Below are positions 1 to 64,000 of a stretch of DNA of 64,000 nt, in pieces. The position numbers and the translations under genes were made by a program. Within the stretch, counting starts at the first letter, position 1, and each line of letters begins with the position of its first letter. This DNA is from Candidatus Nitrospira nitrosa. GTDB lineage: Bacteria > Nitrospirota > Nitrospiria > Nitrospirales > Nitrospiraceae. Where the stretch lies: NCBI RefSeq assembly GCF_001458735.1, contig NZ_CZQA01000008.1, forward strand, positions 124,001-188,000, read 5' to 3'. The notes under the pieces are model-generated. The model was given only the letters and a program-made list of their open reading frames with translations, did not search any database and was not told the DNA's origin.

Positions 1-35
1 AAGCAAGATCACGCTGCGAATGTTTTCCACATGAG

Positions 36-1175
36 CTATAAGAAGTTGTGATGCAACGGTTTACGTCCGCCTCCAGGTTGGATTCGGGCGATCCCCTTGG
101 CGTGGTTGTCCAACGCGACACTGACATAATGCTGAATCGGAAGGGTACCCATCATCGTTTGCGCATCGAACGCCGGTGATGCCAGATAATCCATGGCGCG
201 CCAGTACCGCGTCGACTTCCAGATATCCTTAAACCGCTCTTCGGTGAAGTTCCCGATGTGCAGCTTGGAGTAGCGCGCGTTAAAAAACATGCCGGATGGT
301 GCCACCAGGCCGCTCCCGCTGATCTGCAACAGAAACTGCGGCCCATAGAACCGCTGATAACTTGGCTTGTCGCCATCCTTGATCTTCGTCCACTTGACGA
401 TCACCTTCGTCTGTTCATTGCTCATGGCCTCGGCTTGCTCCAAGAGGTCGTGCAGACTCTCGTACTGGCTGTAATCGATCCCGAGCGTGCCCTGCTCATC
501 ATCCGAGCAATGTTTAATGACAGCGTAATCCGCTCCGAGATCAAGCCCGAGCTGGGCGAACGGAATGATTTCGTCCTTTAGGTGCGGCATCAGGACCATC
601 TGAATGCCGAGTGTGACGGGCAAATCCATTCGCCGCTTAAAATCAATGGCATGGCGGATATGTTCAATAGCACGATCAAATACCTGCGTATGTTCCGGCC
701 CCTTGTACATGATACTCGCGTAACTCTCAGGGCGACCCGCCGCCACTGTGAACCGTACCCACGTCAAGAAGGGGAGGACCTGTTCAATCTTCTCGGGTCC
801 CCACTCCCATGCATTCGTCGCATTCCCCACGTCGATGCCGAGCTTCGCCGCGTGTTGGATGAACGGCACGTACGCTTTCGACAACGTGCTCTCACCATCG
901 GACACAAGCGAGACACTTCGAATGCCGATGTCAGCAAAATCGTCGAGAAGGTTCAACGCATGCTGCGTACTGATGCTGCTGCGCGCCTGGGACTCCTGCA
1001 TCATTGCGTAACAGAATGAGCACATTGAACCGCAAGCACGAGTGAGAGACATGTCGACGCTGACAGGAGCGATTCTTGAACCGGCCTCCCATGCTTCAAC
1101 GCGATCGTAATGATAGGACAGTTTGTGCGAGTCGAGAATCAGAGCCCCTGCTCTGGTTTGAACAGCAGTCGTCAT
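36..1175 (-). CDS. Radical SAM protein A (degenerate C-terminal cluster domain)
   Basis: Radical SAM enzyme of 379 aa, last gene of the 7855-36 operon. The CX3CX2C motif that binds the catalytic 4Fe-4S cluster is at Cys48, Cys52 and Cys55, inside a normal radical SAM barrel. The N-terminus (DSHKLSYHYDRV) and overall layout match the radical SAM protein at 6755-7855, so the two are paralogues. In the C-terminal SPASM/twitch-like region the two align without gaps, but the four cysteines of the paralogue are Tyr277, Met296, Thr340 and Thr344 here, so an auxiliary cluster is unlikely. Its start overlaps the upstream 112-aa gene by 4 nt (ATGA), implying translational coupling. The substrate is unknown; a sugar or glycan intermediate is inferred from context. 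Confidence 0.85.
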   Translation of the reverse strand: MTTAVQTRAGALILDSHKLSYHYDRVEAWEAGSRIAPVSVDMSLTRACGSMCSFCYAMMQESQARSSISTQHALNLLDDFADIGIRSVSLVSDGESTLSKAYVPFIQHAAKLGIDVGNATNAWEWGPEKIEQVLPFLTWVRFTVAAGRPESYASIMYKGPEHTQVFDRAIEHIRHAIDFKRRMDLPVTLGIQMVLMPHLKDEIIPFAQLGLDLGADYAVIKHCSDDEQGTLGIDYSQYESLHDLLEQAEAMSNEQTKVIVKWTKIKDGDKPSYQRFYGPQFLLQISGSGLVAPSGMFFNARYSKLHIGNFTEERFKDIWKSTRYWRAMDYLASPAFDAQTMMGTLPIQHYVSVALDNHAKGIARIQPGGGRKPLHHNFL

Positions 1176-1510
1176 GCTTTCACCTCGATTCCGCGAAGAT
1201 TGCGGAGTGAATTTCTATCCCCTAGCGCTTCAACCCATACGGTCAACCCGCCATCCACGGCCGATTTGATATAGGCCTCGAAATCCAATAGCACGGTTCC
1301 TCGATCACCCGCCGAGAGAGGCTCGTTGAGTTGTACGATGACCTGACCATCATCTTTAGCCGCAACGATCACCAGCAACCTCCGGAACTGTTCCTTACCG
1401 GCGACCATCGCTTTCTCCAAACTGGACAGACGCTCTGCTTCGGACCGTATCACCCATTCGGGAGCAGGCATAGGGGTCTCGACATTGGCATGGAGCAGAT
1501 TACCTCCCAT
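1172..1510 (-). CDS. Small conserved-looking protein of unknown function
   Basis: Protein of 112 aa that I do not recognise. I chose the ATG at 1510 because a G-rich Shine-Dalgarno (GGGGGG, about 6 nt upstream) precedes it and it lies 28 nt after the E1-beta stop; the longer open frame would run into that gene. The protein has no membrane segment or signal peptide. A predicted helix near residues 20-45 (rich in Glu, Leu, Arg) is followed by an alternating hydrophobic stretch (LLVIVAAKDDGQVIVQL), suggesting a small alpha/beta fold. It sits between E1-beta and radical SAM protein A and overlaps the latter by 4 nt, so it is probably co-expressed. A partner role for one of them is only a guess. 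Confidence 0.6.
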   Translation of the reverse strand: MGGNLLHANVETPMPAPEWVIRSEAERLSSLEKAMVAGKEQFRRLLVIVAAKDDGQVIVQLNEPLSAGDRGTVLLDFEAYIKSAVDGGLTVWVEALGDRNSLRNLRGIEVKA

Positions 1511-1538
1511 GGATTCCCCCCTTGTTGGACAGACACGG

Positions 1539-2627
1539 TTAAAACGGACCGGAGAACTCGCGATTGGGAGCATCGTGCGGTCCTTTGCGAACCAGCCCGG
1601 CAGACATTCTCCCGTAACCATCCGCCTCTTTTGTTTTGCCCATAAGGTCGAGAGCTGCATCGGCAATTGTTTGAGGGCCTGGGTAGTAATCCTCGGCCAT
1701 AAAAGCAGACGTCGGGGTCGGAAAGTCTGGGGAAGCGATCCGGACCGGAGGCGCCTTCAGAAACGAGAACGCCTGCTCGACAACCTGGCTGATCAGTTCA
1801 CCGGCGATGCTGCCGGTCCGAAATGCCGTATCCGCAACAATGAGACGGCCCGTTTTTCGAACCGAAGTGAGTACGCTTTCCACATCGAGCGGGCGTACGG
1901 TCCGCATGTCGATGACATCCAACCCAATTCCCATTTCCATCGACATTGATTTCGCCGCAATCAATGCTTCAAGCGCCATGTACGAAAACGCTGCTACCGT
2001 CACATCGGATCCCTCATGCAGGGTCCGCGCTTGACCGATAGGAACCCGATAGTAGTAGTCCGGCACATTATCCGAGACGTGATGAAGCCATCGATGTTCG
2101 ATGAACAGAACCGGATTGTCGTCTTCAATAGCGGCAATCATCATGCCTTTTGCGTCATGAGCCGTGGTCGGCATGACAACCTTAAGTCCCGGTACCATCG
2201 CAAACATGGCTTGCAGGCTCTGAGAATGCTGAGGCCCCTGCCCCCACCCTCGTCCCACAATCATCCGAACCACCATCGGAACCGACGCTTTTCCATTAAA
2301 CATGTAGTGCCATTTGGCGGCGTTGTTGACAAGCTGGTCCATGGCCAACAAAGCGAAATCAATGCGCTGATGGATCATGACCGGCCGGATACCAGACAAT
2401 GCCGCACCGATACAGGCCCCGGTAAGCCCGTTTTCCGACAGCGGCATATCGAACACCCGACGCGCTCCATACTTTTGACGCAACCCGGACGTGGTGTTGA
2501 AAATCGCTTTCGGATCAGGAACCCCCTCACCGATCACGATGACGCGCGAATCCTTCTCCATCACCTGATCCAGGCTTTCGCGTATGGCTTCAGCAAACGT
2601 CAGTTGACGCTCCGCGACATCACGCAT
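1539..2627 (-). CDS. Thiamine-diphosphate enzyme E1 beta subunit (2-oxoacid dehydrogenase/transketolase-like)
   Basis: Beta subunit (362 aa) of a thiamine-diphosphate E1 component, of the pyruvate/acetoin dehydrogenase type. It contains the transketolase pyrimidine-binding domain (about residues 6-185; GEGV, then FDMPLSENG) and a transketolase C-terminal domain (about 200-325; IDMRTVRPLD). The start at 2627 has a good ribosome site (GGAGAAGG) and lies 8 nt inside the alpha-subunit gene, so the two are coupled. No E2 acyltransferase or E3 dihydrolipoamide dehydrogenase is nearby. The pair may therefore run a TPP carboligation or decarboxylation on a sugar instead of classical oxidative acyl transfer (inference). 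The C-terminal ~40 residues extend beyond the conserved domain. Confidence 0.85.
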   Translation of the reverse strand: MRDVAERQLTFAEAIRESLDQVMEKDSRVIVIGEGVPDPKAIFNTTSGLRQKYGARRVFDMPLSENGLTGACIGAALSGIRPVMIHQRIDFALLAMDQLVNNAAKWHYMFNGKASVPMVVRMIVGRGWGQGPQHSQSLQAMFAMVPGLKVVMPTTAHDAKGMMIAAIEDDNPVLFIEHRWLHHVSDNVPDYYYRVPIGQARTLHEGSDVTVAAFSYMALEALIAAKSMSMEMGIGLDVIDMRTVRPLDVESVLTSVRKTGRLIVADTAFRTGSIAGELISQVVEQAFSFLKAPPVRIASPDFPTPTSAFMAEDYYPGPQTIADAALDLMGKTKEADGYGRMSAGLVRKGPHDAPNREFSGPF

Positions 2628-3600
2628 ACACCTTCTCCCAGGCATCCTTGATAGTCGGTTTGCTGCTCGCCAGGGCAAATTCGAATGCGGCGGATACTTC
2701 TTCCCGAATCTGAGCCTCGATCCCAGTACAGGCTTGCTGATCGAGACAGCCGCTCTGCATTAAGACTTTCTTGTACCGATCAATCGGGCAATTATTCAGA
2801 CCCGATTCAATTTCCTGTACAGATCGGTACTTGAGATGGTCATCGAAATCAGGCCCGCAGTGTTCTCGCCATCGGTAGGCATCAAACTCCAAGAACTGCG
2901 GTCCGCGCCCATTGCGAGCATTTTCTACTGCTGTCCGTACGAGCGAGCTAACCATCTCCACATCATTGCCGTCTGCCGCGACAGCGGGCATGCCGTGGGC
3001 CTCGGCAATCCGATAGATGGGACGATTGGGCTGGCGTTCGTCGCGGCGGGTATATACGGAAAAATCGTTGTTCTCGCAGACAAAAACGATCGGCAACCGG
3101 TGTAATGCCGAGAAATTCAGCGATTCATGCACCACACCTTCCTCAAAACACCCATCACCCAAGAAGCTCACCGTAACATCAGGAGTTCCTTTGAGCGAGG
3201 CGGCCCACGCGGAACCAACTGCTAACGGAACCGTCCCACCGACAATCGGCGTGGCGCCCATAAATCCGACATCCAAATCAACGAGATGCATGGAGCCTCC
3301 CCGGCCTCCACAGCAACCTGTCACACGGCCATACAGCTCAGCGACCATCGCACTGAGATCACCACCTTTGGCCAGGTAGTGACCATGCGCGCGATGATTG
3401 CTGAACACTTTATCCTCTTTGCGCAGGGCGGCACACACACCGACGGCAATAGCTTCTTGTCCGATACACAAGTGCATCGGGCACCGCATCATCTGTTCGG
3501 CATAACGAGTCGCCAGCGCTTCCTCGACCCGCCTGATACGGAGCATGGCATTGAACAAGCTCCTCCTGGTATGGTCATACATCGGCAACCGTCCCCTCAA
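2620..3600 (-). CDS. Thiamine-diphosphate enzyme E1 alpha subunit
   Basis: Alpha subunit (326 aa) of the same E1 heterotetramer. The thiamine-diphosphate/Mg motif is intact: GDG at 148-150 and the closing NN at 177-178. The flanking signature (GGRGGSMHLVD at about 98-108) is typical of pyruvate/acetoin dehydrogenase E1 alpha. The gene starts immediately after the stop of the kinase-nucleotidyltransferase gene at 3601, so it belongs to the sugar operon. A second ATG six codons in (3582) is possible. With beta it should form the complete TPP site. Nothing in the sequence tells which 2-oxo acid or keto sugar is bound. Confidence 0.88.
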   Translation of the reverse strand: MRGRLPMYDHTRRSLFNAMLRIRRVEEALATRYAEQMMRCPMHLCIGQEAIAVGVCAALRKEDKVFSNHRAHGHYLAKGGDLSAMVAELYGRVTGCCGGRGGSMHLVDLDVGFMGATPIVGGTVPLAVGSAWAASLKGTPDVTVSFLGDGCFEEGVVHESLNFSALHRLPIVFVCENNDFSVYTRRDERQPNRPIYRIAEAHGMPAVAADGNDVEMVSSLVRTAVENARNGRGPQFLEFDAYRWREHCGPDFDDHLKYRSVQEIESGLNNCPIDRYKKVLMQSGCLDQQACTGIEAQIREEVSAAFEFALASSKPTIKDAWEKVYA

Positions 3601-5124
3601 TTATTTCAGCAAGGTCGATACGTATTTTTTTAGCGCAACGGGATCAATCGGTTCACGATTACACACGATTTGCACATCCATCGCCGCTGCCACGCTTCCC
3701 ACAAAGGCGGCGACTTCGCTTGGAAACCCTCTGCCGAGGCAGAGCGACGTTAAAGAAAGGAGAGCATCCCCCGCACCGATACGGTCAATCACTCGGGATG
3801 ACAGAGCCGGCACTTTGTGAAACACGTTTTCCTTGGCGTCAAACATCATCATCCCTTTGGTCCCACGCGTGATCGCCAAATGACCGGCACTGATATTCGC
3901 GGCGATGGATTCAGCGACCTTCTCCAATGGATCATGCCTATTGTGTGCCGCCAACCGCAGCTCCGGCTCGTTCAGCGACGCAAAACTTGCTGAAGGGTAC
4001 CGATTGATGACGTGATAACCCCTATTCCCACTATTGATCTGCGTATTGACCGCAAGAAACCGCGACTTGGCACACAGCAATCGAACCATATCGTTGGAAA
4101 TAAACCCATTGCCGAAATCGGCAACTACAACGACATCAAATTTTGCAAGATGGTCGGTCAACCACTGGTGAATGTACGCTCCGGAATCCTCCAACATCGG
4201 CTCGTCATGAAAAAAGTACACCTCGAAGAGCTTTGAGAGATCACTGTCGACAAACCGTCTTTTGGTGACTGTCGGCGCATTCTTGAAATACGAAAAGATC
4301 GGTGTAATGTTCTGATGCAACTTCTCTCGGATGAACCCCTCATGACTCTGGGTGTCACCCAACCCCGCAACCAAGGTCACCGATTTGGCAAATCGAGCGA
4401 TATGGTTGGCAACCGCCATCGAGCCACCCGCAAATTGCTCCTCGGTGTCATACTGCACGGCCAGCACATTGCCCTTCCCGGTCTGTCCCAATGGGGACAC
4501 ATAATGATACTGATCGATGATGGCGTCACCGACAACCAATACATTGAGCGTATCAAGGACCTCGACCATACGGTGGATTTCACGATCAGGCCACTTCTCA
4601 CGAAACCGATCAAGATAGTCCTTGGTATCGGGACTGAACACCCCGAAATGTTCGTTCAGCAGACTGCTGGAGCTAAATGTGATCTCATCGGTGTAAAAGA
4701 TTTCACCGCCATGTGCCTGCACGGCCTCCTGCTCATGAATGATGTTTCCCGTCACATCATTGCCATGAGAGCGATACTCGCTTCCCTTGGCGTAGACGCT
4801 CGGCTTGATTTGATGCAGGGCGTCGACAGCAGTCACGGCATGGTTGATCGCGACGAAATCAACGCACTCCAATGCCGCGAGATTTTCGGCCCGTAGCAGT
4901 TCGTTAAAGATCGGACGACCAGGCCCCTTGTTGACGTATGCATCCGCGGTCACCGTCACAAGGAGGACATCGCCTTCTTTTTTCGCGCGTTGCAGATAGC
5001 GAATATGTCCGGTATGCATGAGGTCGAAGGTGCCATGACATAGAACGACACGTTTACCCTGCTCCCTGAATTCGTGGGATTGGCCTGCGAGTTCATCTAG
5101 GCTGAGAATCTTTCTACTCGACAT
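3601..5124 (-). CDS. Bifunctional nucleotidyltransferase-PfkB sugar kinase (HldE-like, domains in swapped order)
   Basis: Two-domain enzyme of 507 aa. The N-terminal half is a cytidylyltransferase-like domain (GTFDLMHTGH at 31-40, the HxGH nucleotide site). The C-terminal half is a PfkB/ribokinase kinase (about 190-505) with the GAGD motif at 450-453, Asp453 being the likely catalytic base. Both activities occur in HldE of ADP-heptose synthesis, which adds a 1-phosphate and then a nucleotide to heptose 7-phosphate, but HldE has the kinase first. Neighbours are a GmhA-like isomerase (6 nt upstream) and an epimerase, which supports a nucleotide-heptose or related nucleotide-sugar product. The nucleotide used and the sugar are not decidable here. 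Confidence 0.85.
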   Translation of the reverse strand: MSSRKILSLDELAGQSHEFREQGKRVVLCHGTFDLMHTGHIRYLQRAKKEGDVLLVTVTADAYVNKGPGRPIFNELLRAENLAALECVDFVAINHAVTAVDALHQIKPSVYAKGSEYRSHGNDVTGNIIHEQEAVQAHGGEIFYTDEITFSSSSLLNEHFGVFSPDTKDYLDRFREKWPDREIHRMVEVLDTLNVLVVGDAIIDQYHYVSPLGQTGKGNVLAVQYDTEEQFAGGSMAVANHIARFAKSVTLVAGLGDTQSHEGFIREKLHQNITPIFSYFKNAPTVTKRRFVDSDLSKLFEVYFFHDEPMLEDSGAYIHQWLTDHLAKFDVVVVADFGNGFISNDMVRLLCAKSRFLAVNTQINSGNRGYHVINRYPSASFASLNEPELRLAAHNRHDPLEKVAESIAANISAGHLAITRGTKGMMMFDAKENVFHKVPALSSRVIDRIGAGDALLSLTSLCLGRGFPSEVAAFVGSVAAAMDVQIVCNREPIDPVALKKYVSTLLK

Positions 5125-5130
5125 ACCGTA

Positions 5131-5715
5131 TCAACCCACCAGACCTGCCCCGAACCTGTCGGAGAGATTGTGCAACAAGAACTGATGACCGACTTCCACC
5201 AATCCATAATCCGCCGAATTGATCCAGAGATTCAGATCACCGAGAAAGCGGAGCGGGTTGTCCTGCGCAAACCCACTGAAGGTCACAACGTAACCTCCCG
5301 CAATGGTCGCCTCCGTCACGGCATTCCTGATATTCATGGACTTCCCCGAACTACTGATGGCAATCACCACATCACCCGCTTTGACCAGTTGCTTGACCAT
5401 TCGCCCGAGTGCGTTCTCGTACCCGAAATCATTCGACATGCAGGTCATCAGAGAACTTTCGTGCAACGTTGTCGCTCTCAACTTGGCAACGTTGAAGAAG
5501 TCGGTGACGGCATGGCTCGCCACGGCGGCGCTTCCTCCATTACCGATCACATAGAGATGCCCCCCATCATTACGGAGTTGATTCAATCGGCGCCAGAGAT
5601 CCTCCATTCCCGCTTCAAGGAACAGAGCCGACCCATCCCTGTGGGTTACTTCACAACGAGTGATGAGATCAGAAAATTCAACCACCCGAGCAGCAAGAGC
5701 AATCTCTTGGATCAC
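5131..5715 (-). CDS. SIS-domain phosphosugar isomerase, GmhA-like
   Basis: Isomerase of 194 aa with one SIS domain, about the length of GmhA (sedoheptulose-7-phosphate isomerase). Visible motifs are GNGGSAA (phosphate loop), NDFGYENA, ISSSGKS and a C-terminal E-x(7)-H region. I chose the GTG at 5715 because an AAGGAG site lies about 8 nt upstream, just after the epimerase stop; the longer frame would overlap the epimerase. By hand alignment the glutamate of E. coli GmhA that follows the conserved His (EELTGR region) is Asp here, which could mean a different substrate. It sits between the epimerase and the kinase-nucleotidyltransferase genes. Confidence 0.8.
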   Translation of the reverse strand: MIQEIALAARVVEFSDLITRCEVTHRDGSALFLEAGMEDLWRRLNQLRNDGGHLYVIGNGGSAAVASHAVTDFFNVAKLRATTLHESSLMTCMSNDFGYENALGRMVKQLVKAGDVVIAISSSGKSMNIRNAVTEATIAGGYVVTFSGFAQDNPLRFLGDLNLWINSADYGLVEVGHQFLLHNLSDRFGAGLVG

Positions 5716-5726
5716 TATTCTTCTCC

Positions 5727-6713
5727 TTAGACACCCAAGTGCTGAAACCACGCTTGGGTTGCCTGGCTGATACTTGAAGGATCCCATACTGGCGCATCCT
5801 TCCAGTCGTTGATATTCCTCAACATCATTTCCACCCCGGCTTCAAACGTAACCTTCGCCTTCCAGCTCAGGAGGGTTTCAATTTTTTCGACGGATGCAAA
5901 CGTGCAATCAGGTTCACCCGGACGCTTGGGGATATGCACGACCGATCCTCCCAAGAGTTCGACCAAACGATTGACGCTGTAGTGATTGCCGCTGCCCACG
6001 TTCATCGCGACACCCGTGACCGAGGACTCAGCCGCGGCAAGAAACGCGCCGGCAACGTCCGTCACGTAGGTGAAGTCACGGGTTTGCTTGCCATCGCCGA
6101 CGACGGTATAGGGATGCCCGTTTAGCTTCTGTGCCAGAAATACACCGAAGACGGCCCCATAGGCCCCGCTTGTTCGAGAACGTGTTCCGTAGACATTGAA
6201 GAGCCGCAATGAAAGCGCGGGAAGTTTATAGACCTGAGCCCAATGCAGTACCAGCTCCTCGCCCAGATACTTCGTCAGCGCATAGGGATATTGCGGTTTG
6301 ATCGGAGATGATTCTGGCGTCGGATAGATATCCGGAATACCGTAGCTTGACGAGGAGGCTGCGTAGACGAACCGCCTTGCACCGCACATCCGCGCACACT
6401 CAAGCACATTGAACGTGCCGGTGACGTTCGTGCTGTAATACTGTGCCGGCATTTCGATTGAGGGGACGATATCCGCAAGCCCCGCAAGGTGAAAAACCCA
6501 GTCCACTTCTCGAAAAGCCGGCTGCAAAGACGGGAGATCGCGAATGTCCGCCTGAACGAAGGTACAGCGTGGATTGCTGGTCGCAGCTTTCAGATTGCTC
6601 ATCCGACCGGATGTGAGGTTATCCACAACGATGACATCATGCCCCTTGTGGAGCAAAAGTTCGGATAAATGACTTCCTATGAATCCTGCCCCTCCCGTGA
6701 CCACACACTTCAT
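5727..6713 (-). CDS. NAD-dependent sugar epimerase/dehydratase (extended SDR)
   Basis: Extended short-chain dehydrogenase of 328 aa. It has the Rossmann motif GGAGFIG near the N-terminus and the YxxxK active site (YPYALTKYLGEE). It resembles GalE/UDP-glucuronate-epimerase-like enzymes more than HldD, but fills the epimerase slot of this heptose-like operon. I chose the ATG at 6713 for its AGGAAC site at 8 nt; a TTG at 6758 is the only longer option and lacks one. The stop lies 11 nt before the GTG of the isomerase gene. Its substrate is presumably the nucleotide sugar made by the 3601-5124 enzyme. Confidence 0.85.
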   Translation of the reverse strand: MKCVVTGGAGFIGSHLSELLLHKGHDVIVVDNLTSGRMSNLKAATSNPRCTFVQADIRDLPSLQPAFREVDWVFHLAGLADIVPSIEMPAQYYSTNVTGTFNVLECARMCGARRFVYAASSSSYGIPDIYPTPESSPIKPQYPYALTKYLGEELVLHWAQVYKLPALSLRLFNVYGTRSRTSGAYGAVFGVFLAQKLNGHPYTVVGDGKQTRDFTYVTDVAGAFLAAAESSVTGVAMNVGSGNHYSVNRLVELLGGSVVHIPKRPGEPDCTFASVEKIETLLSWKAKVTFEAGVEMMLRNINDWKDAPVWDPSSISQATQAWFQHLGV

Positions 6714-6754
6714 ACTTCGTTGTTCCTCATGAATGACTGGCGTAGCCGCATGGC

Positions 6755-7855
6755 TCAAATGAAATTAACGTGCTCGATTTTCTCTTCTCGCAGAGTGAAT
6801 AAATATCGATTCACCTCATCCATCCGGCAATTCTTGCGACAGTCTTTAATATTCAATTCATGCCGCACATAATGAAAATTGGCTTTCCGTTCAGGGCCTT
6901 CCCAAATCGACTGAAACGTCCGCTCGTTAATGTTTCCATACGCGAAACGCTCATCGAGCAGATACGCACTACAGCCGTACACCGCGCCATCGGCCATGAT
7001 ATACGCCCAAAAGAACGGAGTGGCATTGCATTTGGTATAGCGCTCACTCTCATCTTGAGTGTATTTCCTCATCGTATTTTCCCGAAACACCACATGGAAG
7101 CTCTCGGTATTGAGAATCCGAAGCGCATCGGCCAGCGCCAGATAGTTGCTGTAGTTGATATCCTCGTACATGTGCGTCTCACTGAACAAGTGCTGAGAAT
7201 ATGGCTTGACAACAAGATAATCAAGACCGATTTCATCTCGGCAAATCTTCGCAAGGAGCTCCATCTCGTGTGCATTCTCGGGCAACAAAATCGCTTGTGC
7301 TCCCAACGCACACCGCAATCCGGCCCGTCTCTTGGCTAAGACCGCATGCTTAAGATTGGCGATTACTCGATCGAAGTCTCGCTCTTTGGTGCAATGAATC
7401 TTGGCATAATTCGCTGCCGTCCCCGCATTCAGCGACGTCTTGATCCACGAAGTCAGCGGAAGAGACCGCTCGATGAACGCCTCGTTCAGCGCCGTGGCAT
7501 TGGTCGTAAACGAGATATCGATACCGGCAGTGCTGGTGGCACTGACGAGCTCATTGATGTTCCGATGAAGGAGCGGCTCGCCTTCCCCGGCAAACATGAT
7601 GCTCTTGACTCCCAAACGCCCCATTTCAGCAACGCGCTCTGAGAACATCTCGACATCCAGCATTCGACTTTTGTAACCGATGTAATCAACGGCGCAGAAC
7701 GTACATCGATGGTTACAGGCACCCACAGGGGACACCTCGATATAAATTGGGTAGACAGCCTTTGCCCTTTCCCAATCATCGCCTGCATCCAAAAACTGCG
7801 TGACACGTTGCGGATGATAGATAAGTTTATGGCTATCAATTCCAAATTTATCCAT
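6755..7855 (-). CDS. Radical SAM protein B with SPASM/twitch-like auxiliary-cluster cysteines
   Basis: Radical SAM enzyme of 366 aa and first gene of the operon. The catalytic cluster motif CX3CX2C is Cys47, Cys51, Cys54. The C-terminal region has Cys276, Cys295, Cys339 and Cys343 in a SPASM/twitch-like arrangement (GAVYGC, then CRKNC), so a second Fe-S cluster is likely. It is a paralogue of the protein at 36-1175, sharing the DSHKL.YH N-terminal signature. Radical SAM proteins of this class often modify peptides or carbohydrates; here a sugar substrate is inferred from the neighbours. A promoter at 7929-7900 precedes it. Confidence 0.88.
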   Translation of the reverse strand: MDKFGIDSHKLIYHPQRVTQFLDAGDDWERAKAVYPIYIEVSPVGACNHRCTFCAVDYIGYKSRMLDVEMFSERVAEMGRLGVKSIMFAGEGEPLLHRNINELVSATSTAGIDISFTTNATALNEAFIERSLPLTSWIKTSLNAGTAANYAKIHCTKERDFDRVIANLKHAVLAKRRAGLRCALGAQAILLPENAHEMELLAKICRDEIGLDYLVVKPYSQHLFSETHMYEDINYSNYLALADALRILNTESFHVVFRENTMRKYTQDESERYTKCNATPFFWAYIMADGAVYGCSAYLLDERFAYGNINERTFQSIWEGPERKANFHYVRHELNIKDCRKNCRMDEVNRYLFTLREEKIEHVNFI

Positions 7856-7899
7856 TTTAGCGCCCTTTTTATTAAGTACACCACAAGCGACACGTGGGA

Positions 7900-7929
7900 A
7901 TTATACAAACCATCATTCCCCAATCCCAA
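7900..7929 (-). promoter_or_regulatory. Predicted sigma-70 promoter of the 7855-36 operon
   Basis: On the minus strand a perfect -10 hexamer TATAAT (7905-7900) follows a -35-like TTGGGA (7929-7924; 4 of 6 matches) with an 18-nt spacer. Transcription would start near 7893, giving a leader of about 38 nt before the ATG at 7855. No other promoter-like site is obvious within the closely packed genes downstream. Prediction by eye. Confidence 0.5.
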
Positions 7930-8392
7930 CTCTGCAGACTGAACTTTATCCACTTCTGTAAACGAATGGTGGGACTCTACCAAATCAGACCCCATTGGGC
8001 AAACAAGCCGAAGACTTGCTCCCCTTATCTCCAAAGGACATCCCTGATATATTCACAATTTCAGAAGGTGCTTACCACACGCCGTGTATCTTGATCGGCA
8101 ACTGTTCAAAATATCGGATTACCGAAACTGTGCGAATGAGGCACTATCGCCATCAAATGCCCCGCCTGTACTATAAAGGCTTGGCCACCTTGGCACTACG
8201 ACAACCACACTTCACGACACCTAAGAAAGTCTGATTATATAATTTGGAGCTTAAAACGAAACTAGTTGAATCTCCAGTATTGTGAGATGAGGGCAAGCAA
8301 AAGCAGGATTACCCAGACCGGCTTTAGACTGAAGCACCTGGAGCAGATACAGCTGCACCGGTTGAGATCTTCACAATGAGTACCGATACCGC
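7930..8392. other. Non-coding gap between cysC and the radical SAM operon
   Basis: About 460 bases with no convincing gene on either strand; open frames are short and lack ribosome sites. The base composition is more AT-rich than the flanks (for example around 8230-8265). It separates the end of the O-unit locus from the radical SAM operon. I see no clear rho-independent terminator or tRNA. Confidence 0.5.
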
Positions 8393-9049
8393 TCATCGTT
8401 TGTTCTCGCTGTCTTGCGCAATCTTCGTAGACGAGACAAAACCACGTCGCATCAATTCGTCGATTACCCGTCTCGCACAGATCTCAAGAGATTCGGCTCC
8501 CGTCCTGACAATAAGTTCAGGTGTTTCCGGCGCTTCATAGGGAGAACCGATTCCGGTGAATTGGGAGATTTGTCCGGCTCTGGCCTTTTTGTATATACCT
8601 TTCACATCGCGTGATTCGCAAATTGTGATAGGTGCATCGCAATAAATCTCGATAAAGTCTCCTTGCGCAACCATGCCGCGCACCCGTGCTCGGTCGGCAC
8701 AGTACGGCGAGATGAATGCGGTGAGAACGATCACTCCCGCTTCCATAAACAGCTTCGCCACTTCCCCAATGCGTCGGATATTTTCATGGCGGTCGTGAGG
8801 TGAAAATCCCAAATCACCACAAAGCCCATGGCGCACATTATCTCCATCAAGCACAAACGTTTGGCACCCAGCTTGATGGAGGATCGCTTCGACCGCGTGT
8901 GCCAACGTCGATTTCCCTGCCCCCGACAACCCGGTAAACCAGATAATTCCACCACGATGGCCGTTTTGCGCTTCTCGGAGTGTGCGTGTCACTGTGGCAT
9001 AGTGCCAGACAACATCTGATGATGTTGGGTGAGAGGACCTACCGCTCAT
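8393..9049 (-). CDS. cysC: Adenylylsulfate (APS) kinase
   Basis: APS kinase of 218 aa, which phosphorylates adenylylsulfate to PAPS, the sulfate donor of sulfotransferases. Walker A is GLSGAGKST at 40-48, followed by the family signatures DGDNVRHGL and SPYEAPE. No ATP sulfurylase (cysD/cysN or sat) is in the window, so APS must come from elsewhere. Its place at the 3' end of the polysaccharide locus, with a sulfotransferase at 35116-36297, suggests PAPS supply for glycan sulfation rather than cysteine synthesis (inference). It differs clearly from the second CysC-like kinase at 33572-34123. Confidence 0.92.
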
Positions 9050-9162
9050 GAACGAATATTCCAGCAGGATTTGAGAACCGCACGTGACCTATCTAGGCAA
9101 CGACACTTGAACTCTTTGCGATCGCTAGATGAAACGCGGCAACGGGTTAGGCATTCAATCAA

Positions 9163-10077
9163 TCACATTCCCGTGATCGCTCGTAAAAGATATTGCCCAT
9201 ACCCACTGTTAATCAATGGTTGTGCAAGCTTTTCCAGTCGCTCCGCATCAATCCATTGCTGTCGATATGCAATTTCTTCTGGACAGGCTACTTTCAGTCC
9301 TTGGCGGCTTTCCAGGGTCGCAATGAATTGGCCAGCATCGAGGAGCGACTCATGCGTGCCGGTATCCAGCCAGGCATACCCTCGTCCCATGATCTTGACA
9401 TTCAACGTGCCCTGCTCCAGATACAACCGATTCAAATCCGTAATTTCCAGTTCGCCACGGGTCGAAGGCATTAGACTCTTGGCCAACTCGACAACCTGTC
9501 GGTCATAGAAATAGAGACCGGTCACAGCATAGCTGGATTTTGGCTGCCTTGGTTTTTCCTCAAGCGAAAGTACCTTCCCCTCTTCATCAAATTCGACCAC
9601 TCCGTATCGCTCCGGATCTTGAACATGGTAGGCAAAGATTGTCGAACCATTGACACGCGTCATGGCATTGGTGAGTAGATCATGAAAGTCATGACCATAA
9701 AAAATATTATCTCCAAGAACTAAGGTACAGGGATCATTGGCAATGAATGATTCTCCGATGATAAAAGCTTGCGCTAATCCTTCGGGCGAAGGCTGCACGG
9801 CATACCGAAGATTGACTCCCCATTGATGGCCATTCCCCAATAGCTGTTCAAAGCGAGGAGTGTCCTGGGGAGTAGAGATGATGAGGATGTCCCGAATGCC
9901 CGCCAACATCAATGTGCTCAACGGGTAATAAATCATTGGCTTATCGAAGACTGGTAGGAGCTGCTTACTGATGGCTAACGTAGCCGGATAAAGCCGACTA
10001 CCTGAGCCACCGGCGAGGATGATGCCTTTTCTTTGGTGAGTGGCCAGTGGTGAGTGGTCGGTCCTGAGTTGAGTCAT
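9163..10077 (-). CDS. rfbA: Glucose-1-phosphate thymidylyltransferase
   Basis: RmlA/RfbA, 304 aa, makes dTDP-glucose from dTTP and glucose 1-phosphate, the first step of dTDP-deoxysugar synthesis. The nucleotidyltransferase signature [14 protein letters not shown] starts at residue 18, followed by KPMIYYPLS and VLGDNIFYG. The ATG at 10077 has an AAGG site. The first ~16 residues have no family counterpart and are encoded by a short repeat (GGTGAGTGG at 10035-10043 and again at 10049-10057), so they are probably an acquired N-terminal tail. It follows rfbD by 5 nt. Confidence 0.94.
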
Positions 10078-10082
10078 GTGGT

Positions 10083-11006
10083 TTACCTTTTACTACTTAC
10101 AACTTGCGACCCACCATCATCCAGAATCTGTTGCAGCACATGCTGTACCCCATTCTGCCAATCAGGCAACTCGAAACCAAAAATCCTACGCAACTTGTCG
10201 GTATCCAACCGCGAATTAGCTGGGCGCTTAGCGGCGGTGGGATATTCTGATGAGCGAATCCCTCGAATGGCCTCCGGCACGAGCTTGAGTGGTTTTCCAG
10301 CGGCCAGGGCTTCCGAGACGACAAACCTCGCATACTCACACCACGTTGTATCGCCGCCTGCAACCAGATGGTACAAACCGTAAGAGAAACGATCCGCCCC
10401 CTCTCTCTGCCTTTGCCGGACCAATTGAGCCGTCACATCCGCCAGCAAGGCTGCCGATGTTGGAGCTCCAAATTGATCGGCCACCACATTCAACTGTTCT
10501 CGCTCAAGAGCCAATCGCAGAATCGTTTTCGCAAAATTGTTTCCATGGACTCCAACTACCCAGCTCGTCCGGAGGGTAAGATATCGCGCTCCGCTTTGCT
10601 GTAAGGCTATCTCACCATCTCGTTTGGTACGCCCGTAAACACTCAGCGGGTTCGTGAGATCTTCTTCGGTGTAGGTGCCCAGCTTGAGACCATCAAATAC
10701 ATAGTCAGTGGAATAATGCACAACCCATGCCCCTAACTTCACAGATTCTTCCCCAAGAATCCCAGGTGTAACAGCATTCACAGCGTGCGCCAGTGCGAGT
10801 TCTGACTCTGCATTGTCTACTGCGGTGTAGGCTGCAGCATTCACAATCAGATCTGGGTGGCATGATCTAACGAGGGCACGAATAGCGGATGCATCAGCCA
10901 AATCGCATTCTGCGGAATCCACAGCACGGACCGTGCCCAATGGAGCCAGCGCACGTTGAAGCTCAAATCCGACCTGGCCATGCTTTCCTGTTAACAAGAT
11001 CCGCAT
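10083..11006 (-). CDS. rfbD: dTDP-4-dehydrorhamnose reductase
   Basis: RmlD/RfbD, 307 aa, the NAD(P)H-dependent last step of dTDP-L-rhamnose synthesis. The Rossmann motif TGKHGQVG is at residues 6-13, and YGRTKRDGE carries the YxxxK active site. I set the start at 11006, where the ATG shares one base with the rfbB stop (TAATG); the longer frame would lie inside rfbB. The last residues (SQVVSSKR) come from low-complexity DNA like that found around other genes here. The gene order is rfbB-rfbD-rfbA, and rfbC, the 3,5-epimerase, is not in the window. Confidence 0.92.
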
Positions 11007-12085
11007 TACGCTCCGGCACCGTACTGTTGATCGATCCACGTACGATAGGCCCCGCTGGTCACGTTGGCGATCCAACGTGGATTTTGGAGATACCAGGTCA
11101 CAGTTTTACGCAGACCGGATTCGAATGTTTCGAGAGGCTTCCAGCCTAGCTCGCGCTCGATTTTACTGGCATCCATGGCATAACGGCGATCGTGCCCTGG
11201 GCGATCCTTCACAAAGGTGATCAGAGAACGGCAAGTGGCAGGTGGCAGGTGGCAGGTGGCAGGTGGGGCAAGCCCATCTAGAGTATCGCAGAGGGTCTGC
11301 ACAACATCTAAGTTCGTCTTTTCGTTCCAGCCGCCGATGTTATACGTTTCTCCCACAAGACCGCCTTGAAGCACGAGGCTGATGGCTCGGCAGTGATCGT
11401 TCACGTACAACCAGTCCCGCACTTGCAATCCATCCCCATAGATCGGAAGTGGTTTCCCAGCTAATGCATTCAAGATGCAGAGTGGGATCAGTTTCTCTGG
11501 AAATTGGTAGGGACCATAATTATTCGAACAATTGGTGGTCAGAACCGGCAGGCCATAGGTATGGTGATAGGCGCGGACGAGATGATCGCTGGCCGCCTTG
11601 CTGGCCGAGTAAGGGCTATTGGGCTCATAGCGGTTCATTTCACTGAAAGCTGGCGCGTCATGTGTCAATGAGCCGTACACCTCATCCGTAGAGACATGCA
11701 GAAACCGGAAACGCTGTTTGGCTTCGCCTGCTAATGCACCCCAATACGCACGCACCGATTCAAGCAAGTGAAAGGTACCGACGATGTTCGTCTGGATAAA
11801 CTCACCAGGTCCATGAATAGATCGATCAACGTGACTTTCAGCGGCGAAATTAATAACCGCTCTCGGACCATGCTCCTTCAATAGTTTATCGACAAGCGCG
11901 GCATCGCCGATATCACCCCGCACAAAGATATGCCGCTCATCGTTTCCGAGACTAACGAGACTCTCCAGATTGCCTGCGTACGTGAGCTTGTCGAGATTGA
12001 CCACAGACTCATCATGCTGTGTCAACCAGTCGAGCACAAAATTGGCCCCAATAAACCCCGCTCCACCGGTGACCAGGATACTCAT
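11006..12085 (-). CDS. rfbB: dTDP-glucose 4,6-dehydratase
   Basis: RmlB/RfbB, 359 aa, converts dTDP-glucose to dTDP-4-keto-6-deoxyglucose. GGAGFIG at residues 7-13 binds NAD, DEVYG is the dehydratase signature, and YSASKAASD holds the active-site Tyr/Lys. A heptanucleotide tandem repeat (11230-11264) lies inside the coding region and replaces a variable loop just before the conserved [18 protein letters not shown] stretch; the frame stays open. The first gene of the rfbBDA block, overlapping rfbD by one base. Confidence 0.95.
11230..11264 (+). repeat. Tandem heptamer repeat inside rfbB
   Basis: Five copies of a 7-base unit: one GGCAAGT followed by four GGCAGGT. It lies within rfbB and is read on the minus strand as a Pro/Ala/Thr/Cys-rich loop ([13 protein letters not shown]). 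Related low-complexity words appear at the ends of rfbA, rfbD and the WecA-like gene. Confidence 0.9.
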
Positions 12086-12157
12086 CTCTTTATAACCCGT
12101 TTATGGACCGCACCGAATCACACCACACGTATTGCACACAGGCGCCATACGGTCTCA

Positions 12158-14053
12158 TCACGACACACGCTGGGGGATGGCAGGTTGAAAGCTCGGCACC
12201 AGGCGCTTGAGATCTTGAAGCAGCTCGTCTTCATCACAACGAGGGAGATTCGTTTGCAACATCTCCAGCCATTGATCCAGCTCGCCGACGGAAACCGGAG
12301 CACCACTCGCTCGATTGATTTTCGCATGAACCGTGCGTTCGGCCTGTTCCTGCTCCTCAAAGAGTTCTTCATACATCTTTTCTCCAGGCCTCAAACCGGT
12401 ATAGACAATGTCAATGTCTTTCCCTGGAACCAATCCAGCCAATACAATCATATTCCTGGCCAAATCAGCCACCTTGATCTGCTCTCCCATATCGAGGACA
12501 AAGACTTCCCCTCCCCGCCCCATCGCACTCGCCTGGAGTACGAGTTGCACTGCTTCCGGAATGGTCATGAAAAACCGCTTGATCTCTGGATGGGTGACCG
12601 TCACCGGCCCTCCTTTGCGGATCTGTTCAGTAAACAGAGGGACCACACTCCCGTTGCTGCCCAGCACATTCCCGAACCGCACCACCGTGAACTTTGTGAG
12701 ACCGGGACTATTGAACTCCTGCATCATATGCTCGGCAATTCTCTTCGTCACACCCATCACACTTGAAGGATTGACAGCCTTGTCTGTGGAAATCAGGACA
12801 AATCGGCCGACGCCTGCCTTGACAGCGGCCTCGGCAACAATACGGGTGCCTAGAATATTGTTGCGGATGGCTTCTTTCGGATTCAGTTCCATCAGCGGAA
12901 CATGCTTGTGCGCAGCGGCATGAAACACAATGTCAGGGCAGGTCTGGCGAAACACTTCCGTCACACGATCCGGCACGGTCACATCTCCGATGATGGGGAG
13001 AATTTTCACCGTCGGAAAGGCTGCGTGTAACTCCAGCAATAGCGAATGGAGCGTATTTTCGTAACGCTCAAACAAGATCAAGGCCTTGGGCTTGTGCTGG
13101 GCAATCTGTCGGCAAAGTTCGGATCCGATCGATCCTCCTGCTCCCGTTACGAGGAGCGTTTTCCCGCTGATGTGAGGAGACAACTCTTGGGAATCCGTCC
13201 GAATCGGCTCACGCTGGAGCAGATCGTCGACGCTCATTGGTCGCACTTGTTGCAGTGAGACAGGATCACCGAGCAATTGCTTGACATCGGGTAACGTCTT
13301 GATCGGCACCGAACAGCCTTCTGAGGCTGCAAGAATCTTCTGTTTCACCGTTGTGGAGCCGGAAGGGATAGCCACAATGATCTCGTCGACCTTCAACCGT
13401 TCGGCGGCTCTCTTGATGTCTGCAATGACTCCTACGACAGGAACTCCATGAATGTTCATCTTGCGCTTGATCGGATCATCATCCACGAACCCCACCGGAT
13501 AGCAGTGGTAATTCGCATCATACAGCATGTCCCTGACTAAGAGCTCGCCCGCATGCCCTGCACCGACGATCAAGACACGTCGCGCACTCGGATCAAATAC
13601 CTGAATCCACTCCCGGAACCCTCGCACAGCCAATCGACTGCCTGCCAAATAGAGCGCCGTCAACAGGCCTGTTAGGATGATCACGGATCGGGGATATTGT
13701 GCCACGCCGCCGAATTGATGGATCACCCCATAAAACACCGCGGCGCTGCTCACCGAGGCCAGCAGGATTCTCCAAAGATCGCGAAGGTCAACATATCTCC
13801 AGAGCCCTCGCTGAATCCCGAACACCCACAAGCCGATACCGTACACCAGCAACACGGCAGGCATGAAATCCCACATGATCTTCCGATACGCGCGAGGGAG
13901 ACTCGCATCGAATCGCAGCGCAAATGCCGTCAGGTTGGCCGCGAAAATCAGCAGCAGTTGCGTACTCAGGACGAGAATCGACCGGTACTCAAGGACCCGG
14001 CCTCCAAATCTCCCTGCGAGGAAATGGAATAGCTTTGCCGTTGACTGTTTCAT
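12158..14053 (-). CDS. Membrane nucleotide-sugar 4,6-dehydratase, WbpM/PglF/CapD type
   Basis: Membrane protein of 631 aa with about four N-terminal transmembrane helices (residues ~25-145), a first nucleotide-binding domain (GAGHAGE at 164-170) and a catalytic SDR domain (TGAGGSIG at 303-310). The family converts UDP-GlcNAc to UDP-4-keto-6-deoxy-GlcNAc. The Tyr of the usual YxxxK triad is replaced by Met (MGVTKR), which is normal for the large WbpM/PglF subgroup. With the WbpV-like reductase (21124) and WbpL/WecA-like transferase (19824) it could supply a QuiNAc- or FucNAc-type first sugar. It overlaps the GT9 gene upstream by 4 nt. Confidence 0.9.
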   Translation of the reverse strand: MKQSTAKLFHFLAGRFGGRVLEYRSILVLSTQLLLIFAANLTAFALRFDASLPRAYRKIMWDFMPAVLLVYGIGLWVFGIQRGLWRYVDLRDLWRILLASVSSAAVFYGVIHQFGGVAQYPRSVIILTGLLTALYLAGSRLAVRGFREWIQVFDPSARRVLIVGAGHAGELLVRDMLYDANYHCYPVGFVDDDPIKRKMNIHGVPVVGVIADIKRAAERLKVDEIIVAIPSGSTTVKQKILAASEGCSVPIKTLPDVKQLLGDPVSLQQVRPMSVDDLLQREPIRTDSQELSPHISGKTLLVTGAGGSIGSELCRQIAQHKPKALILFERYENTLHSLLLELHAAFPTVKILPIIGDVTVPDRVTEVFRQTCPDIVFHAAAHKHVPLMELNPKEAIRNNILGTRIVAEAAVKAGVGRFVLISTDKAVNPSSVMGVTKRIAEHMMQEFNSPGLTKFTVVRFGNVLGSNGSVVPLFTEQIRKGGPVTVTHPEIKRFFMTIPEAVQLVLQASAMGRGGEVFVLDMGEQIKVADLARNMIVLAGLVPGKDIDIVYTGLRPGEKMYEELFEEQEQAERTVHAKINRASGAPVSVGELDQWLEMLQTNLPRCDEDELLQDLKRLVPSFQPAIPQRVS

Positions 14054-15162
14054 ACGCCAGTTGGCACTGCGCCGTTGTTTTCTTGTTCTCTGAGCAAGGC
14101 CTCAGCAGCCTGGATAACCCGATGCACGGATAATTGCTGGAGGCAATCACTCAGACTATTCACGTGACGATCACATCCTTCGGCAAGACAAGGCACGCAG
14201 TCTCCGTCGCCTTGAAGCAACCACACATTCCCTTGCCGCTGCGATCCCTGCCTCTGCCATGGGCTTTGTGCGGTTGAAGGAAAGTCCTTCGGCCAAGGCC
14301 CCCACTTCACCGGATTGGAGGGACCAAATAGAACGACGGAGGACACTCCAACGGCAGCGGCCATATGACTGACCGCTGTATCCGTTCCAACATACAACGC
14401 AGCGCGACTTAATAAATAACCAAGGGTCGGCAAGGTCACTCGGCCGATCAAATTGACGGCCTTGGGTAGCCCCTGAATGATCTGATCACAATACGACTGC
14501 TCAGCCGTTTCGATCCCCGTCACAGCGACGATGAGCCCACGATCAATCAACCACCGTCCAAGCGCCACCCACGCATCGACGGTCCACGTTTTGTAGGCAA
14601 ACTTTGGTGACACATGCAGCACGGCGTAGGACTGAGCATTCCTGACATCAGGGAACAGGATGCTAACAGATCGTGCATCCTCATCCGTCCAGCTCACTAC
14701 AGGAGTACCGAGTGGTGTAATACCCAACGGGGTAAGTAGCCTGAGATTCATGGCAACCGTATGTGTAAGAAGATTGTCAAACGGGACCCACTGATTCAAC
14801 ATCTTCCGCTTCCACCAGGATTTCTTGTCGGGCAACAACGTCCCAATGCAATACTGTCCTGCGACCCAGGCATGAAACGTCGGACGATCGCCTGCAAGAG
14901 CCGATATTGCTACGTCGTAGCGCCGCCACAGCGAGCACAGCAAGGCGAGATGGGGACGAATCGCCGGACGCTCGGCGATGGTCCAGACTCGGCGGATATC
15001 CGCATTGCCGGAGAGAATATCCTGCGTCCCTTCGAATACAAGCATGTCGATCATCACGTTTGGCAACGCGGCCTTGAGCGAGCGAATGACCGGCGTGGCT
15101 AGGAGCACATCCCCAATTCGACGCGTACATACGACTAACACACTGCGGGGATCGCACTTCAT
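14050..15162 (-). CDS. GT9-family glycosyltransferase (heptosyltransferase-like)
   Basis: GT9 (ADP-heptose:LPS heptosyltransferase family) protein, 370 aa. The N-terminal motif RRIGDVLLATPVIRSLK and the C-terminal donor-binding motif GTDTAVSHMAAAVG, followed by FGPSNPVKWGPW, are characteristic. It overlaps its neighbours on both sides by 4 nt (ATGA), so it lies in a coupled run with the GT2 genes at 15159 and 16013. Family membership is clear; the donor may be heptose or another sugar. Confidence 0.85.
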   Translation of the reverse strand: MKCDPRSVLVVCTRRIGDVLLATPVIRSLKAALPNVMIDMLVFEGTQDILSGNADIRRVWTIAERPAIRPHLALLCSLWRRYDVAISALAGDRPTFHAWVAGQYCIGTLLPDKKSWWKRKMLNQWVPFDNLLTHTVAMNLRLLTPLGITPLGTPVVSWTDEDARSVSILFPDVRNAQSYAVLHVSPKFAYKTWTVDAWVALGRWLIDRGLIVAVTGIETAEQSYCDQIIQGLPKAVNLIGRVTLPTLGYLLSRAALYVGTDTAVSHMAAAVGVSSVVLFGPSNPVKWGPWPKDFPSTAQSPWQRQGSQRQGNVWLLQGDGDCVPCLAEGCDRHVNSLSDCLQQLSVHRVIQAAEALLREQENNGAVPTGV

Positions 15163-16016
15163 GGTGTTGCTCGTCGCGGCGAAGCGGACTGATAATCAAG
15201 CAACGTTGCATGGTATTGATCAAGTCCAGCGACGGCTCGAACTGCCGATGAACGAAGAAGGTCATTCAGGCGTTTCTGATTATCGGGCAATCTCATGCGA
15301 TCCTGCTCTGGATGCCATAAATGAAACACCGTTGCGGCGAAGCGCGCGCTCTTATGCTTCACTCCGGCATGGAGCAGTCGAATGACCAAGTCAGAATCCT
15401 CGAGCCCCCATCCTTCATACGATTCGTCCAGCCCATTTACACGGATGAGGTCGGCACGCCATACAGAAAAGTTGCAAGTCTTGATGCCTTCCCAGCGGTA
15501 AGACCTCCATTTTCGAAACGGACCATCCGGCAATTCCATCAGCGGGAGCACGCGATTGACGTCTCGCTTCGACCAGGACAGGATCCAATCGAATACGCGC
15601 CAGGTATGAATCGGCACCTGTTGGGACAGAACACGATTCGTCAATCCAGCCGAGAGCAACACACGATTGGCTCCGAGGAAATAGCCCTGTTCAGCCAGCT
15701 GTTTATGGACACGCACGAAATGACGTGAGGGAACGCAGTCCCCATCCGTGAACACAATATAGTCGGCCCCAGACGACGCAACGGCACGATTGCGAATGGC
15801 AGCGGCTCGAAACCCCCGGTCCTCATGCCAGACATGTGTCAGCCGGAACGGTGCACGCTGTGCAAATTGCTGCACAACCTCCGCCGTGTCCTCCTTCGAA
15901 CCATCATCGGCAACCACGAGGTCAAAATCTTGATCGCTTTGACGACAATACCCTTCCAGCACCGCTCCCAACGCATCCGGACGATTGTAGGTCGTCACGA
16001 TCAGGGCTGTTTTCAT
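15159..16016 (-). CDS. Family 2 glycosyltransferase with galactosyltransferase-type C-terminus
   Basis: GT2 (GT-A fold) glycosyltransferase, 285 aa, cytoplasmic. The N-terminus TALIVTTYNRPDALGAVLEG, the nucleotide/metal DGD motif (FTDGDCVPS) and the C-terminal EGWGLEDSDLVIRLL place it with GT2 enzymes carrying a Glyco_transf_7C domain. The start overlaps the 16013 gene by 4 nt. The acceptor and donor cannot be read from the sequence. Confidence 0.85.
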   Translation of the reverse strand: MKTALIVTTYNRPDALGAVLEGYCRQSDQDFDLVVADDGSKEDTAEVVQQFAQRAPFRLTHVWHEDRGFRAAAIRNRAVASSGADYIVFTDGDCVPSRHFVRVHKQLAEQGYFLGANRVLLSAGLTNRVLSQQVPIHTWRVFDWILSWSKRDVNRVLPLMELPDGPFRKWRSYRWEGIKTCNFSVWRADLIRVNGLDESYEGWGLEDSDLVIRLLHAGVKHKSARFAATVFHLWHPEQDRMRLPDNQKRLNDLLRSSAVRAVAGLDQYHATLLDYQSASPRRATP

Positions 16017-16816
16017 TTGGAATGTGAATCGCCGGGGCGACGAAGAGGCGCATGCGTCGGGAGCGGCCAGAGCTCCTGTTGTTCAAACCGTTTGGCATAC
16101 CGATAGAATGTGCCCTCAAAATTTCCGAAGGCGATGACAAATCCCGGCCAGCCATCGAGGAACCCCCGCTTCGCCAGATAGTGCTTGAGGAACGACCATA
16201 CGCCGTGCCCCAGGGCCGCTCCCATCGACACTCGACGATCGGCGAGCTTGAGCGCACCCAGCGAGGAATAGCGATTGGCCTTTTTCACAACCTCTTCAAA
16301 GTCTCTGAACGGAACCTGCCAAATTGCCTGCTCCAAGCGGCCAACGGGCTTGCTTGTCAGCAATTCATATCCCTCGTGAACAGGCGACTCCGCGTACTTC
16401 ATGGCCCCTTTTCGAAATAATTGTGGTTGGCGAAAATTGGGATACCAGCCGGAATGTTTGATCCAACGCCCCATGAAGTAATTCCGCCTGGGCACAAGAT
16501 AGGCGTCGTGCGCGGGAGTTCCAGACAAAATCGCTAGGACTTCGTCCCTGACCTCCGACGTACATTGCTCGTCTGTATCGATGCTGAGCACCCAGTCGTG
16601 GGTGCACGCCTGGACCGCGCGATTCCGCAGATGGCCGAACCCTTCGAATGGAATCTGAACTACTCTCGCCCCCAACTCTCGCGCAATCCGGTCAGTCCCA
16701 TCTGTACTGTTGGAATCGGCCACCACGATCTCGTCCGCCCATAGGACACTGTTCACCGCATCGGCAATTTTCCCGGCCTCGTTGTAGGCGATTATATAGG
16801 CTGAAATTTTCAGCAT
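16013..16816 (-). CDS. Family 2 glycosyltransferase, WaaE/KdtX-like
   Basis: GT2 enzyme of 267 aa resembling WaaE/KdtX (LPS inner-core beta-glucosyltransferase type). Motifs include ISAYIIAYNEAGKI, VVADSNSTDGT, LSIDTDEQC (metal site) and the family-specific NYFMGRWIKHSGWYPNFRQP. I placed the start at 16816 because GGGAG lies about 5 nt upstream; ten extra residues in the longer frame are poorly supported. It is followed by two coupled glycosyltransferase genes. Confidence 0.85.
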   Translation of the reverse strand: MLKISAYIIAYNEAGKIADAVNSVLWADEIVVADSNSTDGTDRIARELGARVVQIPFEGFGHLRNRAVQACTHDWVLSIDTDEQCTSEVRDEVLAILSGTPAHDAYLVPRRNYFMGRWIKHSGWYPNFRQPQLFRKGAMKYAESPVHEGYELLTSKPVGRLEQAIWQVPFRDFEEVVKKANRYSSLGALKLADRRVSMGAALGHGVWSFLKHYLAKRGFLDGWPGFVIAFGNFEGTFYRYAKRFEQQELWPLPTHAPLRRPGDSHSK

Positions 16817-17082
16817 ACTCGCTCCCCAACCATAAGCTCCCCCCATCCAGCAGGCACTATCGATGGAGAACTTTCACCTCCAAATTTGACCCAAAAAATG
16901 GCTGGAGCCCCAGGGCTTGACGCGGTTGGCCTTATCAAGAAGCCGCTCCTGATAGGTGGGCTTATATCTGAATGTGACACAGGTCTGTTGAAGTGTACGG
17001 GCGCCATCCTCATCCGCGATGGGTTGCCTGTAGCACATCATGAGCGGTTAATAAATCGCACTTTCCCATACGGTAACAGCCT

Positions 17083-17907
17083 TTATTTCCAAGAAAATCG
17101 ACCATTCTCTCTTCCTCCATGCATCGACATGCCAAAATGGCGAGTCTCTTGAGCGCACCACGACTGTATTTGGCGAAGTTTTTTGATTTTCTTCAATTTT
17201 CGCTCCAGCCAGCCTTGTTGCAACAATCGGTAATTGCGGCGGTTGCCCAGACCGTCTTTTTCCGATAGTCCTCGTTCCTGCTTCAGAGCTGATTGAGTAA
17301 TAGAGCCGTAGTGATGCAGCCAAGATCTACCGGTCATCCCGATAGGAATTCTAGCCTTATCCACTTCATGGAAAAACATGGTATCCTCATAACCCAGCAA
17401 TTTTGGTATCGGCTGAAAATAACCGATCTCCAGCCAAACAGACTCATGAACAGCAAGACACACAGCATGCCGACCGCCTATTCGGAGAGCATCTTTCATT
17501 TTCGCCATAGCATCTTCTGCGAATGCATCAAAATCGTAGTCCAGCGGCCCCTCAATCAATGCCGGCGAAATGATTTTTAAACCATTTGCTTCGGCAACAT
17601 CGATCAGGTTTTCGACCCACCCACGAGATACAAGCACATCGTTGTTCATGATAATTGTCCATTCGGATTGAAGCGCCAACGCGCCCTGGTTCCATGCAAC
17701 ACCACAGCCCAAGTTGGACTTATTAAATATCCGCCCACCCAATGGCAGAGTATTCAAATAGTTTTTTGTGTCGTCGCTTGACCCATTATCGACAACCACC
17801 AAGCGACTCACATCAAGTCCGTGCTTAATCATGCTGTCAATACAGTGCCGAGTGTAATTCACCTGATTGTAGCAAGCAAACGTGATCGAATATTTAAGTG
17901 GATTCAT
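17083..17907 (-). CDS. Family 2 glycosyltransferase, rhamnosyltransferase-like
   Basis: GT2 protein of 274 aa. It shows YSITFACYNQVNYTRHCIDS, VVVDNGSSDD and MNNDVLVSRGW, with a Lys/Arg-rich C-terminal tail. The ATG at 17907 lies inside the 3' end of the upstream O-antigen ligase-like gene (stop at 17894); a GTG three codons earlier is possible. The DNA here is visibly more AT-rich than the neighbouring sugar genes, hinting at separate acquisition. 266 bases with no gene separate it from the next GT2 gene downstream (16816). Confidence 0.85.
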   Translation of the reverse strand: MNPLKYSITFACYNQVNYTRHCIDSMIKHGLDVSRLVVVDNGSSDDTKNYLNTLPLGGRIFNKSNLGCGVAWNQGALALQSEWTIIMNNDVLVSRGWVENLIDVAEANGLKIISPALIEGPLDYDFDAFAEDAMAKMKDALRIGGRHAVCLAVHESVWLEIGYFQPIPKLLGYEDTMFFHEVDKARIPIGMTGRSWLHHYGSITQSALKQERGLSEKDGLGNRRNYRLLQQGWLERKLKKIKKLRQIQSWCAQETRHFGMSMHGGRENGRFSWK

Positions 17908-19180
17908 TTTTCTCACTACCCTGGCCTACAGCATGATGAACAAGCAACGAACTTATGAAACACGTAAACATGAGGGCATGGAAGGTGGCCGTGAATTTCA
18001 AATTGAACACCTCGGTGGTCATGCCGCTAATGAAGGTGCACACTAAATAACTAAGCGCAAGCAAAGCAATTCTCTTGATTTGCGGGGAAGGCGCACACAA
18101 ACTTCGGATAAAAAACAGCGCAGGCATTAGAAAAAGCGCGCTACTCGACAGCAAGCCCCAAACCCCTGAACGAACCATATTGGTTGCAATTTCATTATGA
18201 AAACCGGAGTGCAGTGCAAATTCTTGAGTTTGTTGAAGCGCGTAACGATTCAAGTCAGGGCTGTTGATAAACGTCGCAAATCCATGATCACCAAAGCCTG
18301 ACCATGGATTCTGAGCGAACAAAAAAACCGCCATGCGCAAAAAAGATAATCGATCTCCCACCGATGTCTGCGGGTTCAGCGAATCCCAGTGATAGGAGAT
18401 TATTTCTTGCACAGCCACGTCCAACCGCTGCTGCAAGGTGGCGGATAAATAGTAACTCCCACTCGCCAGCAAAAGTATGCTTATGAACACTGGAGCTCGA
18501 TAACGAGTCAGTCTCAAATGTGACCACATGTATAGAACTAGAGGAAGCGCCAGCCACCCGGTGCGACTGCCTGATAAAATTGACAAATACACGCCCACAA
18601 TAAAGCCTGTGGTCTTATAAACTCTCACTCCCCAGTCATCGCGCCCATACAAATCAATTGATAATAAACAACACAGCCCCAAGGTCATATTCAAACTGCC
18701 AAATGTCAAAGGGTCGACAAAATACGTTGATGCGCGAAAATGAGCCGGATCGTTCAGATGCCCCCATGGGTTTTCAGGATTTAAAGTCACAACAATGCAT
18801 GTAATAAATATGGCTCCAGGCATTACATAAATCATCGACTTGAGCACATCAAAACGATGCTGAAACAGAACCAACAGTATCGGTATGGATAAAACAAATC
18901 TTGAAGGACTGTCATAATCGCGCCCGCTGTAATCCTGCCGCCCTGTCTGCCCTAAAAAAATGGCTGCCACCGGCACAATAAATAGAATGATATAACACCA
19001 TAACCAGTTATTGTTCCTCAGAAAGCTTGGCGAATGGCGCGCGTAGTCCACACACAACATGAAAACTGCTAACGCACTACTGGCAAAGAGAATCCCGCTT
19101 ATCCAACCTTTTATTGTCAAGACAAACAATGGCGATACGGCCAGCAACGTTTGCAGCCCACAGGAGAGCTTGATCATCAT
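17894..19180 (-). CDS. O-antigen ligase/polymerase-like membrane protein (Wzy or WaaL type)
   Basis: Integral membrane protein of 428 aa with about ten hydrophobic helices. The large loop between roughly residues 230 and 345 and the segment GSRTGWLALPLVLY followed by NPWSGFGDHGFATF fit the Wzy_C/O-antigen ligase family, where conserved Arg and Gly residues sit in this loop. It either polymerises the O-unit (Wzy) or ligates it to lipid A-core (WaaL); sequence alone rarely separates these. It has an AGAGGT ribosome site and is AT-rich like the next gene. Confidence 0.75.
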   Translation of the reverse strand: MMIKLSCGLQTLLAVSPLFVLTIKGWISGILFASSALAVFMLCVDYARHSPSFLRNNNWLWCYIILFIVPVAAIFLGQTGRQDYSGRDYDSPSRFVLSIPILLVLFQHRFDVLKSMIYVMPGAIFITCIVVTLNPENPWGHLNDPAHFRASTYFVDPLTFGSLNMTLGLCCLLSIDLYGRDDWGVRVYKTTGFIVGVYLSILSGSRTGWLALPLVLYMWSHLRLTRYRAPVFISILLLASGSYYLSATLQQRLDVAVQEIISYHWDSLNPQTSVGDRLSFLRMAVFLFAQNPWSGFGDHGFATFINSPDLNRYALQQTQEFALHSGFHNEIATNMVRSGVWGLLSSSALFLMPALFFIRSLCAPSPQIKRIALLALSYLVCTFISGMTTEVFNLKFTATFHALMFTCFISSLLVHHAVGQGSEKNEST

Positions 19181-19281
19181 CCAGCACTTTACCTCTCTGC
19201 TTGTTCGACCCAGTCGGCGAATTATTCAAATATTCAGTGCGGCTTACGGATGACGCTCTCAACCTTCATTGGAAGATCTGC

Positions 19282-19822
19282 TTACTTCTTGATTCCGGTC
19301 GTGAACCTCATCCGGGCTTTTCCTTCTTCGGCTGAGACCTTTCCGGTTCCCGCGCCTTCTGGCGATACTTCGTCGAACTGGCTAACCTTATGAATTCCTT
19401 CGAGACTTCTGGAAATCGCATTGCTGAATCCCAAGGCCTCGATTACCTGGCCACTGTGTGCGCGGATCTGTACGCCCTCAAACGAGGCCATGCCTATCGT
19501 ACGGCTAGCGCAATCAGGGTTGCGGGCGCCCATCTCCGACAACATGCCTCCTGGTCGCAATACACGCTTGATCACCCAAACCGCTGGGAGAGGGAGACCG
19601 TGAGAACTCTTCTAACACCGAACGACAACCCACAGCATTGAACAAGTCGTCTGAACAAAGAATGACATCGGCCTCCACAACCGAGATCGGAAAGGCAATC
19701 CTCTTCACATATATTTCTGGGTACTCAGCAGCCTGATCTCGAATATCACGTAAATGGATAGCGAGGCGTATGGCCTCACTCTTTGTCTTCGGTTGGCACG
19801 ATGTGAAATCGAGTCCGGTCAA
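19282..19822 (-). pseudogene. Possible frameshifted gene remnant, unrecognised
   Basis: Two overlapping minus-strand frames (19822-19514, TTG start; 19575-19282, GTG start) seem to be halves of one reading. The first ends in VLEEFSRSPSP and the second resumes as VWVIKRVLRPGG, reminiscent of the Rossmann-end motif of class I methyltransferases. The shift would be near 19590. I do not recognise the protein, and it could be non-coding DNA. It lies between the WecA-like gene and the Wzy/WaaL-like gene. Confidence 0.25.
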
Positions 19823-19823
19823 G

Positions 19824-20978
19824 CTATGTATTGACTGTCACTCTGGAGGAGTCCTCGGCCGGCATAGCCTGTACCTTTTTCTTACTACCTGCCACCTGAG
19901 AATCCTGAACCGGGCAAGAGGTTGCCATCTTCAGTTCAAGCATATGCACGAGCATCGCCAATAGGACGAACATTCCCGCCCACACACCAAGGATGATGAC
20001 TCGCACGTTGTCTGTTGAGTGATGATATGAAACGGCTAGCCCTCCGCACAGAATCATGACTCCGTACTCTGCAAGCACAGTCCGACGATGGCTCCACCCG
20101 CTCAGCACTACCCGCTGGTAATAATGCTCCCGGTGCGCTTCCCAGACCCTTTTCCCATGTAGAACCCGTTTGACCAATGTCACGGTCGCATCCACAATGA
20201 AGGGAGAGAAAATCATAATCGGGACCCATATCTCGAACAATCTGTCTCGAACCCCAAGAATCATCAATGTGCCTGCCAAAAACCCAACGGTGATGCTTCC
20301 CGCATCGCCCATAAAGATACGCGCGGGCGGAAAGTTATGCATGAGAAACCCCAGCGCACCCATCGCAACAAATGTGGAAATGATCAGCATGACCGGGAAC
20401 TGTGCCTGCCATCCCAAATAGGCAAGAAACCCGAAGCCCCAAAACGTCATTCCACCGGCGAAGCCGTCCATACCGTCCATAAAGTTGTAGAGGTTGGCCA
20501 TCCAAACCAGCAACAAGGCACTCACGGGGACTGCCGCCAGCCCGAGTTGAATGGTAGGCCCTCCAGGAATAGGGATAGCTGACACGGTTAACCCAACACC
20601 GGCGATAACGATACAGGCGGCGGCAACCTGCACGCTCAACCGGAGCGTGGCGGGAAGCCCAATACAGTCGTCGATGAATGACACCACGAAGACGAGTAAC
20701 ATCGATAGAATGATCCACAAACTGCCTGACGCCACTCCTTTCGGCAACACGGACTTCGAGGGTTGCGTAATGGCCAATAGACTCGCAACCAGAATAAGTC
20801 CGATCACGACGCTGCCGATCACTGCTAACCCTCCAGTCTGGGGAGTCGGCATGGCGTGTAAGGTTCGCTCGTTGGGATGGGCAAGAATAGACAGGAAAGA
20901 TTTCGGTGAACAGAGTCGCTTCGTGATCCACCATGCGACCACAAACGCAACCAGAGCTGGAAAAGCCATCAACATCAT
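19824..20978 (-). CDS. Polyprenyl-phosphate N-acetylhexosamine-1-phosphate transferase (WecA/WbpL family)
   Basis: Membrane enzyme of 384 aa with about ten transmembrane segments that starts O-unit assembly by moving a sugar 1-phosphate to undecaprenyl phosphate at the inner face of the membrane. Catalytic motifs are FIDDCIG (Mg site), NLYNFMDGMDG and ARIFMGDAGS, with the HREHYYQR loop near residue 285. The presence of WbpM- and WbpV-like genes favours WbpL-type specificity (QuiNAc or FucNAc) over GlcNAc (inference). The C-terminal tail (about 365-384) derives from low-complexity DNA similar to that around rfbD. Confidence 0.88.
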   Translation of the reverse strand: MMLMAFPALVAFVVAWWITKRLCSPKSFLSILAHPNERTLHAMPTPQTGGLAVIGSVVIGLILVASLLAITQPSKSVLPKGVASGSLWIILSMLLVFVVSFIDDCIGLPATLRLSVQVAAACIVIAGVGLTVSAIPIPGGPTIQLGLAAVPVSALLLVWMANLYNFMDGMDGFAGGMTFWGFGFLAYLGWQAQFPVMLIISTFVAMGALGFLMHNFPPARIFMGDAGSITVGFLAGTLMILGVRDRLFEIWVPIMIFSPFIVDATVTLVKRVLHGKRVWEAHREHYYQRVVLSGWSHRRTVLAEYGVMILCGGLAVSYHHSTDNVRVIILGVWAGMFVLLAMLVHMLELKMATSCPVQDSQVAGSKKKVQAMPAEDSSRVTVNT

Positions 20979-21123
20979 CGCCCCATGGTACTCCGTGTTT
21001 GTGTCCTTGTCAGCATGTGAGCGTGCTGAGTGCGGATGATTCCCAAAATCATGGATGCGGTATCCACAGGGCGCGGCTGAACTGAGTCACGGGGCAATGC
21101 TCCATCTCAACCGCCGCCCTGTG

Positions 21124-22116
21124 TCATGCAACCATTACCCGTTTGGCCGCATGCGCACGGAACCAGTCGGCGGTCTCCGCAAGACCTTGATCGACGCAAA
21201 ATGGAGGATGCCAGTCCAACTCTTGCCTGATTTTCGATGGGTTGACCTGGAGAGACTCAACCAGACGCTCAACCACCATCTGCTTTCCAACAACTTGCCC
21301 CAACCTACGGAGTATCGGGATAGGCAATGGCCAAAGACGTGCCCGTAATCCCAATGCCGCGCCGAGTCGCCGAATCAAGTCTGGAGTAGACAGATCCTCT
21401 CCGTCACTCACCAAATAGGTCCGACCTGCCGCTCTATCGTCCTCGACGGATCGGATGAGCGCATCAACCAGGTTCCCCTGGTAGATAAGACTGCGTCGGT
21501 TTTCTACTAGAGCAAACGGCAGCGGAATTCCCTTTTGGACAATCTTTAGAAGTTGCAGAAAATTGCCTCCCACACCGGGACCATACACAAGCGGCGACCG
21601 AATCACGACGATCTCAAGACTCGTTTGGGATGAGACCATTGCTAGGCCCCGCTCTGCTTCCCACTTTGAAACACCATACGGATCCTGCGGACTTGGGGAA
21701 TCCTCTTCCGTAAACGGCGCGCTGCTCTTCTCGCCATGTACTTTGATCGAGCTCATGTACACGAACCGACGGACTCCTTGTGCCCCTGCGGCCCGGGCAA
21801 GCCGTTCGGTCCAGTCTGCGTTGATTCGAGTAAATTCGTGACGTCGATCGGACTCGTGGCCAGCCATAACGTGGACCCGCGCCGCCAAGTGGATGACCAC
21901 ATGCACCCCCTTGAGCACTTGTTGCAGTTCGGCCGCCGTCGATTGATCGTGTAAGACCACCCAGTTGAGACCACCGGGATGAGAACGTTCTTGCAGTGGT
22001 GTTTTGCTTGGATTTCGTATCGTCCCCCGCACCTCATACCCGGCCCTCAGAAGATTCAGACGTAACGCTCTCCCGATGAACCCCGTTGCCCCGGTAACGA
22101 GTATCTGTTGCCCCAT
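21124..22116 (-). CDS. NAD-dependent nucleotide-sugar reductase/epimerase, WbpV-like
   Basis: Extended SDR of 330 aa. The Rossmann motif is VTGATGFIGRAL and the active site is YGVSKWEAE (YxxxK). Enzymes of this type next to WbpL/WecA genes reduce UDP-4-keto-6-deoxy-HexNAc to UDP-QuiNAc or UDP-FucNAc. The gene lies directly upstream of the initiating transferase, which fits that role. I set the start at the ATG at 22116; the 35 residues of the longer frame look non-coding and contain no family sequence. The precise epimer made is uncertain. Confidence 0.8.
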   Translation of the reverse strand: MGQQILVTGATGFIGRALRLNLLRAGYEVRGTIRNPSKTPLQERSHPGGLNWVVLHDQSTAAELQQVLKGVHVVIHLAARVHVMAGHESDRRHEFTRINADWTERLARAAGAQGVRRFVYMSSIKVHGEKSSAPFTEEDSPSPQDPYGVSKWEAERGLAMVSSQTSLEIVVIRSPLVYGPGVGGNFLQLLKIVQKGIPLPFALVENRRSLIYQGNLVDALIRSVEDDRAAGRTYLVSDGEDLSTPDLIRRLGAALGLRARLWPLPIPILRRLGQVVGKQMVVERLVESLQVNPSKIRQELDWHPPFCVDQGLAETADWFRAHAAKRVMVA

Positions 22117-22239
22117 CTTAACTCGGACATGCCAGGTCAGCCTGGTCGAATTGAGGCACTTCGGTATGATGAGAACTTTGCCCACCTGCCCACCGGCTGC
22201 GCAGGTCGACCAAATCGCCAAGACTGCAGATTCGGCTCT

Positions 22240-22989
22240 TCACTTCACCAGAAACTCCAATAACTTGGCGGGGTATTTCGAGGAAATCTTCAAGATGTTC
22301 GTGTGGATCCCGTTCTCGCGACAGGCGCGTAAGACTTCTCGATTGAGCAAGAGCGTACTGCGCCAACCGCCGGTGCTAATGCCGCCAACCCGCATCCGCA
22401 CCAGCGTTTCCGGAAGATTGCGGTAGACCAACCTCTTCTCGTGAAAGATTCGTGCGCAATACTCAAAATCGCCGGCGATGCGGTAGTCTGTGCGAAACAG
22501 CCCGAATCGCTCATATACCTGTCGTCTGAGAAAAAGCGCCGGATGGGCCGGCATCCACCCCCATGCAATTCGGTCAGGTGTAAACCGTGCGGATCGATAT
22601 CGGCGAACGGTACGCGCGGGATGCTCCGGCCGGAAAAACTCCACATCCCCCAACAGAGCATCCAGTCGTTCAGCTTCCATAACCGTCATCACGCGGGAGA
22701 GCACCGCCGGCCCAGCATAGACATCATCAGCATTCAGAAAGCCGATTACATCGCCGGATGCGAGCATCAGCCCCTTATTCATCGCGTCATACACCCCCAG
22801 ATCCGGCTCAGACACCAGTCTCGAAATCCGCCCCGACGATTGCCGCGCGATCTCCACGGTCTTATCCTGTGAAGCGCCGTCAATAACAATGTGCTCAAGA
22901 TCGGAATACGTCTGTACCGCGACCGAATGGATCGTACTCGCGACAGTCGACGCGGCATTGTAGGCAACTGTGACAATGGTGATCTTCAT
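22240..22989 (-). CDS. Family 2 glycosyltransferase (WcaA-like)
   Basis: GT2 enzyme of 249 aa, close to the colanic-acid WcaA/WcaE style. Visible motifs are ITIVTVAYNAASTV, HIVIDGASQDKTVE, DLGVYDAMNKG and FLNADDVY. The ATG overlaps the stop of the upstream GT4 gene (ATGA), so the two are translationally coupled. Donor and acceptor are unknown. Confidence 0.88.
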   Translation of the reverse strand: MKITIVTVAYNAASTVASTIHSVAVQTYSDLEHIVIDGASQDKTVEIARQSSGRISRLVSEPDLGVYDAMNKGLMLASGDVIGFLNADDVYAGPAVLSRVMTVMEAERLDALLGDVEFFRPEHPARTVRRYRSARFTPDRIAWGWMPAHPALFLRRQVYERFGLFRTDYRIAGDFEYCARIFHEKRLVYRNLPETLVRMRVGGISTGGWRSTLLLNREVLRACRENGIHTNILKISSKYPAKLLEFLVK

Positions 22990-24278
22990 GACACGACATT
23001 CAACATGGGACAGTGACCGCCTTGTCCTGTCCGATCCAACACATTCAAATACAGCGCCCTATAACGCTCAGCGACGTCCCTGAGATCGAACTCAGCTTCG
23101 ACCTTTTCACGTGCCCGTTTCGACAACGCACACCAGCGCTCTTTATTTTCCAAGACCCACTGCATGCCATGAGCCAGATCAAGCGACTCAAACGATCTCG
23201 CCAGATAACCGTTCTGTCTATGTTCGATCAAATCCGGCATCCCTCCGATATCGAACGCCACACAGGGCGTGCCGCACGCAAGCGCTTCCATCACAGTATT
23301 GGACAAGTTCTCTTGGAGTGACGGTACCACCACGACATCAACAGCTGAGGCCAACAGAGCCAGGGTCACGTCATCGTTCAAAATACCCATATAGTTGACC
23401 GGCAGACCAAAATCCGGCGGAGAGATCGGCCGTGATGCCCCTACGATAACAACTTCGCAGTCGTTTTGATGGTCCTGAGCCTTGCGAAATGTCTGCAGGG
23501 CTTCCTTCAGCTCTTGAGACCCTTTACGGTGGCCCATATTGGCATTGAGCGTGCCAAACAAGATCAGTCGCTTCCCAGTCGGAAGTCCGAGCAGTTCCCT
23601 CGCTCTCTGTTTATCAACCGCCCGAAATCGCGTGATATCCAGCCCGTTGGGAATAACCTCGATGCGCTTGTCGAAAAACAGTGCACTCTTTCGTGCGCAC
23701 TCGGCAAGCCATCGGCTGGGGGTCACAACGGTCAGCGAAACCTCAGCCCATTTCCTCCGTTTCTGTTGCCACACCAATCGTGACAAGTCCGTCTCTCGAG
23801 AAGAGCCAAGCTCTGGGCACTTCCCACATGTTCCGATATACCGCCCACAGTTATTGTCATAGTGGCACCCACCTGTAAACGCCCACATATCATGCAGCGT
23901 CCACACGACAGGCGCTCCGAAATCGGTGAGAGCCGACGGATTCAGAAACCCCCCTGCCACCCAGTGCAGATGGACAATGTCAGGCTTCATCCGTCGCACA
24001 CGCTTCACATAATTCCCAGGAAGCAGCCCCGGGTAATACACACCACTCCCACGCCTAGGGTAGAAATACGTCGGTAAAATATCGAATTGCGGCCTCATGA
24101 CCCCCAACAAAGTCTCGAAACGGCTGCGCGGACCATCTACGTAGGGATCATCGCTGCTCTTTGACTGCACAAGCATCTGGGACTCGATGCCTGCCGCTCG
24201 AAGGCCACAGTGAAGCCGATACGCCGCTCGCGCCGCTCCGCCACGAATATCATACGTGTTCATCAGCAGCGGTCTCAT
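22986..24278 (-). CDS. Family 4 glycosyltransferase (GT-B fold)
   Basis: GT4 enzyme of 430 aa with two Rossmann-like halves. The N-terminal glycine loop is DIRGGAARAAYRL, with a HLHW motif; the C-terminal donor site is ENLSNTVMEALACGTPCVAF with the two glutamates of the EX7E motif. A Cys-rich segment (CHYDNNCGRYIGTCGKCPEL), typical of a WcaC/WbaZ-like subset, lies near residue 140-160. It has no membrane segment. The role is addition of one residue of the O-unit; the specific sugar cannot be read. Confidence 0.88.
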   Translation of the reverse strand: MRPLLMNTYDIRGGAARAAYRLHCGLRAAGIESQMLVQSKSSDDPYVDGPRSRFETLLGVMRPQFDILPTYFYPRRGSGVYYPGLLPGNYVKRVRRMKPDIVHLHWVAGGFLNPSALTDFGAPVVWTLHDMWAFTGGCHYDNNCGRYIGTCGKCPELGSSRETDLSRLVWQQKRRKWAEVSLTVVTPSRWLAECARKSALFFDKRIEVIPNGLDITRFRAVDKQRARELLGLPTGKRLILFGTLNANMGHRKGSQELKEALQTFRKAQDHQNDCEVVIVGASRPISPPDFGLPVNYMGILNDDVTLALLASAVDVVVVPSLQENLSNTVMEALACGTPCVAFDIGGMPDLIEHRQNGYLARSFESLDLAHGMQWVLENKERWCALSKRAREKVEAEFDLRDVAERYRALYLNVLDRTGQGGHCPMLNVVS

Positions 24279-24344
24279 GAATCGAACGTGTCGACTCCTA
24301 ATCTGAAACCGTTCACAAGAAGGAACAACCCGCTTAACACAATA

Positions 24345-25271
24345 TCACCCATTGAGCGCTCTCCATATCGGTCTCACCAATGCCTTGATTGGTTCGACGA
24401 TGGGATGCACAACACGCGACCAGCTTTTCGAGAGCCGCTCCTGCCGACGCGCTTTCTCCCAGTTTGGCTCAGAATCGGTTTTCCGAAAAATCTGCGCATG
24501 CCTGACACCAGGAATGGTGCCGACATATGTGCAGCCAAGCGAAGGAACGATATGGCGGAACGCATACCGTAGATGGAAGGTTTGAGGAAGATGGCATTTA
24601 ATGTCCGGGTAAAAGCAATTCGCCGTCACGATATATCCTCCCACATGGACATGATGGAGCAGGTGTCCGAAGACGTCTAATGGATCGACGATGTGCTCCA
24701 ATACGTCTTGCGCGACAATGCAGTCCGCACGCCCTGACAATGCCGCGACAAAGGTCAGATTCGTAAAACTTCTGGAGACAGCGAGGGCAAGTTTTCGCGG
24801 GAATGGCTCAACAACCATCACTTGTGAATTTGGACAGAGGGCAGCAATCTTTCTGGCAAGGGAACCATACCCGCCTCCATAGTCATAAATCACCGCAAAG
24901 GCATGCCCAGCGAGCCACGCAGCAATCCGGTCCCGATGCCGCTTCGAATCTTGGTCACATTCCGTGAAAAGGCCATTGAGCAACCATACGGGTGACTCAT
25001 AGAACTTTGAAACCGCCTCCTGGTCAGTCTCCGAATATCCGGCCCCAGCATTCTCCCATTCACAATCCATCAACTCCCATATTTTCGCCAGATCAAGCTC
25101 ACTCCCTTGCAGGCGAGAGAGATACGCCAACTCGTCACCAGCCAACTCATGATCGGGGATATCAATCTGAAGAATACGCATCGCGCTAGTCGGCAGCGTA
25201 CAGCAGCCTACCTTATCGAAACACCTGTTGACGATTAGCCCGTCCCGGAAGCTAAGTACCTCCGCGCCCAT
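24345..25271 (-). CDS. Class I SAM-dependent methyltransferase
   Basis: Methyltransferase of up to 308 aa. The SAM-binding motif I is VIYDYGGGYGSLARK, with an acidic residue closing motif II (VMVVEPF) and IVAQDVLEHIVDP as the post-motif segment. The start is uncertain: the ATG at 25271 overlaps the upstream gene by 37 nt, and the ATG at 25181 (MRILQIDIP) is an alternative; neither has a strong ribosome site. It lies among glycosyltransferases, so methylation of a sugar hydroxyl or carboxyl group is likely (inference). Confidence 0.75.
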   Translation of the reverse strand: MGAEVLSFRDGLIVNRCFDKVGCCTLPTSAMRILQIDIPDHELAGDELAYLSRLQGSELDLAKIWELMDCEWENAGAGYSETDQEAVSKFYESPVWLLNGLFTECDQDSKRHRDRIAAWLAGHAFAVIYDYGGGYGSLARKIAALCPNSQVMVVEPFPRKLALAVSRSFTNLTFVAALSGRADCIVAQDVLEHIVDPLDVFGHLLHHVHVGGYIVTANCFYPDIKCHLPQTFHLRYAFRHIVPSLGCTYVGTIPGVRHAQIFRKTDSEPNWEKARRQERLSKSWSRVVHPIVEPIKALVRPIWRALNG

Positions 25272-26152
25272 CGAAACATCGCACCCAACTGACCTCCCGT
25301 TTGCCTGAATAAAGCTTTCTTCACCAGCGCATAGTCGTGATCCACAACTTGTCTCAAACGCGGAAACGACACCGGCTCATCCGAGATCGGCTGTCGCGCC
25401 AAGGTCCATCGCAACACTCTCGACCCATGCGTGCCGCTTGCAAAACCGATGTTTCGCACAAGAGAACGTGGCGGAAAGAGCGCCATCCCGCCTCTCGAGA
25501 ACACACTCAGATACCAGCGAATTGCCCACGAATCGATCTTTCCATCCAGCTGCATCTGCATCATCGTCGCATAGTCGAAATAATCGTCCAGATTGAAGCG
25601 CTTCCTCAATGTACGATCATCGCGAATCTTCTCCCATCCTTGCGCCGATGGATCGAACTGCTTCCACGCCCTTTCCCAAGTACCCCATCCCCAGGATGTG
25701 ACAAACGGCACAAACAGCGCTTCCGTCCGCCTGGAAAATTCTGGCACATGGGCAATATGGCCTGAGATCTGCATAACACGGGCATCGTGCTCATAGACTG
25801 TCAGCGCATCGTTCATATAGGACAAAAACCTTGAAGACGTCACCAAATCATCTTCTACCACGATGACACAGCCATACCTCTCGCACAGACCGGTGACTCC
25901 ATCGATTATGGAACGAGCCAACCCGTAGTTGATAGGACGCTCGATGAGCGTGACAGACTGGAACCCGCTGATGGTTCGGATATAGGATCGGACTTCCTCA
26001 ACTGGCTGCCGTGGCGTTTCATCTGTTGGCGCGTCGGAAAACACGTAAAGCGGAGTCTCAACGGCAAGCGTATTGGCTGCTAATGCTTCTACGGTTTGCC
26101 GAGTGTGATCGGGACGGTTGTAGACAAATAAAGCAACGGGCGCGCGGAACAC
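25235..26152 (-). CDS. Glycosyltransferase, GT-A fold, GNT-I-like
   Basis: Protein of 305 aa beginning FRAPVALFVYNRPDHTRQT, a start typical of a GT2-like/GNT-I-like family in surface-glycan loci. The acidic metal motif VVEDDLVTSSRFL and the Trp-rich SWGWGTWERAW segment are present. I chose the GTG at 26152: AGAAGG lies 7 nt upstream and the start shares a base with the stop of the upstream gene (TAGTG). The longer frame would lie inside that gene. Substrates are unknown. Confidence 0.8.
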   Translation of the reverse strand: MFRAPVALFVYNRPDHTRQTVEALAANTLAVETPLYVFSDAPTDETPRQPVEEVRSYIRTISGFQSVTLIERPINYGLARSIIDGVTGLCERYGCVIVVEDDLVTSSRFLSYMNDALTVYEHDARVMQISGHIAHVPEFSRRTEALFVPFVTSWGWGTWERAWKQFDPSAQGWEKIRDDRTLRKRFNLDDYFDYATMMQMQLDGKIDSWAIRWYLSVFSRGGMALFPPRSLVRNIGFASGTHGSRVLRWTLARQPISDEPVSFPRLRQVVDHDYALVKKALFRQTGGQLGAMFRWARRYLASGTG

Positions 26153-27018
26153 TACTGACCCTTCTGCGGCAACAAGACCGATTTGAACCAAAAGAGAATA
26201 TAGGGCGCCAACCAAGCCAGGAACCACAAGGGGCCCTTATGCCGATAGGTAAACACCCCCCAGGCCTTGATTGGGAACCCCTTCGGCCCGAGCAGTTGTT
26301 TCCATCGCGTGGAAAGCGGCGTCTGACCGCCTGCATATGGACGCGGTTGGTCGTTGCTTGCGCACGTCCCGCAGTACCCAGGAGCAATGTAGATGCGACA
26401 TCCATGCTTGACAGCTCGCAAGCCATAGTCGAGATCTCCCATCGTGTGCACGAAGGCCACATCGAGGTTTCCAATTCGCTCGACGACGGATCTTGGGATC
26501 AACACAATGTTGCCGTTCATCGTATCGCACGCGAGCGGTGTCTCCATATGCGGAGGTGTTTTTTTCCATGAGATCACGCCCGTTGGCTTAAGATATCGGC
26601 GCCACCCACCATACGTAAACTGGCCCGTCTTGGGATCACGGGTGCTGCCGACAACGATGGTTGCCTCACACGCATCGCGAGCAACTTTCCGGTAGGTATC
26701 GAACATTCTCACCAACGCACCCTGATCAAGAAGTGTGTCATCGTTAAGCCACAGGTAGAAATCGTAGTTCCGGTTGATGGCTTCCTCAAACGCCCAGCGG
26801 ACACCTCCACACCAAAACAAGTTTCCATCCCCAGTGAGGATCGTGGCGTGAGGAACAAGATCGCAGACTGCTTGCGCCGTGCCGTCGCTTGACCCATCAT
26901 CCACAAGAAACAGATCGACCGACGCATCTGGAATAGCCTGAGACTTCAAGAAACGGACGCTTTCAGTGGTGGATGCGACTCTGTTATGGCAGGCCATGAG
27001 GGCCGCAATGCGAACCAT
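26152..27018 (-). CDS. Family 2 glycosyltransferase
   Basis: GT2 enzyme of 288 aa. The N-terminus RIAALMACHNRVAST, the DDGSSDGTAQ loop and LWLNDDTLLDQGAL mark the nucleotide and metal sites; the C-terminus ends in hydrophobic helices (LWFLAWLAPYILFWF) that may lie on the membrane. I chose the ATG at 27018 for its AAGGTG site at 7 nt. The protein resembles N-acetylglucosaminyl- or rhamnosyltransferase-like GT2 proteins, but the donor is not decidable. Confidence 0.85.
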   Translation of the reverse strand: MVRIAALMACHNRVASTTESVRFLKSQAIPDASVDLFLVDDGSSDGTAQAVCDLVPHATILTGDGNLFWCGGVRWAFEEAINRNYDFYLWLNDDTLLDQGALVRMFDTYRKVARDACEATIVVGSTRDPKTGQFTYGGWRRYLKPTGVISWKKTPPHMETPLACDTMNGNIVLIPRSVVERIGNLDVAFVHTMGDLDYGLRAVKHGCRIYIAPGYCGTCASNDQPRPYAGGQTPLSTRWKQLLGPKGFPIKAWGVFTYRHKGPLWFLAWLAPYILFWFKSVLLPQKGQ

Positions 27019-27062
27019 GGAAACACCTTGTCCGTGGTGCCCGCCGCCATCGCCCATAACGC

Positions 27063-28046
27063 TTATCGTTTCCTAAACTGTAGGACTAAACAGTCCTTTT
27101 CACGAAACGGAGATTCGATCACGCGCAACAGGAACATCAATAGGTAACGCATCGACGCTGCATCCAACCAATTTCGGTGCCAATCCAATCGGAATTCCTT
27201 TGAATAGAGAGCCGCCTTAAGATTCAGTCGGAACCACGATTCCGGTGTCCGGCTCCACGCCAGGAGCAGATCAAACCCATACTGGTTCGCCAACTTCTTC
27301 ATTGCGTCACGCGTGTAATGAAAGAGATGAAATGGCGCAAACCATCCACTGACCCAATTGCATCCGAATACTTTTCGCCATATGCTGGCGGCATTGGGCA
27401 TGGCAAGATACAGCATCCCGCCATTTCTCAAGATCCTCGAAAGTTCCTGAAAAAACCCATGAGGGTCACGAAGATGCTCAAATACCTGCATGAGGTAGAC
27501 GATATCGAACTCACCCGATGGAAACGGAATATGAGAAAAGTCTTCCACCTTCTTCACATCGTAGCCATGTTTCCGACATGCTTCGACCGTATACGCCGCG
27601 ATCTCTGCTCCCGAGATTGCCACTCCGCGATGATGGAAATCACTCAGGTATCCGGCATGACCGCACCCATAATCAAGGACTCGCGCCCCCGAAGGAACCT
27701 CTACGAAATCCCGTGGGTCCACATCGCCACTGACCCAATGAAACAGCTTTCTGAGGTTCGGATAGCGTGACCCCGCCCTCTGCGAGAAATCGATTTGGTT
27801 ATCTTGTGAATAGGCATGGTAATACGAGGCCAATTGGTCGTCCGTCGGGAGTGGCACCATAGAAATGACCGTGCACTTTTGACACTCGGCAACTCGCCAC
27901 ACCCCAGGCAACCCCTTCCGTCTATCGCTCAGAAGAACCCCTCCGGTACTATCCAGTGCCTTTTCATAACAAACGGGGCAGCCAAGACCGATAGGAGGCA
28001 TCTGGATGGAACCCGCTTGCCCTGCTTGTGTTTCAGAAACAATCAC
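27063..28046 (-). CDS. Class I SAM methyltransferase with N-terminal zinc-ribbon motif
   Basis: Methyltransferase of 327 aa. An N-terminal CX2C ... CX2C pair (GCPVC at about 23-27; ECQKC about 55-59) looks like a zinc ribbon. It is followed by the SAM domain, with RVLDYGCGHAGYL as motif I and IVYLMQVFEHLRDP. Similar zinc-ribbon methyltransferases occur at 28087 and 41588, and the type is common in sugar C-methylation clusters. The gene lies 40 nt after the 28087 gene and is likely co-transcribed with it. Confidence 0.82.
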   Translation of the reverse strand: MIVSETQAGQAGSIQMPPIGLGCPVCYEKALDSTGGVLLSDRRKGLPGVWRVAECQKCTVISMVPLPTDDQLASYYHAYSQDNQIDFSQRAGSRYPNLRKLFHWVSGDVDPRDFVEVPSGARVLDYGCGHAGYLSDFHHRGVAISGAEIAAYTVEACRKHGYDVKKVEDFSHIPFPSGEFDIVYLMQVFEHLRDPHGFFQELSRILRNGGMLYLAMPNAASIWRKVFGCNWVSGWFAPFHLFHYTRDAMKKLANQYGFDLLLAWSRTPESWFRLNLKAALYSKEFRLDWHRNWLDAASMRYLLMFLLRVIESPFREKDCLVLQFRKR

Positions 28047-28086
28047 GTGGTGAATTTACCCGTATCGCGTAAGGAAAAGCACAACA

Positions 28087-28962
28087 CTAATCGCCTACTT
28101 TCATTAGGATAATCAGGGCATGATCAGGGAATCGTGATGGCAACCCATTATATTTCTTCAGCGTCACCATCCTTTTAAAATGACTCAGCAGCGTCCTGTA
28201 GAAAGGATAGTTATACGCAGCAGCCGCATGGGTTGGAACCCAATTTTCAAGCTTGAAGTTAGATAGACTCTCGAAAAACAATCTGGACGGGAAAACAATA
28301 TGCTCAGGATACTGGACATACCACCAATGAGCACCGGACGCCCTTGCACTCACGGACTGAATGTCGCCCGTCAGTACAATCAACTTGCCCCCCTTAACCA
28401 GCTTGTCATGGCAGTTACTCAGAAAGGTTGGAATGTCGTAGAGATGTTCAATCAAATCAAATGCCGTGATGATTTCAAACTGATCCGATATCTCGTCAAA
28501 AGCTTGATAGGGTGTATGCCCTTTGCCGCGTATGACCGCGCGACTGTCATCGGAATATTCCAATCCTGACGTTACACACCCGAATGTTCCAGCGAAGTCG
28601 AGTAGCTCACCGGTATTGCAGCCGACATCCAAGACCCGCCCTTTGTCTTTAAAGACTAGGGACATGGCATGCACAACCTCCGAGGTTTTTGACTGGTCAA
28701 ATGGAATTCTTGACCAACGATCGCCAGCTCGGGACATCGAATATAAGGTTGTGGTTGTCGTCTCCGGAATAATATTTTGAACGAATCCAGAAGAACATTG
28801 CCCGCAAACCCAAATCTCAGGCTGGTGATTCAACCTGATCTCCAGGGAAGAAAAATTTACTGTTCCGCCATAGTCGGCAGAATCTACCTTGTGGACATTA
28901 CTTGAATGGCATAGCGGACAGCCATTTCGCCTAAAACTATTATCGACTAGCGTGATATTCAT
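28087..28962 (-). CDS. Class I SAM methyltransferase with N-terminal zinc-ribbon motif
   Basis: Methyltransferase of 291 aa. N-terminal cysteine pairs GCPLC (about 14-18) and VCGQC (about 52-56) look like a zinc ribbon; motif I is RVLDVGCNTGELL, with AFDLIEHLYDIP after it. It lies directly downstream of the cytidylyltransferase of the phosphoramidate set (31 nt). It could be a second methyltransferase of that pathway, but its ribbon and fold type suggest sugar or glycan methylation instead. It is more AT-rich than neighbours. Confidence 0.8.
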   Translation of the reverse strand: MNITLVDNSFRRNGCPLCHSSNVHKVDSADYGGTVNFSSLEIRLNHQPEIWVCGQCSSGFVQNIIPETTTTTLYSMSRAGDRWSRIPFDQSKTSEVVHAMSLVFKDKGRVLDVGCNTGELLDFAGTFGCVTSGLEYSDDSRAVIRGKGHTPYQAFDEISDQFEIITAFDLIEHLYDIPTFLSNCHDKLVKGGKLIVLTGDIQSVSARASGAHWWYVQYPEHIVFPSRLFFESLSNFKLENWVPTHAAAAYNYPFYRTLLSHFKRMVTLKKYNGLPSRFPDHALIILMKVGD

Positions 28963-28993
28963 CGTTCACAATCACGCGATAACCAGGGTTCTA

Positions 28994-29716
28994 TTACGTC
29001 CCTTCCCCATATATTGCTAAATCCTCTGCGCTATCCACTTCGCCCCACTCTCCTGCGTACGGCAATGCACGGACTTTGACTCCATACCCTATGATCAGCC
29101 GTTGTAACATCCCTGTCATATCCAGCTTATCGCACAGTGTCGAAACCAGTCCTGCACGCAACGATTCGACTTGTCGCCACGAGCCTGGAGTGAATCGCAA
29201 CAGCCCCATATATTGGCCTTGGACATCCTCGATATGCTTAGGCTTCTGTCCTATTTCAAGCAGATCACCATTGTCATCTATTCGGAAGGTTTCCGCATCT
29301 GATAGCGGATCTTCAAAACGGTCCTCCCATAACGCGCGCCAATTCCGATCATAGGTTATTGCCAATTCGGCATTCGCATCCATCAACATTCGTACGGCAC
29401 TGGCATCATAAAAAATGTCCGAATAGCTCACCACACAGGGTACGCTTTTCAACCATTCCTGCGCACAGGCGAGGGAACTAACCATGTTAGTCTCAGCCCA
29501 GCGCGGGTTGTCGAATGGCGTGAGGGCAAACCCTTCGAGCATTTCTTTGCGATACCCCCGTACAATGCCAATTTCAGTAATTCCAGCTCCCTGCAGTGCC
29601 GAAATTTGCCATTGCAGTAGCGTCTTTCCGCGTAGCTCCACCATGCATTTGGGGCGTTCGTCCGTTAAGTATTTCATGCGGCTGCCCCGACCGGCAGCGA
29701 GAATAATGGCTCTCAT
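28994..29716 (-). CDS. Cytidylyltransferase, probable CTP:phosphoglutamine cytidylyltransferase (Cj1416-like)
   Basis: Nucleotidyltransferase of 240 aa with the signature AIILAAGRGSRM at the N-terminus, KCMVEL and VVSYSDIFYD. Proteins of this type are often called phosphocholine cytidylyltransferases. In C. jejuni Cj1416 transfers CMP to the phosphorus of N-phosphoglutamine to give CDP-L-glutamine. The assignment here rests on the neighbours: GATase, glutamine kinase, methyltransferase and CDP-amidate kinase genes all lie upstream in the same orientation. The ATG at 29716 is preferred; a GTG one codon earlier is possible. The sequence alone cannot exclude phosphocholine. Confidence 0.8.
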   Translation of the reverse strand: MRAIILAAGRGSRMKYLTDERPKCMVELRGKTLLQWQISALQGAGITEIGIVRGYRKEMLEGFALTPFDNPRWAETNMVSSLACAQEWLKSVPCVVSYSDIFYDASAVRMLMDANAELAITYDRNWRALWEDRFEDPLSDAETFRIDDNGDLLEIGQKPKHIEDVQGQYMGLLRFTPGSWRQVESLRAGLVSTLCDKLDMTGMLQRLIIGYGVKVRALPYAGEWGEVDSAEDLAIYGEGT

Positions 29717-29859
29717 CACAATTCCATCTCAAGTGAGAGGACGCTGGTCACAGAAGCAGCGGACAGTGCCATGTTCGGGTCCCTGTCAAAACGGTTCAGA
29801 CCCTCTCGAGTCCACGCCACACTGCACGCCGAGCAAGCCCGGGCATTTCCAGCTACCAC

Positions 29860-30498
29860 CTACCCCTGAATCAATGCTTGAAATCTGTTCATATCTGGGG
29901 GTGAAAAGGTGCTTTCACGTTCGGGATGCCACATCCAGCCTTCCCATGGCAGGACCTCATGACGCATAGCCTCAATCGTCCCGTCTTCAGCGCGGGCCAT
30001 TACCACAAACCCCGGCGGGCAATCGGCCAAAGCAACATTATGGAAACTATTCACCTCGTCCGGCCACTCACCAGAGATTGCTACTATTTGCAAGTGATGA
30101 CGGGTACGCACATGACCACTCACCGATATGAGGCTGCCATTCGCCCACACCGCCATCATCTGCATTCCCCGGCAGATTCCCAACGTAGGCAACCTTTGGT
30201 CCTTAGCATAGGCCAGCAAACAATGCTCGGTGCTGTCACGCTCAGGAACTTCACCGATATCATTGCCGCCTGAAAGCAACACGGCATCTGGATTTATGGC
30301 AAATAACCAATCTTGTAACCCCATCCTGTTATCATCGCGTTTAGCCCTTGGCATGAAGATATTGGGTACTGGTACTGGGATACAGCCGCTAGCCGTCAGC
30401 CACTGACACAACCGCTGATCCACTGCATCGCGCCGCTCGCCCCGCTCTGCCCATACATCAACCCTCTGGCTCACAGCCACTTTCAACCCCGTGCTCAA
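29860..30498 (-). CDS. Class I glutamine-amidotransferase-fold hydrolase, probable gamma-glutamyl-CDP-amidate hydrolase (Cj1417-like)
   Basis: Class I GATase fold, 212 aa, with the catalytic triad visible: Cys109 (LGICRGMQ), His191 and Glu193 (MWHPERE). In the C. jejuni capsule pathway the equivalent Cj1417 hydrolyses CDP-L-glutamine to cytidine diphosphoramidate and glutamate. I set the start at the TTG at 30498, which overlaps the kinase stop (TTGA) and has GGAGG 7 nt upstream, so the gene is coupled to the glutamine kinase. No synthetase partner subunit is present, which argues against an ordinary amidotransferase role. Confidence 0.82.
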   Translation of the reverse strand: MSTGLKVAVSQRVDVWAERGERRDAVDQRLCQWLTASGCIPVPVPNIFMPRAKRDDNRMGLQDWLFAINPDAVLLSGGNDIGEVPERDSTEHCLLAYAKDQRLPTLGICRGMQMMAVWANGSLISVSGHVRTRHHLQIVAISGEWPDEVNSFHNVALADCPPGFVVMARAEDGTIEAMRHEVLPWEGWMWHPERESTFSPPDMNRFQALIQG

Positions 30499-32819
30499 GC
30501 CAGTACCTCCACCCGGCGCCCGGCGCAATCCACGTGCAGACGAGTAGCCTGTGACCAACGCCGATATAGCATCTCTCCAGCACCGATGACGGCGGGTAAG
30601 CCCATTTCACCGGCACGGATTGCCATATGTGAATTAGCTCCACCCCAAGCCGTAATCAGCCCGGCTATGGGACAAGCAAATAACCAGTCGAACCCAGGAT
30701 CGGCATTAGGGATACAGACAATCGCACCGACCAGTTTCTCGCGCACATTACATCCCGCAATTGGAGCCGTGACCTGCTTTTGAGTTATGAAATTGGGCGA
30801 CGCTTCCGGCAATTCAAATGCCCACACATCTTCCGGTTGCGCGATTACAGGGGGCAGGGAAAGAGCAAGCGTCTCGCTGTAGCGAGCCGCTCCTTCCTCA
30901 ATGGAGCGAGCAAGGAGGCCCTTTGGATCAGCAGCCGCCACATGGAGTTCCCTGAATACCGCAATGTCGCAGTAAGCAAGACTCTCCTTCGAAAATCCCC
31001 ATTCCGCTCCACAACTGGACACCAAGGCGAGAACATCGGACAGGTTACGGGTGAAATGAAACTTTGCCAATTCTCTCAATTCAATTCCAGCTTGCAGGAA
31101 ATTGAACAATTCAACAGGATTTGACTGCAGACCGTGGGCTTCCAACAGTTGTACTATCTCGCGCATCTGCGGCAATGTCATTGAGAAAGGTTCAGCGGTC
31201 TCTTCCAATGAGGGACGTTGATCCCAGTCAAAATACAACTCTGGCGCCTCATCATAGCGAGGCGACAAAATGTCATAGGTCCCAGGTCGTAAATGTCCGT
31301 AGCGCGCCAGAAAGGTGGCTTTGTCTAGGATTGCCCGGTCTCTGCCCAATTGGCTACTGACAGTGGACACACTCGCCATAAACGAATCGTAATCGGATTG
31401 TGCAAGTATCCCGACCGTAACCAACGATTTGAGCATTTGTATGGCGACAAAGCCTGCCCGCGCTAACCCGGCAAATGGCAAGGTCCCGTAACGTTTGGCG
31501 TCTTCCAGCAACCAATAGATTCGCTCCAGTGGGTCCGAGCTAGAAGAGAGTAGTTGCTCTCGGCGTTGTTTGAGAATATCCAATTTGGCAGCATCGGATC
31601 GCCACAAACCATCTTGCGGATGTACGATGCGGTTCGTGAGGGTTCGAAGGCTATCGGCAATGGTCTTTTGTTCCTCGGCTGAGAATCTCGCTTCCGTTAG
31701 GCGCTCAAGACGTGCCGGCAGATCCAATGTGTAGCATGAAAACACAATCTCGAACTCCACCTTGTCATGCAGAGTGGGCTCGTCTAACAATCGGTCGATG
31801 TAATAATCCACCAGACGTCCGGCCAGTTTCTCGTCCAAATCCGCCGGAATGAATGAATTGAAGGACAGCCTCACATCGATGTAGGGCAACCCGAAGAAGT
31901 GCGGCATCAGCGGGAAGCTACGCAGGTTCCGGTAACCATAGTTATTCCGCTGATATGCCCAAATGGCATCTGTCACTAGCTCGCGGTACAGTGACAACGC
32001 AAGCGGCTTAGGACGCACTCCGATAATTTCGGCAGGGTTCCAATCCGGCATCACACCATAGACTGTGCGCCGCCCCATCAGAAAAGGATGCGGACGCATC
32101 CCGCGTGCTACTTTGTCGGCGATCAATGTAATCCTCTGCGCCTGCACTTCAGGCAACTGACCGGCTGCTGGCATGACCAATGGACGCACCTGCAAGAGCC
32201 ATAGGGTATCCGTATCATTTTTATGGGTGACAGCAAACTCGCAATCCAGCGGTACACCGTCAAACAGCGTCAGCAATTCATCCAACAAAGCCACCGTGCC
32301 ACCCAATTCACGTGGAGGCGGAAACGGGGACAAAGCCGCACCCTGCCATATTCTTCCGTTATACCCTCCCGTCACCCTGGCAGTATCTGATCCTTCGGTC
32401 CAGTTCACCACTCGATAGGATGCGCACGTATTAGGATCATGGGAAAACGCCACCCCAGATCGGACAACGTGTTGCAACATGGGCTGTATCAGCACTTCAT
32501 CGGCATCGACGGCTGCCCCATACGAGGCAATCACTTGCTCGATCGCGCGCTCCAGCCCTTCCGCCGGCACGTCCCGCAAGGTCAGATAAGCCCCGGCATT
32601 GGATCTGCTCGTACCGTCTTCCAGTTGGCAACTAGAGCGCACAATCCATGGAGCAGCACCCAGCGAAGCAGAAACCTGTGCGAGACAACTTCCGCGATCC
32701 CGCCGCCAGTCGGCCACGGTGAACTGCACAAGTCGTGCGATACGGGCAGACTTCAGTCTATGCTGTACCTGCGCCAACGTTCCAGCTTTGGTGGTGAATG
32801 TGAGGATCCTGGATGCCAT
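30495..32819 (-). CDS. PEP-synthase-like kinase, probable L-glutamine kinase (Cj1418-like)
   Basis: Protein of 774 aa. The N-terminal third is a PPDK-type ATP-binding domain (WIVRSSCQLEDG near residue 58; LQVRPLV near 230). A middle region without clear family follows, then a C-terminal PEP-utilising phosphohistidine domain (GLITAWGGANSHMAIRAGEM) with catalytic His731. The PEP-binding TIM barrel of true PEP synthase is missing, as in Cj1418, which phosphorylates the amide nitrogen of glutamine. AAGG precedes the ATG at 32819. Its position between the methyltransferase and GATase genes makes the glutamine kinase role likely. Confidence 0.85.
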   Translation of the reverse strand: MASRILTFTTKAGTLAQVQHRLKSARIARLVQFTVADWRRDRGSCLAQVSASLGAAPWIVRSSCQLEDGTSRSNAGAYLTLRDVPAEGLERAIEQVIASYGAAVDADEVLIQPMLQHVVRSGVAFSHDPNTCASYRVVNWTEGSDTARVTGGYNGRIWQGAALSPFPPPRELGGTVALLDELLTLFDGVPLDCEFAVTHKNDTDTLWLLQVRPLVMPAAGQLPEVQAQRITLIADKVARGMRPHPFLMGRRTVYGVMPDWNPAEIIGVRPKPLALSLYRELVTDAIWAYQRNNYGYRNLRSFPLMPHFFGLPYIDVRLSFNSFIPADLDEKLAGRLVDYYIDRLLDEPTLHDKVEFEIVFSCYTLDLPARLERLTEARFSAEEQKTIADSLRTLTNRIVHPQDGLWRSDAAKLDILKQRREQLLSSSSDPLERIYWLLEDAKRYGTLPFAGLARAGFVAIQMLKSLVTVGILAQSDYDSFMASVSTVSSQLGRDRAILDKATFLARYGHLRPGTYDILSPRYDEAPELYFDWDQRPSLEETAEPFSMTLPQMREIVQLLEAHGLQSNPVELFNFLQAGIELRELAKFHFTRNLSDVLALVSSCGAEWGFSKESLAYCDIAVFRELHVAAADPKGLLARSIEEGAARYSETLALSLPPVIAQPEDVWAFELPEASPNFITQKQVTAPIAGCNVREKLVGAIVCIPNADPGFDWLFACPIAGLITAWGGANSHMAIRAGEMGLPAVIGAGEMLYRRWSQATRLHVDCAGRRVEVLA

Positions 32820-32828
32820 ATGCTTGCC

Positions 32829-33575
32829 TTACACTAATTGAGCAACCCAAATGTTGGTGGAGTACGGAATGCGGATGGTAGCTTGACCCAGCCCTCTTAG
32901 GTACTCCTCAATGGCCTGAACAACCTTTGGGAAATTTGCGCCAGCCTGGCGTGCTAAGGTTGCATGGGATCGCCACGCCTCCACACATTCCTCGATGGAT
33001 TGCTCGTGTACCACACTGGCATCCACATGCACCACTGGGCCAAACAAACCGCTTTCCTCAATCACCGTTGTCTGATTTTCCCGGCGTGTACCATAGCCAT
33101 AACCCGCCACCAACGCTTTGATAATGGATTCGATACGGTCCTGAATCGGATCATCCAATTGACGATGGTTCCACATACACGCAAACCAGCCATTCTGCTT
33201 GAGGATACGGGCAGTTTCCTTAAGAGCCAACTGACGATCACATACATTGAATGAACTGCCAAAGGTGACCATATGGAACGACTGGTCTGTTTGGCCCGTC
33301 TGTTCACCCGTGCCCTCAAACCAGCGTACATTGGGTAACAATGCGGTGCGCTTGATTCCGTTAGCACGCATCGCGTTATTGGGTTCCACTGCTGTGACAT
33401 CAAATCCTCGAACCGCTAGCATCAACGTCAGATGAGCCACTCCAGCCCCGACGTCACAGATCGCACCCGACTTGAGACTGGCAATGGACAACATGGCATT
33501 TATAGCTGGATCCGCATAATCTGGGCGCTTGAGATAGGCATTCGCCAACGTGGTGTAATCCCATTCAGTTTTCAT
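32829..33575 (-). CDS. SAM-dependent methyltransferase of the phosphoramidate set (Cj1419/Cj1420-like position)
   Basis: Class I methyltransferase of 248 aa, with motif I AICDVGAGVAHLTLML and the acidic tail of motif II (TAVEPNNAMR). It lies between the glutamine kinase and the CDP-amidate kinase genes and overlaps the latter by 4 nt (ATGA). In C. jejuni two methyltransferases (Cj1419, Cj1420) act on the phosphoramidate; which step this one performs, and whether a second is needed, is unknown. Confidence 0.78.
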   Translation of the reverse strand: MKTEWDYTTLANAYLKRPDYADPAINAMLSIASLKSGAICDVGAGVAHLTLMLAVRGFDVTAVEPNNAMRANGIKRTALLPNVRWFEGTGEQTGQTDQSFHMVTFGSSFNVCDRQLALKETARILKQNGWFACMWNHRQLDDPIQDRIESIIKALVAGYGYGTRRENQTTVIEESGLFGPVVHVDASVVHEQSIEECVEAWRSHATLARQAGANFPKVVQAIEEYLRGLGQATIRIPYSTNIWVAQLV

Positions 33576-34123
33576 CGAAAGTTTTCCCTCTTGAGATGTT
33601 TCATAAACTCTTCCGCCACTGCATCAACCGATTTCGATGGGTCAAATTCAAGAACCCAATCTGCCGATTCAGGCTCATCGATGGGCAAGTCCAGTCCAGC
33701 CACATCTGAAAGTTCACCGGCATCGAAACGCCGGTATATACCTTTAGGGTCACGGCGACGAAGTTCTTCCACCGGCACTTTTAGATATACCTCAAAATAG
33801 CCAGGCAGGTTTGCCCGATTCCAAACATGGATTTCACGGAACAGGGAGATAGTGGCAATCACCACCGTCACCCCTTGTCCAGCGATGATTCGGCACAAAT
33901 GTGCATACTGAAAGGCCAGGGCCAACCGTCCTTCTCGTCCATGGTTCTTGGCATTGGCCGCCGTCGCGCCAAATACATCGCGTAACTCATCTCCATCTAA
34001 AAATACAACCACTTCTCCACTGACACGCAGCTGCGCAACAATCTTGCCTGCCAGCGTTGTTTTCCCGGCTCCTGAAAGTCCCGTGATCCAATATACTGCC
34101 GCCTGCTTCACACGTTGTACCAA
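33572..34123 (-). CDS. CysC-like kinase, probable cytidine-diphosphoramidate kinase (Cj1415-like)
   Basis: P-loop kinase of 183 aa with Walker A GLSGAGKTT at 15-23. It resembles APS kinase but departs from CysC at key signatures: DGDELRDVFG instead of DGDNVRHGL, and the SPYEAPE segment is missing. In C. jejuni Cj1415, long annotated as APS kinase, phosphorylates the 3'-hydroxyl of cytidine diphosphoramidate. I placed the start at the TTG at 34123 because AAGAGG lies about 7 nt upstream. The IS30 element begins about 18 nt upstream, so the original promoter or operon link may be lost. Confidence 0.8.
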   Translation of the reverse strand: MVQRVKQAAVYWITGLSGAGKTTLAGKIVAQLRVSGEVVVFLDGDELRDVFGATAANAKNHGREGRLALAFQYAHLCRIIAGQGVTVVIATISLFREIHVWNRANLPGYFEVYLKVPVEELRRRDPKGIYRRFDAGELSDVAGLDLPIDEPESADWVLEFDPSKSVDAVAEEFMKHLKRENFR

Positions 34124-34140
34124 CCATTAACCTCTTAAGT

Positions 34141-34159
34141 TCTAGCTCCAAGTGCAACG
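34141..34159 (+). repeat. IS30 left terminal inverted repeat
   Basis: Left end of the IS30-type element. It matches the complement of 35128-35146 at about 16 of 19 positions, with a perfect 13-base core at its inner side. Confidence 0.8.
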
Positions 34160-34201
34160 CTGCCAGCCCCTCATGGGCTATGGTGTTGCCATGCGAACAC
34201 G

Positions 34202-35146
34202 ATGCTCTCAACAGCTGAACGTGCAACCGTCAGTCTAGGGCTCGCCCAAGGGCATTCGCTCCGAACCCTGGCGCGGATTTGGGGACGGGCCCCGAGCCCT
34301 GTGAGCCGCGAGGTCGCTCGGAACCCGATACCCGACTGTCCCTCCCGGGCCTGTACGACGCAGCACCACGCAGATATTCGAGCTCACCGCCCACGGCGCC
34401 TTCGCAAACTCCGTGACCCATGGTTGTGGCCGTCTGTCTGGACGCACCTGACGGCGGGCTGCTCATCTGAGCAGATTGCGGGACGTCTGCATCGCCGGTA
34501 TCCTGACGACATGAGCAAGTCGCTGTCTGCTGAAACCATCTAGGCAGGACTGTAGGTGCTGCCACGTGGCGCCTTGCGGACTAAATGGTTGACAGCCCTG
34601 CGCCAGGTGCGTAAGACCCGTCGACCTCGGGCGCGTAGGAAGGACCGACGCGGCCACTCGTGCAGTGCCGTGGCACTGGGAGGGCGACCGCCTCAAGGGA
34701 GCGCAGAGTGGTTCGACCGTGGGCACCCTGGTGGAACGGACGCCCCTCCTGATCCTACTGGCTCGCATGGACGGGACGGCTGCCACGAGAGCTTACCAGG
34801 GCTTCACGAAGATGCTTTGGCATGTCCCTACCCCACTGCGGAAAATGCTGACCTATGATCGGGGGGAAAGAGATGGCGGAGCCTGAGCGGGTAGCGAACC
34901 GCCTCTCGCTCCAGGTGTACGCTGCCGATCCGCACAGCCCCGGCAACACGGGCCCAACGAGACGACCAATGGCTTGCTGCGCCAATACTTGCCAAGGGCA
35001 CTCCTCTCTCCACATCCACCCAGAGTGACCTGACCGCCATCGTGCATCAGCTCAATACGCGCCCACGAAAATGTTTGAACTTTGCGACGCCTCTGGAGGT
35101 TGACGCGCAGTGGCGTCAGTATTCACTCGTTGCACTTGGAACTTGA
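34202..35146 (+). pseudogene. IS30-family transposase, inactivated
   Basis: The reading begins LSTAERATVSLGLAQGHSLR, a classic IS30 helix-turn-helix, and continues through SSEQIAGRLHRRYPDD. Two in-frame TAG codons (34541 and 34556) stand where conserved tyrosines are expected (ETI*AGL*VLPRGALR). A deletion near 34640-34665 removes about 20 residues and shifts the frame. The next segment reads WHWEGDRLKGA, GTLVERT and LTYDRG (DDE domain). After more shifts near 34870-35000 the C-terminus ADPHSP ... NGLLRQYLP ... NTRPRKCLNFATPLEV can be followed to a stop at 35144-35146. It cannot make an active transposase. Confidence 0.88.
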
Positions 35147-36297
35147 TACCCCCTCCTTTTTAAAAGATTCCTGCACCGCCTCAGAGAGCCCCTCACACTT
35201 GAAGGAAGCTGGATATCATGTTTTTCCATAGCACGAACGATTCTCCACCAGGGCTTGACGGTATGCCGCCTGACCAGTCCTTGGATTTTTCGAATACCAT
35301 CACCTTCTTTAATCCCGAGCATCAACTCTTCTAACCCCTTCAATAGCACAAATGTTTCATATCCGGATAAGCCGGATCTTTTGAGCATATCCTCGTCCAG
35401 CGACAAAACAAACTGGAGGGCTTGAGTTCTATTTGCCGAAATATCCGCGCCATCGCTTTCAGCGCGCCAAAAGTTTGGCGCAACCGGAAGGTGCTTATAA
35501 AAGCCAAGCACACTGGCATGAGGCATGTAATTTTTCTTGGCGACTTCCATCTGTTGCTCATAGCCAAAATATGCAAGCAATCTACCTGCACCTTCGGCAA
35601 TTCTCGTGATATTCGCCGTCTCATCCGAAGATTGCCACGTACCGACTTGACTGGCCCGATTGATCAACTCCGTATCTTCAGGATGCTGCTCCCGATATTT
35701 CTTTTCAGCAGTGGCAGCTTTCTCAAACGTAGAGTTTTCCAGCGCATCCACAATTTCACGGTCTTCGGCTTGAATTCCCACAAAGTGCAGGACATCCCTG
35801 ATCGTACGATCGGCGTCCCGTTTGTAATCTTCGAAGCGAAAACGCCTGACATTTGACTGCTGTAGCCAGACTTCGTTGAACAGACACCATGTATCGATCT
35901 TATTGCGCAAGGTGTATGGATCCGGAAAATCTAGAAACTCGCCGAAATCCATTTCCGGCAATTCGCGACGATAACGGGACAACAGCGCGTCACGCGGATC
36001 ACGCACGAAATATATGATCCGATGCGCTTGATGCCTAGCGGTCGGCCATTGATGTGCCCACTCAATCTCGATATCTTTGCGGAAATTAAACGTATGTCGT
36101 GAGCTAAGAATCGGAAGCCATTTTTTCAATCTGACTTCAGCTGGGTTAAGCGTATAGCCTTCCGACTTGAAACGTTCCCACATGACACCCATAGTCTCTC
36201 GGTATGTCTTTATGCCAAGTTCAAGAAAGCAATTGATTAACCATGTGGCCCCTGACGGCTCACGCGGGGAAATGAGGTACAGTTTTTCCGGCTTCAT
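35116..36297 (-). CDS. Sulfotransferase, 3' end rewritten by IS30
   Basis: PAPS-dependent sulfotransferase family protein of 393 aa as read. The 5'-phosphosulfate loop is SPREPSGATWL (10-20) and the 3'-phosphate site is YFVRDPRDALLSRYR (96-110). It probably sulfates a sugar of the glycan, with PAPS from the cysC product. The IS30 right end (to 35146) lies inside the coding frame: the last ~10 codons (QVPSATSEY) and the stop come from IS DNA. The native C-terminus is therefore lost, although the catalytic domain is intact. Activity is not certain. Confidence 0.82.
   Translation of the reverse strand: MKPEKLYLISPREPSGATWLINCFLELGIKTYRETMGVMWERFKSEGYTLNPAEVRLKKWLPILSSRHTFNFRKDIEIEWAHQWPTARHQAHRIIYFVRDPRDALLSRYRRELPEMDFGEFLDFPDPYTLRNKIDTWCLFNEVWLQQSNVRRFRFEDYKRDADRTIRDVLHFVGIQAEDREIVDALENSTFEKAATAEKKYREQHPEDTELINRASQVGTWQSSDETANITRIAEGAGRLLAYFGYEQQMEVAKKNYMPHASVLGFYKHLPVAPNFWRAESDGADISANRTQALQFVLSLDEDMLKRSGLSGYETFVLLKGLEELMLGIKEGDGIRKIQGLVRRHTVKPWWRIVRAMEKHDIQLPSSVRGSLRRCRNLLKRRGYQVPSATSEY
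35128..35146 (-). repeat. IS30 right terminal inverted repeat
   Basis: Right end of the IS30-type element, overlapping both the transposase stop and the C-terminal codons of the sulfotransferase. Its inner 13 bases are the exact complement of the left repeat core. Confidence 0.8.
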
Positions 36298-36317
36298 CTG
36301 TCCTCACCTACTTTTCA

Positions 36318-37814
36318 TCAAGAACTATGGCCAAGCCAACCCGTGGAAACTCTCATGATACGAATCGACAACGGTTCCAACATAAGCCAGCACAGAAATA
36401 TTGCAGCAATCACGCTCTCCACAATCAGAACACCTGTGAGATCAGTAATGAAGTAACCAACGAGCGCAGCACACACGGAAACTGTGAGCAGTAATGTAGC
36501 ACGCACCGCCACTCTTTGAATTTCCTGTTTGAATCCCACAATACCACCAATCATTTGGACAAACCGATGGTATTCAGCCCACGCGTTGTAGGCTGTGGTT
36601 AGCGATAACCCGATCCCTGCACCCCAAAGACCCAAAAATGGAATCAAGGTCAATGATACGATACAGTTGAGCACCGCTAGATTCAGATGCATCCGAAAGA
36701 TAAAGCCTAGATCACGAATTCCAATCAGAGCGCTGTATAGAGGGCCGGCGAAGATGATCCCGATGCTGGACGGAATGAGAGTGACGTAGAAGACTGGTAG
36801 ATAGTCCATTTCACCTCTCAGCCAATACCGTGAAACGAACACCATTAATACGCAGCCAATACCATGCATCAAGATGGCGGGGATTAGTCCGTAATGCACC
36901 ACCTTGAGGTAGTCGTTGCCCCCCTCAATACTCAACTTACTCGACAATTGCAGAAACGTACGACATGCCCCTCCAAAGAGTCCTCGGATGCCCACAACTA
37001 TTTTCATGGCAACTTCATAGGTGGAAACACTTGTCGGCCCAACAAATCGGTTAAGCAAGAATTTATTGAACGGGTCGAAGAATATGTTGACCAGATTCGC
37101 CCCCTGCAACGCGACGCCCTGATTCAATAAACCAGGAAATAATCTAATTGTTTCGGCTGATGGCTTGAATGAGCTCAGATGTTTCATCCTCAAGCGCACC
37201 CAAGTGGCCAGCAACAAGTCGATTACGCCACCTGCCAGCATAAATTTCCCAATACCAACGATGTTCAGCTTATGGGAAGAGTAAGAGCTAAACACAATCA
37301 AAGTAAAAACTGCTGGCGGGCCGAATAGTTGCGCCTGGGCCGCAAGGTCGAACCGGCCTAAACTCTCAATGACAGCCACATGACCGGCTCCTAGTATCTG
37401 ACAAATCGCGATAAGCACGACGATCACAAGCAACTGTGAAAGTTGACTTTCGACTAGAATATCGCCCCCCCAGTAAATAAAGGTATGCAGGAAAGGCTGT
37501 CCGAGGAGGAACGCGGCGGAACCAAGAATGGCCACGCCTACTAGCGTCACCGTCCACACAGCAGAAAATAGGATGTCTAAACCGTGCCCTGAGTCGGGCT
37601 GACGCTGTAACTCGGCAGCATGCGTAACAGCAATGGTATGTATGCTGTTGAGTAAGGCCACATAAAACGCCGTGATTGACAGCATGAGGGTCAAGTAACC
37701 ATATGAAACCGCTCCGGCTAGATTGATCGCCAAAAGGAGATTACCCAATCCGAATAGGAGGCGAACCACCGCCGAAACTCCTCCCCATGAGGCATTCCTA
37801 AACAAATTTGGCAT
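36318..37814 (-). CDS. O-unit flippase, Wzx/MATE-like (MOP superfamily)
   Basis: Polytopic membrane protein of 498 aa with about 12-14 transmembrane helices spread along the whole length and no soluble domain. The N-terminus (FRNASWGGVSAVVRLLFGL) is like other polysaccharide flippases that move undecaprenyl-linked units across the inner membrane. It is the first structural gene after the UpxY-type regulator. Wzx sequences diverge widely, so the repeat unit it moves cannot be told. More AT-rich than its neighbours. Confidence 0.8.
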   Translation of the reverse strand: MPNLFRNASWGGVSAVVRLLFGLGNLLLAINLAGAVSYGYLTLMLSITAFYVALLNSIHTIAVTHAAELQRQPDSGHGLDILFSAVWTVTLVGVAILGSAAFLLGQPFLHTFIYWGGDILVESQLSQLLVIVVLIAICQILGAGHVAVIESLGRFDLAAQAQLFGPPAVFTLIVFSSYSSHKLNIVGIGKFMLAGGVIDLLLATWVRLRMKHLSSFKPSAETIRLFPGLLNQGVALQGANLVNIFFDPFNKFLLNRFVGPTSVSTYEVAMKIVVGIRGLFGGACRTFLQLSSKLSIEGGNDYLKVVHYGLIPAILMHGIGCVLMVFVSRYWLRGEMDYLPVFYVTLIPSSIGIIFAGPLYSALIGIRDLGFIFRMHLNLAVLNCIVSLTLIPFLGLWGAGIGLSLTTAYNAWAEYHRFVQMIGGIVGFKQEIQRVAVRATLLLTVSVCAALVGYFITDLTGVLIVESVIAAIFLCWLMLEPLSIRIMRVSTGWLGHSS

Positions 37815-38064
37815 GGATCAAAGCCCGTGCGCTAAAAACTGCCATGAAAATAGTGGCCGGCATGCCGGTTGAATTGCAGCCCGAACTCATTGCCTACCAA
37901 GCGGGAAGACCTGGGTTGAATGAGACAGATGTACTCTCAATCCACTCATCCGAGCCAGCAATGCTCTACCTTGATGAGAGGGCCTCCACCGTGGACATCC
38001 GCTGGGAGTCGATTAACTCGAGAGTTTTCCCCAACCTCCTAAATATAATGCTCCGTACCGACGC

Positions 38065-38568
38065 TCACCCTCCCACCACATCATTCACATCGATCTCCAC
38101 TGCTGCCGCTTGTTGAATGAGATGCACTCCGATCACCAATCGATGTCGTTTCTCTTTCCGTAGCAGAATTCCGTAAATACCCTGCAAGGGACCACGAATG
38201 ACCTCAACCTTCATCCCTTCGTGCAGATAGGGATGAGGATCATACGGAAGGACACTTGTCATCAAACGCCGTAGTGCGTCAATCTCCAGCTCTGGAATCG
38301 GTTCAGGCCGACTCCCATTGCCGACGATTTCAACCACGCCGATGGTCTTTTGTATGGGTGCTTTTTCTTGCTGGGAAAACCGTACAAAACAATACCCAGC
38401 AAACAGCGGGACCTCAATTTCTTTTTTTCTATCCTTCCACTGGCTCAATCGTTTGACCGTCGGAAGCAACGGCTCGATTCCTTGTTTATCCAACTGATCC
38501 CGTACCAGCTTCTCATGGCGAGACTTCGTTCTCAGGGCATACCAGTGAAGATTGCCTGTCTGATCCAT
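38065..38568 (-). CDS. NusG-paralogue transcription antiterminator, UpxY/RfaH type
   Basis: Elongation factor of 167 aa. The NGN domain begins HWYALRTKSRHEKLV and includes PLFAGYCFVRF; the C-terminal KOW domain includes EGMKVEVIRGPLQGIYGIL. Such specialised NusG paralogues let RNA polymerase read through long polysaccharide operons, and they are usually encoded as the first gene of the operon they control. That is the position here, just upstream of the flippase and the long minus-strand O-unit locus. I could not find a convincing ops/JUMPstart element. Confidence 0.88.
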   Translation of the reverse strand: MDQTGNLHWYALRTKSRHEKLVRDQLDKQGIEPLLPTVKRLSQWKDRKKEIEVPLFAGYCFVRFSQQEKAPIQKTIGVVEIVGNGSRPEPIPELEIDALRRLMTSVLPYDPHPYLHEGMKVEVIRGPLQGIYGILLRKEKRHRLVIGVHLIQQAAAVEIDVNDVVGG

Positions 38569-38720
38569 CTGGTTTATCTCGCCTGTTTAGGCACCTGATC
38601 TATCTGGTGTACTTGGCTCATCCTCGCGAGAAAGACTTGATAGTCAGCTTCTACCATAAAGACCATTTAGGTACAGCTCCGCCCTCTCACTTACAGTGAA
38701 AAAACGGTGGTCTTGCGCGC

Positions 38721-39305
38721 TTACACCGACGTCAGCGCGATAATCTTGCTGACTGGAACCTGATGATGTTCCAGTTTGGTTCGGAGCCCAGCCGTCAGAT
38801 CGAAGTGTGCCAGCAGCACCGCATCAAACTCCCATTCCTGCAAGACATCCGACGACCAGACCGGGTACGAGAGAAACGATTCCTGCCGTCCATCATCCAC
38901 AAATCCCACCAACGTCATCTGCATCTCACGGAGCGACAAATAGGCCATTTCCGCAAGTTCACTGGTTCCATAAATCACGACCCGTTTCATTCCATTTTGA
39001 GCCATATGAGACAGGGCTTCTCGAAAGCGCGCGCGCATATCACGATAATGCGACAGGACATACTCTATATGAAGGGAAGTCAACCTCGACTTCTCCGCAG
39101 ACCCTTCTGGTGTCAACACGTAACGGACACGGTGGGAAGGGATCGAGGCAATACTGATATACCCGTTTCGCACCAATCGCTTCAGGTACAGATTTGCAAG
39201 CCCCAGGGCGACCCCAAGCTTTGCCGCAAGGGAACGCTGTGTCACCCCGCCATCTCGCTCCACTTCGGTCAGCAAGAGCAGATCTCGTTGGTCTTGCAGA
39301 TTCAT
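38721..39305 (-). CDS. Winged-helix regulator fused to a Rossmann-like nucleotide-sugar/CoA-binding domain
   Basis: Protein of 194 aa. The N-terminal third is a winged helix-turn-helix (QRSLAAKLGVALGLANLYLKRLVRNGYI, then a basic wing HRVRYVLTPEG). From about residue 105 the sequence VVIYGTSELAEMAYLSLREM ... LVGFVDDG ... VLLAHFD resembles the nucleotide-binding half of PglD-like or Rex-like proteins. A regulator that senses a nucleotide sugar or cofactor is plausible (inference). It sits upstream of the UpxY-type gene with a 152-bp gap that may hold the O-unit promoter. Confidence 0.75.
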   Translation of the reverse strand: MNLQDQRDLLLLTEVERDGGVTQRSLAAKLGVALGLANLYLKRLVRNGYISIASIPSHRVRYVLTPEGSAEKSRLTSLHIEYVLSHYRDMRARFREALSHMAQNGMKRVVIYGTSELAEMAYLSLREMQMTLVGFVDDGRQESFLSYPVWSSDVLQEWEFDAVLLAHFDLTAGLRTKLEHHQVPVSKIIALTSV

Positions 39306-39338
39306 AGAGTTATGAGTATCTCAGTAGATGCGTTCAGG

Positions 39339-39367
39339 ATATGAACATATACGTGAAGTGGAGTCAA
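39339..39367 (-). promoter_or_regulatory. Possible promoter and dyad upstream of the winged-helix gene
   Basis: On the minus strand TTGACT (39367-39362) is followed after 17 nt by a weak -10 (TCATAT, 39344-39339). A perfect 5-bp dyad with a 2-base centre (ATATGAACATAT, 39339-39350) overlaps the -10, as an operator would. The match to the -10 consensus is only 3 of 6. Confidence 0.35.
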
Positions 39368-39408
39368 GACCAATACCGAGAAACCATGCGTCCAGCCGAT
39401 AGTCGACC

Positions 39409-40434
39409 TCAGACGTGGTGTATGACGAGAGCCGAAGGAGCATCAATCACCAGCCTGATGGCAGTCGCCACCTTGTCGACCGTGAAATGATCAAGACAAT
39501 CCCAGTATGAGCAGGCTTCACCGATACATTTGTCGCAGGTTGGAACATCCGGGCGTAGGACGACTCCCCTTCCAAGAGGCTTCCATCTCACGGGCAAATT
39601 GTTTCGGCGAGGATCAAACAGGCTGACTGTGGGGATTCCCAGCGCTGCCGCCATATGAGCTGGTCCCGTGGCTCCCGAAACGACCACATGGGCATGAACA
39701 ATCACTGCCATAAGCTGGCGGAGCGACAGTTGCCCCATACAATTCTTGATCTCGGTTGGGATGTGCATGGGAGGCTGGGCATGGGATTCAAACTGTTTTC
39801 TTTCTGACTCGCTGCCAGTCAAGATCACCCCATAACCGGCTTGCGCCAACTCAGCAGCCAGATCCCGGTAATACTCCGGTCGCCATCGGCGTGCAGAAAA
39901 GCCTCCAGGATGAATGATGACTCGCGGGCTCGGCAAATCCGCCCAATAGGATACCCCAATGTTTCGCTCCTGCTCCGTCACGAACAACCTTGGAGGTTGA
40001 ACCTCTCGAGGGGGCACCCCCAAGCCTCTCAACATCTCAACGTTGTATGCTGATTCATGTTTCGCAAATTCACTGCGATGTTCATAGATCCGTCTATTCG
40101 ACAAGAGGCTATACCAACGATAGCCCGTCGCAATTCGTATCGGTACCCGCGCCAGCCAGGCCGCCCACATCAACCGGCGAAACGGCTTGAGAAACACCGC
40201 CACCTCAACTCCGTGTAAAAAGGCACGACGCAATTCTGCCAACGGATCTGTGAGACGAATGGTGCGGACAGCATCCACATCAGGATGGTGCTCAAGCAGC
40301 GGCGCCACTGTGGGACTGGTTAAGAACTCGACTCTGACACCCGGCACGAGTTCCCGTAGTTGCGTTGCCACGGGAAGCGAGAGGAGCACATCGCCGATAC
40401 CGTCAGGTCGAACGATCAAGACGTTCATTGACAT
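39409..40434 (-). CDS. GT9-family heptosyltransferase
   Basis: GT9 family protein of 341 aa. VRPDGIGDVLLSLPVATQLR is the usual N-terminal motif, and the donor-binding segment is SGATGPAHMAAALG, followed by SLFDPRRNNLPVRW. The C-terminal cysteines (CDKCIGEACSYWDC) are in the usual place for the family. It overlaps the end of the 40425 GT9 gene by 10 nt. It most likely adds a heptose or similar sugar to the LPS core. Confidence 0.87.
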   Translation of the reverse strand: MSMNVLIVRPDGIGDVLLSLPVATQLRELVPGVRVEFLTSPTVAPLLEHHPDVDAVRTIRLTDPLAELRRAFLHGVEVAVFLKPFRRLMWAAWLARVPIRIATGYRWYSLLSNRRIYEHRSEFAKHESAYNVEMLRGLGVPPREVQPPRLFVTEQERNIGVSYWADLPSPRVIIHPGGFSARRWRPEYYRDLAAELAQAGYGVILTGSESERKQFESHAQPPMHIPTEIKNCMGQLSLRQLMAVIVHAHVVVSGATGPAHMAAALGIPTVSLFDPRRNNLPVRWKPLGRGVVLRPDVPTCDKCIGEACSYWDCLDHFTVDKVATAIRLVIDAPSALVIHHV

Positions 40435-41534
40435 GGCGCGTGAGCCGTTAACCTCGGGTGAATAGCATCAACTACCTGGGTCGGCGTAATGAGGTGAAGA
40501 CATTCCAATTCTGGAATATGTCGGCAGACACGGCTGAAACAGGGGCTACATGGAACCGGCCCACTCAGGATCTGATGGCCATCGCCATACGGTCCGGTCC
40601 GAATCGCACTCGTCGGTCCGAACAGTGCGACGACAGAAACTCCCAGGGCTGATGCAATATGCATCGGCCCAGAGTCGTTGGTCACCATGGCAGATGCTGT
40701 TGAAAGCAGCGCCGGTAAACATCCCAATGGGATTTCCCCACAGAGGTCGATAAAAGAACTCGCCGTCAGAGCCCTGAGCTGATTCGTATAAAAACGCTCC
40801 TCCGAACTTCCGATGACCACGACCGGCCCAAGCTGCGAGGCATACAGTTGGTCCAGGACCGCAGCGAACGCCGTGAGCGGCCATCGCTTTGTCGGCCACC
40901 GCGCCCCAATATTCATCGCAATCCATGGCCGATCGATGGCAAAACCTTGACGGTGGCAGACCGTTCGAACAGTGGCGATATCCTCTTCCAGGAGCTTGAA
41001 CCGAAACTGGGGTTTCTCAGGGAGTCTCACCCCCAAGGCACTCAATAGGGAAAGGTATCGATCGACTGCGTGAACATTCAGATGTGTGACCGGAACACGG
41101 GTGGTATAGAACCAAGGACTACCCTCCCGTCCGTTCGCAAAACCAAACCGTGTCGGTGCACCACTCAACCAAGCCAGGACACCGCTTCGAAACAACCCTT
41201 GCAAATCAAGCGCGAGGTCAAACCGCTCAGCCCTGAGCGCCAACCCCTCCCGCACCCAACTGCTGACCGTCATGTCGATCGGCCAGATACGATCGATCCC
41301 CTCCGCTCGCTCAACGAGCTCAGCCCATTGGCGCTTCACCACCCATGTCAGATGCACCCCGGGCCACTGCGCCTTGATCGCCGACACCACTGGAAACGTA
41401 TGGACGATATCTCCGAGCGAACTCGGCTTGATCAGAAGAATACGGGCGCTATCCCATAGGGAAAAAGGAGCCGCATCCAAAGAGGTGACAGATGACACCG
41501 GACAACCTTTCTGTCTTTGCAGCGGGGACAACAT
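40425..41534 (-). CDS. GT9-family heptosyltransferase, WaaC-like
   Basis: GT9 protein of 369 aa with ILLIKPSSLGDIVHTFPVVSAI near residue 32, the motif shared by heptosyltransferase I (WaaC), then LDLQGLFRSGVLAWLSG and NDSGPMHIASALGV, VALFGPT. WaaC adds the first heptose to Kdo2-lipid A at the inner face of the membrane. Its position in a run with waaA and lpxK fits. The first ~25 residues precede the conserved core; a later start is possible, as there is no clear ribosome site at 41534. Confidence 0.85.
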   Translation of the reverse strand: MLSPLQRQKGCPVSSVTSLDAAPFSLWDSARILLIKPSSLGDIVHTFPVVSAIKAQWPGVHLTWVVKRQWAELVERAEGIDRIWPIDMTVSSWVREGLALRAERFDLALDLQGLFRSGVLAWLSGAPTRFGFANGREGSPWFYTTRVPVTHLNVHAVDRYLSLLSALGVRLPEKPQFRFKLLEEDIATVRTVCHRQGFAIDRPWIAMNIGARWPTKRWPLTAFAAVLDQLYASQLGPVVVIGSSEERFYTNQLRALTASSFIDLCGEIPLGCLPALLSTASAMVTNDSGPMHIASALGVSVVALFGPTSAIRTGPYGDGHQILSGPVPCSPCFSRVCRHIPELECLHLITPTQVVDAIHPRLTAHAPCQ

Positions 41535-41587
41535 CGGAATACTGAGTCACGATGCAGGTCCCTCACCCGTACCGACACCATCTCTCT

Positions 41588-42589
41588 TCATGCACATGTG
41601 GGGACATGGGCCTGCACATGAGGGGCATAGAGGCCATCAAGTATCGCCTTACCGCTGCTCGAAGCTGCCGTTTCGCGTCGCTCTTCGAGCGACCGACAGA
41701 GACGTTGCCACACTCGCACATATGGGGAGGGACTGAGGTGATGCCGCAAAAACGTGTGTTGGCGCACAATTCTCGAGATCCACTCGCAATTTCCTGGAAT
41801 CATAGCGGAGAATGGATCGGCAATCAGGGGCTCTTTTGGAGTGAAAAACATCGTGATATTCCCACCATCCTGGGAGATGAGATGCGAGGTTTCATACAAT
41901 CCCTGTTTTTTGGCTAACCGGCGCAATGACACAACATTGAAATTGTAGAGGTGGGCTTCGTGGAATGTATTGCGAGGTGCCTGGCAGGTCGCCTCCACAT
42001 TCGGAACCTCTACAACGAGTACCCCGTCAGGTTTTAACCAAGAACGGAGGCGTGCCAGAATGAAGCCCGGGTCTTCCGTATGTTCAAGGACATGCCAAAT
42101 CGTCACGATATCGAACGAGGCGGGAGCAAACGTCGCGTCTTGTACGAATCCAACTTGAACCGTCAACCCATATTGTTGGATCGAATGATCAGCATACCCT
42201 CGATTCGGCTCGATCCCATTCACAACATGACCCAGCGATTGGAGTAAATAGGCGAACTCTCCGCCTCCAGTGCCGACGTCGAGTACTGTTTTCCGACTCG
42301 ACAACAACTGCGTAATCTTCCCAAACCGTGACAGAGCGACCTTGCCCGCACGCACGACATGCTTGGGTTTCGGACTGTAGGTGTTCTTATACGCAAGGCG
42401 ATACTCTGCTTCATAAAACTGTCGGGCATCGTGTGGCCGCGGATCCGACCATACGAGCCCACAGGCTTGGCAGATGACGGTCCGTAACGGGTTCCTGCTA
42501 CGACTTCTGGTTGAAAGAATCGAAACCTCGGTCCCGCCACAGAGGTTACAGGGGATGGAACAATCCTTCGTACCTTGGTCCACGGCCAT
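41588..42589 (-). CDS. Class I SAM methyltransferase with N-terminal zinc-ribbon motif
   Basis: Methyltransferase of 333 aa. An N-terminal cysteine pair (PCNLC) and a second (CQAC, GLVWSDPRP) look like a zinc ribbon. The SAM motif is TVLDVGTGGGEFAYLL, followed by IVTIWHVLEHTEDP. I chose the ATG at 42589 because GGAG is 8 nt upstream; an ATG two codons earlier sits too close to that site. It lies between two heptosyltransferase genes of the core-LPS block, so a core sugar may be methylated (inference). Confidence 0.8.
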   Translation of the reverse strand: MAVDQGTKDCSIPCNLCGGTEVSILSTRSRSRNPLRTVICQACGLVWSDPRPHDARQFYEAEYRLAYKNTYSPKPKHVVRAGKVALSRFGKITQLLSSRKTVLDVGTGGGEFAYLLQSLGHVVNGIEPNRGYADHSIQQYGLTVQVGFVQDATFAPASFDIVTIWHVLEHTEDPGFILARLRSWLKPDGVLVVEVPNVEATCQAPRNTFHEAHLYNFNVVSLRRLAKKQGLYETSHLISQDGGNITMFFTPKEPLIADPFSAMIPGNCEWISRIVRQHTFLRHHLSPSPYVRVWQRLCRSLEERRETAASSSGKAILDGLYAPHVQAHVPTCA

Positions 42590-42727
42590 CACCATTTCTC
42601 CTCGAGTCGCACAACGCGCTGGGTATCGTATCCCGAGACAACTTACTCTCGCTGCGTAGCCAACACAAGTCCGGCCTTGTCCGGCATGCCGCACACTTCT
42701 CAAACCGTATGCTCGACCCAACCCGTA

Positions 42728-44434
42728 CTATTCATGCTGTGATAGAGCTCCACGCTTCACATCAGACAACAACCAGTCCACAGCCTCGGTCAGGGAGGCT
42801 TCAACTCTATCCGGAATCAGCTGAGTGTCCGTCAAACCTTCCACGTCTTGCAGACGAGTCGCCCCGGTGGTCACGAGGACACTTCGTGCTCCCACCCGTT
42901 TGGCTAATTCGACATCACGGAGGTGATCGCCGATCACATACGACTGCTTCAGATCCACCTCCTGTTCTTGGACTGCCTGGTCAATCATCCCACGGTTGGG
43001 CTTTCGACACCCACACCCGTCATCCGGATGATGGGGACAAAAGTAGATACCGTCCAGTGTCGTGCCTGCCTGACCAAGCAGATACGCGAGCTTCCTATGG
43101 ATAGCATCAAGATGCTGGCGAGAGAGGAGTCCTCGTGCGATACCCGATTGATTCGTCACAAGGATCAATCGGGCACCCGCCAGTTTCAACCGTCCGAGCG
43201 CCTCCGCCACGCCAGGGAATAATTCAAACTGGTCCGGGGAGTTGATATATCCAGGATCAGGATTGAGCGTGCCGTCTCGGTCAAGAAAGATGGTGTAGCC
43301 TTCCAGGAGCCGATTAGGCATCAGGTGCGAGGCGTGAAGCGCAGATGAGCTGTTCTTCGCTTGCCCTTCACCCGTTACCCCTAACCTACTCACTTGTCGC
43401 AGCGCCGCTTCGTATACCCGGTCAACGGAGATACGGGTCATGCATCGGTGATCAATCGGGCATTCCCGAAGCAGACAGGGCGCACAATCAACCGCTTCTC
43501 GAACCACCGACTGCTCCTGTCCATATGGAGAAGTCGTGCGCGAATCTGTCGGACCAAACACCGCAAGCACCGGCACTCCGCACGCAGCCGCCACATGCAT
43601 CGGCCCTGTATCATTGGTGATGAGGAGACGACATCGCTTCACCACTGCCATCAATTCTCGAATCGTCGTGGCGCCGGACAACACCACTGTTCGTCCGTTG
43701 ATTCGAGATGCGATGTCCTGACCCAAGGACTCCTCACCCTTCGCTCCCAGAATCGCCACGAGCACCTGCCTACCTTCGTCACGACCTACTTGTGCGGCAA
43801 GTCTGCTCGCGACTTCAGCAAACCGCTCCGGCAACCATCGCTTCGCGCTGCCGTAAGTCGATCCAGGATTGATCCCGATCACGATATCCGAGACACCGGT
43901 CCCAAGTGTTTCGAGTCTCGCATCCAACGCGTGACTCTCTTCCGCCGTTACATGCAGTGTCGGTTTTGGAGCACCACCAGACAAGCCCAAGGGTTTCAGC
44001 AAATTCCAGTAGTACTCGACTTGATGGACTGATTGGCGAGGCTCAACTACGGCGACCGGGTTGGTCAGGAAGAAGACTCGTCCATCCGTCGCATAGCCAT
44101 ACCGCTGATGAATGCCGGCGAGCCACGCAAGAAATGCCGCCTCAAAGGCGTTCTGAAACAGCACGGCGAGATCGAACCCATGACGCCGCAACAAACCAGC
44201 AAGCGCCCACTTCCCTGAGAGTCCGGCATGAGCCCCCTTATCCTCGTAGACCAGCACCCGATTCAGCTCTGGAGCGGCACGGAACAGCTCAGCAACAGCA
44301 GATTTGGCCAGCATCGTGACTTCTGCCTCAGGAAATAGCGACCTGAGACCTCGAAGAGCAGGCTCGCACATGACGGCATCGCCGATCCAATTCGGTGCCC
44401 GTAGCAGAATTTTTCGAGGCTGCGTTTCAAGCAT
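42728..44434 (-). CDS. Fusion of GT9 heptosyltransferase (WaaF-like) with GmhB-type HAD phosphatase
   Basis: Two-domain protein of 568 aa. The first ~355 residues are GT9 heptosyltransferase II-like (ILLRAPNWIGDAVMCEPALR; NPGSTYGSAKRW; NDTGPMHVAAACG). After a linker comes a HAD phosphatase of the histidinol-phosphatase/GmhB group: FLDRDGTLN (Asp nucleophile), VTNQSGIARG and the Cys/His loop CPHHPDDGCGCRKP that binds zinc. GmhB removes the 7-phosphate of heptose 1,7-bisphosphate; here it is joined to the enzyme that uses ADP-heptose. The start at 44434 has GGAG and overlaps lpxK by 8 nt. Confidence 0.9.
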   Translation of the reverse strand: MLETQPRKILLRAPNWIGDAVMCEPALRGLRSLFPEAEVTMLAKSAVAELFRAAPELNRVLVYEDKGAHAGLSGKWALAGLLRRHGFDLAVLFQNAFEAAFLAWLAGIHQRYGYATDGRVFFLTNPVAVVEPRQSVHQVEYYWNLLKPLGLSGGAPKPTLHVTAEESHALDARLETLGTGVSDIVIGINPGSTYGSAKRWLPERFAEVASRLAAQVGRDEGRQVLVAILGAKGEESLGQDIASRINGRTVVLSGATTIRELMAVVKRCRLLITNDTGPMHVAAACGVPVLAVFGPTDSRTTSPYGQEQSVVREAVDCAPCLLRECPIDHRCMTRISVDRVYEAALRQVSRLGVTGEGQAKNSSSALHASHLMPNRLLEGYTIFLDRDGTLNPDPGYINSPDQFELFPGVAEALGRLKLAGARLILVTNQSGIARGLLSRQHLDAIHRKLAYLLGQAGTTLDGIYFCPHHPDDGCGCRKPNRGMIDQAVQEQEVDLKQSYVIGDHLRDVELAKRVGARSVLVTTGATRLQDVEGLTDTQLIPDRVEASLTEAVDWLLSDVKRGALSQHE

Positions 44435-45518
44435 GACGCTCCGCTGTGTGACGGCTTCGCGATAGAGGCCCATCTATCAGCTGAGACAACCGCTCTTCTC
44501 CTCGAACCACGTATGTTTCAAGCCGAAGCATCCACCAGGAAGCGTCGGCCTCGAGCAAGGGCTTCAGTTTCCCCCCATCCTTTTCAGTCGTCAACACGAA
44601 GTCACTCCCGCTACCCCGCACCTGATTGCGAACCTCCCCGATCTCACGTTGACTGTAGCGATGATGATCTTCAAACATGGTCTCGCCCACTATCTCGACT
44701 CCAACGGATTCAGCCGAGCGGCGGAACGAGGGGCTATTGCCGATTCCGCTCACCAACCAAGCCTTTTTCCCCTTCCCCCATTCAATGACCTGTGACGCCC
44801 CCGACCCAATCGCAATGAAAGACTCCGGTCGAAAGACCACCTCAATGTCATCATCGGAGCCACAAGGCATCCTGCGTAATCGGCTCCGAATGGCATCGAC
44901 GTCCTGGCGAGAATCGGCTCGAGTGATCACCACCGCGCTCGCCCGATCCAATTCCTGCAACGGTTCTCGGAGTCTTCCCGCCGGGAGCAATGCGTCGAGT
45001 CCGACCGCATCGGTTGCATCCAGCAGGAGCAAATCCACGTCTCGATGAAGCGCGAGATGCTGAAACCCATCATCCAAAATCATACAATCGACGGGATGTT
45101 GCTGTAAGACCCAGCGACCGAGTGCCACACGATTTGCGCCCACCGCCACGACAGTTTGGGGACAACGCTGGGCCATTAGGAACGGTTCATCCCCCGACTC
45201 CGATGAATCAGCCAAAATGTGCGCTCCATCCGATACCAGAACATGCGATGCATGACTCGTCCGCTTATAGCCTCGGCTCAAGATTGCGACTCGCCAGCCC
45301 TTGGCCACTAATCGTTGGGCCAGAAAAATAACGAACGGAGTCTTTCCTGTTCCTCCGACCGTCAGGTTCCCCACGCTAATGACCGGACAAGGCAACCGTG
45401 CGGTTACCAGCCAACCATGTCGATAGCACCATCGCCGAACCTGGGTGGTGAGACCGTACAACCCGGCAATCCAGTACAGCCATGTACGGACCGGTTGTCC
45501 TGGAGACAGAAATGACAT
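44427..45518 (-). CDS. lpxK: Tetraacyldisaccharide 4'-kinase
   Basis: LpxK of 363 aa, the inner-membrane kinase that adds the 4'-phosphate to the lipid A precursor. The P-loop is GNLTVGGTGKTP at residues 50-61, in the usual place after a hydrophobic N-terminal helix, and LDDGFQHLALHRDVDL is the family signature. Its start follows the waaA stop by one base. It overlaps the GT9-GmhB fusion by 8 nt, so the core block is coupled. Confidence 0.95.
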   Translation of the reverse strand: MSFLSPGQPVRTWLYWIAGLYGLTTQVRRWCYRHGWLVTARLPCPVISVGNLTVGGTGKTPFVIFLAQRLVAKGWRVAILSRGYKRTSHASHVLVSDGAHILADSSESGDEPFLMAQRCPQTVVAVGANRVALGRWVLQQHPVDCMILDDGFQHLALHRDVDLLLLDATDAVGLDALLPAGRLREPLQELDRASAVVITRADSRQDVDAIRSRLRRMPCGSDDDIEVVFRPESFIAIGSGASQVIEWGKGKKAWLVSGIGNSPSFRRSAESVGVEIVGETMFEDHHRYSQREIGEVRNQVRGSGSDFVLTTEKDGGKLKPLLEADASWWMLRLETYVVRGEERLSQLIDGPLSRSRHTAERHA

Positions 45519-45519
45519 A

Positions 45520-46857
45520 TCAGGGTTTGACCACCAGAGGCCCTGCCCCTGTTGTCAGAGAATGGTCGGAGTACGACGAAGCAGTACGGATGCACTGTTC
45601 TATCTGCTCCACACTCCGCATAAGTGCGCCTTGATTGTCCGACACCACCTGTTTCGCCACCTGACCATCTTGATTCCGTTTGTCAGGCTGACGTATCCAT
45701 TCCTCAATCGAGACGACAAGATCCTCCACTCCCATCACCCGACGTCCTCCTCCGGACTGTGACAAGAGCGTCGCTATTTCGGCGCAATGGTCTGTATAGG
45801 GTCCGAACATCACCGGAGTCCCCCACACGGCAGGCTCGAGCAAATTGTGCCCTCCGACGGGAATCAACGTCCCTCCCACAAAAGCCACGACGGCGTCTCG
45901 ATAGGCGCGAGCAAGCTCTCCTCTTGTATCTAAAATGATCACACGAGGGCCCTTGTGCGCCGATTGAATCCGGCTCCTCCGTTCGACGGCGAATCCCGCC
46001 TCTCGAAAAATGGCTTCGACTTTCTCGGCTCGTTCGATATGGCGCGGCGCCACCATCAAGACCGTATCAGGATGGTTCTTGACGATCTGTGCATAGGCCG
46101 AAGCCAGGAGTTCCTCTTCACCAGCATGGGTACTGCCGGCAAGAATCAATTGTTCGCACTCCTCAACCCCCAAACTCTGGCGGAGCGACGCCTCCGCCTT
46201 CATCTCCGGGAGCGGCTGATCAAACTTGATATTACCGGTCACATGAACACGTGAAGGTTCCGCTCCCAACGCCACAATACGCTCCTGATCCCTGTCCGAT
46301 TGCATCAAACAGAGCGTCAGCGTTTGAAGAACCGTCCGATAGAAGGAGCGAATAAGAGGCAGATCCTGACGACCGAACGATCGGGAAGACAACCGGCCGT
46401 TCACGAGGACGGACGGCACATCGTGCTCATGCAGTGACCACAAGAGATTGGGCCACAACTCCGTCTCGACAAATACATACAGGATCGGCTGCATATGACG
46501 GATCATCCGCCCCACCGCCCAGGTGAAATCAAGTGGCGCATACCGATGTTCGGCAACACCCTTTAAGCGCTGCTCGACCGCTTCACGGCCAGTCTCGGTC
46601 ACCGTTGTCAGGATATAGCGAAATTCGGGATGGTGTTCATGCAATGCCCTGACCAGCGGCGAAACAGCGACCACTTCACCGAGCGACACGGCATGAATCC
46701 ACACCAGCGGTCGAGACGGTTGGGTCCCGTCAAAAATAGGTAGCTGCCAGCCCATGCGCTGCAGGAAACCAGGCCGGCAGCGTGGCTTGGCAAGGAGAAC
46801 ACCCACGATTACGGGCGATGCGAGAAGAAGGCCAATGTTATAGAGAAGCTTCCACAT
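45520..46857 (-). CDS. waaA: 3-deoxy-D-manno-octulosonic acid (Kdo) transferase
   Basis: WaaA/KdtA of 445 aa, which adds Kdo to lipid IVA in the cytoplasmic leaflet. An N-terminal membrane anchor (MWKLLYNIGLLLASPVIVG) precedes the GT-B domains. Motifs are VWIHAVSLGEV (near residue 50), YAPLDFTWAVGRM, VFVETELWPNLLW and LVNGRLSSRSF; the C-terminal motif is VGGTLIPVGGHNLLEPA. Kdo genes are not in the window. It lies between lpxK and the acyltransferase-like gene. Confidence 0.94.
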   Translation of the reverse strand: MWKLLYNIGLLLASPVIVGVLLAKPRCRPGFLQRMGWQLPIFDGTQPSRPLVWIHAVSLGEVVAVSPLVRALHEHHPEFRYILTTVTETGREAVEQRLKGVAEHRYAPLDFTWAVGRMIRHMQPILYVFVETELWPNLLWSLHEHDVPSVLVNGRLSSRSFGRQDLPLIRSFYRTVLQTLTLCLMQSDRDQERIVALGAEPSRVHVTGNIKFDQPLPEMKAEASLRQSLGVEECEQLILAGSTHAGEEELLASAYAQIVKNHPDTVLMVAPRHIERAEKVEAIFREAGFAVERRSRIQSAHKGPRVIILDTRGELARAYRDAVVAFVGGTLIPVGGHNLLEPAVWGTPVMFGPYTDHCAEIATLLSQSGGGRRVMGVEDLVVSIEEWIRQPDKRNQDGQVAKQVVSDNQGALMRSVEQIEQCIRTASSYSDHSLTTGAGPLVVKP

Positions 46858-46931
46858 GGGAACGAAGTTAGACGTAAGAGGTAAAAGGTGAAACGTCTTG
46901 CAAAACTTCAGTACCTCCTACGCTTCACGTC

Positions 46932-47602
46932 TCACTGCTCACGCGTCACATCTTCTTCGGCCTGATCTGTCAACTGATTGAGGGCTGTCTCAAGTTCCGC
47001 CCGAAGGGTTTCAAGCATGGCAGCATCCGCCTCGCGCGGGACCCAGAGCGGGCTTCCATAGAGGAATAGGCCTCTGGAGAACGGGTACGGGACCATAAAG
47101 CGGTCCCAGCTCGCAAAGAGTTTTTTTTTGAGCAGGCAAAGATCATGGGCACGATGGGAAGCCCGCTGGCTTTAGCCATTTGAATGACCCCAAGCTTGAC
47201 CACCTGCCGAGGGCCCTTAGGACCATCAGGAGTCACAGCGACATCTTGGCCAGACCGGCCGAGTTTGATCAACGCTCGCAACGCTCCCGCCCCTCCTCGG
47301 GTACTGGAGCCACGCACCGCCTTGTGACCAAATCGGGCCACGATGCGCGCAATGATTTCACCGTCGCCATGTTGGCTGATCAACGCTTGTGTACCCGTTC
47401 CACGGTAGCCGAACAGCATCATCAACTGCTGCCCATGCCAAAATGCAAAAATCGCGTGCTGCCCTTCTCGATACAAGGCATCCACCGCCTCATGGCCGCC
47501 CGTTTCACACCGCATCGACCAGGCGACTCCGCGCATGAGGGCGGCCGCCACCGGAGGTAGGACCGAAAGCTTCAACCATTTCACGAAGGGCGAGTGTTTC
47601 AT
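46932..47602 (-). CDS. DUF374 lysophospholipid-acyltransferase-like protein, frameshifted at a nine-base homopolymer
   Basis: Acyltransferase-like protein of the DUF374 type, common in lpx operons. The ATG at 47602 follows the msbA stop by 4 nt. Motifs are FAFWHGQQLMMLF and TPDGPKGPRQVVKLG. The frame breaks at a run of nine T (47121-47129; nine A on the coding strand). As written, it ends early at 46970 with a nonsense tail. Adding one A restores a family-like C-terminus (WDRFMVPYPFSRG ... LYGSPLWVPREAD) to the stop at 46932. This is a sequence error, a recent inactivating mutation, or slippage; I cannot tell which. Confidence 0.75.
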
Positions 47603-47606
47603 CGGT

Positions 47607-49355
47607 TCAGCGTGGCAACTCCTCGGATTGGAACTGCATCGTATGGAGCCGGTGATAGGTTCCGCCCTGTCGAAGCAATTCCTCGTGTGTCCCAATTTCA
47701 ACAATGGCTCCGCGTTCCAAGACCACAATGCGATCGGCATTTTGGATCGTGGAGAGCCGATGCGCAATCACCAGAGTCGTCCGATTCTTCATCAGATTCG
47801 CGAGCGCCAATTGCACGATCCGTTCAGACTCCGTATCCAGCGCTGAAGTCGCCTCATCCAGAATCAACAGCGGCGGATCACGAAGAATGGCGCGAGCAAT
47901 AGCCAGTCGTTGGCGCTCACCTCCCGATAACTTGAGCCCACGCTCCCCGATGACCGATTCATAGCCCTCAGGAAGACGGAGAATAAAGTCGTGGGCATAC
48001 GCCAGTTTGGCAGCCTGCTCCACATCCGCTTGGCTCGCACCAGTCCGTCCGAACGCGATGTTTCGTCGGATGGCATCATCGAACAAGACGATTTCTTGGG
48101 AAACGATGCCAATATGCGCGCGCAGTGACTGCAACTCATATGAGGCCAACGGAAAGCCATCGATGAGAATGCGCCCAGCTGTCGGCTCATAAAACCGTGG
48201 CAGCAAACTCACCAATGAGGTCTTTCCACTCCCACTGCTCCCCACCAGGGCAATCACTTCACCCGGCTTAATGACCAGATCAATATCGGTCAGGGCGGAA
48301 ATCGTGTGGTTCTCATAGCGCAAGGACACGCCCTGAAATTCAATGGCCTGCTTGATCCCCATCAACGGGGCTGTCCCGTGATCGTGAGACTGTTCCGTTT
48401 TCATGTCCAACATCTCAAAAACGCGTTCCGCCGCCGCCAGTGCCTGCTGAATCAAGTTGTTCGACCCCGACAACTTTCGAATCGGTGTATAGGCTAAAAT
48501 CATAGCCGCCATAAACGAAAAGAACGCGCCGGGAGTCATCGTTCCGTTGATCACGAGATAACCACCATACCAGATCAGTGTGGCGACGCTGATCACACCG
48601 ATAATTTCCATGTGGGAATGACCGATCGCCCACACTTGATTCGTTTTTAACGTCGTGGAGAGATAGGCGCGGTTCCGTTCTCGGAATCGCTCCCCTTCCG
48701 CATCTTCACGGCCAAAGGCTTTGACGACTCGGATACCCGCGAAGATTTCTTGCAGCGTCGACGACATGTCGCCCATCTGCTCTTGTCCGCTGGCAGCTAA
48801 TTTCTTCAACCGTTTCCCCACACGCACCATCGTCAGGCCGGCCAGTGGAAGCACGATGAGGGAGATACCGGCCAATCTCCAATCCTGATAGAGGATGATC
48901 CCGACCATGGCGAGAAACGTGAGTGCATTCTGGAAGGTGTCTTTGACGACGTTCGAGGCTGCATTCGCCATCAATCCCACGTCGTTGACGACTCGAGAAA
49001 CCAAGCGGCCGGAGGTGTTCGAATCATGAAACCCAACCGGCAACCGCATGAGCTGCTGAAACAACTCTTGGCGAATATCGGCCACCACTTGATTGCTGAC
49101 ATAGGCCATAAGATAGTTCACCCCATAGCTGAACACCGCCTTCACGGCCGCGATCCCCAACAGCGCCAAGGGCAAGACCAACAGCAGCCGTTCATCTTTT
49201 TCGATAAAGATGCCGTCGAGCACCGGGCGAGCTAGCCATGCGTACACCCCGGTCGAGAGCGCCACCAGGCCGGAGCACACAAACCCGCCCACAAACCTCG
49301 CCCGATATGGGCGGACATACTGCATAAGCCGTTTAAACCGCTCTACGCCCGACAT
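47607..49355 (-). CDS. msbA: Lipid A ABC transporter, MsbA
   Basis: Half-size ABC exporter of 582 aa, which flips lipid A-core to the periplasmic leaflet of the inner membrane. Six transmembrane helices cover about residues 15-320. The ATPase domain has Walker A GSSGSGKTS (near 375), signature LSGGERQRLAIARAI, Walker B LLILDEATSALD and the H-loop His. AAGG precedes the start; the start overlaps lpxB by 13 nt. The gene lies with lpxB, waaA and lpxK, as in many lineages. Confidence 0.94.
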   Translation of the reverse strand: MSGVERFKRLMQYVRPYRARFVGGFVCSGLVALSTGVYAWLARPVLDGIFIEKDERLLLVLPLALLGIAAVKAVFSYGVNYLMAYVSNQVVADIRQELFQQLMRLPVGFHDSNTSGRLVSRVVNDVGLMANAASNVVKDTFQNALTFLAMVGIILYQDWRLAGISLIVLPLAGLTMVRVGKRLKKLAASGQEQMGDMSSTLQEIFAGIRVVKAFGREDAEGERFRERNRAYLSTTLKTNQVWAIGHSHMEIIGVISVATLIWYGGYLVINGTMTPGAFFSFMAAMILAYTPIRKLSGSNNLIQQALAAAERVFEMLDMKTEQSHDHGTAPLMGIKQAIEFQGVSLRYENHTISALTDIDLVIKPGEVIALVGSSGSGKTSLVSLLPRFYEPTAGRILIDGFPLASYELQSLRAHIGIVSQEIVLFDDAIRRNIAFGRTGASQADVEQAAKLAYAHDFILRLPEGYESVIGERGLKLSGGERQRLAIARAILRDPPLLILDEATSALDTESERIVQLALANLMKNRTTLVIAHRLSTIQNADRIVVLERGAIVEIGTHEELLRQGGTYHRLHTMQFQSEELPR

Positions 49356-50473
49356 ACCGCCAACACCTTCTCCGCCGCTCTGATTGAGGCACCCGGTGCG
49401 CCTAGCGCGTCTCGTACCTGTGCCAAGCTCCGCTTCATTTCAGCATAGGCCGTAGGATCTTCTAAGATCCGTAAGGTCTCTTCATAGAGCCGCTGACCGG
49501 TGGCCTGATTCTGCAACAACTCCGGCACGACGGATCGACCTGCCACGAGATTGACAAGCCCGATCCATTTGACTCGCATAAAGAATCTCCCGATCCACCA
49601 TTGCCATGCGCTGATGTGATAGAGCAGCACCATGGGGGTTCCCACCACGGCTGCTTGCAAAATTGCCGTACCCGACTTGACTAGTGCAAAATCGCAGACT
49701 GCCAGTACTTCACTGGTCTGTTCTTTTATCACGGTGATCGGCACTCGGTTCTGTTGGAGAAACGGCTGCAGCAGATTATCCTGAATCGTGGAGGCTTGCG
49801 CGAGGAGAAACTTCGTCCCTGGCTTATGCCGTGCCAATTTCTCCGCTGCTGACAGGAGGATCGGCAGCAGAACCTGTACTTCATGCGCCCGACTCCCCGG
49901 CAATAAAGCAATCACACGTTCCTGAGGGGAGAAGCCAAACTTGGCACGCAACGTCGCCCGATCATAAGACCCGCCGACTGCATCAAGTATGGGATGGCCG
50001 ACAAACGTACATCGCATACCCGCTTTCTCAAAAAGCGGTTTTTCAAAAGGTAGAATCACCAAGACCTGATCGACTCGTTTTCTGATCCAGTACATCCGCC
50101 ATGGTCCCCAGGCCCAGATCTGCGGCGCAATATAATAGAGTACGCGCAACCCAGCACTTTTTGCAAAATAGGCATACCGTAGGTTTAATCCTGGGTTATC
50201 GACAAAGATCACCAGATCCCATGGTTCGGACCTAAACAACCGCCGCATGAAGAAAAACCGTCTGACGATCGCCACCAACGCCAACGGTCCGACCATGCCC
50301 ATCACATCGAACTGCCCCATCTTGCAGACTAATTGCACACCAGCCGCCTCCATTGCTGCCCCGCCGATCCCAGCCAGCGAAACCTGGGGATCTTGGGCCT
50401 TGAGGGCCTTGGCAAGATTCGCCCCATGGAGATCACCTGAGGCTTCGCCCGTTACAATTAGAATGCGTGCCAC
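49343..50473 (-). CDS. lpxB: Lipid-A-disaccharide synthase
   Basis: LpxB of 376 aa, a GT19 enzyme that joins UDP-2,3-diacylglucosamine and lipid X to the disaccharide. Signatures are ILIVTGEASGDLHGANLAKAL at the N-terminus, YYIAPQIWAWGPWR and LLPGSRAHEV. The start is a GTG at 50473 without a clear Shine-Dalgarno. It is separated by about 100 bases from the Gfo/Idh/MocA gene and overlaps msbA. Confidence 0.95.
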   Translation of the reverse strand: MARILIVTGEASGDLHGANLAKALKAQDPQVSLAGIGGAAMEAAGVQLVCKMGQFDVMGMVGPLALVAIVRRFFFMRRLFRSEPWDLVIFVDNPGLNLRYAYFAKSAGLRVLYYIAPQIWAWGPWRMYWIRKRVDQVLVILPFEKPLFEKAGMRCTFVGHPILDAVGGSYDRATLRAKFGFSPQERVIALLPGSRAHEVQVLLPILLSAAEKLARHKPGTKFLLAQASTIQDNLLQPFLQQNRVPITVIKEQTSEVLAVCDFALVKSGTAILQAAVVGTPMVLLYHISAWQWWIGRFFMRVKWIGLVNLVAGRSVVPELLQNQATGQRLYEETLRILEDPTAYAEMKRSLAQVRDALGAPGASIRAAEKVLAVCRA

Positions 50474-50576
50474 GATGGTCTATCAAGCATAGTCGATACG
50501 ATTATTGTGGTTGGATGAGTCTGGCTGACTGAACCTAATCCCACGGATTCGGGCACGGCTACCCAGACTGTTTTTG

Positions 50577-51512
50577 TTACTCCGCCACCTTGATTGCAGC
50601 CAGCACGCGATGCGCCAGCTCCACTGCGGCCGCGCCATCTTCGCCTGACACGACAGGGCACGTTCGCTCACGCACAGCATGAAGGAACGACTCGAGCTGT
50701 AATTTGAGAGGCTCTGCATCGCCGGCTTGAATCTCTTCCATTGCCATCGTCGGTTTTCCACCAGGCGTAAGCGATCGGCGCCCGACCATTCCTTGGCGAG
50801 ACTGAAAATCGATCGTGACACACCCGTCGGATTGGAACACGCGCCATTGACGCATGGCCTTTGGCGAGATTCGACTAGCGGTGAGCTGTGCAACAGTGCC
50901 TTCCCTGAATTGGATGCGCACATTGGCGACATCATTGGTCTGAGAAAGCAGAATTCCACCGGTAGCCCAAACCGCCTCGACGGGACCAGGGTTGCAGGAA
51001 AGCAGGAGATCAATGTCATGAATCATGAGATCCAACACGACGTCGACGTCGGTACCCCGTTCACTATACGTGCTCAATCGATGACATTCGAACAAGATCG
51101 GAGTGTGGATATGAGGTCGCATCAACGGCAGGATGGGATTGAACCGCTCACTATGCCCCACCTGCAGTGTACAATCCTGACGGCTGGCCAACCCCACAAG
51201 GTCCTGTGCCTCACCCGACAACACCGCAATGGGCTTTTCCACAAGAACATGCTTTCTTGCTTGGAGACATGCCTTTGCAACAGCATAATGGGCGGAGGTG
51301 GGTACGGCAATGCTGACGATATCAACCTGTTTCAGAAGATCCGGCAGACTTCGGAATGCCTGTGTCCCGTAGTTCTGGGCGATCGCGGAGGCCCGTACAT
51401 CATCTTGATCCAGGACACCAACCAGCATCGTATCCGGTGATGAGGCATAGAGACGTGCATGATGTTGCCCGAGATGTCCGACTCCAACCACGCCCGCACG
51501 AAGTTTGATCAT
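50577..51512 (-). CDS. Gfo/Idh/MocA-family oxidoreductase in the lpx operon (GnnA-like possibility)
   Basis: NAD(P)-dependent oxidoreductase of 311 aa. The Rossmann motif VVGVGHLGQHHARL is at the N-terminus; VEKPIAV is the family's EKP motif near residue 95, and the C-terminal alpha/beta domain is complete. Genes of this family in lpx operons include UDP-GlcNAc 3-dehydrogenase (GnnA), which with the aminotransferase GnnB gives a 3-amino sugar for amide-linked lipid A. No GnnB-like aminotransferase lies in the window, so that role is tentative. It is between lpxI and lpxB. Confidence 0.82.
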   Translation of the reverse strand: MIKLRAGVVGVGHLGQHHARLYASSPDTMLVGVLDQDDVRASAIAQNYGTQAFRSLPDLLKQVDIVSIAVPTSAHYAVAKACLQARKHVLVEKPIAVLSGEAQDLVGLASRQDCTLQVGHSERFNPILPLMRPHIHTPILFECHRLSTYSERGTDVDVVLDLMIHDIDLLLSCNPGPVEAVWATGGILLSQTNDVANVRIQFREGTVAQLTASRISPKAMRQWRVFQSDGCVTIDFQSRQGMVGRRSLTPGGKPTMAMEEIQAGDAEPLKLQLESFLHAVRERTCPVVSGEDGAAAVELAHRVLAAIKVAE

Positions 51513-51604
51513 ACTGTCTTTGGAAACGCGTTAGAGAGTCTGCAATCCCACGAAGGATTGCCCCTCTCGGATCGACCGATCAACACCACGTCACATACTG
51601 ACGA

Positions 51605-52471
51605 TCACCTGTTCACTGTGGGTATCATGCTCGACTCTTCTTCTCGAGCCACGCCAACCACGGCGATTCCGGCATCCGCTGCATGGCGAAGGAGCACCTC
51701 TCGATCCAGCATCACCGACCGACCTGCTTCAACAGCGAGCACGGACGCCTTGACAGAGCGCATGACCTCAATGGTTCTAGGCCCGACAGCCGGTAAATCA
51801 AATCGGAGATCCTGCTGCGGCTTGCACCGTTTCACGACGACGACTCCATCTTTGGCGAGTGCACCTCCACGCTTGATCGCCTCATCGGTTCCTTCGACTG
51901 CTTCGACCGCCACAACGACTCGGTCCTTGATCACGACACACTGCCCGATGTCGAGGCGCCCCGTCTCTTTGGCCACATCCCATCCATAGCGGATATCGGC
52001 CCACTCTTTCTTAGTCGGTTGGCGGGAAGTCAGCGTCCCTTCCTCAACCAGGATCCCCTCCAAACCAAACGTCGACTCACAGATGGTGATGCCGTCCTTT
52101 TCTAGCTCAGCAGCAAGTGCGCGCAGAATATCGTCATCCTTCCCCAAGGCCAATTTCGCGGCCAGGGCCAACACGCGAAAGTCAGGACGGACATTGCTAT
52201 AGATATGGGTTTTCTTGATGCCTCCCAACATAACAACCTGGTGAACACCGTCGGCCTTAAACGCATTGATCAATTTGTTGAGCTGACCAATCTTGACCCA
52301 ATGGATCCGGTCAACATGCTGTTCAAGTTCCGGTTCCGTTTCACCTTCGTGGGCCACAGCAACGACTTGAAGCCCCATCTTGCGAGCGTTATCGGAAAAG
52401 ATGATCGGGAATCGCCCGTTTCCGGCGATCACCCCGATTCGACCGTCCGCTATAGGCATGGTCAGACCCAT
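51605..52471 (-). CDS. lpxI: UDP-2,3-diacylglucosamine pyrophosphatase, LpxI type
   Basis: LpxI of 288 aa, which hydrolyses UDP-2,3-diacylglucosamine to lipid X. It is unrelated to the more widespread LpxH. Visible signatures are IGVIAGNGRFPIIF at the N-terminus, VMLGGIKK, GKDDDILRALAAELE and the C-terminal VKRCKPQQDLRFDLPAVG. The gene lies 12 nt after lpxA. A second ATG four codons in (52459) is possible. No LpxH is in the window. Confidence 0.93.
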   Translation of the reverse strand: MGLTMPIADGRIGVIAGNGRFPIIFSDNARKMGLQVVAVAHEGETEPELEQHVDRIHWVKIGQLNKLINAFKADGVHQVVMLGGIKKTHIYSNVRPDFRVLALAAKLALGKDDDILRALAAELEKDGITICESTFGLEGILVEEGTLTSRQPTKKEWADIRYGWDVAKETGRLDIGQCVVIKDRVVVAVEAVEGTDEAIKRGGALAKDGVVVVKRCKPQQDLRFDLPAVGPRTIEVMRSVKASVLAVEAGRSVMLDREVLLRHAADAGIAVVGVAREEESSMIPTVNR

Positions 52472-52483
52472 ACGTAATCGATG

Positions 52484-53302
52484 TCACACCGGTTGATCGA
52501 ATTCACGTTCAAGGTCGGAGCTGACGGCCCTCGAGATTCCTCGTTTCGTCCCCTCCATGAACGCAAGAATCTTGGCCACATCCTCCTGCCCCTTGAACTC
52601 CTTTTTCGCCAACTTGACCGCCTCGGCCGTTCGATGACCTGTTCGAAAGAGCAGATCAAACGCCTTCCTTAACAAGGCAATGCGGTCTACGGAGAAGCCA
52701 TGTCGTTGCAAGCCGACCGTATTGAGGCCATACAGATGCGCACGATATCCACCGGCCGCGAACGCAAACGGCGGGATATCCTGACCGATCGCACAACACC
52801 CTCCGACCATGACATAGTCTCCGATGCGCACAAACTGAAGCACACCGGTCAACCCCCCGATGACGGAATGATCTCCGATCGTGATATGTCCGGCCAAGCT
52901 CGCTGCGTTGGCCATAATAATGTGGTTGCCGAGCCGGCAATCGTGCGCCACATGCACATAGGCCATGAGAATACCCTTGGAACCTAGCGACGTCACACCA
53001 CCCCCTTGGACGGTTCCCCTGTTGATCGTGACGTATTCCCGGAGGATGTTGTCATGGCCGATCGTCACCTTGGTCGGCTCGCCTTTATAGGCGAGGTGCT
53101 GAGGAGGCCCTCCGATGGAGGCAAAGGGGTGCACTTCGTTTCGTTCTCCAATCTCCGTCCACCCCTCGACATTCACATGAGAGTGGAGGCGGCTCCCCTT
53201 TCCAATGACCACGTGTTCTCCAACGACACAGAAGGGCCCTACCTCGACATCAGTATCGAGCGTGGCCTTGGGATGGACAATCGCTGATGGATGTATCTTC
53301 AC
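52484..53302 (-). CDS. lpxA: UDP-N-acetylglucosamine O-acyltransferase
   Basis: LpxA of 272 aa, the first lipid A step, acylating the 3-OH of UDP-GlcNAc. It has the left-handed hexapeptide-repeat helix (IHPSAIVHPKATL and on), AYVHVAHDCRLGNH with the catalytic His, and the LpxA-type helical C-terminus. The start is GTG at 53302, preceded by AAGGGGG at about 6 nt. It forms a run with fabZ (100 nt upstream) and lpxI. Confidence 0.95.
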   Translation of the reverse strand: MKIHPSAIVHPKATLDTDVEVGPFCVVGEHVVIGKGSRLHSHVNVEGWTEIGERNEVHPFASIGGPPQHLAYKGEPTKVTIGHDNILREYVTINRGTVQGGGVTSLGSKGILMAYVHVAHDCRLGNHIIMANAASLAGHITIGDHSVIGGLTGVLQFVRIGDYVMVGGCCAIGQDIPPFAFAAGGYRAHLYGLNTVGLQRHGFSVDRIALLRKAFDLLFRTGHRTAEAVKLAKKEFKGQEDVAKILAFMEGTKRGISRAVSSDLEREFDQPV

Positions 53303-53401
53303 ACCTGCCCCCTTTAAAATTAGTCAGCCTTGAACCACGCTCTTCCGACCATATGCGCGTCCGACCTTGTGGCCCGGAGGTTGACACGTGACAATGATTG
53401 A

Positions 53402-53854
53402 TTATTGCGTTTCGGCCTTTTCGTCCATCACCATCGCCGTGACCACAGCCTCGCACACCACCTCATTGTCGACGAATGCCTTCCCCTGCATCTTCCAGAA
53501 CGGCGGACGCTTCTTGAGCACATCGATCTCTAACCGAAGCTGATCACCCGGCACGACCGGTTTCCTGAATTTTGCTTCTTCAACTCCCGTCAAATACATG
53601 ATGGTTTTACCGACCGTCCCTCCCGACTTGAACACCAGCACCCCTCCCACCTGCGCCATGGCCTCGATCAACAGCACCCCCGGCATGACCGGGCGCCCTG
53701 GAAAATGACCTTGAAAAAACGGCTCATTGATCGTGACATTCTTGATCCCGATGATTCGCTTATGTGGCTCAAACTCTTTGACCCGATCCACCAATAGGAA
53801 GGGGTACCGGTGGGGAAGTAATGCTTGAATTTCAGCCTGCTCGACCGATGCCAT
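53402..53854 (-). CDS. fabZ: 3-hydroxyacyl-ACP dehydratase
   Basis: FabZ of 150 aa with the hot-dog fold, which dehydrates 3-hydroxyacyl-ACP in fatty-acid synthesis and competes with LpxA for the same ACP substrate. The active-site His is in GHFPGRPVMPGVLLIEAMAQ, with the paired Glu in that segment. The N-terminus is IQALLPHRYPFLLVDRV. It is next to lpxA, as usual. lpxD, often nearby, is not in this cluster. Confidence 0.95.
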   Translation of the reverse strand: MASVEQAEIQALLPHRYPFLLVDRVKEFEPHKRIIGIKNVTINEPFFQGHFPGRPVMPGVLLIEAMAQVGGVLVFKSGGTVGKTIMYLTGVEEAKFRKPVVPGDQLRLEIDVLKKRPPFWKMQGKAFVDNEVVCEAVVTAMVMDEKAETQ

Positions 53855-53880
53855 TGCCCTGCCTCCTCTCTGTCCTTGAC

Positions 53881-54423
53881 CTAAGGGTTTTGCCGATCAA
53901 ATTCTTTGACGACCAATTCCGTCACATCCAATGCAGCCCGATGATAGAGCACGACGCGAAGCACCGAATCATTACCCTTGTCGAGAATGGCCGCATAGCC
54001 TTCTCTTTGAGCGACGGCTTGCGCAGCGGCCGCAATCTTTTTTGAATATTCCGCGACCATTTCACCTCGCTTCTGCTGAACCTCACGATTGAACTCTTGC
54101 ACCCGATGCTGATAGGCCTCCACCTTGCCCCTCAACTGTTCTTCCTTCTCTTGCCGGACAGCATCGGCGAGCTTGGCGTTCGGGTCTTCCAGCGATTGCT
54201 GTAATTCCTTGAGTTCCTGCTCGTCAGAATTGATAATCTTCTGTCTGGTCTGGGCATAGCCCGCCATATCTTCCAACGCCGCCTTCCCCGCCTTACTCCG
54301 CTCAAAGACGAGCTGTTGATCCATCACCCCCACCTTAAGCGGATCTCCCGCATAAAGAGGCGCCGCCCATTGAGCCACAGACCACAGAACAGCCACCACG
54401 ATCATTTTGGTACGATTCATCAT
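53881..54423 (-). CDS. OmpH/Skp-like periplasmic chaperone
   Basis: Small periplasmic protein of 180 aa with a cleavable signal peptide (hydrophobic core MIVVAVLWSVAQWA, cleavage after APLYA). It is followed by KVGVMDQQLVFERSKAGKAAL and a long charged coiled coil with many Glu, Gln, Lys and Arg residues, the Skp/OmpH form. Such proteins hold unfolded outer-membrane proteins on their way to BamA. It is next to a second, lipidated-looking paralogue and bamA. Confidence 0.88.
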   Translation of the reverse strand: MMNRTKMIVVAVLWSVAQWAAPLYAGDPLKVGVMDQQLVFERSKAGKAALEDMAGYAQTRQKIINSDEQELKELQQSLEDPNAKLADAVRQEKEEQLRGKVEAYQHRVQEFNREVQQKRGEMVAEYSKKIAAAAQAVAQREGYAAILDKGNDSVLRVVLYHRAALDVTELVVKEFDRQNP

Positions 54424-54442
54424 GACCTACCTCCCGCAGACA

Positions 54443-55018
54443 CTATGGATATTCGCGGTTAAACGCTTCGATCACTTGGTTTGAAATATCCAACCCCTCT
54501 TCATGATAGATGGTTGCCCCCCCCTTGCTCTTATCAACCACCACCTGCACGCTCAAACTCTTTGCGACCTTGGCGACCACCGCTTCGACCTTGTCACGAA
54601 ACCCTTCCAGGACATCCTTCTGCTTTTCTTGAACTTCGCGATTCAACTCCGCGGCCTTTTGTTGATACTCCTGCATGCGTCGACGAAATTGTTCCTCACG
54701 CTCCCGTTTCGCCGTGGGACTCAGGACGGACGCTTGTCGTGCGAAATCCTCCTCCATCCGCCGCAACTCCCTCTCCTCCGACTCCATCAAGGCCTGTCGG
54801 TTCTTGGAGAAGGAGGCTAGAATATCCTTCGCCCGCTTCCCCGCGTTGGTTTCGTTCAGGAGACGCTGAGCGTTGATCACCCCTACCTTGCTCTCAAACT
54901 TGACTCCCGAACCCGCACATCCACCGACAAGCAACACGATACCCAATACTCCCGATATCCACCCAAGCCGCCATACCGAGTACCGTGACCACGTCCTATG
55001 CACACTCAACTCCCTCAC
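54443..55018 (-). CDS. OmpH/Skp-like protein with lipoprotein signal
   Basis: Paralogue of the 53881 gene, 191 aa. Its signal region ends in the lipobox LVGGC with Cys34, so it is probably a lipoprotein. It continues KVGVINAQRLLNETNAGKRA and a long coiled coil. I chose the GTG at 55018: AGGGAG lies about 8 nt upstream and the start lies 13 nt after the bamA stop. The longer frame would overlap bamA and put 70 odd residues ahead of the signal. Classical Skp is soluble, so anchoring is unusual. Confidence 0.8.
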   Translation of the reverse strand: MRELSVHRTWSRYSVWRLGWISGVLGIVLLVGGCAGSGVKFESKVGVINAQRLLNETNAGKRAKDILASFSKNRQALMESEERELRRMEEDFARQASVLSPTAKREREEQFRRRMQEYQQKAAELNREVQEKQKDVLEGFRDKVEAVVAKVAKSLSVQVVVDKSKGGATIYHEEGLDISNQVIEAFNREYP

Positions 55019-55031
55019 AACAACACTCCCT

Positions 55032-57359
55032 TTAGAACAAGGTTCCGATCGTGAACTCGAACACGCCGGCTCGCTCACCGGTTTTCGCGTCGAGATTGAT
55101 TCCGTAAGCCACTCGCAAGGGGCCGAAGGGAGAGATCCATCGACCCTCAAGACCCGCAGCGGGCCGCAAATTGATCGACAACGGCTCATCGTCATCAAAC
55201 CCTTTGCCATAGTCGAAAAAAATGACACCGTTCAATTTGGCTTCCGCCGAAATCGTGAAGATCAACTCGCTGCTGAAAATCAACTGTTTGGCCGCACCGA
55301 AGGGCGCACGAGTCGTCGGAACGACGGGACCGGCTCGTCCGAACGCAAATCCGCGCATGGTATTGATCCCGCCCACGAAGAATCGTTCACTGAGTGGAAT
55401 CCGCGTCGAGCCACCCATCGCCTGGACCTCTCCGTAGCGAGCCCGCAGCGACACTCGCATGTCGAACGGCAGCGGAGTGACCTTGATCACATCGACATGG
55501 TACTTAATGAAATTATTGGTCCCACCCATCAGCGGCGTCCCGATATCAAACCCACCGCCGATCCGCCAACCAGTCCGAGGGTCAAGGTAGTAGTCTCTCG
55601 TATCCCGAAAGAGCGCAAAACGAAATCCCGTCGACGACTGTGTTCCCAACTGGCGACAGACAATCGGCACTAGATCCGGGCAGACACCGAGCTGAGGATC
55701 TCGGAATGTGATTTGCTCTCCAAACATGCTGACACTGCCGGTGACGTACTCCGACAACCATCGACCCAGCGTGACATTTCCACCGGTTCGCTCTTCAAAA
55801 TAGGAAAGATAATTCGTCATACTCCGATAACCATCCACCTGGAGCGACGTCAACGAATCATAGAGGTAGGGATTGCGGAAGGTAATGGACCCGAGACTTC
55901 GGCGCTGTCCCAACTGCCCGCGGATGCGACCGAGATACCCATACCCACCCAAATTCCCTTGCGTAATGTCGGCGATCGCCACAAGTCGATCGAGGGTGCT
56001 AAAGCCTCCGCCGAGACTAAACATGCCGGTCGGCTTTTCCTTCACGCGCACATTCAGATCCACCTTATCCGGCGCAACCTGATTCGGCAAAATCTCGACC
56101 GTCTCGAAGAAGTTCAGGTTGTTCAATCGCTGAAAACTCCGTTTCAGCGAGGCGGTATCGATCACATCTTGCTCATCGACTCGTATTTCTCGTCGAATCA
56201 CGTTATCGCGCGTCTTGTCGTTTCCGTGGATATTGATCTGTCGGATCCGCATCATCTCGCCTTCTTTAAGACTGAAGATGATCGCGACAGTTCGTTCCTC
56301 ATTGTTCGGATTGACGCTGGGAACCACCTCGGCGAAGGAATATCCCTTACTCCCATACAGGTCCGTCAGCCGTGTGATCTCATCCCGGATTTTGGCTCGT
56401 TGAAAGATTTCCCCATCTTTGATCTTCAACCCTTGACGAAGCTCAGGGTCATCGAACACCGTATACCCTCGAAACCCGACTTCACTGACTGTAAACGGTT
56501 CTCCCTCGGAGACGGGATAGCTGACAATAAACCATTTTTTGTCTTCGGTCAGCTCAACCGATGGCTGACCGACTCGAGCATTGAAATATCCCTTGTTGAG
56601 CAACACCTCCCTGATCCGCTCCACGTCGTTGTCCATCTCCTCACGTTTCAGCAGACCGGCATCAGAGAAGAAAGAGGGGAGTTTCAGTTTCGTGAAGACG
56701 CCATACCACGGGATCCACTCTCTGGTCGCCATCACACTGAGCAGCTCTGCCTTACTGGTCCCAGTAAGCCCCTCAAAAATCACCGTTTTGACCCGTGCTT
56801 TCTCTCCTTCTGTCACGTGAAAGAGCAGGCGCATTCGATCGTCATCGATCGCCTGAATCACCGGCGTGACCTGCGCACTATAGTATCCGTCCTGCTGGTA
56901 GGCGAGACGCAGCCGCTCGGCACTTTCCTTCACCTGTTGCTGATCGAGAAACGTCTGGCTCTTGATCGTCGTTTTTTCCTTCAACTTCTCGTCACTCAGA
57001 TGCTCGTTTCCGTCAAAGACGACCTCACTGATGAAAGGTTTTTCCCGCACAACGAACGTCACCGCCATACCGGCCGGAACCGACTCAGTTTCCACCTGCA
57101 CATCCTCGAAAAATCCCGTGTCGTACAGAATCCGAATCTGTCCACGCACATGTTCCGATGAATACGGATCGTCTGGCTTGAGAGTAAGACGACCAACAAT
57201 AGCCGATGCCTCAATCCGTTTAGCGCCCCGGATGTCGATCGAGGTCACCTTTGGCTCGACCCCCTGCCCATAACTATCAAGCCCACCCCAAAAGACGGAA
57301 GCCACCAGTGCCAGAACCATCAGTAATCGAGATCTGTGGACGGCATGCCCGGTCACCAA
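55032..57359 (-). CDS. bamA: Outer-membrane protein assembly factor BamA
   Basis: BamA of 775 aa. It has an N-terminal signal (LLMVLALVASVFWG), five POTRA domains (about residues 37-430; VTSIDIRGAKRIEASAI is the first strand-helix) and a C-terminal 16-strand barrel (to FEFTIGTLF). The loop RGFAFGRAGP near residue 670 contains the conserved RGF motif of loop 6. It inserts outer-membrane proteins. The start is TTG at 57359 with AGAGGA 7 nt upstream; a GTG one codon later is possible. Confidence 0.93.
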   Translation of the reverse strand: MVTGHAVHRSRLLMVLALVASVFWGGLDSYGQGVEPKVTSIDIRGAKRIEASAIVGRLTLKPDDPYSSEHVRGQIRILYDTGFFEDVQVETESVPAGMAVTFVVREKPFISEVVFDGNEHLSDEKLKEKTTIKSQTFLDQQQVKESAERLRLAYQQDGYYSAQVTPVIQAIDDDRMRLLFHVTEGEKARVKTVIFEGLTGTSKAELLSVMATREWIPWYGVFTKLKLPSFFSDAGLLKREEMDNDVERIREVLLNKGYFNARVGQPSVELTEDKKWFIVSYPVSEGEPFTVSEVGFRGYTVFDDPELRQGLKIKDGEIFQRAKIRDEITRLTDLYGSKGYSFAEVVPSVNPNNEERTVAIIFSLKEGEMMRIRQINIHGNDKTRDNVIRREIRVDEQDVIDTASLKRSFQRLNNLNFFETVEILPNQVAPDKVDLNVRVKEKPTGMFSLGGGFSTLDRLVAIADITQGNLGGYGYLGRIRGQLGQRRSLGSITFRNPYLYDSLTSLQVDGYRSMTNYLSYFEERTGGNVTLGRWLSEYVTGSVSMFGEQITFRDPQLGVCPDLVPIVCRQLGTQSSTGFRFALFRDTRDYYLDPRTGWRIGGGFDIGTPLMGGTNNFIKYHVDVIKVTPLPFDMRVSLRARYGEVQAMGGSTRIPLSERFFVGGINTMRGFAFGRAGPVVPTTRAPFGAAKQLIFSSELIFTISAEAKLNGVIFFDYGKGFDDDEPLSINLRPAAGLEGRWISPFGPLRVAYGINLDAKTGERAGVFEFTIGTLF

Positions 57360-57448
57360 TGAGGATTCCTCTGATGCAAGACGGAGGTGGACGGTAGAGG
57401 CGACATCATCATAGTTGATCTCACACTATCCTTACGTAGCAAACCCAG

Positions 57449-57470
57449 CTGTCTGTGATCACGCACAGAC
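57449..57470. other. Perfect 8-bp hairpin upstream of bamA
   Basis: TGTCTGTG and CACAGACA pair perfectly around a 6-base loop. No run of T follows on either strand, so it is not a typical terminator. It could be a regulatory dyad of the bamA operon. Confidence 0.35.
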
Positions 57471-58148
57471 AATAGACCAGTCCTTAGCCGGCAGTGTACT
57501 CACAGCAGATCCATGGCTCGAGACAGCTCTCAAGTACGCGTCTTGACGACGCACGGGCTCGCAAAACTCCCGGATTATATTGAGGTTGCCACACATTGTA
57601 AAGCAGCGATCTGACCTTCACTTTGAGATTCACCAGCGTCCTGCGCTCCTCATCGATCAAAGCACACACCGCACTGAATTGCGCCCCATGCGAGTTGAGC
57701 CCACTTGCTCGCTCTACAGCCCACCACCAGCGCGCGAATGGCTGATTGGAACTACTTGACCTAACAACTCATGACGGAACGTTGTAGAACAGCGGGCCAT
57801 AATCCTAAGACCGCACAAGCCTGCCTGCTTCGTGACGATTGGTGACAAAACTGCCTAAGCCGCTATCCCCTGGGGCATCGTACGTGACGCATGAAACGTC
57901 CGAATTTCAAAACGACCGACGCTTCACGGTTCACCGTTCGGCGGGCACACGGCCCTGAATTTTCACGAATGGCGAACGATGAGCGATAGATACTCTATAC
58001 AGCGACTTAATCAGCGGTTGCATGAGAATCGCCTGAAGATCAGAGAGGCTAGAAATAGGACCGTCACAGTCTCCAGACAAAGGCCCCGACAATCATCGTG
58101 TAGTCCATCCACTCAATTGACATTCCCTGCAATCAGTTCGTCTGTTTC

Positions 58149-58177
58149 TTGACTTCGCTCAATCCATCACATACTAT
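58149..58177 (+). promoter_or_regulatory. Predicted sigma-70 promoter of galU (possibly leaderless mRNA)
   Basis: TTGACT (58149-58154; 5 of 6 matches to the -35 consensus) and TACTAT (58172-58177; 4 of 6) are 17 nt apart. The expected start of transcription is about 7 nt after the -10, which is the A of the ATG at 58184. No Shine-Dalgarno is seen between. Confidence 0.45.
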
Positions 58178-58183
58178 CCTCAC

Positions 58184-59080
58184 ATGTCTCGTCTGGCAGT
58201 CAGAAAAGCCGTGATCCCTGCAGCTGGTCTGGGCACTCGTTTCCTTCCCGCGACCAAAGCCTCTCCCAAGGAGATGTTGCCTCTGGTCGACAAGCCGCTC
58301 ATTCAATATACGGTTGAAGAAGCGGTGGCCTCCGGCATCGAAGATATCATCGTGATCACAGGGCGCGGCAAGCGTGCCATCGAAGATCATTTTGATCGTT
58401 CCGTCGAGTTGGAAGAAAATTTAAAGGGAACCGGAAAAAGCCAAGTCCTTCATCAGATTCGACAGATTTCGAACCTTGCGAACTTCTGCTATGTCCGCCA
58501 GTCAGAGGCATTGGGTTTGGGGCATGCTGTCTTGTGTGCCCAACACCTGATCGGCGACGAGCCATTCGCTGTGATTCTGGGGGACGAAATCATCGACGCC
58601 GACGTGCCGGGACTTGCTCAATTGATCCACGTCTATAAGAAACGACACGGGGCAGTTCTTGGAGTCCAGGATGTTCCGAAGGCGGATGTCAGTCGATATG
58701 GCATCGTCACACCGAAACGCCTCTCTCACGGGTTGCATCGCGTCGAGGATTTGGTTGAGAAACCATCGCCCGCCGATGCGCCTTCTACGCTCGCTGTGAT
58801 CGGCCGCTATGTGCTTCCTCCGGAAATCTTTCCCATCCTGAGAAAAACAGCCCCGGGAAAGAACGGAGAAATTCAGTTGACCGATGCACTCAAGACACTG
58901 GCAAAAAAATCTCCGATGTATGCGATTGAGGTCGAGGGCCAGCGTCACGACGCTGGAGACAAGCTGGGATTTTTGATCGCCACCGTGGAGTTTGCCTTAA
59001 AGAACCCGACATTGGGGGCAGAATTCCGCGACTACCTCTCGACCAGAACGCACACCACATCGACTAGTCGTCGCGGATGA
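58184..59080 (+). CDS. galU: UTP-glucose-1-phosphate uridylyltransferase
   Basis: GalU of 298 aa, which makes UDP-glucose for glycan and LPS synthesis. Motifs are AVIPAAGLGTRFLPATKASPKEMLP (G-loop region), VDKPLIQYTVEEA and VILGDEIID, followed by VEKPSPADAPSTLAVIGRY. The start at 58184 is the first ATG of the family frame; no ribosome site lies before it and the promoter places the transcript start at or next to it. It is the first gene of the plus-strand group. Confidence 0.93.
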   Translation: MSRLAVRKAVIPAAGLGTRFLPATKASPKEMLPLVDKPLIQYTVEEAVASGIEDIIVITGRGKRAIEDHFDRSVELEENLKGTGKSQVLHQIRQISNLANFCYVRQSEALGLGHAVLCAQHLIGDEPFAVILGDEIIDADVPGLAQLIHVYKKRHGAVLGVQDVPKADVSRYGIVTPKRLSHGLHRVEDLVEKPSPADAPSTLAVIGRYVLPPEIFPILRKTAPGKNGEIQLTDALKTLAKKSPMYAIEVEGQRHDAGDKLGFLIATVEFALKNPTLGAEFRDYLSTRTHTTSTSRRG

Positions 59081-59324
59081 TCCTATCGGTCATGATGTGG
59101 GGAGTCCGTCACAAGGACCCAGGTAACGCAGGCTTCTGCACGAAACTGGACCGTGATCGGAGTGTTCGCTCAGCACATCGCGCAAGCTCAAGTGACTCTT
59201 CTTTCTGAACGTTACGTACTACAATGTGAAGGAGCGGATCGTTCCATCATGCGCGAGTGGTAACAGTCTTCTGGTTCATTGAACCGAAGTTCCATCTGTC
59301 GATAAACAGAACAGGCCTATAGAT

Positions 59325-61823
59325 ATGACCGACCTAAACGAGCAGGATATCCAGCCTCCCCAAAACATTGAGGTTCCCAGCCAGCTCCCGATGTTGCCGG
59401 TCCGAGACATTGTCGTCTTTCCGTACATGGTCCTTCCATTGTTCGTTGGACGCGACATGTCGATCAAGGCGATCGAAGCAGCCTTGGCGGGCAACCGAAT
59501 GATTTTTCTGGCCACGCAAAAAGCGTTGGACGTCGAGAACCCAGCCCCCAAGGACATCCACACCGTTGGGACCGCCGGCATCATCATGCGGATGCTGAAG
59601 TTGCCGGATGAACGCATCAAAATCTTGGTCCAAGGCATCGCGAAAGCCAAGATCAACAAGTACATCCAAACCGATCCGTACTACTCCGTTCGAATCGACA
59701 AAGTTCCCGACACGAAACCAACGGCCACACCACTGGAAGCCGAAGCCGTGATGAGGACCGTCAAGGAACAGATCGAGCGGATCGTCAGTTTAGGCAAAGT
59801 CCTGATCCCTGATGTCATGGTCGTCATCGAAAATCTTGAGGAACCTGGGCGCTTAGCCGACATGGTCGCCTCCAATCTTGGCCTCAAAGTCGACATAACC
59901 CAAGCCGTCTTAGAAATTGCCGACCCTATCCGACGACTTCGCCAGGTCAGCGACATTCTCGGGAAAGAAATTGAAGTCCTCTCCATGCAGCAGAAGATCC
60001 AGGCGCAAGCCAAAGGTGAGATGGACAAAACACAGCGTGAATACTTTCTCCGGGAACAGCTGAAGGCGATTCAGAAAGAGTTGGGCGAACTGGACGAACG
60101 AGCGGAAGAGGTCACGGAATTCCGCAAACGCATCAAAGACGCCAAGATGCCCGAGAAGGTGTTGAAAGAAGCGGAAAAACAGCTTAAGCGCCTTGAAAAA
60201 ATGCATCCAGACACCGCTGAGTCCGCCACCGTCCGGACCTATCTGGAATGGATGGTCGAGCTACCCTGGTCGAAGCGGTCGAAGGACAATCTTGAATTGA
60301 AAGCCGCGGCCAAGGTGCTGAACGCCGATCACTACGATCTTGAAAAGGTCAAAGAACGGATTCTGGAATATCTGGCGGTTCGAAAGCTGAAGGAAAAAAT
60401 GAAGGGACCGATCTTGTGCTTCGTCGGTCCGCCCGGAGTCGGCAAAACTTCGTTGGGCAAATCCATTGCCAAGGCCTTAGGTCGCGAATTCGTGCGGATC
60501 AGTTTGGGCGGTGTGCGGGACGAGGCGGAAATCCGCGGCCATCGCCGCACCTACGTCGGAGCATTGCCCGGACGTATCATCCAGGGCATGAAGCAGGCGG
60601 GCACCAGTAATCCCGTATTCATGCTGGACGAGGTGGATAAGGTGGGAATGGATTTTAGAGGCGATCCTTCTGCCGCCTTACTGGAAGTGCTCGACCCCGA
60701 ACAGAACACGGCCTTCACCGACCATTACCTCGGGGTCCCATTCGACCTCACCGAAGTGATGTTCATCACCACAGCCAATTTGATCGATCCGATTCTGCCT
60801 GCACTACGCGACCGAATGGAGATCATCGAAATCCCAGGATATACGGAGGAGGAGAAACTCGGCATCGCCCAGCGCTACTTAATTCCTCGCCAACTCGACG
60901 AACACGGCATCACGAACAAACATGTGCAGCTCTCGGAACCTGCCATCAGACAAATCATCTCGCACTATACGAGAGAAGCCGGAGTCAGAAATCTTGAGCG
61001 CGAGATCGCAAACGTCATGCGTAAGGTCGCCAAGAAAGTGGCCGAGGGCAAGGGACAGGGATTCTCCATTGATCCATCAAATCTGAATAAATACCTCGGA
61101 GTCTCAAAATACGTTCCGGAAGCTGAGCTTGAACAAGACGAGACCGGCGTCGCCACCGGTCTGGCCTGGACCGAGGCGGGCGGCGATGTGCTGTACATCG
61201 AGGCAACCGTCATGAAGGGCAAGGGCCAATTGACCCTTACGGGACACCTCGGGGATGTGATGAAAGAGTCCGCCCAAGCAGCCCTCAGCTATGTCCGTTC
61301 GAGAGAGAAAAGCTTGAACATCGATCCCAGCGTGTTCAGTAAGCAAGACCTGCATATCCACGTCCCAGCCGGGGCCATCCCCAAAGACGGGCCCTCCGCC
61401 GGCATCACGATGGCCACGGCAATTGCCTCGGCGTTCTCTGGTATTCCCACAAGGCGTGACCTGGCCATGACGGGAGAGATCACCTTGCGCGGCCGTGTCC
61501 TTCCCATCGGCGGATTGAAAGAAAAGATCCTGGCGGCCAAACGGGCCAAGCTAACGACCGTCATCCTGCCTCGCCGGAACAAGAAGGATCTCGAAGAAAT
61601 TCCCAAACACCTTCTGAAAGGCATTCAGCTGGCTTTTGTCGATACGATGGACGACGTCATCAAGATCGCACTCCGTCGACGGGGGAAGACGCCGCCAACT
61701 TCAAAAAAACAACCAGCCTCTCCAGCACCAGCCCGCATCCGTCCTCTACGGTCAGGCAAGGGGCGGCTGTCTCACGAACTACCAGCCACCGTGATGACCG
61801 ACCGGGTCCCGGCGCGTTCATAG
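59325..61823 (+). CDS. lon: ATP-dependent protease Lon
   Basis: Lon of 832 aa. An N-terminal substrate-binding domain (about 20-210) leads to a coiled region, the AAA+ domain (Walker [10 protein letters not shown]; Walker B FMLDEVDK) and the Ser-Lys protease domain: catalytic Ser691 (KDGPSAG) and Lys734 (GGLKEK), 43 residues apart as in the family. It degrades misfolded and regulatory proteins in the cytoplasm. The C-terminal ~40 residues are a basic, Pro-rich tail beyond the protease domain. About 245 bases without a gene separate it from galU. Confidence 0.96.
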
Positions 61824-61832
61824 GATCGCCTT

Positions 61833-62876
61833 GTGGCCAATCGCAAGGCCAAGCCGGCCATTCAGGAATTCCCTCTGATCCGAGGCCTCGCGCACCGGTT
61901 CGCTCGCCGCGCGCCGAACCTCATCCAGGGCATCGGTGACGATGCCGCGGTCGTTGAACCGACATCACAGACCTGGTGGCACGTCACAACGGACCTGCTC
62001 GCGGAAGGCATCCATTTCAATTTTAAGTCTGCAGCCCCGGAGTCCGTCGGGTATCGGGCCGCCATGGCCAACCTCAGCGATCTCGCCGCCATGGGGGCCA
62101 CCCCTCGCTATTTGCTCATCTCTCTTGCCATTCCAAAGACGCTGGCGTCAGCGCACATCTTCAAGCTCTACAGCGGTCTGATGAACGCATGCCGTCGTGC
62201 TCGCGTGGCGCTCATCGGTGGTGATACCTCCGCCTCCAAGGCTGGGCTTTTTCTCAGCATCACGCTCATCGGAACCACCCCCACACGGCAGGCCCTCTTT
62301 CGTCACGGGGCTCAAGTCGATGACCTGATCTACGTCACCGGTACACTCGGGGATTCTCTCGCCGGTCTTCGCCTCTTGATGCCGCTCCATAAGGCTCAAC
62401 GTTCAAGCAAGAGCAGGATCGCCCTCTCCGCCTTACACCAACGATTTCTGATCAACCGCCACTTCCGCCCAACAGCGAGAGTGGCCGAAGGGCAATGGCT
62501 GAATCAGGAGCGGCTGGCCTCTTCCGCCATTGATATCTCCGATGGTCTATCGGGAGATCTTCGTCACTTGTGTGAAGCGAGTCAGGTCGGCGCCGAAGTA
62601 GAACTCGAGAAACTCCCGATCTCGGCAGCCTGCCGGGCCTACGGCAAAGCAGCTGGCCGCTCCCCGGTTCAGCTCGCGCTCAGCGGAGGCGAGGACTATG
62701 AACTGCTCTTCACCGCCGCGCCAGACTGCCGAAGTAAGATTGAACGGCAAGCCCGAGCCCGCGGCTATCGCGTCACCTGTATCGGCACGATTCGCCCGAA
62801 GCGATTTAGAATGCAGATGTCATCCGGCGGACAAAGACAACCGTTACCGGTCACCAGCTACGAGCATTTTCACTGA
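61833..62876 (+). CDS. thiL: Thiamine-monophosphate kinase
   Basis: ThiL of 347 aa, which phosphorylates thiamine monophosphate to thiamine diphosphate, the cofactor of the E1 enzymes at 1539-3600. Signatures are GIGDDAAVV (metal/nucleotide loop), NLSDLAAMGATP and SGGEDYELLFT. The start is a GTG at 61833, 9 nt after the lon stop. The C-terminal ~20 residues extend a little past the family core. It overlaps the DUF2062 gene by one base (TGATG). Confidence 0.93.
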   Translation: MANRKAKPAIQEFPLIRGLAHRFARRAPNLIQGIGDDAAVVEPTSQTWWHVTTDLLAEGIHFNFKSAAPESVGYRAAMANLSDLAAMGATPRYLLISLAIPKTLASAHIFKLYSGLMNACRRARVALIGGDTSASKAGLFLSITLIGTTPTRQALFRHGAQVDDLIYVTGTLGDSLAGLRLLMPLHKAQRSSKSRIALSALHQRFLINRHFRPTARVAEGQWLNQERLASSAIDISDGLSGDLRHLCEASQVGAEVELEKLPISAACRAYGKAAGRSPVQLALSGGEDYELLFTAAPDCRSKIERQARARGYRVTCIGTIRPKRFRMQMSSGGQRQPLPVTSYEHFH

Positions 62877-63388
62877 TGTCCGAACTCAACACACAGCCAG
62901 TGAAAGGGGGCCGATCGTTTCGCGCACTCTTACGCCAAGTCCTTCATCTACAAGAATCCCCGCGCCGCACGGCCTTGGCCTTCGCCTTGGGGGTCTTTAT
63001 CGCGTTTTCGCCGGCGTATGGCCTGCATACGGCCATGGTGGCGCTGTGCACTTGGCTGTTCGGTCTCAACTTTGTCGCGTTGTTTGCTGGAGCGCTGATC
63101 AACAATCCCTGGACCATCATTCCGATCCTAGGCGCGACGTATTGGACCGGAGCCTTCTTGCTAGGACGAACCGATACACCGACCTTCGACTGGCACGACT
63201 TGAGCTTCAGCGGCATCTATGACCAAGTCCTCCCCTATGCCGGCCCATTTGTGCTGGGAGGCCTCATCCTCAGTGTACTCGGCACTTTGGTTTCATACCC
63301 CGCCGCGTATTTCTTTATTGCGAAATATCGGCCTGAGTCGGCCTCCGATGGGGCTAAACCATTGCCGCCCTCAAACCGGGTGGGCTAA
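62876..63388 (+). CDS. DUF2062 membrane protein
   Basis: Protein of 170 aa with three to four hydrophobic segments. The motif region LALGVFIAFSPAYGLHTAMVA (as seen at about 38-58, cut here by line of sight) and NNPWTIIPILGATYWTGAFLLG identify the DUF2062 family. Its function is unknown; family members are often near glycosyltransferase and membrane-lipid genes. It is coupled to thiL by a one-base overlap. Confidence 0.85.
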   Translation: MSELNTQPVKGGRSFRALLRQVLHLQESPRRTALAFALGVFIAFSPAYGLHTAMVALCTWLFGLNFVALFAGALINNPWTIIPILGATYWTGAFLLGRTDTPTFDWHDLSFSGIYDQVLPYAGPFVLGGLILSVLGTLVSYPAAYFFIAKYRPESASDGAKPLPPSNRVG

Positions 63389-63402
63389 GATATTCATTAG
63401 CT

Positions 63403-64000
63403 ATGGAATCAGTAGACCGTCCTGATGCCCCCTTTGATGGTTCCGCACTCATCGCCGACCCGATTCACAAGTACGTCACCTTTACCGTTCCCTTCGCGAA
63501 CCCCGACCCACACGAACATACTGAGAAGGACCTGATCGATTCCCCTTGGGTTCAGCGACTGCGGTACATCTATCAGTTACAAAGTGCCCGATGGGTCTAT
63601 CCGTCCGCCGAACACACCAGATTCGTCCATTCCTTAGGGACGATGCATGTGGCAGGACGATTTGCCCGACACTTGTACCCCTTTCTGAAAAATACCGTCA
63701 ACGACGTGCCGTCGGCCAATTATGTTGAGGAGCTCTTGCGAATCACCGCGTTGGTGCACGACATCGGACACGGTCCGTTCTGCCATTTCTTCGACGACAA
63801 TTTCCTCCATGGATTCGGCTTGACCCATGAACGATTGGGACAAATTATCATCCGCGACCATCTCGCCCCCTTCATCAAAAAGATCCGCCGCAGTCCCTCC
63901 GGACCCTTCGCCAAAGGTGAGGAATTGGACCCGGACCAGATCGCCCATCTGATCCTCAAAGAAAAGGGCAAGGACAACTCCCGGCTCCCTCGCTGGTTGA
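63403..64000 (+). CDS. HD-domain phosphohydrolase, 3' end cut off by the window
   Basis: First 199 residues of an HD-superfamily protein; the gene runs past the window end. The start is the ATG at 63403, 14 nt after the DUF2062 stop, with no strong ribosome site. Metal-binding motifs are present: RFVHSLGTMH (first His) and ALVHDIGHGPFCHFFD (the HD pair). This pattern matches the dNTPase-like HD family (DUF/YdhJ-like) rather than cyclic-di-GMP HD-GYP. Substrate unknown. Confidence 0.85.
   Translation, partial: MESVDRPDAPFDGSALIADPIHKYVTFTVPFANPDPHEHTEKDLIDSPWVQRLRYIYQLQSARWVYPSAEHTRFVHSLGTMHVAGRFARHLYPFLKNTVNDVPSANYVEELLRITALVHDIGHGPFCHFFDDNFLHGFGLTHERLGQIIIRDHLAPFIKKIRRSPSGPFAKGEELDPDQIAHLILKEKGKDNSRLPRWL

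Follow-up and report, generated by a model that had tools for sequence, protein, structure and literature searches.

Five consecutive genes of Candidatus Nitrospira nitrosa probably make an activated phosphoramidate, which an adjoining sulfotransferase-fold protein would transfer and a methyltransferase encoded within the set would methylate; this combined reading is the one that we favour. Its donor-forming part, put forward in a first-pass annotation of the same DNA, draws support from the family scores, the catalytic residues, the kinase tree, the conserved order of the genes and their fusions, all of them read from sequence. We infer that the substrates are the same as in Campylobacter jejuni, and likewise what the methyltransferase acts on, which protein is the transferase and which glycan is modified. 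'The window' below is the whole stretch of DNA analysed, 64,000 nucleotides long. The genome from which it comes has two 330-bit matches to PF02461 (AMO), as expected for comammox Nitrospira.

In C. jejuni, the donor is described as CDP-phosphoramidate 3'-phosphate, made from glutamine, ATP and CTP via Cj1415-Cj1418 (PMC11800397). The same four enzyme roles can be assigned here by family, again in one surface-polysaccharide cluster, a likeness that is drawn through family models and published roles, as is the identity of each protein to Cj1415-Cj1418; the titles of the 80 loci that the scan retained include no C. jejuni sequence, and the lists of PDB matches name none. In contrast to the C. 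jejuni cluster, the methyltransferase is built into the module, a sulfotransferase-fold protein adjoins it, and the gene order is kinase, methyltransferase, glutamine kinase, hydrolase, cytidylyltransferase.

The module and its surroundings

The five ORFs lie intact at 28994-34123 on the minus strand, and their Pfam and NCBIfam matches fit the roles that the first-pass annotation had named for this gene set. Of the coupling by 4-base overlaps that it had also described, two of four junctions show it: the kinase gene overlaps that of the methyltransferase (33572-33575), and the glutamine kinase gene that of the hydrolase (TTGA, 30495-30498). The other two have gaps of 9 and 140 bases. The relevant features of the window are:

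8393-9049, minus strand: true APS kinase (PF01583, 222 bits; TIGR00455, 259 bits, over the cut-off)
27063-28046, minus strand: accessory SAM methyltransferase downstream of the module (Methyltransf_23, 7.3e-22)
28087-28962, minus strand: accessory SAM methyltransferase downstream of the module (Methyltransf_23, 1.5e-18)
28994-29719, minus strand: NTP transferase, proposed CTP:phosphoglutamine cytidylyltransferase, Cj1416 role (PF12804, 5.6e-18)
29860-30498, minus strand: gamma-glutamyl-CDP-amidate hydrolase homologue, Cj1417 role (NF045546 as best match; Cys/His/Glu triad)
30495-32819, minus strand: L-glutamine kinase homologue, Cj1418 role (NF004508; PEP barrel domain not found; His731)
32829-33575, minus strand: class I SAM methyltransferase, proposed phosphoramidate O-methyltransferase (Methyltransf_11, 1.3e-11; linkage)
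33572-34123, minus strand: CysC-like kinase, proposed CDP-amidate 3'-kinase, Cj1415 role (PF01583, NF004041, tree)
34202-34858, plus strand: insertion-element remnant between the module and the sulfotransferase-fold gene (HTH_38, 3.8e-12, in ORF 34202-34543)
35116-36297, minus strand: sulfotransferase-fold protein, candidate phosphoramidate transferase (PF00685, 5.4e-11)
36318-37814, minus strand: 498-aa membrane protein, flippase-like by inspection (kept in L014)

The surroundings are surface-polysaccharide genes (rhamnose genes, a Wzy_C ligase, glycosyltransferases, a Kdo transferase and family 9 heptosyltransferases), in keeping with the O-antigen or capsule setting claimed earlier. We read the insertion remnant as IS30-like; its second ORF (34556-34858) had no match in the domain search, and similar ORFs lie at the same place in L014. 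The 498-aa membrane protein matched neither Pfam nor NCBIfam.

In the proposed pathway, glutamine would be phosphorylated on its amide nitrogen by the 30495-32819 protein, coupled as phosphoglutamine to CTP by the 28994-29719 protein and cut to CDP-amidate by the 29860-30498 protein, after which the 33572-34123 protein would phosphorylate the 3' position of the cytidine to give a PAPS-shaped donor. The 35116-36297 protein would then attach the phosphoramidate to a sugar residue in the O-antigen or in some other polysaccharide of the cell surface; the 32829-33575 methyltransferase would add an O-methyl group on phosphorus, before or after the transfer.

Proposed enzymes of donor synthesis

The glutamine kinase homologue scores 965 bits with NF004508 (cut-off 501), a model titled 'hypothetical protein' of which Cj1418 is presumably a member. 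Pfam finds PPDK_N and the PEP-utilizers mobile domain in it, with neither a PEP barrel nor any third domain at E <= 0.001, and His731 is identical in all 91 loci in which the column is filled (93 loci in all), so that both features ascribed to this protein earlier were recovered. Since the PEP barrel domain was not found, pyruvate seems disfavoured as its substrate. Few genomes of the phylum carry the gene (2 of 295), and phage and viral collections yielded one phage record (L013), which by its genes we read as a gut Firmicute fragment, and one viral contig (L095), which a single-protein search of the viral collection had missed.

The hydrolase ORF (29860-30558) is a class I GATase by Pfam; the TTG start at 30498 lies within a 4-base overlap with the end of the glutamine kinase gene. 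The catalytic triad given in the first-pass annotation, Cys109, His191 and Glu193, matches numbering from this TTG and is identical in 87 of 87 loci. Alignment A9, from which the window numbering alone is used, includes one mistaken row, a glutamine-kinase fragment of L079. The best NCBIfam match of the hydrolase, NF045546, is reached at 85 bits, below the cut-off of 250, as is also the case for the hydrolases of all ten other glutamine-kinase loci compared (75-131 bits). The nearest solved relative of the cytidylyltransferase by sequence is CTP:phosphocholine cytidylyltransferase (1jyk); we judge the phosphocholine alternative by genomic context alone, 86 of the 93 loci having a cytidylyltransferase no more than 8 kb from their glutamine kinase.

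The CysC-like kinase shares its family with the APS kinase CysC and matches PF01583 at 91.6 bits and NF004041 at 214 bits, whereas with TIGR00455 (APS kinase) it reaches 95 bits, under the cut-off of 138.7, against 259 for the window's true APS kinase. It contains the DGDELRDVFG stretch pointed out earlier, lacks most of D-R-x-E-N-x-R-R, which 13 to 17 of 17 APS kinases keep at each site, and branches apart from them; its donor nucleotide is here proposed to be cytidine. The kinase tree holds 69 rows, 47 of 78 module kinases and 22 of 25 genomic kinases, with near-copies removed and with eight genomic finds dropped beforehand as module kinases found again. Grouping the window kinase with 17 APS kinases was rejected (p-AU 1.2e-7); these are the 22 genomic rows minus L097, L099, L114, L116 and L124 and were chosen after an earlier tree had been seen, and two of the rows left out (L114 and L116) exceed the cut-off for APS kinases. 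A single clade of all genomic kinase rows was neither shown nor rejected (p-AU 0.226). In the earlier tree, where the rows L103, L108 and L121 were taken from the wrong strand, four of the 47 module kinases (L056, L062, L066 and L080) branch on the APS side, so the count of 78 CysC-like kinases is generous. True CysC as the identity of the module kinase is rejected by the tree and the TIGR00455 scores; a position within true CysC, which the first-pass annotation had named as counting against its reading, failed when run, the module kinase not grouping there.

A module spread over many phyla

The five-gene set recurs in other genomes; the first-pass annotation had proposed to look for it in related ones. 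Within 8 kb of the glutamine kinase, 93 loci have a hydrolase in 87 cases, a CysC-like kinase in 78 and a relative of the methyltransferase in 68, and 64 have all four partners; the loci lean to close relatives because the scan kept the best 80 of at least 569 stretches, and they include both the window and its near-copy L014. Their origins are Pseudomonadota, Verrucomicrobiota, Bacteroidota, Acidobacteriota, Bacillota, Cyanobacteriota, Nitrospinota and more, and since the same set recurs in many phyla, it lies far beyond chance. Two kinds of gene fusion tie pathway steps together: the CysC-like kinase and the glutamine kinase share one open frame in six loci (L074, L076, L081, L082, L083 and L085), and the glutamine kinase is fused to the hydrolase in L013. 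Linkage, family scores, residues, the kinase tree and the fusions thus point to a widespread phosphoramidate-donor module.

The candidate transferase

The 35116-36297 protein scores 42.8 bits with PF00685 (cut-off 22), and its gene lies 1 kb from the module, beyond the interval that the first-pass annotation covered, with the insertion remnant between them. Two structure models were made in this work, both poor (mean pLDDT 55.6 for this protein and 49.2 for the other); among the 50 Foldseek matches listed for the former, all are sulfotransferases or the related retinol dehydratase, with TM-scores by query length of at most 0.37. Because the Campylobacter donor is a 3'-phosphorylated CDP-amidate, an analogue of PAPS, we propose that this protein may attach the phosphoramidate group here: it shares its family with PAPS-dependent sulfotransferases, and the chemistry would follow by analogy, from a 3'-phosphorylated nucleotide donor. 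Sulfotransferase-fold relatives lie beside the module in L005, L014, L025, L036, L052 and L068. That the module's neighbour is often either such a protein or one resembling CDP-glycerol phosphotransferases is a new observation. In known sulfotransferases, the stretch R-D-P-x-D-A-x-x-S holds the 3'-phosphate and a lysine is part of the 5' loop; the former is invariant in all six rows of our sulfotransferase-fold alignment, the latter is absent in the four rows that cover the loop, and neither motif decides the donor. A search confined to a limited set of papers found none that joins phosphoramidate, sulfotransferase and capsular polysaccharide.

Other folds may do the same elsewhere. In other species, CDP-glycerol glycerophosphotransferases (PF04464) share loci with the module: their genes adjoin it in L007, L028 and L035 and lie some 2 kb away in L019, L053 and L078. 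None was recognised adjoining the module in this window. The profile of a Pseudomonas neighbour protein (A3) matches the Glyphos_transf-like set at E 3e-8; the two members tried had no Pfam match, and the predicted model weakly resembles GT-B folds. DUF2972 has been reported for a MeOPN transferase, in a passage that is ambiguous on whether Cj1421 and Cj1422 themselves are meant (PMC5808241). A profile search for it gave no match in 36 genomes, this one included, with the control genomes silent too, and the earlier caution that Cj1421/1422-type transferases were not recognised here stands.

Alternative readings

The main rival, which we hold to be a tentative possibility, accepts the donor module but takes the sulfotransferase-fold protein for an ordinary enzyme that uses PAPS to sulfate the polysaccharide; the phosphoramidate transferase would be encoded by another gene, perhaps that of an unassigned protein in the locus. 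The true APS kinase in the window would make PAPS available to this protein, and many genomes of the phylum (105 of 295) encode PF00685 proteins, a second one lying about 7.5 kb outside the window. In addition, many module loci are without a sulfotransferase nearby. In 48 of 93, some of which end there, a search of the adjoining 1.5 kb gave no candidate from any of three kinds of transferase, and five of the near matches are weak (23-46 bits; L046, L060, L065, L071 and L075), in a positional count that is partly circular because genes from the module's vicinity served as seeds for its profiles. Against this, sulfotransferase-type genes cluster beside the module, a concentration that is not seen at greater distance within these loci. 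Sulfotransfer_3 is the commonest Pfam family among 121 flank proteins near the module (14, with 7 each for Sulfotransfer_1 and Glyphos_transf), whereas the 25 families listed for 125 proteins further off include none of these, and each therefore occurs there at most three times; the comparison draws on 121 of 207 and 125 of 213 candidate ORFs, called by a simple script without L014, L023, L030 and L055, and 'near' means within 8 kb of any module-profile match, some such matches being other NTP transferases. Among 22 genomes chosen for a sulfotransferase-type gene near the module, most hold further sulfotransferases (41 matches to PF13469 in that of L036), but three (L016, L025 and L092) have no other at E <= 0.001, in searches that missed some module-adjacent genes found by single-protein scans (e.g. 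in the genomes of L033, L045 and L059). Close relatives of the 35116-36297 protein (96-100%) occur in only two of the 295 phylum genomes, the two with the glutamine kinase; five others match it at 24-29%.

The methyltransferase belongs to the module, a point that is new in this analysis. It sits between kinase and glutamine kinase in many phyla, here with a 4-base overlap, which argues against the unlikely reading that the module makes its donor without methylating it and the enzyme acts on a sugar or another substrate. This alternative draws on the absence of the gene within 8 kb in 25 of 93 loci, some at contig ends, and on C. jejuni, in which Cj1419 and Cj1420 are methyltransferase-like. 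Knockouts of these two genes are described as leaving the capsule apparently unchanged (PMC11800397), and the phosphoramidate group has also been seen without methyl (PMC9561416). It is improbable that a small molecule or lipid, and not a surface glycan, receives the phosphoramidate, since this locus is a polysaccharide cluster with a CysC-like kinase. This reading draws on other loci: L010 (Agrobacterium) has glutamine kinase, hydrolase and cytidylyltransferase without that kinase, next to a LysE-family translocator and a CDP-alcohol phosphatidyltransferase, and the glutamine kinase is without partner genes in L011, close to nif genes of a Cupriavidus plasmid, and in L012. Least credible, to the point of near dismissal, is an ordinary mix of genes without a common pathway (PEP synthase-like, sulfate-assimilation kinase, phosphocholine cytidylyltransferase and gamma-glutamyl hydrolase); annotated plasmid relatives bear labels such as adenylyl-sulfate kinase and phosphocholine cytidylyltransferase, and the phosphocholine enzyme is the cytidylyltransferase's nearest solved relative, but linkage, fusions, family scores and the kinase tree all disfavour it.

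Significance

Returning to the favoured reading, a donor module spread over many phyla differs from the picture in reviews, one of which has MeOPN so far identified only in Campylobacter (2019; PMC6429109) and another of which still calls the glutamine kinase C. jejuni-specific (2022; PMC9561416). The module also supplies candidate genes for methylation and for transfer, two steps that are still unsolved in Campylobacter. It is conceivable, if a little short of probable, that surface glycans of many bacteria carry phosphoramidate, delivered by enzymes of the PAPS-sulfotransferase fold, or in other species by ones resembling CDP-glycerol phosphotransferases, whose donor would be 3'-phospho-CDP-amidate instead of PAPS, so that interchangeable transferases of unrelated folds would be served by one donor module. 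As MeOPN is a phage receptor in Campylobacter (PMC5808241), the same may hold for environmental bacteria.

The biosynthetic module and its setting

Five uninterrupted open reading frames on the minus strand (28994-34123) are arranged in the order of transcription CysC-like kinase, SAM methyltransferase, glutamine-kinase homologue, GATase-fold hydrolase and NTP transferase, and their Pfam and NCBIfam matches agree with the enzyme roles proposed in the first-pass annotation. The glutamine-kinase homologue, composed by Pfam of the ATP-binding and mobile domains only, scores 965 bits against NF004508 (cut-off 501); glutamine kinase activity is described for Cj1418 of Campylobacter jejuni in PMC10971088. 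Gene coupling by 4-base overlaps, as previously claimed, holds for kinase/methyltransferase and glutamine kinase/hydrolase (TTGA, 30495-30498) and fails at the other two junctions. The best hydrolase start is the TTG at 30498, and the residue numbering used earlier for this protein therefore stands.

The residues singled out at first reading are identical across the loci aligned, His731 of the glutamine kinase in 91 of 91 and the hydrolase Cys/His/Glu in 87 of 87. Many near-invariant sites mark the cytidylyltransferase and methyltransferase alignments. NF045546, whose title names the hydrolase step, is the top match of the window hydrolase and of all ten others tried, none of which, the window protein included, reaches its cut-off. 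A phosphoramidate donor pathway is, in our view, very likely present.

The window is a surface-polysaccharide region, containing dTDP-rhamnose genes, a Wzy_C ligase, several glycosyltransferases, a Kdo transferase, family 9 heptosyltransferases, an ABC transporter and a PfkB/cytidylyltransferase fusion, which is read as HldE; the phosphoramidate is probably carried on a surface glycan. Among 295 genomes from the phylum, the glutamine kinase occurs in two: that of the window and another from the same genus, where the module is flanked on both sides by the same neighbours. The window's genome has two matches to PF02461 (AMO), which fit a comammox Nitrospira.

The module kinase and APS kinase

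A true APS kinase is also encoded in the window:

8393-9049, minus strand, true APS kinase (TIGR00455, 259 bits)

The module kinase scores 95 bits against this model, below the cut-off of 138.7. A tree was built from 47 module kinases and 22 genomic ones, and in it the placement of the window's module kinase as a true CysC was rejected: grouping it with 17 APS kinases, named after an earlier tree was seen, costs 91 log-likelihood units (p-AU 1.2e-7). The motif D-R-x-E-N-x-R-R is found in 13 to 17 of these 17 per site, and module kinases retain its first arginine (47/47), not the others, and have sites peculiar to themselves (such as C74 46/47, Q80 44/47, W98 44/47, N99 44/47, Y106 47/47). Counting against a clean split, four of the 47 module kinases (L056, L062, L066, L080) are placed on the APS side.

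Distribution of the module

A GTDB scan returned at least 569 stretches encoding a glutamine-kinase relative, part of which may be other PEP-utilizing enzymes. The best 80 were examined together with the window, the locus from the second genome of the genus, ten plasmid or phage loci and one viral contig, 93 loci in total (L001-L003, duplicates of two included loci, were omitted). The hydrolase stands no more than 8 kb from the glutamine kinase in 87 loci; the same holds for the cytidylyltransferase in 86, for a CysC-like kinase in 78 and for the methyltransferase in 68. The five-gene set is complete in 64, some missing partners reflecting contig ends. The window's gene order is the commonest among the tabulated loci, and in six loci CysC-like kinase and glutamine kinase share one open frame.

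On plasmids, the module genes are annotated as PEP-utilizing enzyme, adenylyl-sulfate kinase, phosphocholine cytidylyltransferase and gamma-glutamyl-gamma-aminobutyrate hydrolase, names that hide the pathway. An Agrobacterium vitis plasmid (L010:9914-15003) has glutamine kinase, hydrolase and cytidylyltransferase, lacks the CysC-like kinase, and continues with a LysE-family translocator and a CDP-alcohol phosphatidyltransferase; this looks like a phosphoramidate pathway with another end product. Glutamine kinases without other module genes occur on a Cupriavidus plasmid with nif genes nearby (L011:9947-12310) and at L012:7986-10310. At L013:652-3687, glutamine kinase and hydrolase form a single 1011-aa protein, the other module genes being absent; this contig is filed as phage, yet ordinary bacterial genes surround it. 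Two Prochlorococcus genomes have module genes, one at L040, a locus that starts at a contig end, and the other at L059, beside a sulfotransferase-type gene on the opposite strand.

The transfer step

Upstream of the module, in the same direction and 1 kb away, lies a candidate transferase gene:

34202-34858, insertion-element remnant separating this gene from the module; a second genome of the genus has similar ORFs
35116-36297, minus strand, sulfotransferase-fold protein (PF00685)

Its structure model, which is poor, matches sulfotransferases and their relative retinol dehydratase with low TM-scores, and its relatives adjoin the module in L005, L014, L025, L036, L052 and L068. Sulfotransfer_3 is the largest Pfam family adjoining the module (14 of 121 flank proteins), followed by Sulfotransfer_1 and Glyphos_transf (7 each); farther out in the same loci (125 proteins), none of the three is among the 25 families listed. 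By custom profiles, a partly circular count omitting five single-sequence models, sulfotransferase-type matches number 25 within 2 kb, two at 2-4 kb, one at 4-6 kb and none beyond. Of 22 genomes selected because they carry such a gene close to the module, three (L016, L025, L092) show no other sulfotransferase at E <= 0.001; the L036 genome has 41 PF13469 matches. A second sulfotransferase-domain protein lies about 7.5 kb outside the window (G000:C8:115949-116494).

In nine Pseudomonas loci, the gene next to the module encodes a relative of the Glyphos_transf set. In a separate set of six Pseudomonas-type loci (L049, L050, L053, L056, L058, L067), two genes that we take to be flgK and flgL stand directly upstream of the module; the surroundings resemble a region for flagellin glycosylation, an arrangement pointing to flagellin glycans.

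On balance, we lean towards the 35116-36297 protein being the phosphoramidate transferase. A sulfotransferase-fold enzyme would use a 3'-phosphorylated nucleotide donor in phosphoramidate transfer, and a PAPS-type fold may have been recruited because the donor would be of this kind.

In C. jejuni, deletion of Cj1421 or Cj1422 is described as abolishing the modification, and Cj1419 and Cj1420 are given as without assigned function (PMC11800397); DUF2972 is named, in ambiguous wording, for MeOPN transferases of the Cj1421/Cj1422 type (PMC5808241). Compared with that pathway, the present system is a variant that includes a methyltransferase of its own and different candidate transferases, found in a wide range of bacteria.
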